From Tubulanus polymorphus (lineage: Eukaryota; Nemertea; Palaeonemertea; Tubulaniformes; Tubulanidae), in contig NC_134033.1 in the NCBI RefSeq assembly GCF_964204645.1, forward strand, positions 9,894,231 through 9,958,230: a DNA stretch of 64,000 nt, read 5' to 3'. The translations under genes and the position numbers were made by a program. Below are positions 1-64,000 of this stretch, piece by piece. Position 1 is the stretch's first letter. The number at the start of each line of letters is the position of its first letter. The notes under the pieces were generated by a model that was not told where the DNA came from, ran no database searches, and saw only the letters and a program-made list of their open reading frames with translations.

Positions 1-112
1 ATACATGTATATAGCTAACTAATTACTAAAACTAATTAAAATGATACATAATATTATATGTGATTCAGTACAACATTACAAGATTGCGATTAGTATCTGT
101 TTCTCTTCAGAG

Positions 113-3100
113 TTAATTACACACGTAATCAGTTAAATAGGTAGGGGGTCTACGTTGCCTTTCAGGTCCACTTAAATTTTGACTATCTGAAACGGATGTC
201 TCGTTAGCTACCGGTTCCGATATAGGCCGGTTTTCAACTGTATTATCAGAATCTACAGCCGGTTCAACGGTCGTTTCGTTGGTCTTTCTGAGATGGTGTC
301 TTGCGCGCCTGTACGTTTTATTGTCGCCAGTTTCGACAAGATAAGAGCGATTTCCGACGCGTTCGGTGACCGTCGCCTTTAAGTTTGTTCCATGCCCCGG
401 AAATGGTTTCATGCGAACAATATCACCTTCGTCTAACGGTTTAAGGTTCTTGGCCGATTGGTTGAAATATTCGGCCTGCTTACGTTTTTTCTCGGACCCG
501 TCTGATAAACTAATTTTCGGCGGTAATAGATTAGCCGTCATTGGCATCATAGTCTTGGTTCTTCTGTTCATAAACCTTTGGACCGGACTGACATTTAAGC
601 CCTGAGTGGGCGTGTTTCTTAAATCGAGTATCGCAAGATAGGGGTCTCGTTTCGCCTCATATGCTTTTTTAAGAAGTCTTTTCGCGGTCTTGACCGCCGA
701 CTCAGCCTGTCCATTAGACTTACTGTCATACGGGTTTATAGGACGATGCCGAATGTCCCAATCAATCATAAACTTACGGAATTCTTTCGAGGCAAATTGA
801 GGTCCATTATCGGAAATGATAATGTCCGGAATGCCATATCGCGCGAAATGAGCTTTAAGTTTTGCTATGACAGGAGTCGATTTAGTGGACTTGACCAACC
901 GATCTACCTCCCAAAAATTGCTGAAATAATCTACTGTTATTAGATAATCTTCCCCTTTCAAATTTAATAAGTCGACACCGATCTTCTCCCACGGTCGATT
1001 AGCTGGGGGAGTCTCGATCAGCATAGGCTCTTTGGACTGGGCCTGGTCATGCTCACGACATAAACTACACGACAACATATATTCGCGCATCTGGCCGTTC
1101 ATACCTGGCCAGTAGACCGATTCTCTGGCACGACATAAACAGGATTCGATGCCAAGATGTGAACTGTGAATTTTGTCTTTTATAATGTTATACATCGACT
1201 TGGGAATCACAGCGCGTTCCCCGCGAAAAATTATACCGTTCTGAATTGACAACTCATCTCTAAATGAGAAATATGGAGTAACTTCAGTAGGCACTGAACT
1301 TCTCTCATCTGGCCACCCTCTCAAAATAATTCCTTTCAATATCTGCATGGTATCATCTTTATCGGTTTCATCTCTAATCTCCGATAAACGCGCAGCGCTA
1401 ATTGGCAAATACCGAACCATATTGATACTGTCAAACTCCGCTGTCTCTGATCCAGAATCTAGGTATGCGCGAGACAAGGTGTCCGCGATGAACATCTTCG
1501 ACCCCGGAGTGAACTTTATCTCGACATCATATTTATAGACACGAAGTAACATAGCCTGCAAACGTTTAGGCGCGCGCGACAAAGGTTTTTTAACTATAGC
1601 CTCGATAGGTTTATGGTCACTTTCAACTGTAACCTTGCGGCCATATGTGTACGTATTAAATTTTTCTAAGCCGTAAACAATAGCAAGAGTTTCTTTTTCG
1701 ATCTGCGCGTAACGCGTTTCAGCGTCAGTTAATGCTCTGCTACTATAGGCGATTGGACGTCCTTCCTGCATCAGGGATGCGCCCAGACCAGATTGACTGC
1801 TGTCACACTGCAATGTTAGCTCTTTATTGGGATCATAATACGCCAAAACCGGAGTTTTCGTAACCAATTCTTTGACCTTGGCAAAGGCCGACTCTTGATC
1901 GGGACCCCAAGACCACTCAGTATCTTTACGCGTTAACTTCCTAAGCGGACCTAAAGCATCTGATAAATTAGGTAGAAACTTCGCGAGATAATTTACCATG
2001 CCGTTGATACGCTGTATGCCCGCCACGTCAGTGGGTGCCGGCATTTTCAAAATAGCTTCAATCTTACTTTGGTCCGCCTCTAGGCCGTTATCTGTTAGTT
2101 TATGACCAATAAATGGCACTCCTTTCTTAAACAATTCTAATTTTTCCAAGTTCAAAGCAATTTGTTTTTCTCTACATCTTTGCAAAAGAGCCCTTAATTT
2201 TTTGTTATGATCAGCTATGGCTTGTTCAATAGTTGTCCCTACTCCTACAAGCATAATATCGTCATGGATACAGTAGGTGCCCTCCAAGCCTTCGAGTGCT
2301 TGGTTTAAATGTTTCTGAAATATTTCACCAGATACACTGAGCCCAAATGGCAACCTGCACCATCTATACCTCCCATATGGAGTGTTGAAAGTAGTAAGTA
2401 AGCTCGATTCTTCGTCGAGGCGCAGATGCCAATACCCCGACTTAAGATCAAATTTACTGAAAACTTTCGCATCTTTCATGTCAGGTAAAATATCTTCCAG
2501 TACAGGTATGGGGTATCTTTCTCTCATTAAATATTTATTTAATTGCTGTGGGTCTAGACACAGTCTTACATCTCCCGACTTCTTCTCGGCAATAACAGGG
2601 CAATTTACCCACGGTGTAGGTTCGTCTACACTGGCTAATACACCATTGTTTACTAAACTGTCAATCTTCAATTTTACCCTATTCTTCAGGGCATGAGGTA
2701 TACGTCTAATAGGCATAACTGCCGGAACTGCATTTCGATCTACGTTCAAATGAACAACCCCTGGAAGTGTACCCACTTCTTTCCGAAAAACATCTTCATA
2801 CTCTGATAAAATAGAATTTACCTCAGGGGACTGACCTTCGATTTGATTAACTCTCAAAAAATTATTATTATTAACCGTTATCAACTGCATCAACTGTGCA
2901 GATTGAGACCCGATTATGGGTGTTAATCGTTCATTGACTACAATAAATTCTAATGAATATCGTCTCTTGTTATGCATGTTGACCACAGCTAGTCTAATTT
3001 TACCAACGGGGTTCAGAACACTATTGTTCCACATCTTGAGCTTCTTCGTTGTAGGCCGAATTTCCTTGATGTTCTTTACGTACTTAATCGGAATCAAATT

Positions 3101-4087
3101 TGCCGAAGCCCCCGAGTCAATTTGAAAACGGATCGATCGCCCTCCGATTGACATTTCAGCATAAATGTCATTTTTTACACAGTTCTTATCGGAATATACG
3201 TTTTGTATCGATTCGTACTCCGAGTCGTCGTCTGATTGCTCGATTCTGTTGACCTTTCGCCCCTTAGGTTGTTTACACACAGACGCGAAATGATTGCTCA
3301 ATCCGCAGTTGTTGCAGGTCTTTCCCCACGCTGAGCAAAATGCGCGATCACGTGGGTGTTGAGCGCCACAATAACGACAGTTCATTGGTTCTCCTCTCCC
3401 GCCGGAATTACGAGACCGATAATTCCTAGAAGCGGTTGTTTTGGCGCCACTAAAATTCTTCTTCGTCTGGTCGCTCCCATTGACCTTGTTAACAGTACAA
3501 CTAGCGTCTGCTGACATAGATTTCAATTGTCTGCTGGATGATTCTGCAGCTCGGCAAATATTGATACACGTAGACAAGTTTAACTCTTTCGTTTCGAGCA
3601 ACTTCTTCCGCACGTCACTATCATCTATACCAAGAACAATTCTATCTTTTATCAACGAATCAGCTAAATCACTAAAATCGCACGTTCGGGCCAGCGTCCT
3701 CAAATCTGAGACGTACTTATCCACTGACTCATCCGCCTTTTTATTCCTCGAATTAAATATGTAGCGTTCGTACGTAACGTTTATCTCGCCGACCGTAAAG
3801 TCATCAAACTTTTGAATTATCTTATCCACATCATTCTCGTCACCTGCATTTTCGAAATTCATTCCGTTATAAATCTTGAGAGCCTCCGTCCCGACCGAAT
3901 GCAGAAATAAAGCGGTACGGTACTCACCACTTTGCGCGCGTAAATTGCTTACGATGTTGTAAATGTCCCATTGCTGTTTCCATAGCTTCCAATTTTCCGC
4001 CACATTATCTCCCATTTCAAGCGGTTTTGGTGGATTCATCCCGGCAACGGGTCTCGGTGCGGGCGGCAACACGTTTTCGTTAGACAT
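113..4087 (-). CDS. Ty3/gypsy gag-pol polyprotein, intact ORF
   Basis: A single uninterrupted 1324-residue frame encodes a complete LTR-retrotransposon polyprotein that copies element RNA into DNA and integrates it. Visible domains in order: Gag; a zinc knuckle CX2CX4HX4C (258-271) after a second Cys/His cluster (237-251); an aspartic protease with DSGA (324-327); reverse transcriptase with FDLKSGYWHL, LPFG and the catalytic HDD (608-610); RNase H with acidic residues near 762 and 824; an integrase zinc finger (H974, H977, C1007, C1010); and the D1053, D1093, E1129 triad with D-to-E spacing of 35. The residue two before the RT Asp pair is Ile rather than the usual Tyr/Phe. Gag and Pol share one frame. 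The ATG is followed by a normal Gag N-terminus and lies about 100 bases downstream of a likely primer-binding site. No stop or frameshift suggests a young copy. Confidence 0.95.
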   Translation of the reverse strand: MSNENVLPPAPRPVAGMNPPKPLEMGDNVAENWKLWKQQWDIYNIVSNLRAQSGEYRTALFLHSVGTEALKIYNGMNFENAGDENDVDKIIQKFDDFTVGEINVTYERYIFNSRNKKADESVDKYVSDLRTLARTCDFSDLADSLIKDRIVLGIDDSDVRKKLLETKELNLSTCINICRAAESSSRQLKSMSADASCTVNKVNGSDQTKKNFSGAKTTASRNYRSRNSGGRGEPMNCRYCGAQHPRDRAFCSAWGKTCNNCGLSNHFASVCKQPKGRKVNRIEQSDDDSEYESIQNVYSDKNCVKNDIYAEMSIGGRSIRFQIDSGASANLIPIKYVKNIKEIRPTTKKLKMWNNSVLNPVGKIRLAVVNMHNKRRYSLEFIVVNERLTPIIGSQSAQLMQLITVNNNNFLRVNQIEGQSPEVNSILSEYEDVFRKEVGTLPGVVHLNVDRNAVPAVMPIRRIPHALKNRVKLKIDSLVNNGVLASVDEPTPWVNCPVIAEKKSGDVRLCLDPQQLNKYLMRERYPIPVLEDILPDMKDAKVFSKFDLKSGYWHLRLDEESSLLTTFNTPYGRYRWCRLPFGLSVSGEIFQKHLNQALEGLEGTYCIHDDIMLVGVGTTIEQAIADHNKKLRALLQRCREKQIALNLEKLELFKKGVPFIGHKLTDNGLEADQSKIEAILKMPAPTDVAGIQRINGMVNYLAKFLPNLSDALGPLRKLTRKDTEWSWGPDQESAFAKVKELVTKTPVLAYYDPNKELTLQCDSSQSGLGASLMQEGRPIAYSSRALTDAETRYAQIEKETLAIVYGLEKFNTYTYGRKVTVESDHKPIEAIVKKPLSRAPKRLQAMLLRVYKYDVEIKFTPGSKMFIADTLSRAYLDSGSETAEFDSINMVRYLPISAARLSEIRDETDKDDTMQILKGIILRGWPDERSSVPTEVTPYFSFRDELSIQNGIIFRGERAVIPKSMYNIIKDKIHSSHLGIESCLCRARESVYWPGMNGQMREYMLSCSLCREHDQAQSKEPMLIETPPANRPWEKIGVDLLNLKGEDYLITVDYFSNFWEVDRLVKSTKSTPVIAKLKAHFARYGIPDIIISDNGPQFASKEFRKFMIDWDIRHRPINPYDSKSNGQAESAVKTAKRLLKKAYEAKRDPYLAILDLRNTPTQGLNVSPVQRFMNRRTKTMMPMTANLLPPKISLSDGSEKKRKQAEYFNQSAKNLKPLDEGDIVRMKPFPGHGTNLKATVTERVGNRSYLVETGDNKTYRRARHHLRKTNETTVEPAVDSDNTVENRPISEPVANETSVSDSQNLSGPERQRRPPTYLTDYVCN

Positions 4088-4182
4088 GCTGTCTGTTCTC
4101 TGATAATCCTCAGTAAAGCAACAAAACTCGGATCAAACGTCCTCAAAACATTCACTGTGCCCTCGTTAGATCACTTAATTGT

Positions 4183-4200
4183 GGGCCACCGCTGCCACCA
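4183..4200 (-). other. Putative primer-binding site of the gypsy element
   Basis: On the minus strand the sequence begins TGGTGGCAGCGG and directly follows a CA dinucleotide that would close the 5' LTR at 4201. The same first ten bases occur immediately inside the LTR of another gypsy copy here (23811-23820), where the LTR edge is well defined. That agreement supports the assignment. The priming tRNA was not identified. Confidence 0.6.
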
Positions 4201-4411
4201 TGTTTCGTGTCGTCCTCTATATCAATTAAATCAGTCAAAACGAGAGAGATTAATTCATCTGGTGCAACCACCATTTTATAAAGTAATTCTCAAGCGCCAT
4301 CTGGCGGTACAAAATACAATTAGATATACATATTGTAACAAGGGTCACACAAATGGCAGGGATATGTCTATGAAAAATTGTACATTAATGTTGAATTGTG
4401 CATTACACTAA
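4201..4411 (-). repeat. Putative 5' LTR of the gypsy element, outer edge unknown
   Basis: Noncoding sequence directly upstream of the PBS, ending in ACGAAACA on the element strand. The partner LTR should lie below position 1; bases 1-112 do not match this stretch, so the LTR cannot be confirmed by self-comparison. A TG-type start near 4406 is possible but unproved. It contains GCGCCATCTGGCGG at 4294-4307, which resembles a CTCF core site. Confidence 0.35.
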
Positions 4412-5129
4412 ATGTTAACGAATTTGAGTTTAAGTTTGGCTTACTTGTGACCTCTATGACAGTATTTCTTGTTATAACTTATTGCAATCACTGAAGTATC
4501 GCATATATTGATCCATATCCATGACAATATTTAAGTTCAATTATTGTTTGATATAACCTCAGTGTCTTCCTTTAACGATTTAGTTATTGATTGGTACTTT
4601 TCAGAGAGTGAGATCTGTCATATTTTTGCCAGGCCATAACGTTTATTTTACAGCTATTTGTTGTGGGTTTCCTTGCAAGATTTAGGTTTGTTTGCATATT
4701 TAGTAATCCTGATTGATGAAAAGTCCAGTTGTGAATATGCCTGGCAAATGGCAGCACTTTTTTAGTGGTCAGTTTGCTTTAAACTGAATAGCAATGTAGT
4801 AATTTGTAATAATTGTCTTCACCGATAGTTCTGGAAGCACAGGTTTGACAGATTTGAAAATTTTCTTGTAGTCCCTCTTGGTTCTTCTTGACATCAAAAT
4901 GAAGGCTGATGGTACTTGCTTGTTTTCTCCCTCACTGTTTTTTTAGAAAGGCATGAATTGAAAATAACTGTGTACCATGTTTCTGCTTTGTATAGAAAAC
5001 ATATCTGCAAATCATTTGCAAATATAACGTGGCACATTCCAATTGACTTTAATGTCATCACAGCAAAAGCTGCTGCCAATGAAATTTTTGTCAATTGGAA
5101 AATCACTGGTAGACAGTTCTAGTGGACAT
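4412..5129. other. Noncoding stretch, nothing recognised
   Basis: AT-rich DNA between the gypsy 5' end and the FLYWCH fragment. Small frames at 4894-5122 overlap on both strands and match nothing I know. They may be a decayed continuation of the minus-strand element at 5130-5900. Confidence 0.4.
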
Positions 5130-5453
5130 TTACTCTGTCGGTTGCTCTTTCACTTGCTGCATTGGGTGAGATAGTGTAGCACAGGGAACATCGACATCAA
5201 CACAAGTAACTATGGCTTCTTGTTCGATTTTGGCAGCACTTTTGAATAAACTGTTAACACTGCTTTCTGTGAATTCTCCATTCATTTCCGACACCGTTGC
5301 TGAGTATTGCTGCATCTTGTTTTTAACCGACCACCAACAGTATGTTTTCAGGTTTGTCTCTTTGATGGTGAACCCGTAGCCATTGTTGTCTGGTAGCTTT
5401 GCCTTTCCTCTCAGGGTAGAACCTTCCTCAATTTCAAATCGCAGCCCAGTCAT
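5130..5453 (-). pseudogene. FLYWCH-type zinc finger fragment, likely transposon-derived
   Basis: A 107-residue frame. Residues 14-60 follow the FLYWCH layout: a glycine/aromatic start (NGYGFTIKE), the aromatic-Cys-Trp core (TYCWWSVK), then a Lys/Gln stretch and SATVSEMNGEF. The terminal His pair is replaced by Ser/Asn, so metal binding is probably lost. FLYWCH domains are DNA-binding fingers often carried by MULE-type transposons; no transposase was found nearby. The frame continues, with shifts, into 5454-5900. I read it as a decayed element gene, not a host gene. Confidence 0.4.
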
Positions 5454-5900
5454 TTACAGTGACTCATCATTTGGACTTGAATCTTTAATCTAGTGTTCTG
5501 CAGTTTTGTCAGGTATCTCGAATGATGATGTAGACACAATAAGATTATTGGTTGTGGTTTCATAAGTTTTATTCTCAGTTTCTTGCTGTTTCTTTCCTTC
5601 TAGAGCGAGTTCTGATTGGCTTCCAGCTTGGTTATGTTTTCTTGGAGGTGGTTCGAGAACAGGGACAAAGTGGTTCAATGTCCATAACTTGCTTTCTATA
5701 CTTGTCTTTATATTTGCATTTGACCATATGGTAGGGATTGGTGCAGCTGCTTTTTTGATAATCTTGCTAGAAAAGTTTGGTGAAGTTTTGCTATCAGGAA
5801 AACTTCTTTTCCATTTACTGCGGGATACAACGATTTTACATTACGATTCAAAACTGTAACTGCAGCCATACTAACGAGTAGCTTCCAATTAGGCATGCAT
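5454..5900 (-). pseudogene. Degenerate coding remnant upstream of the FLYWCH fragment
   Basis: Two consecutive minus-strand frames (5708-5896 and 5490-5678) read as one protein only with a frameshift between them. They are rich in Ser, Pro, Gln and Thr and point toward the FLYWCH frame. I do not recognise a domain. The most economical reading is the N-terminal region of the same decayed gene. Confidence 0.25.
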
Positions 5901-6353
5901 CTAGGGCGACTTCATAATGATGGGGACACTGTCTAGACTTGGGATGTACTGCTTGAGGTACCAGGTTTCAAGTTTGCAAGTTCTGTGGTTATTCGTACTC
6001 TCAGTGCATTCGTGGCTGGGCAAGAACTGGCTTCAATCTTACCAATTTTAACTTCCGTGAGTTGAGGCAGTACGGGTGATAACGGTTTCGCCCTTGCCTA
6101 GGTGGAAGCCTAACCTGTAAGGGCAAGATAGATTTATGTTTACATATTCTTAATTACTTCAGCCAATTTTGATAAACAATAGCTTGACTAACCAATTGAG
6201 TCAAAACAAGTAAGTGCCATTAATCCTTACTTGGGGATTTGAGTATTGTTGAGTATTTCTGTAAATAGAAGATGATGAATACATTGATATTGGGTTATTG
6301 GGCTATTTTACTGCTTGTTAGAACTAACCTCAAGTATTTTCATTATTTTCACA

Positions 6354-6389
<36 letters not shown>

Positions 6390-7470
6390 ATATGATAGAT
6401 AGGCCGCCTTGTAAATGGGCCAATCTTAGAATTAAGAAATACTTTATAAAAACTTCCCGGCTTGTGGATGCTACTGGAACAGTAGCTGGCACTGGTCCAA
6501 GCAAATTTGTGCCGGATTGGACGTTGGCCTAACAGAAAAACTAATTTTGGGTAATGTATCAGCGTCAGGAATCATGTCAGCAGTTGCCGAAGTAGACCCA
6601 ACATTTCTTGCCACAGCTCTCGAAGTTGCAACAGGCCTAGTACTAGCAGTAGTAGTACCGGTTAGGCCTACAACGTCAACGGTAGATCTAATGAATACTG
6701 GTAATACTAGTAGTGCCAGTTAGATTATTTCTTAGTATCGCTTCGCTAAGTGAATCTAACGATCCATGAATGGTACTGATTGCCTCAATGGCATTATTAA
6801 CTCTTTGTCGCCTGGGGGGTGCGGCCGCTAAAACACGTTGACTGCCTGAGTAGTTCTTTTGTTTTACTTAATTGCGGAAACTACCAATAGTAAAATGCTC
6901 ATAATTCGGTAACCAGTGGCTCAATCTGGATGAATGAGGTACCAAATGAATGGTTATTTCATTGCCAATCATTTAAGCTATTAATGTTCATGATTAGGGA
7001 TACAGGGGCTTACCTAAAATCTGGAATTCCCATGAAAAAATTTACATACTCTGAAAATATTTTTAAGCATGGAATTTCGAGGATTAATTTCTTATTTTGT
7101 GCACTTAACAAAGCTAGACATGCGCAAATATGTTAACAAATGACTATTTGTGGATTTGATTATCATCTCATGAGTCGTACGTACTGTGTTGCTATTTTGC
7201 TTACACACCGTCCAAATATAATGTTTCAACTTGAAAATTAGTTCTGATACTTTCTAATGTAAACATTGACTTTGGTATCCTCGGAAAATATTCACTCTTG
7301 AATGCAACAAGACTTCAAACTAATTTTCCTTGCTAATTTCTTCATTTTCTTAGTGTAAGCTTCGAAAAGTTTTGCTCTTTATTCACTCTTGCCTGTAACT
7401 ATAGTAACAAGCAGCTGGGGTGCAGCGAGTCAGCGATGCTCATGGTGAGTTTGACCACTTACAGCTGTCA
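5901..7470. other. Noncoding stretch
   Basis: No coding evidence. It contains a (TA)n run at about 6355-6388. Plus-strand frames at 6517-6723 are low-complexity Ala/Val/Thr and show no domain. I see no element ends. Confidence 0.4.
6355..6388. repeat. (TA)n microsatellite
   Basis: About 17 uninterrupted TA units. Confidence 0.95.
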
Positions 7471-9290
7471 GTATCAATTAAATTGTTGTTGATACTGGCT
7501 CTTTGAGAGTGGAAATGCCGCGATCATAACCACTGGGATAGACCTTACTTTGTATCACACCTTTGTTGATGTACTTGGCATCTAGATCGAGTGGCATGGT
7601 CTTGGCTGTGGAGCATAGTCCAGTTGCCAGTTGAAGCGAATATGTCCATCCATCAGTTTCACTGGGATGCTGAATGATCCAGTGCGGCGGTAATTCCATT
7701 CGCCGACGAGCTCGGTTGACAAGATTTCACGGAACACACGAAGAGATTTTGTGTCAGCCGGTGGTGTTTTCTTCTGGTACAAGATGTAGGCATTAGTGAT
7801 GCACACATCTATAACATACAAGAATACTTTCAAGGGCCATTTCAGACCCTTCATGTGCCTCTTGTAAGTTAGAATCTTCCTATCAGCCAGGTCTAACCCG
7901 CCCATGAACTGATTGTACCACTTGATGATAAGGGGGTAATGTACGTTGACCTTTGCCCATACATTTGCTACTTTTGCATTTCTTTCTGTAGTGAGCACAT
8001 CATCACCTATTGGTAATGATGACAGAAGGGAGACTTTTTTGTTGTCCTGCTAGGTCACACACACGACCTCACATGTCTCACTTTTCAGAAAGGCATGGTC
8101 GCCACGTCCTTTTACAATGGCACTTTTTTTTCCAACAATAACATTCGGTCCACCACGTTTAGCGCGCAGGGTTCCACACATCTGCCATTTACGGTTATAG
8201 AGCATAATAGCTAGCTCATAACTTGTGTACTAATTATCCGTATATATTTGATAGCCAAGGTCATGGTAGGGTTCCAATGTTTTCATAACAGTAGTCCTAA
8301 TTTTTTTCCCTGCTTCAACCGTCTTGTCAGATTGAGCAAGATCCATGTTAGCAATATACCCAGAGTCTGCTTCAGCTAGCATGTAAACTTTTAGTCCAAA
8401 CCGGATTGGTTTGTTTTTGATGTAATGACGCCAGGCGTCCACCCTTTTGATTTGATCATAGACTCGGCGATAGATAATTCGCGCTCGACTTGATATACAT
8501 CCCTGAATGATGGCACCATTTTGTCAAAAAAGTTTCTAACTTAGTAATAGATGTCATAATTTGGACCATTCCTGTCAGGGGCATTGTTCTCATCCATAAA
8601 ATGGAGATATCTCAATATCTGGCAGAAGCGATCACGTGGAAATACATCTGCGATTCCCGGACACCAGGTGAGAAGATGCCGCTTACTCCACATTTTACTT
8701 AAGTCACCCCTTATTTGCATTAGCCCCATGGTCACAATACAACCAAGGAAACTTCTTAGTTCATTTACAGGGAGGGGTTTCCATGCCATTTTGTGTTTCT
8801 CTGGATCGTCAGCAAACTTTGCAGTATAGTTCCGGTTTGTCTCTCTTACGATATGCGCATAAACTTCGTCAGTGAAAAAAAGTTAAAAAAGTTCGACCAC
8901 AGTTTCATGTACAGCCAGATCAATTTAAGGTCCCGTATTTGGAACCCTAAACCTCATTTCTGGAGGGACAGTAATGTTATTTGTCCAACCAAGATCACAT
9001 AAATCATCCTCAATTTGAATCCTTTCACCTAATGTAACATCTTCATCATCTGGGGCAGGGTCCAGGGCTGGGTCTGGTTCACCATCATCACCGCCAGGGG
9101 GCGCTTGGTTATCACTGGCAGGGTCAGTGTTATCATTAACAACAGCTTGATCATGTTCTAAGTCAATATCAGACCCATTCTCGCTACTACTAGTACTTTC
9201 AGAATCAGAAACGTCGTCACTTCCACCTTCAAAATCACTTTCATCACCTGCCGATTCCTCGGATGAACTACTCTCACTCTCGGGCTCTAA
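7470..9290 (-). pseudogene. piggyBac-type transposase, decayed
   Basis: Reads on the minus strand from an acidic Ser/Glu/Asp N-terminus (9290-9030) into a transposase core. Landmarks: ELRSFLGCIVTMGL (about 8740), RFGLKVYMLAEADSGY with a DDE-type Asp (about 8360), a YTDN block followed at once by a stop (about 8230), GTLRAKRGG (about 8165), KSAIVKGRGDHAF (about 8110), and YNQFMGGLDLADR (about 7910), which is the family signature. In-frame stops occur near 8928, 8892 and 8226, and there are frame changes near 8440 and 8540. The C-terminal Cys-rich finger is missing. PiggyBac enzymes cut and paste at TTAA; this copy cannot make a full enzyme. It is a different lineage from the copy at 21.7-23.1 kb. 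Confidence 0.85.
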
Positions 9291-9299
9291 AATCCTTGC

Positions 9300-10550
9300 A
9301 AAAATATTTTTCGGGCCGTAGCCATGATTTCTGCGTCTTTTACGAAGTTATTTCCGGGTTAGTTTCGATTTGCGATGTCAGATGGCAGCACCATCTAGTC
9401 ACTACCAGGAGGACAAATTGCGGGCGCTTAAATGCGCACCCCGGCAATCATGTGAATTTACATCGGTTCGCACTCCGGCGACATATGGTTAATATTGAAA
9501 TTTGCCATTTGTAGTATTAAATATAATGGTTACGATTAGATATAACGATGTTGATAACTGTAATTCTGTTGTAATAAAGCGTTGTAATTCGTGTTAGTGC
9601 AACGACCTTGAGAAGTGACACTGCACCAAATCAATTCAAAAATTGATTCATTACAACAAATATAAAAAAGTTACAGCGCGTGATCAACAGTTCTATTTCA
9701 TTGCATTGTTTCACTTGGGGTCCTCTCACTTTTTCATCTTTTTACCTTTTCATTGTTTCCACCATACCATCGTTTCGTCTTGTTATGACCGTGTATCTTT
9801 AGTCTTTTGGTCATCTTTTCACTATCTTTTCATCTTTTTGTTAACTTTCAAAATGATGCTCAGTGCTGCCAAGTGTCCCGATTTAGGCGGAATCATTACG
9901 CTTTGTTATATAAAAATACATCGTTCCGACTTGTGCTTGACAAACAGGATTTTAGAATGGAAATATCCCGATTTTACGATTATACTTGTAATTTTTATGA
10001 TTTCGATAAATGAGTTTCAAATTCTCAAAAGTGTCAAGTGACTTTGCAAGGTGGCGCCACCAGCTGGCTTGATATGCTCCTTTGACTATGGCAAGTGAGT
10101 GAATGAGAACGTTACAAAATGGCAGTCACGACAGTTCAGTTGTAAGTGACTTGCCTCTGAGAGAGACTCGGGGAGAGGGAGAACCAGTTTAAACTATCAT
10201 ATTCGTCAGCCTTGCCTTGCGTCACTAGCAGCAAAAAAGAATACACTTCGCTTTGTGCACTGTTGGCTGCTGTGAGTTTTAAGTGTCAGACATGTCACGA
10301 CGGAATATGCGATGTGAAGAAACACTGTTCTTCTACAAACATATAGAGATAAGTGAGAATAAACGGATTTCGACATTTTTCATCCATGTTTTATTTACCA
10401 TGTTTCTTGTAAAACATAATTTCCCGTTAGCTGCTGCTGACCATGCTGGCGCGCGATATTTTGTGACATTATCCCTGGCCCTAGAGTATTTGATGGGTAA
10501 GTCTGCAAATGGGGAAAATTTAATGAGAAAACGTTGTTGTGGGAGTAACT
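9300..10550. other. Noncoding stretch
   Basis: A pyrimidine-rich run with repeated TTTTCATCTTTT-like words lies near 9725-9840. A frame at 10283-10558 has no recognisable domain. No element ends were seen. Confidence 0.4.
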
Positions 10551-10559
10551 ACTTCTAAA

Positions 10560-13128
10560 GTAACCCTCAACAACTATCCCAGAACCAACCGGGAAGTTTT
10601 GGGTTTTCTTCAGAAATACTCTGAATGCACTCGCTTTCTTGGCCTATGGCATAAGGAATATCTCCGTCGGCTGACAGAAAGACAAAGTTCCCTTACCACA
10701 GTAAATGTTGCCGCCAAATTTGGTCAAGAAGTCGTTCCCCAGAAGGCACTTTTGTGTCAAGTCATCAGTAATTACCATTGATGTGGTGAAGGTGACCGAT
10801 CTTAACAGTGACATATGCTGCCCCCCTAATTGACGTCTTGTCCATTTGCTATAGTAAGTGCCCCATGGACAGGTTTCAACTCAGTGTGTTGTCCTCTCGG
10901 ACGACGTCCAGGAGGACTGATGTTTCTGTTTTGTTTTTTACAATGGCATGGCAATAGAGCCCCGTGTCATGAAGCTTAACATGTCAAATATTTACCGTAG
11001 GTGGCCTCACCGTATCTGGGGGCTACACAAACCTCAGCGTTTTACCCACCGTAGTAGGCAATGGAGAAAATTCGGGAGCGTCGGGTCTTAAACTAGGCAT
11101 CACTTTATTCATGTCTACTTTGCTAGGGTTGGTTGACGCACTACGTGAGTTTGAACCTTTTTGAGGTGACGTTGGTACAGTGGTGGAAACATTTCTAGCC
11201 TTGCTGTCTGGTCTTTGGCGCCAATCACCATCCGTATCCGGTGACATTCTTTTTGCTGGAGGAATATACTTTAGTATGTCAGCTGGGCCTACCACCCTCG
11301 GAAATCCCATTGGTCCATTTCCCCGCTGACCTTAGGGGCAATTCTTTGCATAGTGGCCTACATCACCACACATGCGGCACTTTGTCTGAGGGCATTGGTT
11401 TGCCATATGACCTGGTGAATTACGCCGGTAACAGATGACTGGTGCCGGGTTATGTGAGTTACGTGAAATGGATTTGCATCTCTCAACCCGTGTGGACAGA
11501 TTCATCATCATCTTCATCCTTTCTTTCATTTGCGATGCGATTTGGGAGATGGCGTCATCTTTTTGTTGAACTTGGTGCACCTGGGCTCTAGACTTGGTTG
11601 ACCCCTGTGTCAGCTTTCTCGCTGTCTCCAGCGTCCTAGCCCCATTTATAGCATATGACAGGGTTGCGGCATAAATCTGCTGTTTTGCAGATGGGGCTAA
11701 GTTTAACCCCTTGAGGAACTGGTTCTTCCCCATTTCCTCCTGCATCTGATAATGCACATTCGTGTATGCATTTTTGGACAGTTCAGCCAGCTGGTCAGCG
11801 AAGCCTTCGAAGCTCTCCACCTGGTTCTGGTCGTGTCTCTTGAGCTGCATCTTGTAATCGTCGCAAGTTTAAGTGTGATGAAAATGCCCCATCAGCAAAG
11901 TACAAAATTCGTCGTATTTAAAGGCCCATTGGTATGAGCAGTAGTTAACCGGGTAGTAAGCACTTGAGATGGGCCGTCCCACTAGCTACACTTACATGTT
12001 GATGATGTTTACAGTGAGTAAGGGTGGCTCACAACTGTAACTGTAGAGGTCACACACTGTAATATCTGACAAATTCATAAATTTTCATATAAAGTTCTGA
12101 GGTAATTTTAAATGGTGCAGTCTCATTGGGGATGAAAATCTGAAGCTTGTGATCATTTTCTGTTAGAAAAGGACCAAGATTAAAGAATTTGGCAAAATTT
12201 TGAGATTTTTAAAAATTATCAATTTTTATCCGATTTTGATGAAATTTTGGCATAACACTGAAGGTAGATAGCTTAACAAGTGTATGAAATTTCAGACTGA
12301 TTCCTTGATCGGGAAAAAGTTTTTTATAGTGAGATTTTGGTACTATGAAGTAGCCTATATTTTTGTTTATGTGTAGTGATGATCTAGGGTATCATGTTAC
12401 GGTTACTGTGCCATGCAAGCTGTGCTGATTCACTGGATAACTCCTCCCTTTACGTCATTCAAAGATTCAAATTGTGAAGAAAATACCAACGAAATTGCTT
12501 AATTACTCAAAGAGGAGGGCCTAAAACATAATTTCGACTGCAGAAATGAATATATTATACATTAATACATACGTCTGACAAAAAGGAGGATCCAAATCGG
12601 ATAACTGACAGAGAAAATAGGAGAATTCCAGTTTCAACCGTTGGAGCTCCTCACTGCTCCACAGGTTCAAAGATACTGCCATGTCTGACATTGATTGGGC
12701 TTTTATACTGCCAGTGGGCCTTTAAGTTCTCTCGGCAGTCACATGTTGGAAATGGCCTGGTAGGCCTCATGATCTAGTCGCATCAGAAGATGCAACTTCC
12801 TCTCCTCCCAGAAGTTTTTTCGACAGCTCATGTTGGCCAGATCAGCATTCGTGTCGAATCACTTGAGCCACACACGAAAATTAAGCCCTTTTGTATATGA
12901 CTTTGGGGCAGGGATATTGTGTGTGTCACGTTTGACTCGATTAGTTGATCTCCCTAACCTCTTAATAAAGTGTCTGAATTCTCGTGACATATCTTCTTCG
13001 TCGCCAGAGCTCTGCGCGTCTGGCTTCTGATCAGCCAGTATTTCCCGGCCCGATAACTTCGGGTCCTTATCAGGCCTCCGACTAGCTATTTACTCCTCAA
13101 CCAATCTCATCAACTCTGTGTCACTCAT
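10560..13128 (-). pseudogene. Ty3/gypsy gag-protease remnant interrupted by a MITE
   Basis: Minus-strand Gag starts at an ATG near 13128 (MSDTELMRLVEE) and runs through NIPAPKSYTKGLNFRVWLK (about 12880) to LDHEAYQ (about 12755). A MITE then occupies 11922-12721. Gag resumes as KYDEFCTLLMGHFHH and YKMQLKRHDQ (about 11830), ending in two zinc knuckles near 11400-11335 (CX2CX4HX4C clearest in CRMCGDVGHYAKNC). Downstream are a degraded protease start LHDTGLYCHAIV (about 10960) and MVITDDLTQKCLLGNDF (about 10740). Several stops and shifts are present, and RT, RNase H and integrase are absent. It belongs to the same Gag family as the remnants at 18.2 and 23.1-23.5 kb. Confidence 0.8.
11922..12721. 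mobile_element. 800 bp TTAA MITE inserted in gypsy gag
   Basis: Flanked by TTAA at 11918-11921 and 12722-12725. Terminal inverted repeats start AGGCCCATTGGTA on one side and AGGCCCACTGGCA on the other. It has no coding capacity. Almost its whole length matches, in reverse orientation, the outer parts of the larger copy at 44841-47017. TTAA targets are used by both the Kolobok and piggyBac superfamilies; AGG termini fit Kolobok-type elements better. Confidence 0.85.
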
Positions 13129-13142
13129 AGTGTCATCAATGA

Positions 13143-13950
13143 TATTCATTACCATGGTGTAAATGCAAACTTATATCTGGGCCTCCCAGCTAATGCTGGT
13201 TGCAAAAAATACCACTCCCTGGGTTAAAACAACAATACTCTACTGGGCTCATTAAAGTAGCCTTTCTCACTTCTGCCCTCGGCTGAAAAAATGGTGTAAG
13301 TTCGGTGTAGAACATTATAAGAATTCCTTGATTTCCTACTTTTTAATGGCCTTCTGCACTTTTTGACTTCGTGGACACAAAAACATTGCAACATTGTTTA
13401 TCGCAGCTATTACTCTTAGTATTATACTAAATTACCATCGAATATTTTATTGTAAAATATTTATTGTAGTATATTTATTTGTTAGGCAAATAGTCCTTCG
13501 GTTCTAACTGATTTTTAGCAGTAAATAAGACATACTGCTTTTTGTCGGCAAATATGATGACTTACTGCCTTTTGTCAGAGTAGCGAAATCTAATTAACTG
13601 GAAACAACACAAAATCTTATCTTATTTCAAAGTTAGATTTATTCAACATGGAATCATAACAAAAGTTTGGCTAAACATCAGAATTTGAAAACATCATTTC
13701 AACTTTAAATCAGATCTTTTTATGAGATAAAAATTTAAAATTGAATTTTTACAAATTATAGAAATGAATTCATTTTACCGATATCCATTAATAACATTAC
13801 GCATATTAACTTGCCCATCATAAACTCATATTAGGAATCAAATCAGATTCACATTATATAAAATTATTAGTTGAGTGTAATATTCAGTGTAGATCTCATA
13901 ATTCGTGTAACTTATAAAGCAGAACGGTATTTAGAGAGACATCATTCAAC
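13143..13950. other. Noncoding AT-rich stretch
   Basis: It should hold the leader and 5' LTR of the gypsy remnant ending at 13128, but no LTR edge, PBS or partner is visible. The stretch beyond 13400 is very AT-rich and featureless. Confidence 0.35.
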
Positions 13951-13954
13951 AACT

Positions 13955-15000
13955 TCAAGAGTCATTATTATCGATGAGATCAGTCAATATTTCGTTTACA
14001 GGGAGGGTTTCCCAAAACGCTGTTCGATTTTGGGGCATTAACATCAATAACCTGGTGCAGATGTCATTTTTCTTTTCTGTGGTGACCCCCCTAGGCTGCG
14101 ACCGAACATCAATTGATTCGAGATAGCGTTGTTCAAGTATCATTGTTGCAATTTTCTTCTTAAGAAAGAGCCCGAATTTGAATTGATCAGCGTCGTAATT
14201 TTTTTTCCATGACATGCCTGCACTACCATTTTCAAACTTGACAATTTTAACATATGCTAACATGGGCTTTGAAGTAAACTTAGCTGAAGATGATTCATTT
14301 TGAAAAAGAATGAAATCATTTGGGCTCATACACTCGGCTTTACCAAACTTGTCAACGATCTGTATGAAATCTGGGAAATTATACACATTCTTTGGAGCCT
14401 TCATTCCTTTTTCAATTTTTGAGTGAAAGTTATCAGCGCTCATAAACGTGTGACCTTTTTCCAGGTATATTATTTTAACTGATTAGACGCCCTGATTTCT
14501 ATTGACCTCAGCACATAATACAGTGTAGAATGTCCAATTTTTGTTTTGGGCCCACAGGTATCACAGTAGAATATAAAGTTATTTATATCCCTATTATGTC
14601 TTGACCGCATGTACTTTATGAAGGAACTGGCCAGATCTTCATCATTTCGGCCACTTAAGGCTTCATGCCATTAGATACCTGTTGGTTTTATCTTTGAATA
14701 ATTCATTCCGAGGGGGGCAAATGTTTCATTGATCACTACAAGTCGACGCGTGAATATAGCTGCTTTCACCCCCGGTAGCCTGGGCATCATTATTACCTTT
14801 CGTAGGTCAACTGAGCTAATCAACGTGACCCCATCAAAGGGTTTAGAAGCGTCAGCTTTGTACATTTCTCTGGCTATTTTTACATTTTGCTCATGAACTG
14901 TCCAATCTTTGCAAATACTGCAATCATCGATAGCACATGAAGACTTGTGCTTGTCATATGATAAACAAACTATGCAGAGATAGGGCAATACCTAGCGTTT
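13955..15000 (-). pseudogene. Decayed transposase-like gene of an unnamed invertebrate family
   Basis: Three blocks read in order on the minus strand. Block 1 (14988-14671) has a Cys cluster with CSICKDW followed by a spaced His, then SVDLRKVIMMPRLPG and RRLVVINETFAPLG. Block 2 (about 14655-14480, too short for an ORF list) reads WHEALSGRNDEDLASSF and FYCDTCGPKTKIGHSTLYY. Block 3 (14443-13955) reads MSADNFHSKIEKGM, VYNFPDFIQIVDKFG and LMLMPQNRTAFWETLPVN. From memory this order matches a repetitive protein family in hydrozoan and insect genomes whose middle motif is usually D-N-C-x-x-Q-N-K-N; here that motif is eroded. Frames are broken between blocks. I cannot assign a superfamily name. Confidence 0.5.
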
Positions 15001-15430
15001 GAATTAGGAGGAGAAAACAATAATACTTGCATGAAGAGCAATTTTCTCATAGGTGGACTGCTCCCTCTAAACCACATGGCCCTGATAGCTATGTAACATA
15101 GGCCACTGTGTCTTCACATTCAACATCGTATTAGATAAAACTTTGCATACATACCTCATGAATACTCTCTGAATTCTCCACTTGCACTTCAAGGTTTGTT
15201 GCATATAACTTCAAGCAACTCTGCAAATGTGGAAGTGGCCTCTGGAGGCCAACCAGAAAGTCCATTCATTATTTCAACAGAACATATCCCTTTACTACAG
15301 CTGTTTATTGCCTGAAAGATGAACAATTAACGGAAACACTTGAGTTAAGTTTCGCGATTGATCGACTCGCGGAAAAGTGACAAAGGTTTAATAATATTAG
15401 ACCTAAAAATAAAAGACCTTTCAATGGATC
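15001..15430 (-). other. Possible further 5' coding remnant of the 14 kb element
   Basis: On the minus strand, 15330-15170 gives a short readable stretch (MNGLSGWPPEATSTFAELLEV) interrupted by stops. It may be an upstream exon of the transposase-like gene or a downstream piece of the helicase. Nothing else was seen. Confidence 0.25.
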
Positions 15431-16318
15431 TTATTTTAGAAGACAAAACATTCCCATTGAAATCACCTCAAACAAATCCATTTCATCCTGCCTTTTAATG
15501 TGCGATAACACAACAGAATGAGGGATCGCTGCCTTCCATATTGGTGAAGTGAATGCCATTTCACCGTCATCCATGTAACGCGCGTTCTTTACAGGGGGTA
15601 ATTGCATAAAATCACCTGAAAGTTCAGACACGGAATCAGTATTGAGCAATCATATTGAGATGTCAGATTTGAATATCAGTTATGCCCAAGTTGTTACAAC
15701 TCGTCCCTACTTCCATCTACAAATTTCTTGCTACTACAGCACTGATCACTATGAAGCTGCACATCACACGTGTTCATTCGCTCAAATGCCTTCTTATATC
15801 CCTCTTCTGTAGATATCTTCTTTGAAAGAATATCAACGTCCACCACCTAAAACGTCCACCACCTAAAACAAATAATAATAAAACAATAGTAACGATAGTT
15901 CCCTGCTTAAGAATAATATTAAGGCCTCGGCCATAAAATAGTGTATTACGCAATGATATTAATCCAAACATCACGTGTCATGGTTGATAATTTTTCACCT
16001 ACCCACCCTATAACTCACTAACTATAACTCAAGAAAATCCCTGTCTTATTATCTAGAGCCCAGGCCGTAACGAAATCCCACCCTGTGAACCACCTTTACC
16101 ATGTAATGCAATGGGTACAGTTCTGGCATGGAATAATTAAATTTTACTCACCGGTGAATAGTCATGGCTTTCGGCAAGAGGTCACTGTACACTTGCGTGG
16201 CTTTGCCAGTCGATGCAGTCAAAAAAACTTTCCTTCCTCTGTTGACCAACTCTTTGTAGATTTTCTTAACAGTGTAAGATTGTCCGGTAATCAAAAAGTT
16301 ATGTTTCGCAATCGCTAA
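15431..16318 (-). pseudogene. PIF1-like DNA helicase, exon fragments
   Basis: Three minus-strand pieces fit PIF1-family (SF1B) helicases. The first (about 16318-16150) holds the Walker A region: FLITGQ, YTVKKIYKELVNRGRKVFL, TASTGKAT and TIHR, followed by a GTGAGT donor. The second (about 15855-15730) resembles the Walker B neighbourhood (VVDVDILSKK). The third (15617-15431) starts after a CAG acceptor with GDFMQLPPVKN and continues FTSPIWKAAIPHSVVLSHIKRQ. About five residues of the Walker A glycine/Lys loop are missing, so ATP binding should be lost. Such helicases occur in hosts and in Helitrons; no Rep domain was seen. Confidence 0.65.
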
Positions 16319-17043
16319 ATTAAGCGCTTACACCTGATTTTCATCTAGATCGCCCATTGTGGTATAATCTCATGCAATAACTTAAAAACCGCTGACAAAT
16401 CTCTAACCAAAGTTCGAACGTGAACGCGTCGCGGACCCAACAAAGAACCACACGCAAGCTGTTGCATCATTATATAGCACACTGTGGCCCCCACAGCGCT
16501 ATCAGCTGATCAGTATCAGTGTGTCATAGTCGTGATGTGGGTTCGAGTCCAGTCCCGCTGTCTGTTTAAACTGTGCGAAAAGGCCGTTTCCTGTCGTGAA
16601 GTTAGATAAATGCAGCGTTAGGAAACCAGAACGACGTAACGCAACAAACCACAAAAAAACAAACAAATTTCCCGCTCGAAAGTCGAATGTGACTGAATTT
16701 AATTGCTCGAAGACCATGTGTTTCTATTTACTATCAACATCTCCGCTACTTTCAGCCGAACAATCAATTGTTCGAAGACCATGTGCTATAGGAAAATATT
16801 GCCACATTCATCAGGAAGAAAATGAGCTGGTAGGCCTAAAATTAGAATTTTGGAACTGTTTAATTGGCTTCATGGATTTTTCTGCTAAATACAAAGAATT
16901 GCTAAAACACAGCCAATATCAAATTTTGTGTCATGCTTCGCAGAGCCCTTATAGTTTTCTGGACATATCTAAACCAAAACTAGCTGCCACGACACAAGTG
17001 GAAATCAAAATGAATATATGTGTAATTGTACGTCCTTCTAGAT
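16319..17043. other. Noncoding stretch with a tRNA-like B-box word
   Basis: A plus-strand frame at 16596-17045 has no recognised domain. GGGTTCGAGTCC near 16537 resembles a polymerase III B box but no A box or cloverleaf fits around it. The piggyBac-derived arm starts abruptly at about 17044. Confidence 0.35.
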
Positions 17044-17982
17044 AGTTAGACTCTGTTACAATATGGTTCATCCAGACAATAAACTCAGTGCACGCAAGTT
17101 TTGATTGGCAGTTATTGATAACCTATTGGCCGGTTACGTCAATGTTCATCAGCCATGAGTGAATATGAACCACCCTAATGCAGCCAATATTATAAACTGT
17201 CTCTCCGGTCGACAATTTCCTGGGACTTACGAAAACAAGAGTCATAGACCTGAATGTGTTGTGTGTTCAGACCGACATGGTGGAAAGCGTGTTCAAACAC
17301 GCACCTATTGCAAGCGGTGCAACATTGCAATGTGTGCAACAGTATGTTTTGAACGCTACCATACCCTACAAATCTATAAATAAGGTAAGAAATAAGAGTC
17401 ATTCAGATATAGCTTTATTGAACAATTCATAATCAAACAACTGTGTATGATTACAATATTGCACATTAATAAAGTAGAGTATGAAAACGATTCCAGCCAT
17501 CATTACACTACTATTTAGCATAAAAAAGCATAACATATCATAATTATGACAGTACTGCAAGTAAGGAGTGTAAAACATGTTTGTGAGTGTTGTTCTTGGG
17601 TTTGATAACTGATTTCTTTTTATTTGGCTGAAAAATTTTGATTTTTCATGTATTTTTAGGAAAATTGGGCATTACGCATAAATAATTAGCTAATTAGCAT
17701 GAACTAGAATTTTTTTTAAGAATAACAAGATTATATGTTGTGAGTCTATTTAGTAATGAACAACTTCTTCTCATATGGCAAAGCTGCATGATCAATAGTT
17801 CAAGCAGTAAAGCACTCTGAATTGAAGGTACTGGAAATAACTGTAATTCCAGCCGTTATTACACTTTATAAAGATTTAGCCTATAATAGCATAATTTAGC
17901 ATAATTATGACAGTAATGCAATTTAGTAGTGTAAAGCATATTCATGAGTGATGTTATATTGGGTTTGATAACTCTTATGTTG
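17044..17982 (+). repeat. Left arm of a 0.94 kb inverted repeat (piggyBac 3' end)
   Basis: Nearly identical in reverse complement to 21072-22008. I saw only scattered single-base differences over more than 900 bases. It carries the end of a piggyBac transposase and the first part of a 360 bp tandem repeat. The match stops sharply at both ends (unrelated sequence below 17044 and above 17982). Spacing to the partner is 3.1 kb. Confidence 0.9.
17050..17383 (+). pseudogene. piggyBac transposase C-terminal fragment
   Basis: Reads DNKLSARKF, a stop, LLAGYVNVHQP, a stop, then MNHPNAANIINCLSGRQF and the Cys/His finger typical of piggyBac C-termini: ECVVCSDRHGGKR, TYCKRCNIAMC and CFERYHTL. The catalytic core is absent upstream. 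Two in-frame stops precede the finger. It is a truncated copy of the same lineage as 21672-23076. Confidence 0.85.
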
Positions 17983-18180
17983 GATTTGGTTAAAATTTTT
18001 AGGATTTTTCATACAATTTTAGGAAAAATCAGGCATTTCGCATAATTAATTAGCTAATTAGCATAAATTTTAATAATTTTTGATGAACAATAAAATTATT
18101 TCTTGGAAGCTTATTTAGTTAGGAACAACTTCTTCTTATATGGCAAAGCCGTATGATCAATAGTACAGCACTCTGAATTG
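17490..18180 (+). repeat. Two-copy tandem repeat, period about 360 bp
   Basis: A unit starting TTCCAGCC at about 17490 recurs diverged at about 17849. Shared words include CATAATTATGACAGTA, GGGTTTGATAACT, TTAGCTAATTAGCAT and AACAACTTCTTCT. Only the first unit and part of the second are repeated in the right inverted arm. It forms the noncoding 3' region of the piggyBac lineage. Confidence 0.75.
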
Positions 18181-18229
18181 GAGGTATCTAAATACTGCAA
18201 ATCACAGCAAAACTGCCCAACCTGTACAG

Positions 18230-20160
18230 TACACCAGGTACCATAAAACCTCAACGCGTTAAGAGTTAAGGCACGCGAGCAAAAAAAGCCAGAGAACCTG
18301 GATCGTTTCGCTGACGCGCTTATGGAGCTCGCACAAAACGCCTATCGAGACACTGGGCATACACTACAAGATGAGCTAGCTCATGTTCAGTTTCTGACTG
18401 GAGTTAATTTACCATTAGCAGCTAGGGAACAGTTGTACAAGCCGAAGACCTTGCCAGAAGCTGTATCCCTGGCTAGGGGTTTTGAGTCAGCTCGCTGGAT
18501 AGCTGAAAAACAGGAGTCGAGGGGGAAATGGGCAATGGTAGTTGAGGCTCAGCCAAAACCCGTCGAGAAAGAGCTGCTCTCCGAACTTATCAAACAGGAA
18601 CAGGTCTGGAGCTTAAACCTCAGCATCGAAAATCCCCATGGACAACCAAATAACCCTGTATATAGTGTAAATGAAAATAATTATGAATATGACAACCTGA
18701 ATGGTAGCTGCCCGAGGTCTAGTGGTTTACACCACGGGGAGAGCACACCTTTTAATGGTCAAAGCTCTTCTCCAGAGTGCACCACGGAATCTGAAGCTGA
18801 CCTACCAACGAACAGTAACTGAGGGCCCACCCCATTAGTGAGAAGTGAGCAAAACGTAAATATCCGTGACAGTGGCCTCTATTGTTCTGCTATAGTCAAT
18901 AGCGAAGGGGGAATCTCTGCGCTTCTTGACACCGGCGCTGGTGTGACTATGCTTCAGTCTGGGAGGCGAGTAATGGGGGTGAAGTGGGGTGCCTGAAACC
19001 AATTGATTTTGAATTGGTTATGGCTACTGGCCAGGACATTAAGGTTAGGGGTTCAGTTGATGTTCACCTTAGTTTGGGGGATGGTAGTTTTATAACCTCA
19101 ATGGTGATTGCTGATGATTTGTCACAGGATTGTCTCCTTGGTGGTGATTTCTTCCGCGGCAACAAAATGTGTGATTGATTAGCCAAATAGAGTCATGAGC
19201 TGTGATCCGCCAGACATACCATTGGAACACAAAGATTCCCGACCAACTGCAGGTCGGCTAATTCTGACCGAGACTTGCAAGATCCCAGCCAGACACAAAA
19301 TTGTAGCCACTGCTTATCTTGGGCAGATTTACACCCACAAAAACAATTCTGTCGGAATGGTATGTGGTAGAGCTCCAGGTCCATTCGGCATTGGTAGAAC
19401 ACTGGTTAGCGCGAATAATAACAAGGTGGCTGTTCGCTTAGCCACCTTTTCGAACGTGATGTGCTGTGCAACCAAGGCGAATTTGTAGGGATTTTCTCTC
19501 CTTTAAACAGTATTGAAATCCTCACTACCAAGGATAAGAGACCAGATTTCCCCAAAACCCATACTAGTAGTGAGGGTCTAAATTCGTTGTTTACAGAGCT
19601 GAGCTCGACACAATAGACATTTCGGCCAGGGAACACGAGGTCTCAAAGAAGGTTGTCTCTGATTAACGGGATGTGTTTTCCTACGACGACGTTGACATAG
19701 GAAGGACTTCATTAGTTTAATTTGAAATCGATACGAGTGACCATCGCCCAATCAAGCAACAACCGAGGCATTTACCACCAGGTCATAGACAGTTTGTCGT
19801 GGGTCATAATTCTGAATTACATAGTCAGGGCCTCATCCAACCATCACAATCTCCCTGGGCCAGCCCTATAGTTTTGGCAAAGAAGGTAGCCTTAGGCTGT
19901 GTTGTGATTATCGGAAGTTAAACGATGCTACGATAAAGGACAGCTATCCGCTGGGACGAACTGACTCCACTCATGAAGCTCTGTCAGGGTCGTCATGGTT
20001 CTCCTCTCTTGACCTCACAAGTGGGTACCATCAGATGCCTATATAGGAGGGGGATAAACTAAAGACAGCGTTCTGCACGGAGGATCGATTGTGGATGTGG
20101 AACATCATTGCATTTGGCCTAACTAATGCTCCTGCCTGGCCTTTTGACTCATGCATCCCT
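18230..20160 (+). pseudogene. 3' half of a Ty3/gypsy element (Gag C-end, protease, RT)
   Basis: Gag resumes mid-protein (LDRFADALMELAQNAYRD, about 18300) and runs to about 18822. A protease follows near 18880 (GLYCSAIV, LLDTGAGVTML), then MVIADDLSQDCLLGGDFF near 19110. RT remnants lie near 19990-20120 (SLDLTSGYHQMP and WMWNIIAFGLTNAPA). Stops and shifts are frequent, no zinc knuckle is clear, and RNase H and integrase are deleted. Gag lacks its N-terminus at exactly the point where the minus-strand fragment at 23142-23486 ends. I infer the two are halves of one insertion. Confidence 0.8.
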
Positions 20161-20578
20161 GCCTCAGTCCTGGTTCTGTGTGTTTTTCTGCTGGAATCAC
20201 CATATTTTAGCTTCCACTTGTATATAGACCATCATTTGTATATCGACCATCATTTCTATATAGACCGAAAGTCCCGACATGTGAGTCGGTATGGGGATGG
20301 CGGGGTCAACACCGTATATCGGTAAATGGCCAGCCATCGACCCTGCAGCGGTGAACCCTAGTTAACCTCGTGCTTCAGGAATGGATTCAGCAGAAGTGTA
20401 AATAATCACCTAGACTCATATTGACACTGTGCAATAACATTGTGATTTTATCTCTTGTGAACTTTTTGCAATGGATCCCTGTGCGTTGGACTTAATGTGA
20501 TCGTGTTGGACTTATAGTATTGCGAAAGTTATTTTTTGGAACTGAACCGTGTTTGAGCACACATTTTTAGGGGGAGTG
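20161..20578 (+). other. 3' noncoding end of the gypsy remnant
   Basis: Contains three copies of an 18 bp unit (TATATAGACCATCATTTG type) at about 20220-20268. It ends in a purine-rich tract, TTTTTAGGGGGAGTG (20564-20578), directly before the LTR, as expected for a polypurine tract priming plus-strand synthesis. Confidence 0.6.
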
Positions 20579-20801
20579 GTGTAACGGTATGGCTCCTGAC
20601 ATTATCATGTTGTAATATAGTGTATTTGTATTTGTAATAATAAATGTTAGCGATAAGTGGCGTATCGCTCTCTTGAAAAGAATCCATTGTCCTAGTGAGT
20701 TGTGTGTGATTCTATTGTCCGGGTTCAAGACTCTTATGGTCCCCTATTACAGTGGCGATTAACTTTGATATATCCATACCCCAAGACGACAATTGATACA
20801 A
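20579..20801 (+). repeat. 3' LTR of the split gypsy element
   Basis: Starts GTGTAACGG after the polypurine tract and ends GATACAA. It matches the minus-strand LTR at 23821-24055 over its length, including TGGCGTATC and GAAAAGAATCCATTGTCC. The five bases outside the end are TGATG (20802-20806). An internal AATAAA lies near 20639. It is slightly shorter than its partner (223 against 235). Confidence 0.85.
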
Positions 20802-20806
20802 TGATG

Positions 20807-21071
20807 CTGAATTTGTTTTTTCGGTGCGGCAGATGCACCTTTCTCCCCTGAATCAAAACGAAAAACAAGCGTGTAGCGCAAGGATGGGGCGATGCCCAAG
20901 TAAAAATCCGCGATTCGACCGGAGAATGTATAATGGCTACTTTGCGAACTGGGTTGTTTATCCACTCGTATCCGCTAAATATTTTCTCTGTGCAAGTAGC
21001 CACAGAGAATGGGGCAAAGATTAAATTTGAATTAATTTGTTTAGAGCCATTTGTAATGGAAAATGAAAATA
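20807..21071. other. Flank between LTR and right inverted arm
   Basis: No coding evidence. Under the inversion model this is DNA that once lay next to the left arm at 17982. Confidence 0.5.
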
Positions 21072-22008
21072 CAACATAAGAGTTATCAAACCCAATATAA
21101 CATCACTCATGAATATGCTTTACACTACTAAATTGCATTACTGTCATAATTATGCTAAATTATGCTATTATAGGCTAAATCTTTATAAAGTGTAATAACG
21201 GCTGGAATTACAGTTATTTCCAGTACCTTCAATTCAGAGTGCTTTACTGCTTGAACTATTGATCATGCAGCTTTGCCATATGAGAAGAAGTTGTTCATTA
21301 CTAAATAGACTCACAACATATAATCTTGTTATTCTTAAAAAAAATTCTAGTTCATGCTAATTAGCTAATTATTTATGCGTAATGCCCAATTTTTCCTAAA
21401 AATACATGAAAAATCAAAATTTTTCAGCCAAATAAAAAGAAATCAGTTATCAAACCCAAGAACAACACTCACAAACATGTTTTACACTCCTTACTTGCAG
21501 TACTGTCATAATTATGATATGTTATGCTTTTTTATGCTAAATAGTAGTGTAATGATGGCTGGAATCGTTTTCATACTCTACTTTAATAATGTGCAATATT
21601 GTAATCATACACAGTTGTTTGATTATGAATTGTTCAATAAAGCTATATCTGAATGACTCTTATTTCTTACCTTATTTATAGGTTTTTAGGGTATGGTAGC
21701 GTTCAAAACGTATTGTTGCACACATTGCAACGTTGCACCGCTTGCAATAGGTGCGTGTTTGAACACGCTTTCCACCATGTCGGTCTGAACACACAACACA
21801 TTCAGGTCTATGACTCTTGTTTTCGTAAGTCCCAGGAAATTGTCGACCGGAGAGACAGTTTATAGTATTGGCTGCATTAGGGTGGTTCATATTCACTCAT
21901 GGCTGATGAACATTGACGTAACCGGCCAATAGGTTATCAATAACTGCCAATCAAAACTTGCGTGCACTGAGTTTATTGTCTGGATGAACCATATTGTAAT
22001 AGAGTCTA
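21072..22008 (-). repeat. Right arm of the 0.94 kb inverted repeat
   Basis: Reverse complement of 17044-17982, continuous on its outer side with the rest of a piggyBac gene (22009-23076). This arm therefore belongs to the longer copy. The match ends at the same point inside the second 360 bp tandem unit. Confidence 0.9.
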
Positions 22009-23076
22009 CCATTCACTCGAGCTATTTCAATAGCAAAATGATAAATAGTTCTGTAGCCTTTGATTTTCTTATGAGGAAATCGGTAGTAAGACGTGAGTTG
22101 GTCAAGGCGGTCTACCCCTGAAATGAATGTGTTGTACTGGACAATAAGATATGGTTTTTTTATTGTTCTTTATCCATTAGCAGCCTCCCTAGAACAAATT
22201 CTGCTGTCAACCGTACCCGCACTATGGATAATAGATAATACATGGACACGTTCCGTGTCCTGCCAAGCAACAGCGATCAAGTCTCCTTTTTATAAAATTT
22301 TGGGGATCGCCTTTTTTTTTCATTTTTCCCTCGGAAAATTGGTGTGGTAAACCCTTTCGGTAAGCTCGAACAGTGCCACATGCACCAACCCCATTCCTCT
22401 GTAATTCCTCAAGTAAAGATACCGATGTATAAAAGTCCATATAGACGTGGTGACTGGTTTTTCTGTGGCTGAGAGAATTTATCAAGTCGATAACTACTTT
22501 TTCCGTAGATGTGTGATTCTCATCGGCATTCGATTTTCCGGTATAACAATTCCAATATAAGCATTAGCCAGTCGAAGCATCACGCACCATCCAAAATTTG
22601 ATACCAAACGTTTTCGGGTTTTTTGGCAGATACTGTTTATGATACAGATGTCCTTTGAATGGGACAAGACTTTCATCTATAGACAGTTCTTTTCCAGGCT
22701 GGAAACATTCAAGGTATGTTGGAAATGTTGCATCGATTATAGGTCTAACTTTGTACAATGGGTCGTAAATTGGTTGACCATGAGCCACTTGAGTCAAATA
22801 ATCAGAAAAGTGCAGGAATGTGTTTATCAATTTGAATTTATTGATAGGCATGATGTTATCGAATCCTGGTGTATGCAAATGAGGGGTCGTCTCCCAGTAG
22901 TCTGCAGTACTGCGTTTAGTAACCAGTCCAGTCCAGTCTTGATTTCTAGGGCCGTAAAAGCTTTTATGACACTTTCAGTAACATCCTCCCATTTCAAGAA
23001 CCTAGAATATGGAGGGAGCTCCACTGGAGGGAGCTCCGAAGTCGCCGATCGGCGACCGCAACCAGTTAAGATTTAA
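21672..23076 (-). pseudogene. piggyBac-type transposase, long decayed copy
   Basis: Minus-strand blocks in family order: LPPYSRFLKWEDVTESV (about 23010), FDNIMPINKFKLINTFLHFSD (about 22860), SIDESLVPFKGHLYHKQYLP (about 22670, the DES block with the first catalytic Asp), FGIKFWMVRDASTG (about 22580), MDFYTSVSLLEEL (about 22420), GTVRAYRKGLPHQF (about 22360), YNTFISGVDRLDQL (about 22120), and the Cys/His finger CVVCSDRHGG to FERYHTL (about 21800-21690). Frame changes and stops lie near 22560, 22490, 22200 and 21900. It sits between the two halves of a gypsy Gag, consistent with insertion into that element. Confidence 0.88.
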
Positions 23077-23141
23077 GCATGAGCTTATAATCGCCAGGCG
23101 ATTTTGTTAAGGACATACAGTCTTTAATCGCTACCAAGAAT

Positions 23142-23486
23142 TCATCTTAAGTCAGTTTGTCTGACAGGTAAAGGTGATGGCCAGATGTGACCATGATCCA
23201 TATACATCAAAAGATGATCCTTCTGCACGGAAGGATCAGTTATCCCCATGAGTTTGCAGTAACTGTCAAATCTCTCGAGCCATACCTTAAAATTGTGGCC
23301 AGCGCTGTAGGTTTTTGGCGCAGGTACCTTGACCTTGATGTTGTGCCTAGGTTTGGCCGGCTCAGAGGGTGATTCGGACCTCCTATTTTTAATTTTATGC
23401 TCCACATATTGTGTAACAGATGTGAGGAACTGATTCACGTCGAAGTGACTGGCATCTTGTTCAGAATGTTCCCCCGGCATCGACAT
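23142..23486 (-). pseudogene. Ty3/gypsy Gag N-terminal fragment
   Basis: A 114-residue frame starting MSMPGEHSEQDASHF with VKVPAPKTYSAGHNFKVWLE and KDHLLMYMD. It aligns block for block with the Gag at 12988-12750 (IPAPKSYTKGLNFRVWLK, LHLLMRLDH). It lies about 330 bases after an LTR and PBS on the same strand, the normal place for gag. It stops at the piggyBac copy; the missing remainder is on the other strand at 18230. Confidence 0.8.
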
Positions 23487-23810
23487 TATAAGTACAAGTC
23501 AGTTAATTCAACTCAGTCACAATATTAAAGAAAAGATAAACCAAAGTCCAGTTTTTTCTTATACTGCTCTCTCCAGCAATGGCTATAATAGTAATTTTCT
23601 TTTCTAATTTTCTCTAGTTCCAATTCTGATCAAATAATGGATATGACAAGTTAACGGTTTTAACTGCTATGAGTGTCCGTTATAAGTCTTTCAAGTATTT
23701 TCTAATCAGTAACGGTAAACGTGGTTTGCTCAGACTAGGTTCCCAGCGTGGGGCCGCATTAAATTAAAAAGACCATAAAATACATGACAATCGAAATAAA
23801 ATCCCATTTT

Positions 23811-23820
23811 GCTGCCACCA
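23811..23820 (-). other. Primer-binding site of the split gypsy element
   Basis: TGGTGGCAGC immediately inside the LTR edge, identical to the first ten bases of the likely PBS at 4191-4200. Confidence 0.7.
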
Positions 23821-24055
23821 GTGTAACAATTGTCATCTTGGGGTATTCTTATGGATATATCCGGGTTAATTGCCGCTGTAATAGGGTCCGATAATAGTTT
23901 CGAAGCGGGAAAATAGAACCACACACAACTCACCAGGACAATGGATTCTTTTCAAGAGAGCAATAGATACGCCACCTATCGTTAACATTTATCGTTACAA
24001 ATACAAATACATTTTTTAATAAAACATTATAATGTCGGCAGCCACACCGTTACAC
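23821..24055 (-). repeat. 5' LTR of the split gypsy element
   Basis: Read on the minus strand it begins GTGTAACGGT and ends TTGTTACAC, so its ends are inverted repeats. The PBS follows directly. The five bases outside its start are TGATG (24056-24060 complemented), the same as outside the plus-strand LTR. Confidence 0.88.
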
Positions 24056-24249
24056 CATCATTGTTGTGGTTGAGCAACTTTGCTCCATCTTGTTTTCCGC
24101 ATGTCACATCGTTCCGTGATGTGTTTTTGCATAGATTACACCATTTCTTGCCGTTGTAATTATTCCTGCTTTTGGTATAACTATTAACCTAACCGAACCT
24201 GCAATTTCTCGCGAAGTGTCTGGGTTGATTTATATTGCATTTATAATGC

Positions 24250-24830
24250 AGTTTCTCACTGCCGATTGTATTCATGATCGAATCGTCTCGATTGCATCTA
24301 CTGGCTCGCTCTGTCTCGTCAAAACTACGCAAAGCATCTTAAAAATCAGTAAACCTCTGTTCTTTGTCACTTTGTGTAATAACTACGGTAAAGGGTTTAA
24401 ACGATTCTGGTAACCCTTTGATTACCATTGCAACTAAAAGATTATCGCTGATAGTTCCACCGGCATCTCTAAAGGATGTTGCAGCCTTTTCAGCCCTCAA
24501 AACATAGTCCGTTACCGATTCTTGTCTTAATTTCGACAGAAAAGTAAGTTCTGTATATAGGGAAATAATGCTTGGTTTTTCCCTTACCTTTGGACAAACT
24601 AAATTTTGTGTGGGTGCGGCTGCCTTCATTGCGCCAATTCCATGATCTGCCGCAGACTGAAACCTTTTGATTGACTCATTGAGGTTAAATCTTACATTTT
24701 GCTCGGTGCATCTTCCACAGATGTAAACAAATTTGCTTCTTGCCAGACATTGAAGATGTTGAAGCGTGAGACCTTCACGGTTCACATTTCTCACAGAAAA
24801 CTGTTCCATCTTTGCATTCAGGCACTGCAC
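24250..24830 (-). pseudogene. Retrotransposon Gag (UBN2-like) fragment
   Basis: The 163-residue frame contains LYTELTFLSKLRQESVTDYV, RAEKAATSFRDAGGTISDN, and MVIKGLPESFKPFTVV, the pattern of UBN2-type gag proteins seen in copia-like elements. An upstream part has CX2C pairs (YICGRC). After the frame ends, VDAIETIRS reads in another frame, showing a shift. No protease or pol was found nearby. Confidence 0.6.
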
Positions 24831-26665
24831 GGATAGACTACCATCTCGTTATGTAAGTCAGGCTGTGTAAAAACTTTTCTTGGACACTGTATATATTCGT
24901 TGTCAAAGGATTGTTGGATATGATCTCACTATCAAAATATGTCCCTTTATATTACAGCTGGGATACATTCTGTTCACCAATTATTTATATTTTTATATTT
25001 TTTTGTTTTTGTGTGATGTATGCTAAATGATTACCAACTAATTTACCTGGTGGTTTGCTGATCATTTAACAGGATCTAACATTCTGAGAATTTAAGTAGT
25101 TATTTGCCTAAATTGAGTGACTAGATTCCAGTTCACTCAGGTCAAGGCAAACTATTGCTCTTTTGATCTATCGAAGTGTGTACTAATTAACCAAAAAATT
25201 CATTTAATTTGAATGACTAGATTTCAACTTAAATTTTGCACAGGCAAACTAATTCTCTTTTGTTTCTTGCTTCAAAATATGCTTGATGACATAAGGCAGC
25301 CAGAGACATGACATTGTAAAAGTTTTAATTCCATAGAATTGGAAAAAATAATAGAATTACGACAGTGTATGTTACATTTAACTTTGCATGTGTATTTCAA
25401 GTATATGATACGATGAATTCAATCTTTTTACGTGTTTGCTGCCATTTAGCTTCTACGGTCCGGTCGCCATTGCCAATGCTAATTTTTGAAATTATACAAT
25501 TTATGTGCTGCCAGCACTATTTGTAGATTGATAAACCAATACACTGATCTATCTTAGTGAAAAAAATCAACGCCAATACACGGCACCAAAATGTATGAAT
25601 TATGAGTAGAATCCTAGAGACGGAGTTACAGAATACGTGGTTCTAGATGAACGCTATACTGCAAGTGATTTATTTTCTTATTCTCACGAATGCGTACAAA
25701 TGTGATACAGATGTTAAGATTAAATAGGTTACATGAGTCATACTTCAAGTCTTTCTTGACATTAACTCGTCACTGGCAATGGTGAAGAGATTCTCTATTT
25801 TTTCCTGTCCCCATTGCCAGCGAAAAGTGTGAAAAATCAAATAGAAATCTAAAAGAAAAAAAGTTTCATCCTGAAAATGATATAGAATGATTTTAGTCGT
25901 TATATACTCTCCAACTATTGGCCGGAAAAAATGCTAAAATTCTTTGCTTTCTGAAGATTTTTATTTAAAAAATTCAAGTGTGCACCGGACTTCAGTTCTC
26001 CCCATAAATAGTATCTTAGTCTATCCATACTGCCAGACAATTCTTAGCTGGTTTCTCGCCTCTGCCAGTTTGTTCATAAAGCTATGAAATGACGTTGAAT
26101 CAATGATGATATAACTCGTCATGGCAAACAGCAGTACACCCACCATGACGATTTATCTCGTCAGCTGCAGTGAACGTGTTAATGAGTTAAAATGCAACAA
26201 AATCTCAATCACAATTCAACTAATATTCTGATAGATTTCACAAATTAAGATACATTGAATTATGATATTTTTCTGAAAAAACCTGTCATGTCGACAGTTA
26301 CCAATAGATGTCATTGTAAATTACCCTGAATTATAAACATTTACTTTTGTAAATGGCGGTAGCCATTTGAATGACGGTTGAAAGTTATAAACAACGAAAG
26401 GTACGGGTTGGTAAGTATAGGGTACCCAGGATCTTTTGCGGGAAGGGGCATCATGAAAATTGTAAATGATAAACTGCTTAAGCGCGTAACGAATATAACG
26501 ATATGAAGTGAAGCACAGGAGGACACGAGAGGGAGATGTGTCCCCTCTCCCCGCGCAGCGAAAAATTTTGGAAACAAGTCTGTGAGGCTAATGGGTTATT
26601 ATTTATGTTATTGATGTCATAATCAAGGATCATGTTTATAAATGAATTATTGTTAATACTTTTAG
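24831..26665. other. Noncoding stretch, probably ABCC intron
   Basis: AT-rich with no exon recognised. From about 25760 to 26183 the ends (TTAACTCGTCACTGGCA on the left, complement of CAGTGAACGTGTTAA on the right) suggest a degenerate TTAA-flanked MITE, weakly supported. Confidence 0.3.
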
Positions 26666-26876
26666 GTGAGGAGTGGCGTGATCAAGGCTTACTTATCAGC
26701 TCATGGTTTCACAACGTCAATATGCATTTTGGTTGTGTTTATTTTTGTGCAAATCTCAATGATTGGACAGGATATATGGCTGCGGAATTGGAGTGATCAA
26801 TTTACAGCTAATTCTACTCATCAGAATGAGACAATTCATCAGTTACAAGTGTATGCATCTTTTATGTTTGTGCAAG
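26666..26876 (+). CDS. ABCC-type transporter, exon (start of second transmembrane domain)
   Basis: Starts after TTTTAG and ends before GTAACA, phase 1. It encodes VRSGVIKAYLSAHGF, a hydrophobic helix, then IGQDIWLRNWSDQF and YASFMFVQ. This matches the first helix of TMD2 in ABCC (multidrug-resistance-associated) proteins, where an S-x-Y-W-L-S-x-W motif follows the first helix. The extracellular loop holds NST and NET N-glycosylation motifs. The product exports organic anions or conjugates in known relatives; the substrate here is unknown. No upstream exon for NBD1 was identified in the window. Confidence 0.85.
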
Positions 26877-27956
26877 GTAACATTTATTTGATATTCCATA
26901 TGAATATGTATATGGCATGGCCAAACTAGGTCATGATGTCATCTAAGATGGCCAACTGTGACTTCACTAAGCACCTGACCTGCAGACGGGCTTGGATACA
27001 TTCATATTTTGTATTTTCTCGCCACCAGGGGATATTGAATATCAAATCATATATACATTGGGTATTTGTATTGGTATGTTGATGTTTTAAATGATTGTTT
27101 TGATTTTCAAGGCCATAGGCTTCTGTATTCATTCCCTAGGATTCGTTGTTTGGCATAATATTGTGGCGTTTCTATTTTTGGTATCGCATATTTTATTACG
27201 ACAGTTGTACAGTTATAGCTCACAGTAATTTCTATTATTTGTGTTTGGTTTCGAAGGTTGTTGGTTTCTGTATAGTATGTTCACTAAAAGGAGTTTTGAA
27301 ATAGAGAGTCCAGCATTACAATCATCTATCCTGGTGGTTTTCCTGGACCCCTAGTAATCATTTTGATCTGCAAATCTGCATTTACTTAGTTGCTGCTTAA
27401 TAATGAGCATATCAAATGTCTAAGTTTAGATGACAACTGGTTGATCATGTGTACACACTGTCCTTATTGTCTCTTGAATGATCATGAGCTGTGCACATGC
27501 ACTTTCAATTAGACTTTCCCCGTTGAAAATCTCACAATTTGTAACAGTAGACCTCATGAAGTATGACGGCATGGAGAAAATGGACCAAATTAACAGGTTT
27601 CTTAGAGAAATATAGACATGTTCATTTGAGGTGAGATTAGGATGTAGAGGATGAAAGACAAAATAGGCACACTCATTTTGTTGTGGTGACAGCAAGTCTT
27701 TTCATATACTGCATTTGTTTTTATTTTGCTATTGTAATGGCCAAAATGGATCATGGCTGGTCCACAAATTTGGATGAATTCAATGAAATGTGTTCAGCAG
27801 ATGAACATACATTTTCTGTCGCTTTTTCGTACATTGTATTTCACAGTTTCTAATCCAGTGCTTGCACTTTCCATGTTGTCTGGTCACTTTTATGCAGGCC
27901 ATAACAGAATGTTGGAAAGTTTGCCCATCTTCCAGGTGAGCAGCAGTGTGTGAATA
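26877..27956. other. ABCC intron, unique part
   Basis: No exon recognised. Around 27023-27040 (GCCACCAGGGGATATTGAAT) it carries a diverged piece of the dispersed repeat also found at 63.7-63.9 kb. Confidence 0.4.
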
Positions 27957-29523
27957 CAGGGTTCGTCGCGGTGCTTGAAAAGCTTGAAATGGCTTGAATT
28001 TGAGAAATACTACTCAAGCCCTTGAAAAAAGCTTGAAATAATTATTTTTGACTTGAAATAAAAAGATATGGCTTGAAATGCTTGATTTTCTCAAATTTCC
28101 TTCTTCGCGAATTTTTTTCAATGAAATCGCAGACAGAATACGTTCTTGAGTCGTTTTTATGCGTGCATCCATAAAGAAATTAATTGAATTGTATTGAATC
28201 GCGAGACTCGCTTGCACTGCGACTTGTGGTGAAACTCTCCGGTGTCTGGAGACTTGAACATATGGGGAAATTTCAGTCATGCATGTTATCGAGCATTGAT
28301 GTAAAATGGCATTGAAATCCCACACCAGGTGTGGGAGCCATGTTGAAGGCACGGCGACCTAGTCAAATTCATTTAACATTACAAATTTCGTATTAGGCCA
28401 TCCCAAAATAATGGTCTGTTTGTCGTCACCCGACCAACCCGACTTCAAAGGTACTGAGTGGAAACTTTTTTCTTGGATTCATTGAAATAAATTTTATTTT
28501 TGATACAAATGTAATGTTATAGCGTGCATATATTCAATCTACTGTTTCATTTTGAACGCAGATTTGGGATATTGTTTCCAATAAAAGAGGTGATAAATTT
28601 GTTATAAACTGGTGTGATAAACTGGTTTCATCTCTCAGGGATGAGAATTCCATGAGAATTCCCTGCGGATCCGCAGATTTCGGTATTGAAAAATATCAAT
28701 TTTCTAAATAGTCCAAAAATGATGTAAAAGTATGGGGGGTGATGATTCAATTGGTCTGGCGCGATCGGTAATCAGGTGAACCGTAAAAGCGTTCAGATCC
28801 TGTTTTACTTATCGTCGCGTAAAAGTATCGCATTTCAATGCATATTCATTGCAACACTTGATTTTGTATCTACTACGATGAGTGTGAATGAATTTTATCG
28901 ATCGGTTGCAGACACATGCACGCAGCAACAGTAGTAATGTACATAGGCCTACTTACTGTTGCCGCGCGTGTGTGGCGAACGCCTTCAGATATTATACACT
29001 ACTGGGTGATGATTTTTAGTGAGCATTCATCGGCGCGTTTTAACTGCAATAATTCAGGACTCGACCCGTAATGCATGAGATGCTGAATGTCATCGAATGA
29101 GGATGTACCACATTGGAACTAGCCATTACCTTCCAAAATATAATAGTCGTTCATGGGTTCAAGATCGCTCTAAGTGCTCGGAAAACGCATTAAATTTCTC
29201 AAATTTTCCTTCGACGCTCGTGAGTGCTGACGGCTTAGCCGTCAGCTGGTTCGCGTGTGCAACTCAACAACAACAAAACCTGCAGATTTTATAGGTCGGC
29301 GTTCTCATTTCTGATCTCTAACAGAATCATATCAACTCGGAGGTTCCACTGGAATCGAAATTTTACCTCTTTTTTAACATTTTTTACAAACCTGTTAAAA
29401 ATAGGCAAATGGCTGCGACTATCAAAAATTGCTTCCAACGTGCCTGAAAAAATAGCTTGAAAATGGTATAAATCTAGCTTGAAATGGCTTGAATTTCACC
29501 TGAGCTTGAGACAATGAACCCTG
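27957..29523. mobile_element. hAT-like non-autonomous element, 1.57 kb
   Basis: Ends are CAGGGTTCGTCGCGG and the complement of ...GAACCCTG, flanked by the direct repeat GAATA (27952-27956 and 29524-29528). Subterminal DNA is packed with copies of GGCTTGAA. No transposase frame is readable. A 5 bp target duplication is short for hAT elements (usually 8, some groups 5), so the superfamily is tentative. It is related in its termini to 34951-36017. Confidence 0.75.
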
Positions 29524-30246
29524 GAATAATCCAGAACACTACTGCAATGCTGAAAATGGATTTGATGTACAGTATTATTTACTGTTCACATGAAGTATGT
29601 GAATAAAGTTAATAAGATACACACATTAGTTTGATTAATCATACGTACACAAATTGTTTAATTTATTTAGAGTGTAACAGTAAAATATGCTCTCATGATG
29701 ATGGCCTTCAAGGTATTTGTTGAGAACATGCTGCCCCATGTCTACTATCGGATAGTCGGTTATCGCACCTTAAATAGTATCATATTTGAAATAAAAACCT
29801 TTGGTTTCGTTAGGCCGATCCAAGGATTTGGTGATTTCGTTAGGCCGATCCAAGGATTTGGGATAGCCAGTTTCAATGTAGCCTAACTTATAATGCCCCT
29901 AAAAGCAACTTTGATCAGAACTACTAGTAGAATTTGAGTTGCACTCATATGTGGTAAATGGATAATGAAATCGAAATACACAATACACACATTTGAAAGA
30001 TAAAAAATTTAATTCATTTGATCAAAATGGTACTTGAAACTTGAAATTTATTCCATCAAAAATTAAAAGACTTTCTTTCACTCTAGAGAGTTTTGTCAGG
30101 TGTGTTTAATCAAATACAAACCTGTTTTGATACCAGAAAAACCGTAGAAATCTTCAGAGGGTTAATGTACTCTCGAGCAAGCTTTTCTTGTCCATGGCAC
30201 CTTTTGAGTTATCTCAAAGGAATATTTTATACCTTTTTATTTCTAG
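29524..30246. other. ABCC intron with a 30 bp tandem duplication
   Basis: TTTCGTTAGGCCGATCCAAG and the next seven bases occur twice at about 29806-29862, separated by three bases. A frame running into the next exon from 30093 is intron read-through; the true acceptor is TTTCTAG at 30246. Confidence 0.5.
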
Positions 30247-30557
30247 CTTTGTTAGTTATGTTAAGCAGTGTACTATTGTCTCTGTCTTCTGTCAAAGCTG
30301 CTTCGGCTCTACATCGAACCCTTATGCTACGTATCTTCCACGCGCCAATGACATTTTTTGACACAACTCCTATTGGTCGAATACTGAATCGCTTTACAAA
30401 GGATATTGACACCGTGGATGTGTTAATTCATGAATCGGTGGATGAATTTCTGCGACGGGGAGGTGCTGTTGTTGGAAGTGTTGTTGTTATTGCAATTGGT
30501 ACACCATTGTTTTTATCCTTGCTTATACCTCTTGCCATCGTCTTCATTATATTACAG
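30247..30557 (+). CDS. ABCC-type transporter, exon (TMD2 helices and coupling region)
   Basis: Acceptor TTTCTAG, donor CAG/GTAAAT, joining phase 1 to the exon before it and ending in phase 0. It encodes helix 2, then SVKAASALHRTLMLRIF, APMTFFDTTPIGRILNRFTKD and DTVDVLIHES, and the next two helices. The F-F-D-x-T-P-x-G-R-I-x-N-R-F-x-K-D run is diagnostic of ABCC proteins and forms an intracellular loop contacting the nucleotide-binding domains. No stop or shift. Confidence 0.95.
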
Positions 30558-31159
30558 GTAAATATGATCCTTTTATTGAAATCGTGAAAGTGCATTGTAG
30601 GGGTGGAAGGTCTTCCAAAGCAAAATAGATAAGACGAATCTATCTTTCTCTTGGTTCCAATGAAGTGTTTTTCTAGCTACTTTCCACTTTGAGAGACAGA
30701 TGCCCACACTTGTAGTCCTTGACATCCTTCTATTGATGGTCAGCTTGATGAAATGTAATGATTATGTCAAATTTTCACCCGATCTCAATATGCCTCTTTG
30801 CCTAGAGTTGATTGGAAATGCAGATTTTGTGCAATATTATTTTGTCAGTTTCTATAGTCAATACGAGAGGGGCATTAATGTTGTTCAAACTTAATTCATT
30901 TTCTAAGACAATATGTGTTATCCGATGTTGATAGACCATTGTAAGTGCTTGTCGACTTTCATGAAATTGATATGATACTAAATAAATATCCTGATTTAGG
31001 TAGCATGGAAAGAAATCTGCAAGAATATGCTTTTTATGCTTTAGGTTTAATTTAATGATTGCAATCTTCTGTGAAATCCTATTTTCCCGATTATTACATT
31101 TTAGGAGGATATGTGTTGTATTTGGCTTTTCGTTAATCTGATTCAGTTTGTACTTCCAG
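30558..31159. other. ABCC intron
   Basis: GT-AG bounded, 602 bases. No repeats or further coding recognised. Confidence 0.7.
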
Positions 31160-31359
31160 CGTGTTTATATGCCTACAACACGCCAGTTGACACGCCTCGA
31201 GTCAAATAGCAGATCTCCGATCTACTCACATTTCTCTGAAACTCTGTTTGGCCTATCAACTATACGAGCATTCAAGCAAGTCAACAACTTCATCGATGAA
31301 TCCCATCAAAGGATCAATGATAATAATGTGTTTCATTACCATAATATCATTTCTAATTT
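31160..31359 (+). CDS. ABCC-type transporter, exon (second intracellular loop)
   Basis: Follows ACTTCCAG and ends before GTAAGT in phase 2. It encodes RVYMPTTRQLTRLESNSRSP, then IYSHFSETLFGLSTIRAF and a stretch ending in HNIISN. R-Q-L-x-R-L-E-S-x-x-R-S-P-x-Y-S-H-F is the best conserved TMD2 motif of ABCC transporters. No lesions. Confidence 0.95.
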
Positions 31360-31653
31360 GTAAGTGATCCGCTCCAGTTACTTGAAAGAAATACTATCAA
31401 TTACTTCTTACATTCAAGTCCCCTGGTTAAAGTAAGATCAGCCTGGATTTAATGCTCTGTGTTGTCAGTTTCTGTACAATTTGCAGTATGGGACTTTCTT
31501 ACCAACATTAAACATGGATTATGGGGTTTATTCATCCATGCTTTGCATCTTGGATTCAGGGAATTGATATCTGTTTCCATTGAAACTGGTGCACTTGTAT
31601 ATAACATGGATGTTTGAACATCTCATGTGTATTTAGTTGAAGCATTTGATAGT

Positions 31654-31773
31654 CTGCTCATTACAGATGGTTGGCGACACAGCTAGAATTTATTGGAAAT
31701 CTAGTAATACTATTTGCTGTATTATTTGTGGTAATTGCTCGTGATTCTATAACTCCTGGAACAGTTGGTTTAT
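31654..31773 (+). pseudogene. Duplicated partial copy of the following ABCC exon
   Basis: Bases 31654-31773 are repeated without a difference that I can see at 31779-31898 (offset 125). The segment contains the polypyrimidine end, the CATTACAG acceptor (31665-31666) and 107 coding bases (WLATQLEFIGNLVILF onward). It lacks the last 20 coding bases and the GTAAGC donor, so splicing in this copy would need a cryptic donor. It is either a very recent tandem duplication or an assembly join of two haplotypes. Confidence 0.9.
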
Positions 31774-31791
31774 GTCACCTGCTCATTACAG

Positions 31792-31918
31792 ATGGTTGGC
31801 GACACAGCTAGAATTTATTGGAAATCTAGTAATACTATTTGCTGTATTATTTGTGGTAATTGCTCGTGATTCTATAACTCCTGGAACAGTTGGTTTATCT
31901 GTGACATACGCCATGACG
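31792..31918 (+). CDS. ABCC-type transporter, exon (TMD2 helices 4-5)
   Basis: Acceptor CATTACAG, donor ATGACG/GTAAGC. It enters in phase 2 and leaves in phase 0. It encodes WLATQLEFIGNLVILFAVLF and VVIARDSITPGTVGLSVTYA. ABCC proteins have W-L-x-x-R-L-E-x-x-G-N-x-I-V-L-F-A at this point; here Gln replaces the usual Arg before Leu-Glu. An incomplete duplicate lies immediately upstream. Confidence 0.92.
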
Positions 31919-33153
31919 GTAAGCATTGACATCTAATTTTTTTTCATCACAGGTTTGATGGCATTTCCATTTATCTAATTAGGTGGTCATCTTTGCTATA
32001 TTATGTACATTTTCTCACATTAAGGACCTCGCACCGACATATGACAGCCATATAATTCAGGGTTGTTTCTCACAAAATATGATACTGTTGATGATACATT
32101 TCAGGTCTCGAATTTGGGAAAATCAGACCTGGAGCAAGAGCATTTCAAAATGCTAAAGCAACCCAGAGCATTTTACCAAAGACCATCAGCATTTTAGAAT
32201 CCCAATTTGCCTCCGTAAATCAAAAAACCCACGGCAAAAAATGTGACACAGAATAAATGTACAGAAGAATTTTAGGGGTACTATATAATACAATGTCAGT
32301 TATTGATTAAATAGAAAGAGTGAGAGAATCCAGAACAACAAAGATACTTATTTTATTAGGATGTGATACAAAAGTAGGGGTAGGCCTAGTAATAAATCAT
32401 AAAATTAATAAAAGATAAAACCATTCCAAACTAAACAAATTTGAAGGGGATAATGCAATACTGTATTTAAGCCGATGGCAGTTTTTAGCCTAAAAATACA
32501 TAAGCTAGATCTTATGAAACTCGCCCAATTACCCTTTGTCGGATAATTTAATTCACTGATTTGTCAATTCGTTTGTCTTAATTGAGGATGTAAGAGGCTG
32601 AAAAACACTAAGCATAATAGTCACCGAGCCGATGTGTTTATTCATCGCCGTGACTATTCTATACATGCGATTATTGAAACCTATATACACAGACACATGC
32701 GCGACTCACTGCTGACGCCGCCCGTATTTCTTATAGATGTATGCTGGGCATTGTTTATCAGTAAATCTGTATGGAGCTCTGACTGAAGTTAGATAAATAG
32801 GTCAAGTGGCAGCGCTAATTTATATTTTATAATGCAGCGTCAAGAACTGCGGGTGATTGACGGCTGACCTATATTGTGAACCAGGTGTGCCGCGGGTTAT
32901 TTATATCACCTACGGCAATAATAGAAATAAATACACCGGCGGCATTTCATTGCCGCCGGTAAGGAGACCAACCAGCAGCAGTGGTTGTGTAGCCAGTGGC
33001 AAATGCCGCCGCTGCCGCCGTTAATGTCGAGGCCTGCATTTGTCATGGAGCGGATTTCCAAATGCCCGAGTCCCGCCTGTTCTACTGCCACTTGTAGTAC
33101 TGCACTGAAAGCAGCACCGATCAGCTGATTCCTTTGTTACCACAGATGACTAA
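31919..33153. other. ABCC intron with MITE-like sequence
   Basis: No coding. CAGGTCTCGAATTTGGG at 32103 and the GCATTTT-rich stretch after it look like one end of a hAT-type MITE, but no partner end was found. A GC-rich inverted pair (CCGGCGGCA and TGCCGCCGG) lies near 32937-32960. Confidence 0.35.
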
Positions 33154-33592
33154 AAACAAACGATCAATTAAGAACACTGATAGCATTTATTAACCAGATG
33201 AATGTCTCTAATGATTCAGCACTACCGACTGAATATATACAGGATATAAATTTATATATACTAACATAACTAATTTTCAGCTACATTACATGTCACATGA
33301 TAATACTCTGAGCCAATATTTAAATCATCAAGAAAAAAAGGCGGGAACTAGAAATGGCGGGAATCTAGTTAATTTCGGAAATAAACCGGGCCAGGCCAGG
33401 CCTAAATCAATGCATTACAATAAACAATACAAGGATATACATAATAATATACAAACAATATAGAAGACAACTCACCTAAATAAACAAACGATCAATTAAG
33501 AACACTGATAGCATTTATTAACCAGATGAATGTCTCTAATGATTCAGCACTACCGACTGAATATATACAGGATATACATTTATATATACCCA
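33154..33592. repeat. 111 bp direct repeat pair, offset 328
   Basis: 33154-33264 recurs at 33482-33592 with a single-base difference near the end (GATATAAATT against GATATACATT). The unit begins AAACAAACGATCAATT. The spacer has no coding and no LTR signals. Confidence 0.85.
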
Positions 33593-34370
33593 AAGTAGAG
33601 GGCACCACACTACGAATGAACAGGAAGAGGAATCATCATCATCATCATCAGTGCCCTAGCCGTGGGGGCCGTCGGCGCATCACAGCTCGCACAGTATGTT
33701 GCCAATGCTTCCTGTCTGGCCTGCTTTAGTAAGGTTGGTAGATTCTGGCCGCACCACTCTTTCACATCATCCAGCCACCATCGCTTTGGTCTGCCTCGCT
33801 TTCGTTGGCCGTCAACAGAGCCTTGTAGAATGGCATTGGTAAGCGTGCCAGTAGCGCGGTAAACATGGCCAAACCATAGAAGCTTTCTCTTTTTGGCCAT
33901 GTCAAGGAAGCTGTCATGGGTCCCGATGAGCTGCTGTATTCTCTCACTGACTTCCTCATTTGAAGTATGGCTGGTCCAGTGAATGTTCAGGATGCGCCTC
34001 TAGCAATTCATTTCGAAGGCTGCAATCTGTTTGCAAAGCTCAGCATTCAGAGTCCAAGATTCTGAGGCATATAGCAGGACTGACACTACAAGAGAATGAA
34101 GCAGGTGCACTTTGGTCTTCGACAAAATGCTGTGATTGCGCCAGATGGGTTTCAGCCTGCCAAGGGCAGCAGTTGCCTTCGCAATCCTCGCCTTGACTTC
34201 CTTCACGGAGCTACCATCCTCAGTCACTATCGCGCCGAGGTATGTAAACTCGGACACTTGCTCCAGCTCAGTCAACAGGAATGCTCCAATAAAAATAACA
34301 CCCTGTGACACATTACTTAATTCCGATTGAGGACAATAGGTTGTACTGGATATAACCGTAGGCATGGAAT
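33593..34370 (-). pseudogene. Non-LTR retrotransposon (LINE), 3' end of RT
   Basis: Minus-strand blocks: VSEFTYLGAIVTEDGSS and RIAKATAALGRLKPIW with LLYASESWTLNAEL (34365-34000), then KKRKLLWFGHVYRATGT and GQRKRGRPKRWWLDDVKEW (33900-33610). This is the typical C-terminus after the RT domain of invertebrate LINEs. A (GAT)n tail at 33632-33650 marks the 3' end. It is 5'-truncated at about 34370, with a frameshift near 33960-34000. Confidence 0.85.
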
Positions 34371-34842
34371 AGAAAAGTATGTCAAGCTCATTCGAAAATC
34401 ATTACTATGAGTACTGCACTTTTATTAACTAACATTTGTGACGTATATAACAAAGTGTAATCAAATAAATTGAACTGCAAACAGAAAGATAATTCAAGAC
34501 ATGCAAGGGTATGGAAAAATTATGAATGAACATTTAACAAAAATTAGGCATGAAGTTTAACTATAGAAAACAGCGGCATGTGGATGAATCTAGAGGATTT
34601 GACCCTTCATTGAAAAACCTGCAGACCTCCTGATAAATCTTGTAATTGGTAGCTCATGACATATTCATTTATAGGTAGTGAGTGTGGTTGCAAATATTGA
34701 AATAATATGATATATCCAGATAATTAACATGTTGGGTCGTTAAAGATTGTATTCAACAGATATGGAATATGTTGGGATGATGTTTTTGTGTATCTAGTTT
34801 TTCATGATGAATTATATACATATGTCTTTATGTCTCATATAG
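34371..34842. other. ABCC intron
   Basis: AT-rich, nothing recognised before the ATATAG acceptor. Confidence 0.5.
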
Positions 34843-34944
34843 GTAACCAAATCATTGTATTGGTTCGTAAAATCTACTTGTGACATGGAGGTGCAGATTA
34901 TATCAGTTGAAAGAATTAAAGAATACAGTGAAATTCCATCGGAA
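34843..34944 (+). CDS. ABCC-type transporter, exon (end of TMD2, linker)
   Basis: 102 bases, phase 0 at both ends, acceptor CATATAG, donor GGAA/GTAAGT. It encodes VTKSLYWFVKSTCDMEVQII and SVERIKEYSEIPSE. The V-x-R-x-K-E-Y motif ends TMD2 in ABCC proteins and leads to NBD2. The donor hexamer is the left flank of a transposon (34951-36017) whose target duplication TAAGT is part of the donor. Confidence 0.93.
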
Positions 34945-34950
34945 GTAAGT

Positions 34951-36017
34951 CAGGGTTCGTAGCGGGTCTTACAAGTGCTTAAAAGTGCTTATTTTGAAAA
35001 ATGAATTGTTAAGGGCTTTTATAAGTGCTTATTTTTACTAAAATCTATTCAAAGTGCTTATTAGTGCTTATATTTTGTGATTTTGGTTGGCTGGAGATAT
35101 TTTGTTATTCTGCCGGTCTGGCTAAAAATAGTCTGCCGATGTATGTATGTCCTTCACACACGCATCACTCAGACTGCTGCTGTCTGGTTATTGATCTAAC
35201 GCCAAAATCACGCCTAGTTGTGTGACCTAGTTACAGTTTTCCAAGAAACTGGCTACCTTCCAACTTATAGCTACCAATCATTCTAGCAACTGCAGCAGTT
35301 TAAGAACAAACCTGCCATGTGCTAGCGAGTCATGGGGAAAATCCATTACCATATATATCATCAAAGTTGAATATGCTTGTGACAGTGGTGTTGTGCACAA
35401 AGATTTCATCTTTATACGTTGTTGCGAATCCCAGAACAAATCTATTTTTGTGCTCAGAGGTAAATTGTACTCAGTTGATCCTACTGGACTCCATGTCCTT
35501 GATCAGATGTTTGCATGAATTGTGAATTTTTAAGCGGAAAAATATTTCTTTTGATGGTTGAAAATACCTTGATACAACTGTTGTTGCCTTAGATTACTTG
35601 ACCTGGATCCGTGCCATGTAGATGATGCGTTATTCCAAAGAGCCCCTTAGCACAGATGATTTTGGAAGGAGTTGATCGGTATAGTTAGATATGGAAAGCT
35701 CTTGGTAGGGCTCTATTTATTGTTGAAGAAATGGAAAACTAAATCATCGAATATGAATCTATTTTAAATGATTGCCCATTAACTCATGATTCCTTATACA
35801 TTATGAATCATTCACTCCTCCTGCTCATCTGTTACACAGTAGAAAGGTAACTAACCACAATGCTGTCACTTGGGTGCACTTTCAGTGACACAAAAAGCAA
35901 CGGGTACAACTTTTCAAAATTTCTAGCCTGATTTTCCTGTAAAAAGTGCTTATTTTGGTTTGAAATAAGTACTTATAAGTGCTTATTTTGACCATAGCCT
36001 TACAAATATGAACCCTG
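34951..36017. mobile_element. hAT-like non-autonomous element abutting a splice donor
   Basis: Starts CAGGGTTCGTAGCGGG, ends in GAACCCTG, and is flanked by TAAGT at 34946-34950 and 36018-36022. Both ends are rich in AAGTGCTTA. No coding capacity is evident. The termini match the element at 27957-29523 in the first ten bases, and both use 5 bp duplications. Confidence 0.8.
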
Positions 36018-36022
36018 TAAGT

Positions 36023-36790
36023 AGTGTATTAAGTATTGCATATGCATATGCAAGTGTTGAGCCACACACATTAGGCGGAATGGGTGCCCATCGCTTGTGG
36101 TGCGCAGGGATTGTCAAATTATGCAAACCAATCAAAAAAGTTATATTTCAACACATGATATTGATGAAATAAAAGAACACACTCTAATCTGGGGAACTGC
36201 ATCAACTTTTGGAATGGTATATGGTTCTTAATTATCATGATTCCATTTTGAGTTCATTCACACAATGGACGATTAGGTGTACAGAGACTTGCATCAACTC
36301 CAATATTAAATTTTTATAAGGTTACCTCCAGATAATCTGTTATCACCATAGTAAATCATTCTCAAATTCCAACACACACATATATACATTCTCAAGAAGT
36401 TTTAATGGCTAGCATCAGTTATACTAGTGACAGCTGACAGGAGAAGCGATAAATTAGATAACACTTGCGTTCCATCGGCGAATTATTGTGAAGAGTTATA
36501 GTATATGCATAATAGAAGCACAAAATTCTCCAATATTATGTACTTTAGTATGAGGAATGGTGATGGTAACTTTTTTATAAGATTCTCAAAACAACATTTA
36601 TTCAATGTACATTTGCCATTCAAACATTTTATTGTAACTAACTCACTTATGAACTCTATTATACCATGCGCACTTGTCACTGTACTGTTGCCATGGTAAC
36701 ATAGTAGTATTTGATATATAGTATTAAGTCAACTCAAATTTACTGATAAATTTGCCATGTAGTTGGCCTGCCAAAAGTGCAAAAGACCTC
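36023..36790. other. ABCC intron
   Basis: No coding or element ends recognised. Confidence 0.4.
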
Positions 36791-36850
36791 TAGAATTTTC
36801 TGAGGAGTAATTGACTCTACTAGTGCAATTCCTGAGTGCTAATGGGTTAA
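36791..36850 (+). repeat. Right end of a TTAA MITE (CCCATTAGCACTCA family)
   Basis: TTTTCTGAGGAGTAATTGAC, then CCTGAGTGCTAATGGG and TTAA at 36847-36850. It matches the right ends at 57765 and 63539. The left end is not evident. Confidence 0.7.
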
Positions 36851-37050
36851 ACATTAAGATTGAAATAGCCCGAGGATTATCTTTTCGAGCTCTACGTATT
36901 TGTGATCAAAAGTTTTTAGATAAAGAAATCAAACATATAAGAACTGCTTTCAAGAAACTAGACTATCCAGACAAAATTTTGAACAAAGCTTGGTTCAAAG
37001 CCCGTATTTCTCACTTAGGACGTACTGATGGAGGTAACTTGGTTGCAGTT
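36851..37050 (+). pseudogene. Penelope-like element RT fragment
   Basis: The frame contains GLSFRALRICDQKFLDKEIK, HIRTAFKKLDYPDKIL and NKAWFKA. L-x-x-R-A-x-R-I-C followed by E-I-x-x-I-x-x-x-x-x-x-x-x-Y-P is the segment C-terminal to the RT palm in Penelope-like elements, just before the GIY-YIG nuclease, which is absent here. Short and isolated. Confidence 0.55.
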
Positions 37051-38674
37051 ATGGTTGAAAATATGATTTTCAGTAGTGGCGGTGATGGCAGCCATATTGA
37101 AAACAGCCAAAGTATTGGCCCAAATTGAATAAAATCGATTTTATCCGATAGTTTTACTAAGATTTAGTAGGTAAAGGCGTTGTTTTCACTAGCCTAGGTT
37201 ACTTTGTTGCAAAATCATGGTTGGAAATAAGTTGATGATAGTAATGATAGTAACATGCAACATCTGACATCAGAGCAGTGTTCAGGCAATGACACAACAC
37301 AGTTACCCTTGTCAACCATAAGGAAAATGATCATCATCCAAAATAAGTGTAACTGAGATTATTTATTTGTCCACATAAAAATTTAACCAATTCATCTTCA
37401 CTTTTCAGTTATACTAACAAACGATAGATATTAACCTAAATACAAATGAAAATTTCTGGTTAAACCTTTAGTATAGTCGAAATCGTTTGTTGCGAAAAAA
37501 GTATAGATACGCACTGTACTGTAAGTAGATGAATTTGACTAATTAACCTTAGACACATTCTCTGTGAAGTGTACCGTATTCTAATACTTATAGCACGAAA
37601 ATGAAACTAAAATTGATTTATGCTGATTGGAACTAGATGCCTAGAAAAAAGAATTGTGAATCATACTATTTAAACCGGCGATAACTTTTTTTATCGTACG
37701 GTAGTATCGTAAATCCAAATTCCTATAATTTTCTATCATCATCATCTGACCACTTATTCGAGACTAAGAAGCAACTATATTACCTTCGGCTGACAAAAAG
37801 TTACCGTAATGCATTGTATCCACTGAAACAGCAGCAATGTTCACGATCAGTACGGCCATCTCGTCACATGTGTAGTTGAATACGATCTTCTCGTAAGGTC
37901 CAGGTTCCAGTCACAATCAATAGTTTAACAGCTTCATCTGTACTGGTGTCACAAGGACTTAAATTCGGGTTCTCCCCATCTGTAACTGGCTGGGTGTTGT
38001 ATCGGCAGGCTGGCTGGGGTAACTAGCATTTAGACTAGCGGTACAGTATTCCATCCATCATGAACAATAAGGCATTTAAACCTTATATGTACAATCTTTA
38101 TTGCATCCCGGAATGAGAATGATTATCATAACTTTACATCGTCTTTATATACAGAATCATGAGTATGATATGAGAACTAGGTGTCAGACAAGTTGTAGAC
38201 ATCAGGACTGTCGATAACCGACATAGGAAACTCGGACTTCGAGATATATTTTTTAACGGTTTATTCATCTTCGAACGTTAAACTACAAATGACAAAATGA
38301 TGAAATAAGACAAGATAGAATAACAGAGGATTAGAAACGGCAATTTTGGATAATTTGCTATGTAGGCAAGATTAGACAATTATAGGAATTTTACTTACAA
38401 CTCTATATCGATGTGAAGGTTATGAAGTCCAAGTGGCGAATGCCCAGAATAAAGGATTTTCAGAACTCAGGTAAACTGAGAATCACATACCACAAACTGA
38501 ATGCCAAATGCTTTAATGTTTTGAAAATTCACTGAACTGGAACTAAGCACCAGAGGCGACAGAAAACCACAATAGATAATACATAGACTTTGACAACAGT
38601 AACAGACAAGACACATAACAAAAACAGATGAACAAACATATCTACACATAAATTGTTGAACCTACCGTAAAAAC
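37051..38674. other. ABCC intron, nothing recognised
   Basis: AT-rich DNA with no convincing coding sequence on either strand. Confidence 0.4.
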
Positions 38675-38741
38675 CGGCGTATAAGTCGAGTTTTTAACCC
38701 TTGATTTTACCACTAAATTATTGACCTCGACTTATACGCCG
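38675..38741. repeat. 16 bp inverted repeat of a MITE family
   Basis: CGGCGTATAAGTCGAG at 38675-38690 and its complement at 38726-38741. A related word, CTCGACTTATAAGCCGG, occurs at 47130. The two may be ends of an older element into which the TTAA elements inserted. Confidence 0.5.
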
Positions 38742-39322
38742 AGTACAGTTTTCTACTAAGTATTTTCAGGTCACAAGAAATATTGATTCTACCAGACAGA
38801 AAATACAGTGTTCATCTTCTTACTGCTATAACAGTTTGAATATTTATTCATGATAAATAAATACATTCAATGAAAAAAACTTCTTTCATTTTGACATAGC
38901 TTCATTTAAAACGATGTATTCATATATGCGCGCTCATAGCAGCGCTTAATACACTAGGCTATATATAGCGTGTGACTCACACTACTGTATCACTGTATGG
39001 TAGTGTATTTTACCTGAGTGTGTGTGTGTAACAGTCTATTGATTAAAGGGTAACTGACAGATATTTTATTCTGGCATAATTTCCTTTGAAAAAATATATA
39101 GAATACGGATTTGTAAAGGTTTTTTGCTCTAAAAGTCATAGATCTATTAAAAATAGTACTTTAGTAACTGCATTTTCTTGCGGTGTGTTGAACTAGTTTC
39201 CGTAAACAAACATCGGCAATTTCCGGAATTCTCAAGTGCGTGACGTCACTACATGTACCAGGAAGTCTTTTGTCTCAGCGTTCATCTATACAAATGATTA
39301 TTTACATGTTTACTTTTCCAAA

Positions 39323-42300
39323 ATGGGACTTCGCTGTGTCCCTTATGGGTGCAGTCATGGCAGTGCTGACAAAACAAGTACATTCTACTGGCCAAGTGAT
39401 GATAAGACGAGGGCCATGTGGACGAAATTTGTATGCCAGAAGCGTTTAAACTGGACAGGGCCGACCCGGTATTCGGTCTTATGTCGGTATCATTTTGAAG
39501 AAACAGCTTGTGCAAATAAGATGATGTTTGACGCAAATTTCGCGAAAAAGTAAGCTTCATAATAAAACCCTTGAAATATAAATGAATAAATCCAGCCCAT
39601 ATGACTGGAACCTCCTGATTTAGGAGTATAGTATAGGATTTGGATGATACTGAAGATTTATTATTTTGATGAGATGGTCCCCGGACAACCTGGCCTGTAA
39701 AAAGCTATAATAGCGCTTTCATCATATGCAGGCATCGTACTACAAAAAGGGACAATTTCACAATAATAAATCTATGAATTACTGAGTGAAAAGTATCTTT
39801 ATCTTATAATAATAGACTACTCCATTTATTGAAAACAAGATAAACATAGCTGTCCTAATAGGTCATAGATAGCACAGGCCACAAATCAAAATGAATATCA
39901 AAATGCAACATATAATATCATTATGAGAGCTTCGCCAAATGAACTGATTTCTGAAGAAAATGTTTTATTTATTCAGGTAACTGCTAAAGTCAGGAGCTGT
40001 ACCAACAATTCATATGCCAGTCCTGCCAAGTCAATTAAACTCAGCTGACGAAACGCTTTTTTCACCCCCCAGACCAAAGGGCAGGGCTGCATATGAAAAA
40101 AGAGAAAGAAAAAGAATATTTAACAATGTGGCGAACCCTCAAAAAGCCTCAGCTGTAATTCCCGATGATGAATCTTCGTTTCAAGACCCGGACTGCCTAG
40201 TTGAGTCCAACATTGCCGCCAAATCTAAAGAAATTGGCATACAAAGTGCACCAGATTGTGTGTCAAAAGGTGAGTATCTTTTTCAGTAGTGCCTTTTTCA
40301 TTGTTGATACTGGTTTTTCACAGAGCAAAAGTTTAATTATTGATCTTTTGATAAATTCAGCTATTCAGACGCTTAAGACACCAGCAAAACCGAAAGTAGT
40401 AGTAAGGTACAAAACAAAACCTGTTTATGTATTCAAAAAAGTATGCCAAACCTCACGGGGGGTTCAGATAACTCCTGCAACAAAAAGTAAGCACTGTATT
40501 TAGGAAATATTTTCAATATAATCAATGATTGACTAATTTCTTATCAGATTTGATCACAATCCTATATCAATACTTATAATGAAAAAGTAAAAAAACTTCA
40601 TTTAGGCCTATAGACTATTTTAAAGTTTTCAACCATCCATTTCAGCGATTGCCACAGAGGTAAATATGAAGAGGAAAGGTCGGCCCCTTGGAAGCAGCAG
40701 GAAGACCTTTGTTGTTGATAGCAGTTCGTCTGAGGATAATGATTCTGATGATGAATACATTCCATCTGAATCTGACTCGGGTAGTGATAATAACTATGAT
40801 TCTGATGAAGAAAATATTATTTTTGATGAAATGAGGTAACTTTTTTATGAGTATGTCTCAGGTAATGCTTATTGCTGATGATTACTAGTGCCACCCTACA
40901 ACGATCTATCTATCCAATTTTCAGAGTTTATTTCGAAATTTTCTTACTCAAGCGTCAAATCTTGATTCAGTAATTATCGTCAAAACAACACATTTATGAA
41001 AGAAAAAAACCTTCTGAGGAAACTGAAATTCCTAGGTCCTTTCCAGAGCATAATTCAATTTGATTTTCTTCGCTCATTTCTTATAGGGCGGTCCGGGTCA
41101 GAGATGACAGCCAGCTAGATTATGGGAAACAAGCTAAAGTAATCATTTTCGAGCATAAACTATTTGAACTTTTCCGTCATTGTAATTCTTGCGGTGGTTA
41201 TAACAAGATAGAGAAAAGAACCAAAGACACATTACTAGTTGTTCAAACAACATGCCAGTTGTGCTGGAAACAGAGTAGTTGGCAGAACCAGGATTTCATT
41301 GCAGGGAAACCAGTTTTGAATATTTTGATAAGTGCGATGATCTTGCTTACTGGAAACTGGCCAACAAAATCTATACGGTTGTTCAAGTAAGTCACCACAG
41401 ATGTGAACTTCTGATATTGTTAAATATTCAAAATTGTGTCCTAAATTCATTTAGGCCTAATATCCTCTGTTTCGATAGTTGAAAATTGATAGTGGGAACA
41501 TAATTTTTTTTCCAGGTTGCTAAATATTGCCATTCATTCAACGAGATCGTTTTCCGCTACCAACAAAATTTCTCTCATGGAGCAATTAACCGGGTTTGGG
41601 AAGTCAGCAGAAAAACAATTTTGGATGGTTTAAATGGTGAGCGATTACTCGGTGGTGATGGGAGATGCGACTCCATGGGACACTCTGCCAAATTTGGGAG
41701 TTACTCCATCATGGACATCGAGGCGAAGAAAGTTGTTTCACTGCAACTAGTGCAGGTAGATATACTGACGTAAAAGTTTTCAGATTGAAGTTGTGAGTTA
41801 AAATCTATTTTTTTAATAGCCATTGATAAAAAATGCCATATTGTGCAATTCCTTTCTAGTCAAATGAAGTTAAAACCTCAAATGCCATGGAGTTGGAGGG
41901 CCTAAAACGCTGCACAACAGAATTAGGGAATATACCGGTAAAGGCATTTATATCAGATATGCATTTGCAGATTGGAAAATGGATAAGGACAGTATGGAAA
42001 GTTAGTCACTATTATGACTGCTGGCACGTTGTCAAAAGTAAGTTAAAAAAATCTTTGCATAAATGTCTGTATAAATTATAAATGCAAAAATACAAATTTG
42101 ACTCAAATCTATGATTTTCAAAACTATTTGATTGAATTGATAGATCAGTTTCGAAAATTGCGCATAGAATTGAGTCAAAATGTCAAATACCCTCTTAGTT
42201 TTTCTTCACATTTTGGGTCTTTCAGCAATCACTTTTTATATCGTTGGATAGCTTGAAAAATCTAATAATCTATAATTTCAGGTATAACAAAAAAGTTAGA

Positions 42301-43298
42301 GAAATTAGCGAAGACCAAAGCCTTTGTGGACATTCAAGACTGGGTGAAATCATTAAAATATCATCTATACTGGTGTGTTTCGTCTTCCCCGAAAGACGAT
42401 AAGGAATCAATCAAGAAAAAATGGCTCTCAGCTGTGGAACATGTTCAGGGGGTACACGTCAATTGTCAACACAAACCTTATGTGGCTCAGAAAAAGTGGT
42501 TGTTACCAGGTATTTAATTGAAAACCATGTACTAGATAGAATAGTTCTATACCCAATCCTGATTAAGAAAAAAATGTGGAATAAATCTATTAATTTAATC
42601 GTCTAGGTACGCCAGCAGGTGACAAGATTGAAGAAGTTTTGAAAGGAACAAGATTAGTGAACAAGGTCACCAAAATGTCACCATATGGACAGACAAGCCG
42701 ATTAGAATGTTTACATTCTGTCTTCAACCATTTTGCCCCGAAAATGCTTCAGTTTTCATACAGAGGACTCCTCTCAAGGTCAGGCAAAAGCTCAAAACTG
42801 AAATATGCTATTAATTCTATTCTAATATGCTATTAACATTTTTTAATATCATTCTAGGCTCCACATTGCAGCAATGCATTTCAATGAAAACAGCTCCAGG
42901 ATGCAAAAACTAAAAAAGATGGAACTGGTCGTGTGTCATTGATATACCCAAAATATAAGAAACGTCATGTGCTTCGATTTTTGCTAAATGATGCAACTTA
43001 TGGTAAGAAATCCATATTAGATTTGCACTGACTTCTGCAGTTAAATGATTCAAAGATAACTTTGTCACTTAAGGTGTCTTAATGTCAATTGAATAGCATA
43101 TTTTAAATCAGTATTCTATTTTCTTCAGATTATGTCAATGATTGTTTGAATGAAATCATAGGAGATATCAAAAAGAAACAACATACTAAAAAAAATATTG
43201 TTAGAGCTCCTCAAAGCCTGACCAGTGGTCGAGAACGAGTTTCAAAGGAAGAGGCATTGGAACTGCATCGTAGTAGATTTGTAAAGAATATGAAATGA
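39323..43298 (+). CDS. THAP-domain Kolobok-type transposase, 11 exons, lesioned
   Basis: Exons by GT-AG and phase: 39323-39549, 39977-40269, 40361-40486, 40646-40835, 41087-41386, 41516-41755, 41860-42037, 42282-42509, 42607-42778, 42858-43002, 43129-43298. Exon 1 is a THAP zinc finger (CVPYGC, spaced Trp, LCRYHF; C2CH). Exon 2 has SGAVPTIHMP. Exon 4 has an AT-hook-like KRKGRPLGS and an acidic Ser tail. Exon 5 has CQLCWKQSSW. The likely DDE residues are in GGDGRCDSMGHSAKFG (exon 6), ISDMHLQIGKW (exon 7) and SRLECLHSVFNHFAPKM (exon 9). The exon 1-2 join gives an in-frame TAA, and frame shifts occur inside exon 6 (about 41560) and exon 10 (about 42903). This copy is probably inactive. Confidence 0.85.
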
Positions 43299-43403
43299 GT
43301 TGAAAATGAAATGCAGAAAGATGAAAAATTTTTATTTTGTGATAAAATTTCATATAGAAAATTTAATACTGAGGTTATTTAACTAAACGAAATGCTATGG
43401 CAA

Positions 43404-44616
43404 TCAGTCTTCTTTTTCTTCTTCTAACGCTGGCCATCGGAAACCTTTGTACAAATCCTCATCCCCATCTTCAGAAGGAAAATGAGCCCGGATGCAGGAA
43501 ACGACACAGGACGGCAAAATAACACGATTTTTTCTGCCACAGTATCCCAAACACCATCGGGTAAATTGTCGATAGGCTTGTAGAAAACTCTGCGACAGTC
43601 GGGCCCTTAAACGGGCGCACCAAAGACCAACAACACACACACGTATATCGCAGATACAAAAATGACATAGAATTTATTCCCAATACTGTATTTATATAAG
43701 GTACAAATAATGTGAGTAATAAACCGTGAACTAACTCGACCATAAACCGTAACAACAGGATATACAGATAAGCTTGCTTACAATATTCAACAAGGCTATG
43801 TGTCTACACTTCTCTTCGATGGGTCCTTCAAACGCTTTATTTCCATATTGTTGTTTGAATGTTAACCAGGCTACCTGCAACGCCCATCTATCTGTACAAA
43901 CAGAGGCAAATGCATTAGTTTCAGTAATGCATTTAGGAACGGCCTCGTGGTGTTCAAATTCCAAAATTTCTGCCAATTTTTGAGTGACCTCTGGACTCTC
44001 CAGGTAACAGCAACATTCTGGTTCTGTGGGCAACACCTGGCAGTGAGTACACGAACACCTTAAAATAAAAACAATTATTGCGAAAATTAGACTTGGGTTC
44101 TAGAAAGTGTCCATAAGTTCAGCTCGGCCCTAACCTTATAGATTTCTACTGACAAGAAAATAACAAGCAACCCAGTACGGACACAGTACACGACTACGTT
44201 ACAATGCTATGAAAATTTATTTTTGGTCTTATTGTTATTGAATTGCATGGCATGCATCAATGATAAAAAAACAGGGTAAGTTTCTATCAGGGTTGGTTAT
44301 TTTAACCATAAAATGTGCATTATCAAAAATGCATTTATATATAAAGATACAAACACATATTAGCAAATATAAAACCCACCATTCGTGTAAATTATCCAGG
44401 TTCAGCCTATTGAGTGTCGGGATTGTTCGACGGAACAATGGATTCATTTGTCTCATCTGGCTCCGGTTCGTATAGATACGGCCCAATGACTTCTTCATTT
44501 TCTGAATCTCCAGATGTTGAAGACATGATATCTGACACATCAGAGTTGCTTGTTGAACTATCAGATGAATAATCTGACGGACTGGTGTTCGAGTTCGAGT
44601 TATCAGTAGACGCCAT
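43404..44616 (-). CDS. P2X7 ballast-domain protein carried by the transposon, 3 exons
   Basis: Exon 1 (44616-44380) starts MASTDNSNSNTSPSDYSSD, Ser/Asp/Glu-rich, reaching GPYLYEPEPDE. Exon 2 (44058-43782) gives WCSCTHC with the preceding donor base, then LPTEPECCCYLE, KCITETNAFASVCTDRWALQ and FKQQYGN. Exon 3 (43589-43404) gives YRQFTRWCLGY, VILPSCVVSCIRAHFPSE and LYKGFRWP. This is the Cys-rich Zn/nucleotide-binding cytoplasmic domain of P2X7 receptors (WCxCxxC, CC, CIT, LPSC, IRxxFP, YxGF), without channel helices. Exons 2 and 3 join in phase 0. In exon 1 the acidic frame meets a stop near 44407, and the frame entering exon 2 is another one, so a shift lies near 44410-44440. Function unknown. 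Confidence 0.85.
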
Positions 44617-44840
44617 GCTGGTTCGATGTTGTTATTCATGCTGTGACGTCAGCATGACACGTGGTTAATTCGCACGTGTACAGTCGGAAATATGTAAACA
44701 AAGGCGACCGCTTTTATATGATAATTGAGCACACCGAGTTCAAATACAATTTTTTTTTCTTAAAACTTCTTATGTAGTTTCTATATGATTTTAGACATCT
44801 AAAAATACCAGATTGTAATTATCTGTCAGTTACCCTTTAA

Positions 44841-47017
44841 AGGCCCACTGGCAGTATAAAAGCCCAATCAATGTCAGACATGGCAGTATCTTTGAACCTG
44901 TGGAGCAGTGAGGAACTCCAACGGTTGAAACTGGAATACTCCTATTTTCTCTGTCAGTTATCCGATTTGGATCCTCCTTTTTGTCAGACATATGTATTAA
45001 TGTATAATATATTCATTTCTGCAGTCAAAATTATGTTTTAGGCCCTCCTCTTTGAGTGATAGCACAGCGCACCTAAAACGTCATCAGCTCATGCATATTA
45101 ATGAGCTCATCCATTGGCAAACCAGAAGTCAGGCAAGCACTCGTGTGACTGACTCAATTGTATTGAAACTGAATAGAGAATGATCCCCCAATAGCAATCA
45201 ATTAAGATTTGTGAAAATAATCAACCTAGGGTGAAATTTATTGGTGAATTTAGTTAATATGATAGCTTGCCTTTAGAGAAGTAGCTGGAATGCCGTGGCC
45301 TGAAAACAGGAGGAAATAGCCGATCTCTTCAGCAGTAAGTAGCTTTTGTTTGTGTTCTGTCTAAACACTGATGCTGTGTTTGTTCAAACATTAGGCCATT
45401 TAATTAAGCGTCTCATTAAGTCTCAATTATTTATTTAATGGTAGATCAGCTAGGATTAATAAGGGATTTTTCATGTTTGCTTAACTTTTGATATTGTAAA
45501 GTCTTTTAGAGCTTACTTTAAATTCCAAATAGGCCTAGCACTATAATCAATAATCATGTCCTAAAATGTATTTCAATTTGTAGGCCCAGCAAAAGAAAGC
45601 GAAGTGACTAAATTTATAAAATCTTAACCTTGGATATTTTCAGATGAAAGGAAGCAAGAGAATTTTAAAAACCAATCAACAGACGAAATTGGAAAAGCTG
45701 CAACGAGTAGCTGGTCAAACCAACTTTGATTTTGTAAACGCCTGATTAATTTACCCTTACAACAATAAGATTAACAGACACTTTTTGAATCTGCATTGAT
45801 AATCGAAAATTCTAATAACTGTGTAAATCTTAATAATGATTTTTCTCCCCACAATTAACTCATATCCAAATTCCATAATTGCAAATTGGTTTAACTCAAC
45901 ACAAGATTTGTCCCTTTGATCCTCTGTTCCATTCTTATGTTATCTCACTATATTACTTGTAGTCATTCAACTTGTATTCAATTTGTTTTGATTTTAGTAT
46001 CCTCTAGATTGTCTCTGTAATACTATTTTTAAGATTAACACGTATCATTAATTAGTTTGCTCTTCTTTAGCTTTTAACTTTTTCTTTGATTTGTGTATCA
46101 TTTCTGATTACTTTGTCTCAAAAGAATATTGAAATATTGAATAAACTACTTCCTAAAAGAAAGATTTTATGACTTGTATTATTTTTTCGTTATTATTGTG
46201 GGATTCTTTTTATATTACTCTTTATCCATCGACACCGGCGTTGGCCTTAAAACTTTGCCCATTGAGATTGACTTAGGAAAACGAACGAAAGTTACACTTC
46301 ATATCCTCCCTATCTGGATACCTGTTGTCGCAATCTAGTGCCTTTAACAACATTGCTTCTTGTAAACCATACTTGATAAAAATATAAACCCAATTCATCG
46401 ACAGTAACTAAAAATAGATCAGGTGCGCTGCGCTATTAAGCAATTTCGTTGGTATTTTCTTCACAATTTGAATCTTTGAATGACGTAAAGGGAGGAGTTA
46501 TCCAGTGAATCAGTGTAGCTTGCACGGCACAGTAACAGTAACATGATACCCTAGGCCATCACTACACATAAACAAAAATATAGGCTAATTCATAGTACCT
46601 AAATCTCACTACAAAAATCTTTTTTCCCGATCAAGGAATCAGTCTGAAATTGCATAAACTTGTTAAGCTTTATACCTTCAGTGTTATGCCAAAATTTCAT
46701 CAAAATCGGATAAAAATTGATAGTTTTTAAAAATCTCAAAATTTCGCCAAATTCTTTAATCTTGGTCCTTTTCTTACAGAAAATGATCACAAGCTTCAGA
46801 TTTTCACCCCCAATAAGACTGCACCATTTAAAATTACCTCAGAACTTTATATGAAAATTTATGAATTTGTCAGATATTACAGTGTGTGACCTCTACAGTT
46901 ACAGTTGTGAGCCACCCTTACTCACTGTAAACATCATCAACATGTAAGTGTAGCTAGTGGGACGGCCCATCTCAAGTGCTTACCACCCGGTTAACTACTG
47001 CTCATACCAATGGGCCT
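44841..47017. mobile_element. 2.2 kb copy of the TTAA MITE family, with an insertion
   Basis: Flanked by TTAA at 44837-44840 (shared with the Kolobok element) and 47018-47021. Terminal repeats are AGGCCCACTGGCA and AGGCCCATTGGTA. The outer 220 and 580 bases match the 800 bp copy at 11922-12721 in reverse orientation. The extra 1.37 kb is a separate TA-flanked insertion. Confidence 0.85.
45062..46433. mobile_element. TA-flanked element nested in the TTAA MITE
   Basis: Termini GCACAGCGCACCT and the complement of AGGTGCGCTGCGC form 13 bp inverted repeats with one mismatch, flanked by TA at 45060-45061 and 46434-46435. The shorter MITE copy lacks it and shows an undisrupted junction there. TA targets suggest a Tc1/mariner-type mover. 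No transposase is readable; a 33-residue frame (45644-45745) follows an acceptor-like CAG, and AATAAA lies near 46140. Confidence 0.7.
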
Positions 47018-47021
47018 TTAA

Positions 47022-48400
47022 CACACAAGCAGCAATCAGGCTAACGCGCGGCGGCGTGCGTGAAGGCGCACATCGTAATCAAAACAAACTATTCAATATA
47101 ATACAAGTAATCATTCTTCTTAGAGAAGGGACTCGACTTATAAGCCGGATATATGAAAGGCTGAATCCAAGAACATGTCTATCGCTTTTTTGAGCCCAAG
47201 CGTCTATTTTTACTTAGTAGCCACTTGAGAACAATAAGCAATTAACGATATCGGCTACTTTTCCAGAAGTACACATTTCAAAACAGTCACTCTGAAATAG
47301 TATTCCTTTCAATTCGGTTGGTTTTCTATAGTGGCTGTTTCGAAGAGTCTACTATTGAAAAGTGACCATTTTGAAACATCTGGTTTCGATAGTGCACACT
47401 AGCAGTAGAGGTAACTGTAAAACCACCCGCCTGTTAACAGTGACTTTGTGATAGTAACTCTTACCATAGCAGCTTCTCTCAAAACACATCGTTTCTAAAA
47501 GTCAACTATCGAAAAGTGACCATTTTGAGATGGCATGGTTATTTCCTGTTCAAAATAGCAGCATCTGTTAAAGATTTGCAGTGATACTTGACAGGTTCAA
47601 AGGTACTGTTAAACCCTATATGCTTTGTATACAGAACTCTGTATGCTTTGAATACAGTTCTGTGAATAGAAAACGAAAGTTTTTGAGATGCTAAGAATCC
47701 CCTTAATTATATTACCCTCAACAAAATGGAAAACTATTGATTCATATAACATCATCATGGATTAAATCCATTAATACTAAAATATAGTGCCAGTCCTAGA
47801 ATTCTTAGAATTTTAAGATTTTTGTTTTACATTTGCAATTATAAAACATTCTGGTGCGTTCATTAATCTTTGATTTTGTAGAAAAGAAAGACAAAAAAAT
47901 AAATTTGTCTTTTAGGCTTTATTTGTTTTAAGGGTATATGAGAGAGAAATATACAAATAAAATCATATGTTAAAAAAATGAATTACGAAAAAAATTTATC
48001 TAAAATACTTAGAATTAACCTTGAATTTATTGTTTATTTCAATACAAACGATTTTTAAGTAATCCATGTGATGTTCACTTTGTCACGCTGTTCTCTGCTT
48101 CTTCGTTAATGAATATTGAATCGTTTTATCGCTCGCTAGAAGTGATACCATAATCAAAATCTTATTTCGTAGTTATACAGTTTGGTTGAAATGAAATTAC
48201 CAACTTATTATAAAAGATCAAACGATTAGCGTATAAAAGTGCAGTGTTGAGATGTTAATTTTGAAGTCAGCAATTTCATTTGATAGAGAAAACTTCTTTT
48301 GGCTTAAGATGTGAAAGAAATGCAATAAGCTGTAATTCTAGTTTTACACACTTTCCTACTTTGTAAAGTAAATTGTTTATATAGGTTATCAAAAACCCAG
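47022..48400. other. ABCC intron with short degenerate repeats
   Basis: At 47260-47545 variants of GAAAAGTGACCATTTTGA and CGATAGTGCACACT recur on both strands, resembling a decayed satellite or foldback. The rest is featureless. Confidence 0.35.
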
Positions 48401-50300
48401 CAGCAGCTCTGTTCAGCAGGTCAATTACACTGGCTAACTGGACAGTGATTGATGAATGAATGAACAAACTGCACTGACCACCAAAAGACCACAAACCAAA
48501 AGTAACTACCTCTTAATATTAATAAACTTAGCAGCACAATATTTCTATGAAACTTTATTTCAAGGTGCCAATATAATAACATGCCAACATGTACGGAGTT
48601 TGAACTTCGCTGAATCGATGAACCAATGAATCGCTGAATTATGAGATAATTATCAGTTTTCTCCAACTCAACTTTTTTTCTCAAATTATCGTAAACCAAC
48701 ATTACCAATACTTGAATTTGGGAGTGAATGCAGGCTAGAACCAACAAAGGTACCGGTTTAAGGTGCAGATATACAGGGAATCCCTCTCATAGCGACCAAC
48801 ACGGTAGTATATCCCTTCTTTGCCGATTAGAAGTCCCTTAGATGAGTAGTCCCGTTTCAAGAAAACATAATTTATAACAGTAAATATTTCTGTATCCATT
48901 GAAATTGTCATTTTCATGTAACAAAAAATATATGAGTTTATGTCTCGGCTGAACTTGTCAGAATTGAACAGATTAAGCAAAAATATATTTCGAAATTGGT
49001 TTTTCTATATGGTGCGCAAAGTTGAAAGCCTTGGGTTTCATATTTTTTGAGAAATTTACCAAAAAGTTTCAAAATTTCGATTTATTTGAGCACGTTTTTT
49101 TATGCAGCATCTTTAATTGTCCGAAATAACATGTGAAAATTCAATGCTATTTGCGTGGGAAGAACTTTATATTGCCAAGATCCGACGCTTGGTTCGGTAG
49201 TTATGGTCTTTCAAAGACGAAACCCCTCAATATCTTGGTTCTATAAAATTTGTGTTGACCCGGTTGTGACTTCCATCATGACGTCATAACATTGAACGAG
49301 GTGGATCAGCTGGTGCGCGTTATTTCACAAACAAAATGGCGGAACGATTGAATAGGTTGATATTCATCATTTCTAGTGTGAATACTGATATTCAAGGCGT
49401 ATGATATAACGATTTATTGCGTGCGATGTGTTCAATGATTCATCTAGTTTTGATATCCTGTGCATAAGGTTATGTTCCATCAAGACATCTGACGATAATG
49501 TGGTTTCAAAATGCGGAAATTTACTTCCGTGTTGCCACATGGCTGATGCACTGATAGAATCAATTTTTTAGAGATGAGTCTGATATTTACACCACTGGAA
49601 TATGTACTTGTTTTATCATCATTAATTGAAGTCATTTTATTAACGTTCGCATTAGCGATCCGTTTTGGAGCCTGATTATTTGTATTAGTTTGTTAACTGG
49701 GGCACAGTGGAGCATTCGCGTTGAAAACAGTCGTTTACAGTCGCGTAGGCAAGATAGCCTTATACTCTCGTGTTCACCGCGTGTATGTATCGGTTATAGA
49801 GTACGAGCGCCACGGTGTAGGTCGCGCGTAACAACGATTTGTCTGAGTGAAGATGTAAGCTACTTAAAGCAATCCTATCGTGAAATCATTAAAAATCATG
49901 TTAGACGATAAACTTTGTTTCGTCAGTAACCGACACTGACTGGCCTCAAATTTGAAGAACTTGGGAGCTTCTGTCCTGATAAAAATGATAAAACCTCCCA
50001 TAAAACCCAGGCTCTCACCAAGTTTGTACCGTATCTTATAGGGTCACTCATAGTTTTAAGTTGTTCAACATCATTCAAGGGATGTATTACAATTATGAAC
50101 ATTTGTTCAGACAAAAGGCCCATAATCAATTTTTCGAAGATTTCATTCTTGTTAAAAGTCAGATATCTTTAAAAGTTCAGACTGATCAAAATTGAGTCAT
50201 TTTTATATATATTTTTCTTGTTTAATTTTCAATGAAATGATTTTTTGCATACCGGTAGCCTACGTGACAGATTTTTACTTCACACCAGTTTGGCGAGCCA
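48401..50300. other. ABCC intron, nothing recognised
   Basis: Small frames at 48421-48980 (minus) and 49690-49911 (plus) show no domain, codon signal or splice context. No element ends were found. Confidence 0.4.
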
Positions 50301-50309
50301 CTGGACCAT

Positions 50310-50745
50310 TATATTCATGCTCAAATGGTAGTATTTTAACTGTGGAAATGACATGAAAAATAAACACATAGCTTTTCAAGGTCACGCCTGCAAAATTTGG
50401 GCCTACGATATTTGGATCCCGCTACTAGTGACCAACCCAGGCTATCTTAAAAAAAATTCACGAAAATTTCTTGTTATGCCTTGGCTGAACTTGTCAGACC
50501 AATAAGTTATTCAATCATCCTTTTTTATATACATGCTCAAATGGTAGAATTTAAACTGTGGAAATGACATAAAGAAATATAAAATAAATGCATAGTAGTT
50601 GCTATAGCATAAATAAATGCATAGTAGTTGCTATAGCAACGATTTTCAAAGTTACGTCAGCAAAATTTGGACCAGTGATATTTGGATCCTGATACTAGAG
50701 ATCAGGGCTACCTGCAGAAAAAAATTCATGAAAATGTCTTTCCAC
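50310..50745. repeat. Diverged direct repeat, period about 215 bp, with inner duplication
   Basis: ATGCTCAAATGGTAG, ACTGTGGAAATGACAT and GATATTTGGATCC occur in the same order at 50317-50421 and 50532-50687. Inside the second unit, ATAAATGCATAGTAGTTGCT and the next bases are duplicated at 50583-50638. Confidence 0.75.
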
Positions 50746-52483
50746 TCATGGACCAGCTATTTAATTCAGTGATCATATTGCATCATATTGAGAAGAGAAG
50801 TCAGTAGCATACTTCATGTTGTCTTCCTGTCTCTGCACTCCGCTGCCATGCAGTTGTTTGCTTTTATAAGTCCAGGAAGCAAGATCTTGACCAAAGAAAT
50901 TCATATTAGCTTTTTCGCGAAATCTGAACGCAAAATATCGCTTTTAAAAAAGCAAATCAGAAAGCCAAAGACTCCTCTATGATTGGCATTAGCCATAGAA
51001 ATCAGCAGGTGTTCACTACTAGTTTTCTTACAGGTTTTATTTTAAGATTTAAAATTGTATTTCAAGATTGATTTCTGTGAAAGTTTTTGGTTGATTTGGA
51101 TTTTGTGAGGAATATTTTTATTGAGGATTATGCAAGTCCGGGAAAAAAAGCTTTTTCTCAAATTGAATAGATGACCTTGATACGTTAATTAGCCATGTGC
51201 TCACGATCTGCATATTCAATCATATTTTATTGTGCAAAAGAAATATCGAATCCAATTCAATTTTTGTGGTCGGGTTGCACCTCATTTTCCCACTTTTCTC
51301 TGTTATTTGACACAAGGTAGCTTTGTAACTTGCTCAGTCAGTCTGAAATTTGTTGCGCTTTCCTGAGTTTGTTAAAAGAAAGAACGAATTTATATCTGAA
51401 AGAAGAAATCGAAGGAATTTTGTACAAAAATTATTATTTTCCCGCCTGATGTCATATCGGGATATCCCTTGACTTTTGTGCACCGATATGGCTGCGGTGA
51501 TTGGCCTTTCTAAAAAAAGTAATTCTTACTCATTGAGGTGTGCCGCTTCTTGTTGTATTGCATACTATAGGACTAAAAAACATTTTTTGGTATAACATTT
51601 TCGTATATTTGGTTATGATATGAGGCCTGGGCAAGGACATGAAACCAGCACTTCTCATGCATGTAAACAGCTAAGTTTTGCCTTCCGAAAACTGGTTCAT
51701 CATGTATCACATGAGTAATACAGTTTTTCGATCCTCAATTCATAAGTTAAGAACTAAATGAAATTAACTGTTTTCATCTGATTTACTCTAACTAAAATTC
51801 AGAGAAAGATGAGAAAGATTAATAAGCATCTTGTAACGGGGCTGAAAATTCTATGTTGATTCGCGGCGTAGTTTGCAATATTTAGTGCGGAGCTGTCATG
51901 ATAGCACCCTCGTTTTAGTAACAAGTGTAGCTCACCAAAATCAACGAAACCGTTAATCTTTAGATAAAGGATAATCTATTGATAGAAAAAGATTCATTTG
52001 AAAATATTTGAACTAAAATTGATTATCCATAAGCCTGGGGTCCTGCCTCTGTGCGGGTATCATCTCGTTGACCCCACGTCATACTTGCACTACTATATGA
52101 TATAAAGGTACATTGATGAGACGATTACGCAACAGAGTAGCTACGGATTGGCGTGGTTACTACGAGGGAACGTAGACTGTAGAAGGTACAACTTTCGTTT
52201 TCACGTGGCAGTGGCCTGGTGTGAGGTGTGTAGTTAGTAACGGTCACCAGGGAAGTGATATACAATTCCGTGCTGTCACTGAATGTCTTCGCTCGAAATT
52301 GTTTCTAAACCGACCACAAAGATATATTCTTTCTAGTACTTTAACGAATGAAACAGACGAGTGTAGGAATTAGGTCCTCTTTATTAGTATCTTTTAACTA
52401 TGTATGATGTGGGTATATAATCAGTGTTTCTATTCATTTTTATCTAATGTTTCAAGCCTAATGATACGTCTTCTATTTGACAG
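50746..52483. other. ABCC intron, nothing recognised
   Basis: Noncoding AT-rich DNA ending at the TTTGACAG acceptor. Confidence 0.45.
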
Positions 52484-52630
52484 GCTGCTTGGAACATCGA
52501 ACATGAACCAGTACAGGATAATTGGCCTGAATCGGGGAAAGTGCAAATTGATTGTTATAGTGTTAGATATCGGAAAGGATTAGATTTAGTTTTGGATGGA
52601 ATAACTTGCCATATTCTAGCAGGTGAAAAG
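52484..52630 (+). CDS. ABCC-type transporter, exon (start of NBD2)
   Basis: 147 bases, phase 0 in and out, acceptor TTTGACAG, donor GAAAAG/GTAATT. It encodes AAWNIEHEPVQDNWPESGKV, then IDCYSVRYRKGLDLVLDGI and LAGEK. W-P-x-x-G-x-V with the A-loop aromatic in YSVRYR and the G-E-K that leads into Walker A are standard for ABCC NBD2. It is separated by 17.5 kb of transposon-rich intron from the exon before it. Confidence 0.95.
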
Positions 52631-52887
52631 GTAATTGACCTATATTTTCATAGATTTTTTTCTCTGCAAAAAAAACCACAAAGTCTTCCTTATGGCTCTA
52701 GAGCTTGTCCAATAATAATTTGTTCAAAAAATTCATGTCTTGATAGTCGTCTTTTTACCCTACACTTAATTGTGTGATAAGCTACATTTAAAGAAAAATG
52801 AAGTGATATAAGAGATTAAATTACGAAACTTCCAACTGTTACTGTTATTATGTCATCCATGTAGGGCAGGGTGACATTCTATTTTAC

Positions 52888-53082
52888 TTAATGTGCACTA
52901 TGTGTTTTTTCCCACATCAGTGCTCTGCACATTTCATATAAAGTGCGATTTTCTCGAACATAGGTAATTATGTGCTCAGACCATGGATGGCACCAAAATG
53001 AGCCTCTGATCCTCGTTCTTCCAAGGTGGCCATGACTGTCAATAGCTTTGGCGATGTAGTCATGAATACGCGCATTTTTCAT
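52888..53082 (-). pseudogene. Possible integrase zinc-finger fragment
   Basis: A 64-residue frame reads RIHDYIAKAIDSHGHLGRTR, SFWCHPWSEHIITYVRE and later a Cys. The order H, H-L-G-x-x-R-x-x, aromatic-Trp, Y-V resembles the HHCC domain of gypsy integrases, but the paired cysteines are incomplete. Isolated, no neighbours. Confidence 0.3.
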
Positions 53083-54039
53083 AGGCAGTTAGAATTTTTT
53101 TGAATGAAATAGACTTCAAAATGGACTTTTACATTATTAACTTTGTTGTCCGTCCGTCTGTCCGCAGTGGTTTCCGTGAACTAGCACCTAAACCCTTTGA
53201 CAGATTTTATTCAGATTCAACTGTTGTGTTGTACTATATGAGGTTAGTAACTGAAATTTCAATGTTCAACGCCACCTAGTGAAAAATGAATAGCAAATAC
53301 GTGAGTCTGATTGACCAATATTTTTCATGATGATGAGTGGGATAGGGACCAGATGCAAAAACATCCTAATACGATTAATTGAAAAATAATCAAAATTTTG
53401 AAGCTTAAGAATGTGTAAAATGTGCTGGTTTTGGCAAACAACATTGGGCATTTTTGGTTTGCAAACGTGTCATATAGATGTATAAACCAAATATCAAGAC
53501 AAAGTTTCTTCAAAACATCCCAAGTAACTGGATTCATCTACAGATGGACGCAAGACAGATAAAAAGTGAACGCAATTGTTGCTGGGGAGTGGGCTAAAAT
53601 CAAAGTAGTCAACCTCGGTTAATCCATCCCCGTTATATTCCGTATAAATAAATTGGTCCCGTTTTTAAGTAATGTATCCCCCTTTAAAATTCTGTGTCGT
53701 ATTTGTTTTTCAAGTTTTGGGCTTACGCTACCAAATATCAAATATCAACACAATCCATTAAAAATTCTTCAAAACTCCAAAAATAACTGGAAAAACCAAT
53801 TAGTACACATTCAAAGGGGTGACTGTTTAAAACTGTCAATTTTTCTGACCAGGTGCCCTTTTTGAATCACAGACAAAAATTACACCTGTGATGAAAGTCC
53901 ATGATATATGCACCATGACTAGTGCCTTTTTCGTGGGCTGAACCCTACCAGCTTGGATCCACCCCTCCAAACCAACAACAACAAATGAACGCCAGCTGCT
54001 CTAAGTTAAATTGATGTACTTACGTATTAGTAAGCTCAC
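53083..54039. other. ABCC intron with dispersed repeat
   Basis: Contains GTCCGTCCGTCTGTCCG (53146) and a diverged copy (CAACGCCACCTAGTG, 53267) of the repeat duplicated at 63.7-63.9 kb. No further exon of the BEN gene was recognised downstream. Confidence 0.4.
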
Positions 54040-55022
54040 CCGGTTTGGGTCCAATTTTTTGTCTTCATGATAGATTTTCATGGCATCACATCCGGTCAAC
54101 GTTTTTTCAAGAAGTTCGTCATCTGTGAATAATGCCGACAACAGCATGCATGCCATACGCCCAACGGTATTTGGTTTTCCAACTAATCGGCGTATGGCAG
54201 CAGCTGTTGCATTGTCCAGGAGAGAGTAGGCATCCTAAAATGAGAATAATTTACATTGCATATGGTATTATCTTTACTAAAGCTATTTCGATGCTTACAA
54301 AATCTATTATGTAAATACCTGTAGTAATCCGAGATCATTTGGATCGGCTTCCATATCATGCTGTTGTGTTTGATGCTGTTGTTCATGTTGTGGTGGTTGT
54401 GGCTGTTGTTGCTCTTGTGGTTGTTGTTGCTGTTGTTGCACTTGTGGTTGTTTTTGCTGTTGTTGTGGTAGTTGCTGTGGTAGTAGTTGCTGTTGTGATG
54501 GTAGCTGATGTTGTGGTGGTAGTTGCTGTTGTGGTGGTTGTTGCTGTTGTGGTGGTAGTTGCTGTTGTGGTGGTGGTGGTGGTTGTTGATCATTTTTATC
54601 ATTTTCATTTGCTGAAAAAGCAAAAAACAAGTGTCATTCAATGTCACTGAAAATGCAGATCTAATCCATGGAGCAGAAAGACATACCTTGTTTCCTCAGG
54701 TTTTCATTTGTAATCTGTTTGATTTGAATAGGCAAATCTGAAATTAATTTAAAATACCCTGCTCATGATTCCTGTCTCGTTTAATTTCATTCACAAATTG
54801 AAACATTTTCTGCTGCCTAACATTAAATCGTATCAAAACCATTTAAGATTTTTACAAAATAAACATACCAGTTTGTAACTGCATATTGAGGGCAAGCAGT
54901 TTTTTATTCCTTTCCCGGCTCTCCCTCAACTCAAGTCGAAGGGACTTGATGGCATTTTCGTAATGCTGACAATCCGGGCAGTTATATTCTGATTCAGAAG
55001 ATGAAACATCATTCTTCTGTTT
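54040..55022 (-). CDS. BEN-like domain protein with coiled coil and Gln/Pro tract, 4 exons
   Basis: Four phase-compatible exons on the minus strand: 55022-54869, 54737-54687, 54611-54319 and 54234-54040. Exon 1: KNDVSSSESEYNCPDCQHYE, then a Leu/Arg/Glu coiled coil (SLRLELRESRERNKKLLALN). Exon 2 continues the helix. Exon 3 is about 70 residues of Gln and Pro, then MEADPNDLGLLQ. Exon 4: DAYSLLDNATAAAIRRLVGK, MACMLLSALFTDDELLEKTL and KLDPNR, which fits the first half of a BEN domain (DNA-binding, found in transcription and chromatin regulators). The gene lies antisense inside the ABCC intron 52631-62968. The first exon and the rest of the BEN domain were not found. Confidence 0.7.
54360..54590 (-). 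repeat. CAG/CAA-rich low-complexity tract
   Basis: Imperfect CAA/CAG/CCA/CCT codons within exon 3 of the BEN-like gene. Mixed codons argue against simple slippage. The long plus-strand frame over it (mostly Val) is an artefact. Confidence 0.85.
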
Positions 55023-55533
55023 CTATAATGAAAAAGATAATAAACTTTAGGCTGAAAAAATAGTTTCTCCGTCAGCTGAGCTTTAAAGTTGACCCGACCG
55101 CCTATCTACATTGCTGTACATTGCTTTTTTTAAAGTCGTGATCAATTTTACAGCATAATTTAACATTTTTAAAGTCGTGATCAATTTTACAGCATAATTT
55201 AACATTCAACTCCCCTGGTGGCGAGAACAAAAAATGTGTCACCACGCGCGGAAATAAATCCAATGACAGTGTAACAATTAAGCTAGCAGACGAGTATATC
55301 TTTTCGCCCGATCGCGATTATTGAATTCATGATATCAACAATGCATATTACATGATATCAACAATGCATCCCATTGGTTGATAAAAAGCAATCAGTCGGC
55401 GGAATTCACAATCAGATTGCCAGCGTAAATAATGGACCGAAAATATAAAACAGGGCAATTCACCGGAAGATTGAGTCGACCAATGAAATCTTCGTCGTCG
55501 GGAATGGCCACAAGGCTGAATTTTCCAGTAATT
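55023..55533. other. Upstream of the BEN-like exons; two short tandem duplications
   Basis: A 39 bp unit (AAAGTCGTGATCAATTTTAC...) is duplicated at about 55130-55205, and ATGATATCAACAATGCAT twice at about 55329-55370. No promoter or first exon could be assigned. Confidence 0.5.
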
Positions 55534-56001
55534 TTCTAAAAGCGGAGTGCGGAGCAGAGCGGATTCAGGGAGCGGAGTGCGGAATAGCGTGTCTTGACTT
55601 TGTTATATGAAATATCTTTCACTTACATTCGCTTCAAATTTTCAAAACTTTCTTGGGGGAGGACCCAAACCCCTGCAGCTAGTTCCGCCTGATATCTAAA
55701 TTCGCACCAACCCGAAATAGAGGCTACGTACGGGCCTGATTATTGTAGTCATTGTAAACGAACGTCGATGGCGCGTATTATGAGGTGAGCCACGTAGAGG
55801 ATTCGGTCATAAATACTGTCGCGTTGAAATTAATACATTTCTATCAAATGATATTTCAACAATATATTTTCGATGATAACGATTTGTAAATGGCGGGACG
55901 TGATTGCTGTACGACGTACTAAAGGCCTAACGCTCTGCTCAGCAAATACTCGAGACAAGCTATTCCACGCTCTGCCCCCTGAATCTGCTCCGCTTTTAGA
56001 A
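55534..56001. mobile_element. MITE with TTCTAAAAGCGGAG termini
   Basis: 14 bp perfect terminal inverted repeats (55534-55547 and 55988-56001), extended imperfectly through GCAGAGCGGATTCAGGG and the complement of CCCCTGAATCTGCTC. About 468 bp, noncoding. Target duplication not clear. Confidence 0.65.
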
Positions 56002-56199
56002 GGTTACCGAATTTTCCTGGGGATTTATGAATTCGATGAAAAGTTATAACTTAAGTCCCAACTGGGTGTGTAGTTTGTCAAAGTACACGTGTAGATCCAA
56101 AAATACACGTGTAATTCTGGAAATACACGTGTACCATTTTCGTAAGGGTTATCTTGAAAAACGCATGTTTTCATAACAGCATGACTGTAGGGTTTCCCA

Positions 56200-57547
56200 A
56201 TCCAGTCCATGAAGCATGTCAGACTCACTGCTGGTGTTGTGATATCTGTTAATTACAAGTTGTGCCACCCTCCGTTGGACCATTTTGACTCAGTTGGCGA
56301 GTGATGCGTGGTGGGGTTCCAGATGGTATCCCGTATTCAAGGTTTCAACAAACTAGAGAAATACAGGCTTTGGTTTCGTATCTCTTCTGGCATTCCGTAG
56401 ACTGAAATCAAGCATGTTTGACGCCTTCTCTGATATGCTCGATATTGGATTTTCACAAGAATTCAGTTTGGGGGTCCACTCCTAGGTATGTTGTGGTCTT
56501 TTCAAGGTTCAATTTGACATCTTTTAGGGTTAAGTCGGCTTGTTTGAGTTTTTTGGATCATGTGACTTGCTGAATGCTGCATTTCATCATGTGAAATTAC
56601 ATCCCCCAGGTTCATTCCTACTTAGCTAGTTGTTCCAGATCATCCCGTAGGAGCTGTTGGTCAATTTTGGACCTGATCTGAAGATATAGGATGCAATCAT
56701 CAGCAAAAAGGCGTGTCCGTCAATGTAGTCCTTCTGGGAGGTCGCTGATAAAGATGAGGATCAACAGAGTGCCCAATACAGACCCTTGGGGACTACTGGT
56801 CCTTCATCAGAACACTGCCCGTGGACCAATACTCTGGGTCCTGTCGCATTGAGGAAATCCATTGCAGAGTTAGGCCTTGGTGCCGTAGTGGTCTATCTTC
56901 TTGAGTAGCCGCTGATAAGGCATGTGGTTGAAGGCTTTACTAAAGTCGAGGATGATCATGTCAGTTTGGATCCTTTGTTCTAGTGATAATGCCAACTTGA
57001 GCACGAGAATTAGTAGCTGGGTTTCACAGCTCCTCTCTGCCCTGAATCAATGTTGGCAATCATGATGGATGTTTTGTTCACCAAGGTTCTTCAGCACTTG
57101 GCACACAATCACATGCTCTAGTGCCTTGCAGCTAAGGCATGTCAGCGAAACCAGTCTGTAGTTGAATGGGCATTGCTTTTCAGCCTTCTTATAGATAGCT
57201 GTCATGTTGGCTCGTTTCCAGTCATCTGGAACCTTGCTTTCCTAGAGGAATTACTTAAATAACCTGGTCATGATTGATGCTGTATCCTCAGCACAATCCT
57301 TCAAGGTCCATCCGGATGTAAGATCCAGGCCAGGGGCCTTCTTAGGATTTATGTTCCGAAGTAACTTCAGGACACCTTCTTTGTTGTCATTGATCGTGTC
57401 CATGGCTGGCAAGGGTGTTCCGTTGGGACTAGGGACATTGTCTCCTGCTTCTTTTGTGAAGACAGACAATTTCAATTTCTTTTGTATTTCTTTATGAACA
57501 TGACAGATCTGGGCGCTATCTTCAAATCCAAGTAACTTTGGATGCAA
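56200..57547 (-). pseudogene. LINE reverse transcriptase remnant (Jockey/CR1-like)
   Basis: Minus-strand order: LLRNINPKKAPGLDLTSGWT and LKDCAEDTASIMTRLF (57400-57251), VPDDWKRANMTAIYKK (about 57220), YRLVSLTCLSCKALEHVI (about 57140), MIILDFSKAFNHMP (about 56950), and the catalytic FADDCILYLQ (about 56710). Multiple stops and shifts. The endonuclease is absent. Its 5' side abuts a TTAA MITE remnant at 57548. Confidence 0.85.
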
Positions 57548-57765
57548 TTCAAGTGGCTAAAAGGACACTATTGTGGTGGCCCACCCCATCGAATCTCATC
57601 AAATGAAAGCCTTGACTATTTACTCCAAAATAAGATGAACTTGTAATGCATGGAAATAAACAGTAAATGAGCTATTTGGTATCGTGATGATCATGGATTT
57701 TCCTTGGAATTTTCTGAGGAATAATTGGCACTACATTGTGAAATTCCTGAGTGCTAATGGGTTAA
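57548..57765 (+). repeat. TTAA MITE copy, left end truncated
   Basis: Matches 63380-63539: CTAAAAGGACAC, GGTGGCCCACC, ATGAAAGCCTTGA, TTTTCTGAGGAATAATTG, then GAGTGCTAATGGG and TTAA (57762-57765). Confidence 0.75.
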
Positions 57766-58779
57766 ACAGCCTATGTGTGTTATGATTTTGCCTATATTAT
57801 TTGGATTTTATTATTTGATTTGCATAATTTCAGTTTGTCAGAACGACACTGCACAAGGTTTCTGCTTGTCTGTACTCAAGCTTGTTTCCTCGGAACTGCT
57901 TTGAAAACGTTATTCCAACAGCATAATCATATTTCTGCTTATATCCCCTGTACCAGATGCAATCGTCGACCAGATGTCATGTGTATATTGAAGAATTATT
58001 TTTAGATCGCACAATTGAAAAAAGTTGAACTCAGAATAATTCAATTTTCCACCTATCGCCATAGAAACGGTTTATCTTATTTGAGGTGGTTTTGTGCTTA
58101 ATAGAATAACGGTTTTGCATTTGTAAGTAAGTGTAGGTGAGGCAAAATTGTTTTTAATGGTTTACCTTTGTTAGCGATAATGAAGTTGGCATTGAGCCAA
58201 TGATGTTAAATTGCAGTACATTTTTATGGAATTTCGCTTTAGCAAAGTCCATTTTGCTATTGCATATGAAACTTTCTTCCTTAAGTACAAAATAACTTCC
58301 GCATAAAGCTGAGTTTCAAAACCTTCAATTCACTCATAAACTCTCTAACCCTGTTGAATTTCATTAGAATTTGTTGCTTATTTATCAATTGATTTATTTA
58401 TTTGTTGTTGAAACTACATTTTGTTTCAGAAGAATACATGCGCTGTCACTTATATTCATGCTTCACACACATGCTCATCTCAGACTTGGTGCTATGAGGT
58501 GTTTGATCTGTGCATGTAATGAAAAGCGTGCCTCGAGTGTGGCCTAGTTAAAGTCTTGGGCTGTCAGAGCAGTGAATAGCAGTGAATTGAAAAAATGGTT
58601 TATGGCTGTGAAAAGCAGTATTTGGGGAAGTTGGCAGTGAATCTTGGATATTGTTCAATTTACAAAAATAGATGTCTCTCATTATGAGAATATTTATTTA
58701 CTGAGAAGCGTAAAAAGTTTATAGCTGAATTGGTGTAAACGTCTTCTTTATTTAAGAGGCTATACAAATTAAAAAACCT
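57766..58779. other. ABCC intron
   Basis: Nothing recognised. A plus frame at 57775-58005 has no domain. Confidence 0.4.
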
Positions 58780-58985
58780 AACCTATTGCCTTTCCTTATG
58801 TGGACCATAATATCCAAAAAACTTTTGAAAACCATAAATAAATTGCAAAAGAAAGCTATCCAAGCTTTAGATGGTGCCAAATTTAATACACCTACATCTC
58901 TCATTTTCCAGAAATATAGAATACTAAAATTCGAAGCCATTATTATTAGAATTATTATTATTATCATTGTTATCATTATCATTAA
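58780..58985 (+). pseudogene. LINE 3' fragment with microsatellite tail
   Basis: Reads LLKTINKLQKKAIQALDGAK, FNTPTSLIFQKYRILKFEAI, the L-Q-K-K-A-I-R-x-I and K-I-L-K segment found near the C-terminus of many LINE RT proteins. It is followed by an (ATT)n/(ATC)n run at 58938-58984, a typical LINE 3' tail. Confidence 0.5.
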
Positions 58986-59806
58986 TCCTTTTTTTCAAGG
59001 GGCCTGACGTCCCAGTGATTGCACAGCCTTTAAGGGTCTGATTAGGTCCCTATCATCAATCTACTTATTCGTTATGCATTTCATTTGTAATTATGTTTAA
59101 TTGATGATGAAATGAATTACATTAACAAATTTCACACAGTGTAGCATAATTGTTCAGCATCCAGGTCTACACCATGCTCCTGGAGAGTGTCTATTTGAGT
59201 CATTGGGGAAGACCCACTACCATGTTTATTCACGATGAATCATCATGCAGCTGTGTGTCATTACTACATATAAAGGGCTTCATGGAGATTGTGTCAATAT
59301 AAAACGGCATATCTTAAAGAATTGCTGCAGTTGGCAGTTAATTTGGCATAGCATGGGCAGCGGATGGCATTAAATTTGGGTCAGCAGTGGCACAATGAAC
59401 TCTGATCTATGCTCCACCGTTGTTAACAATAACGGCAAGCGCATATTCTAAATCTTGAAAATAAGGAGTAGGCCTAAAAACGAAATCTTGATAAATTATA
59501 AATGCTTAAACTCTTAAGAGTATATTTACTGACATTTAATTTTGATACTCCATTAAAATGCACCATCGTGTAAATTTAGGAAATTCCATATTATATAAGA
59601 TTTCTTGTTTTTTTATGTGAGCACTTGTCTCATTGGTATGTTGCCTAAATGTCAATTGAGTACTGGCTTGGGTTTGTCTTTGCGTAAGCCCAAAAAAAAT
59701 GTTTGCGACTAACTCTGTCAAAAGGGTAGTGCCGAACGAAAATATTTTAAAATTCAGTTCAATCTCCAATTATGGAGAGACTAGTTCAATAGTATTTTGA
59801 ATCATA
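58986..59806. other. ABCC intron
   Basis: Nothing recognised. Confidence 0.4.
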
Positions 59807-59808
59807 TA

Positions 59809-60585
59809 CAGGGTGTCTCAAAAAATGTGTTACCATAGCTTAAAGATTAATTATACATTAACTATAATTGAAATAAGATTTTTTGGGGGGTAGGGTGGTA
59901 GACCTGGATGTTTTTACTCGAGGATGGAACGTTTAAATGAAAGAATAGCATGGATGAGAATACCATGTTTTTGAATGGTCCTTAAAATGGAGTCAAACCA
60001 ATACTAGAAATAAGGATTATTGCATTATATACGCTTATTGATAAATGTTCCGCTTTCACTTAATTTGAGACCAGACAATTAAATCAACGGAAGCAGATTT
60101 CTACTTGATAAAATTGTTGGTACTCATGACTAATTAAGGCTCTCCTGGACTTGTTCAATATCATTTCTATTTTACCAATGCACAGTTAAGATTAATGTTG
60201 AATTTTGATACATCAGATTCAGTATTTCTCAAAATCTGTGACTTTCTGCACATTAAGTCCTTGATTCCTTCTGATGGTCTATTGAATTACTAAGTCTTTA
60301 CATTTCCCGATAGGAAAAAACATCACAAGGAGTGAAATTTTAAATCAATTTTCCAACAGGCAGGTGGTCATTTAACAATAGACATACACAATGGAACAAT
60401 CCGCAAATTTGGTTCGACAGCATTTTAATGTTGATTCATAAACCTGCTAGTGCTCAGCCATGCATGACTTATTCATTCTCAAGTAAACATCTAGGTCTAC
60501 CAACTTTACCCCCAAAAAATAATTTCAAACAGGTTATGAATTAGTAACCTTAAGGTAAAGGTTACATATTTTCTGAGACTCCCTG
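59809..60585. mobile_element. mariner-type MITE (CAGGGTGTCTCA termini)
   Basis: Ends CAGGGTGTCTCAAAAAATG and the complement of CATATTTTCTGAGACTCCCTG, flanked by TA at 59807-59808 and 60586-60587. The subterminal words (GGTAGACCTGGATGTTT and AACATCTAGGTCTACC) are also inverted. No coding. CAGGGTGTC...AAAA termini with TA targets are usual for Tc1/mariner elements. Confidence 0.75.
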
Positions 60586-60604
60586 TATAAATTATTTTCA
60601 TTAT

Positions 60605-60762
60605 GGGATCATTCATTTATTACGTACGCATAAAATTTGAATTTTTCAACCCCCCTCCCCCTCTGTACGCAAAATCGGCCATTCTCTCATATACATTAAG
60701 CATTGCAGTAAGCATTTGCACTGACCCATCCCTTAATGCGTACATAATAAATGAATGACCCC
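60605..60762. mobile_element. Short MITE (GGGGTCATTCATTTATTA termini)
   Basis: Inverted ends GGGATCATTCATTTATTACG and GGGGTCATTCATTTATTATG, 158 bp. A possible 3 bp duplication TAT flanks it (60602-60604, 60763-60765). Confidence 0.65.
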
Positions 60763-60765
60763 TAT

Positions 60766-62590
60766 CCTGAACAATTTTTTTAGTTCCCAAGTAAAATTGT
60801 TTAAATATTTTTTGTTGATCATGTTACAACTAATGATTATATTTGTTATAACAAATTACTATGCCTTGATATAATGATTGTTTTTTACAAAAAAGGTTTG
60901 ATATGGCGATATTTTTTGATAGATTTTCACTAAACTTTCAATAAGCTATACAAGCATTTTCTTCATCTATGATGAGTTCGCCGTGGCTTATATCCATCGG
61001 TTTTTACCAAGCATTTGGATGTGAAGTTTCCAGATTGATTGGATAAAGCATCAGACATAGACCTAAAGGAATATCAATAGTAAAAAGCCAAAAGTTTTAG
61101 CTGATGGTGATCTTGAAGAAATTGTTATCAGAGAAAACAATCAAGGCTAAAATAATTGATAACTTGGCCATCATTTCTGCTGGGCTTGGAAATATAAGTG
61201 CCATTGTGGCAGGAGTGACTAGAATTACTCACACCATCAGTTGTTCAGTTCGACAAGTTGAATGGCTTGATCGCGTTTTAGTAATCACTAAGTGCTACCC
61301 ATCATACAAATCATACCACATAGTGGCTATGTATGTTTCAATGATAAACTTTGATAATTGATCAGATCTCCACTGAACTGGTCATGCGCCAATCAGGCCG
61401 AGTTGGTGGACGGGGGTAAAACGGAACAGCATTTACATTATATGACCACATTTCTTCATCCATATGACTAACTTGATCATTTGCTTTGGGAATTATAACT
61501 TCATTCATATCAATTATTAGATCAATGATCTAGAATGAATAATTAATTAGATCTCTTACCATCATCAATTGAAATAAACCAGTAATTTCATTGTCATGTT
61601 TATGTATCTGAATATTTATCAACACATTCATAGATAGAGGAATTTAGTTATTACTTCGTTCCCTAAGCTCTATTCATTGTCAAACAAGCGTGTATTGTGG
61701 GACACCTAGAAATACTAGCTAGATGAAGATCTTTGAGCTGCTGCCATTCATGTTAAATCTCAGACAGGTTTGCTATGGTGAAAGGATTGTGGCCCCTTTA
61801 ATGTCAGCAGTCCGCTGAGAGTATCATCCTTGGTACATTTCCCAAGAAGGATTACTATGTATTCATGTAACATTATCTATTGTTAAAAACAAGTCTTTTT
61901 AGGCCAGCGGTATGCTTAGCCTATTACTATACAAATGGAGCGAATTTAAGTGACATGGTTTCCAGAGCTAAGGCCCTTTGACTGTGCAACTGAGCATTTA
62001 TTCATACAAATCATTCATTAACCCTTTCATGGCTGACTAATTAATACCCGATAGTGCTGGAGATATTTTGAAAATTTTGAAAAATTCCATCCGAAGGGGT
62101 TGAATAAAAGCAATACCACTATAGTGCGTCTATACCGTTAGTTACTAATATTTCACTATGTTTGACAGGTGCTGCCATCTCTTTAATAGAGATAAAAACT
62201 AATTACTAATTACATGAATACACCGCAGTGCGATGTACTAGCAAAATTCATCACCGATTTATACACTGTACTGCATGGGTAAAAGCATTATCCATTCTCC
62301 AAATCCTATGCAGCTGAATTTTGAAACAGGGCCTCCTTGAAATTAATATGAGCTTTTTTTGCAAAAATCTGAACGCAAAACTATCGGTTTTAAAACAATC
62401 AGAAGAAAAAGACTCCCATGGTATCGTCAAAAAATCATCAAATCCAATTCATTTTTACTTCATTGAACAAAGAAAACATCAAGTGCAATTCAATTTTGTT
62501 TTATTTATCAAATTTTAGAAATCCAATTTAATTCTATTCCGCATTCAATCATAACGATTGATTTGAGGAATTTGTTCCTGCTAGTTTCAT
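60766..62590. other. ABCC intron
   Basis: A plus frame at 61104-61361 has no domain I recognise and no splice context. Otherwise AT-rich and featureless. Confidence 0.4.
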
Positions 62591-62720
62591 GGGGCCAGTT
62601 GCTCAAAAGTTGGTTAGAGTTAACCAGCGGATAGTTGATATGGTGACAATTGAAATTTCATTGTTAATATGGTATTTAACGACCGGTTATCTTTAACCAA
62701 CCTTTGAGCAACTGGCCCCT
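62591..62720. mobile_element. 130 bp MITE (GGGGCCAGTTGCTCAAA termini)
   Basis: GGGGCCAGTTGCTCAAA on the left and its complement on the right, continuing as GTTGGTTA with small differences. Noncoding. Confidence 0.75.
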
Positions 62721-62968
62721 GTCTGTGGTACTTATGAAAACACGATTGTAGCGTGTAAATTATAGGCATTGTCTTTGAACTTGGAGTGTATTTTGACAAA
62801 TATAATCCACAGAATACATCGCAGGAAAGCTGACACGCTGGCCATAGTGCCCCGTGGGGCTCTTGTTTCTACATTGTGTTTCGATCTACATTGTTTCTAC
62901 ATTACACAGATTTTCTGTTTCAGTTTCTTTCTTGATGTATACTAATGATGCCAATATATATTTGTTAG

Positions 62969-63145
<177 letters not shown>

Positions 63146-63324
63146 TAGATGTGAAGTAGTGCAAATCGAATGAATGAAATTGAATGTAGCCTGGTTATAT
63201 TTTTGAAGTTTTTGAAGGAAATTTTGAAGATGCTTTGATTAATTATCTTGAGTTGTAGCTTCCTACTGGTTTGCCATTTTTCATTGAAATTTGTGATGGC
63301 TATTCTATGGAAAGGGATCTTTAA

Positions 63325-63535
63325 CCCATTAGCACTCAATCCGTTCGTATCCACCCTGCCTAGTAGGTTTGGATGAATTTCAGGGGGGGCCAAAAGGACA
63401 CGATTTTGGTGGCCCACCTCATCAAATCTTACATCACATGAAAGCCTTGAATATTCGGTATCGTGATGAACTTGGATTTTGCTTTGAACTTTCTGATGAG
63501 TAATTGACTCAGTGCAATGCCTGAGTGCTAATGGG
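63325..63535. mobile_element. Complete 211 bp TTAA MITE
   Basis: TTAA at 63321-63324 and 63536-63539. Termini CCCATTAGCACTCA and its complement TGAGTGCTAATGGG are perfect over 14 bases. CCC ends with TTAA targets suggest a piggyBac-mobilised family. Partial copies are at 36791-36850 and 57548-57765. Confidence 0.85.
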
Positions 63536-63659
63536 TTAATACCTGAGATTAGGTATTTTTGATCGGCCAATTATCACACGATTGGTGGCCATCTCGGTGT
63601 CATCAGTACTCATTCATAAGTTTTTTCACATTATATTGATACCTATGCATATTTTGTTA

Positions 63660-63930
63660 CCACAATCAATTGGAAAGTTGTAACTCATATCATGTTCTAT
63701 GATTGTCTTGATTTTTAAGGTAAATGGGTTTTGCATATGGTCACCGGGGGGCGTTGAATAGTAGAAAAACATAGTGTTTCCATAGTTTGTTGGTACTGAA
63801 GCATTACTGTTATCACTACCAATTGCAAAATTGTAGCTGCTGGCATGTACTATGATTGTGGTGAGTTTCAAGGTTATTGGTTTATTGTATATGGTCACCA
63901 GGGGGCGTTGAATATTGAAATCGTTAGATT
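63660..63930. repeat. Diverged tandem pair with CTCF-like core
   Basis: Two units about 160 bp apart share CATGTTCTATGATTG/CATGTACTATGATTG, ATGGTCACC and GGGGGCGTTGAATA. The cores GGTCACCGGGGGGCG (63740) and GGTCACCAGGGGGCG (63893) resemble the CTCF consensus. Diverged relatives lie near 27025 and 53267. Confidence 0.6.
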
Positions 63931-64000
63931 GGTGAGCATTTGAAACCACTTTCCAAGTGGGCATGGTCTCCCTGACCCCTAGTTAATTAATCCAGATCAA

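Follow-up and report, generated by a model that had tools for sequence, protein, structure and literature searches.

The 64-kb window of Tubulanus polymorphus DNA analyzed here (i.e., the whole stretch, to which all positions below refer) contains, at 39047-44836, a 5.8-kb DNA transposon that is bounded by TIRs and flanked by TTAA. The element is almost certainly a decayed, cut-and-paste Kolobok transposon of the Kol0 lineage in which KolX, the product of the second gene, is a P2X7-type ballast. It is a new Kol0 family, found in a nemertean (Palaeonemertea), with the Kol0 assignment made from KolX and from motifs. The connection between ballast and Kolobok is not itself new, since Kojima & Bao 2022 (PMC9587614) had identified the P2X7 ballast, and its fold, in KolX, which Kolobok elements of the Kol0 lineage encode as their second protein. 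What is new here is a genome-wide count, the finding of a dead copy in the window and a testable reading of KolX.

Structure and decay of the element

The features of the insertion, in order of position, are as follows.

39043..44840, no strand assigned: whole insertion, i.e., the element (39047-44836) plus a TTAA duplication on each side
39047..39063, + strand: left TIR, AGGGTAACTGACAGATA, exact match, with a 5'-AG end (RR rule of Kolobok)
39323..43301, + strand: transposase gene of 11 exons, with GT-AG at every intron and from sister-copy comparison
39323-39549, 39977-40269, 40361-40486 and 40646-40835, + strand: transposase exons 1-4
41102-41386, 41516-41755, 41860-42037 and 42282-42509, + strand: transposase exons 5-8
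42607-42778, 42858-43002 and 43129-43301, + strand: transposase exons 9-11
39323..39549, + strand: exon 1, THAP DNA-binding domain (PF05485, 2.2e-7 on 39206-39553)
40927..41097, no strand assigned: extra ~171 bp within intron 4, not present in sister copies L039, L044, L045 and L040
41516..42778, + strand: exons 6-9, DDE core (GDGRCDS, FISDMHL, DCWH, LECLHS; Kolobok-like relatives)
43401..44058, - strand: ballast (KolX) exon 2, CSCTHC...LPSC...CIRAHFP...YKGF (PF20478, 8.1e-9, 3' piece)
43579..43792, no strand assigned: 214-bp repeat in ballast exon 2, with TG...CA ends and a probable AGGCT duplication
44380..44616, - strand: ballast (KolX) exon 1, acidic Ser-rich N-terminus ending in HEW, frameshifted in the window copy
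44820..44836, - strand: right TIR, perfect inverted copy of AGGGTAACTGACAGATA, exact match

Both copies of the 17-bp TIR are perfect, and the element ends read AG...CT, as expected from the TTAA duplication and 5'-RR...YY-3' ends that are the rule in Kolobok (PMC9587614). TTAA copies lie at 39043-39046 and 44837-44840; with these included, the inverted repeat spans 24 nt at 96% identity. When up to 3 mismatches were allowed, AGGGTAACTGACAGATA matched four times in the 64-kb window against 0.29 matches expected, a count reached by 0 of 100 shuffles. Besides the two TIRs, these four include two matches with 3 mismatches each, at 12598 and 44948. The joined-flank search showed a left repeat that stops at TTAA and a right repeat that starts at TTAA, and no uninterrupted (empty) target site was found among 40 of the 224 candidate matches to the joined flanks.

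Gene models were built from splice signals and from comparison of copies, and they predict two spliced, convergent genes within the element, i.e., a transposase on the + strand (11 exons) and the ballast gene on the - strand (2 exons). The original prediction of a unit flanked by TTAA, bounded by TIRs and holding two such genes was thus borne out, as was its assignment to Kolobok: like the published Kol0 elements with KolX (PMC9587614), this one combines TTAA duplication, 5'-RR ends, a DDE transposase with C/DxxH and a ballast second gene. It differs from those in being a new, nemertean family of which all copies examined here carry lesions. In KolobokP, too, the transposase is followed downstream by a second protein encoded on the opposite strand (PMC9587614); however, that second protein is a His-Me nuclease rather than a ballast domain, and KolobokP has long terminal direct repeats (~450 or 660 bp) that this element lacks. 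Since no direct repeat >28 nt was found in 39000-44900, identity with KolobokP was rejected.

The first gene was correctly foreseen to be a THAP/DDE transposase, with the THAP domain in exon 1 and the DDE motifs in exons 6-9. By eye, the motifs of the core are GDGRCDS (D1), FISDMHL (D2), DCWH (the C/DxxH signature) and LECLHS (E); with the acidic residues assigned in the same manner, D1 and D2 are separated by 64 residues and D2 and E by 135 residues. The PF20700 Mutator profile matched the core at 3.9e-4, which falls under the PF20700 cut-off. A THAP domain and an H2CH zinc finger are features of Kolobok transposases (PMC6004289); here, the AVPTIF box of the THAP domain reads AVPTIH, and candidate residues of an H2CH zinc finger were picked out, by eye only, between D2 and E.

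A profile match, a fold match and a conserved Cys cluster bear out the original claim that the second gene codes for a P2X7-type ballast domain lacking channel helices. In the predicted splice, ...HEW of exon 1 joins CSCTHC of exon 2 to form a WCxCxxC motif. PF20478 (P2RX7_C), which matched the 3' piece of exon 2 in the window, reached 1.7e-12 on the intact exon 2 of copy L045. A Foldseek search gave a best E-value of 1.7e-3 and a TM of 0.45 by query with a KolX model that is poor at the Cys-rich N-terminus, and no fold besides P2X7 stood out in this search. A His-Me nuclease was absent from the chains listed for it, which excludes nothing. The ballast of this element is not joined to a P2X channel domain.

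Judged from its reading frames, the window copy is dead and can make neither full protein, a state of both genes that the original prediction had overlooked. In its transposase, a premature stop lies at the beginning of exon 2, just past the THAP exon, and the reading frame is lost twice further on, in exons 6 and 10. In its ballast gene, exon 1 is frameshifted and exon 2 is interrupted by the 214-bp repeat, which occurs in 15 other places among the matches listed, one of them partial (79%). Since some same-strand pairs of this repeat are ~5.8 kb apart and its ends are TG...CA, it resembles an LTR and is likely a solo LTR. The ~171-bp stretch in intron 4 recurs at a single further site in the genome (C11). 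Three further long copies (L039, L044 and L045) are ~98% identical, and each carries both genes together with lesions. Ballast exon 1 is open in L039, whose ballast exon 2 has a deletion and whose transposase contains a stop; in L044 and L045, ballast exon 2 is open, while the right end of the element and the start of exon 1 are missing. Since L044 and L045 have non-element flanks in common on both sides, one of them probably arose when a larger segment containing the other was copied. L040 ends early and holds only the first part of the element.

Possible roles of KolX

The ballast of rat P2X7 has nanomolar affinity for GDP and GTP (PMC9248971), and its contacts with GDP are R546, H547, R574, R578 and K583 (PMC7016195). 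Whether ballast-only proteins bind GDP is a question already posed by Rump 2020 (PMC7016195). We took residue equivalences from an alignment with the rat P2X7 ballast and compared 30 KolX-type proteins. In this set, which was gathered by similarity to one query and so favours conservation, residues matching R546, H547 and R578 are present in 29/30, 30/30 and 29/30 proteins, respectively, and the first two of these fall in a near-invariant RHxAYR block. The equivalent of R574 is V in 29 of the 30 proteins and that of K583 is kept in a single one; the absence of these two contacts, along with that of a channel, distinguishes KolX from the ballast of the P2X7 receptor (rat 6U9V).

KolX might well regulate the element by binding DNA or protein (as a repressor, end-choice or targeting factor), acting via its Zn-Cys cluster and with no nucleotide role in catalysis, a reading to which we give a sizeable, albeit less than even, chance. 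The guanine pocket would then be structural, or a later gain in P2X7. Consistent with such a regulator, the Cys of the cluster (columns 43, 54, 111 and 115, conserved in 29/30, 29/30, 30/30 and 30/30 KolX-type proteins) are as conserved as the pocket, and two of the five GDP contacts are missing. However, the near-invariance of the RHxAYR block goes beyond the needs of a purely structural Zn site. That no other DNA-binding fold than P2X7 stood out also sits uneasily with a regulator, although it proves nothing either way.

Alternatively, KolX may have a part in transposition itself. By analogy with the family, the THAP domain of the transposase would bind the element ends, its DDE site would cut, and cut-and-paste integration would take place at TTAA; KolX would work with the transposase through a Zn-stabilized fold and a conserved guanine-nucleotide pocket. 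That KolX is a soluble transposition cofactor with these two properties is possible, though we put it forward only tentatively.

A narrower version of the cofactor reading is suggested by the P-element transposase, which depends on GTP to pair the ends, to cleave and to transfer strands, and whose GTP site lies in a domain inserted into the DDE core (PMC7776569). The P-element transposase resembles that of our element in its THAP domain and DDE core, and its superfamily has the C/DxxH signature in common with Kolobok (PMC9587614); the two may also be alike in their dependence on guanine nucleotides. They differ in that the GTP-binding domain is built into the P-element protein, in which 227 residues separate D303 from E531 (PMC7776569). 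Since D2 and E are only 135 residues apart here, a P-type insertion is probably absent from the Kolobok transposase. By this analogy, KolX could be a trans-acting guanine-nucleotide cofactor that does separately what the built-in GTP domain does in the P-element, a suggestion that we regard as unlikely. In the open-licence literature, we found no published proposal of a guanine-nucleotide role for KolX, nor of any other role.

Ballast-transposase pairing and the origin of the ballast gene

In the genome of T. polymorphus, most ballast genes stand beside a Kolobok transposase, in convergent orientation. The exact TIR occurs eight times genome-wide, and both of the elements that are bounded by two exact TIRs have both genes inside (2/2), in the count of such TIR pairs that was originally proposed. 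A tblastn search with a KolX-type protein (P0001) as query gave 99 ballast-like matches, which form 72 clusters; for comparison, 57 DDE clusters were formed from 150 of 185 DDE matches. A DDE cluster lies within 10 kb of 48 of the 72 ballast clusters (within 4 kb of 45), whereas only ~0.4% of the genome is within 10 kb of a DDE cluster. In each of the 48 near pairs, drawn from many families, the two genes converge, and 47 of the 57 DDE clusters take part in the pairing. The expected proximity of ballast genes to transposases therefore held for these 48 clusters and failed for the other 24, which lack a DDE match at that distance (on a DDE side made up of 150 of the 185 matches). The unpaired clusters may be relics, partners of transposases that are over-diverged or unlisted, or host genes; the only one examined of the 24 (L072) sits inside a GART-like purine-synthesis gene. 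A profile search with PF20478 gave 51 matches in the genome, all above the cut-off; the 14 control genomes gave no match.

Joint inheritance of the two proteins, which the original prediction had proposed to test, was borne out within families. For 14 element pairs, the distances of KolX and DDE were correlated (r = 0.777, a value reached by 0 of 10000 permutations). However, near copies from a single family make up six of the 14, and when each family was represented once, r came to -0.01 and 0.05 for eight elements and to -0.05 for seven. Since the high correlation stems from near copies, co-inheritance is clear only within families, and deep co-inheritance of KolX and DDE was dropped.

In 33 KolX pairs of nine elements (the three closest pairs left out), replacement differences per site were 0.24-0.39 and silent differences 0.72-0.97. 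The transposase pairs gave a similar pattern, the transposase side of C10_8.86 and C10_8.81 being noisy and including some intron translation. For each gene, silent differences exceeded replacement differences in 36/36 comparisons among the nine elements, which shows, at the sequence level, that both proteins are under constraint. Silent sites were saturated in 30 of the 36 KolX pairs, and for this reason dN/dS ratios were not used.

Two ideas from the original prediction proved right and already in print (PMC9587614): that ballast genes reside in transposons, and that this offers a route by which a P2X4-like gene could gain the domain. According to Kojima & Bao 2022, animal ballast-only proteins had previously gone unrecognized as part of Kolobok elements, P2X7 originated when a P2X4-like gene fused with KolX, and Nanor probably derives from KolX by domestication (PMC9587614). 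In the text of Rump 2020 available to us (PMC7016195), the string 'transpos' has 0 occurrences. Compared by description, the ballast-only (ZCD) proteins such as zebrafish Nanor resemble KolX in having the ballast alone with a short N-terminus (PMC7016195); they differ in that Nanor is regarded as a domesticated host gene (PMC9587614), whereas the KolX gene lies here inside a transposon.

The reverse order of events, in which the P2X7 ballast came first and was taken up by Kolobok from a host gene, instead of KolX being acquired by the host, is very improbable. Matches to PF00864 (P2X channel) occur only at C2:1.71 Mb and C2:28.14 Mb, and the ballast matches listed on C2 span 10.17-18.48 Mb, so that no ballast lies near either of the genome's two P2X channel loci; the contig of the window has no P2X channel match. 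In addition, ballast-only proteins occur from sponges on, and ballast joined to P2X only in vertebrates (Rump 2020, PMC7016195). A scan of viral contigs based on the alignment of 30 proteins gave 35 pattern stretches, of which tblastn confirmed none as ballast genes. Slimmer still is the chance that the ballast gene belongs to the host and came by accident to lie in or beside the transposon: the 24 unpaired clusters, with one inside a purine-synthesis gene, could be cited for it, but it was rejected on the pairing counts, considering that both elements with two exact TIRs hold the two genes, that every near pair is convergent across many families and that the arrangement has been published for Kol0 elements of other animals (PMC9587614).

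The counts from this one genome therefore support the ballast domain as belonging to Kolobok transposons, and they do so in Nemertea, a phylum that is not among the Kol0 hosts named in the text of Kojima & Bao 2022 available to us (vertebrates, annelids, cnidarians and sponges; PMC9587614). They suggest that the original job of the ballast domain should be sought in transposition. If KolX did serve as a guanine-nucleotide cofactor, this role would also account for the GDP site of P2X7, and the nucleotide pocket of the receptor would be a relic of DNA transposition chemistry.

Insertion site and flanks of the element

At the insertion site of the Kolobok element, the flanking repeats stop exactly at the TTAA copies, the left one ending at 39043-39046 of the window and the right one starting at 44837-44840. 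When the flanks of the element were joined, repeat matches broke off at TTAA or adjacent to it. Since the matches of the flanking repeats stop at or next to TTAA, the site is a junction of several TTAA-bounded repeats. The window also holds a second copy of the right flanking repeat and a retrotransposon polyprotein whose domains comprise a reverse transcriptase, an RNase H and an integrase:

12502-12721: 220-bp copy of the right flanking repeat
113-4132, minus strand: 1339-aa retrotransposon polyprotein, open frame

Copies at other loci

The long sister copies L044 (C4:14.68 Mb) and L045 (C8:7.71 Mb) have ~340 bp of non-element left flank in common and a longer stretch on the right, as if the Kolobok element had been carried along within a larger mobile or duplicated segment. 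A truncated copy, L040 (C2:13.03 Mb), passes into an open frame that may belong to a Polinton-like or viral insertion:

L040 6760-7998, minus strand: open frame matching DNA_pol_B_2 (6.3e-13) and Endonuclease_7 (1.5e-5)

Ballast exons at L072 and L068/L069

At L072, the one cluster inspected out of the 24 ballast clusters that lack a DDE match within 10 kb, a KolX-like exon pair is nested in a GART-like gene for purine synthesis (GARS_A, 6.6e-44; AIRS_C, 5.7e-5; Formyl_trans_N, 5.5e-8), with exons of that gene on either side and in the same orientation:

L072 (C7:3964500-3972500), minus strand, 4661-5140 and 5418-5918: two KolX-like exons, both open (P2RX7_C, 4.6e-8)

Neither a transposase match nor a TTAA-flanked TIR pair was found in the 8 kb examined, and the equivalent of H547, the GDP-contacting residue of the rat P2X7 ballast, is D. 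These exons may be either an intronic relic or a co-opted exon.

The ballast exon of L068/L069 (C3:15207739-15212144) is near those of the elements at C10:8.87 Mb and C3:16.31 Mb (pN 0.148 and 0.11, respectively), whereas its transposase is less similar to theirs (0.31 and 0.32). Because the ballast exon is close to these elements and the transposase is not, the comparison suggests a chimeric locus, or modules swapped between Kolobok families.
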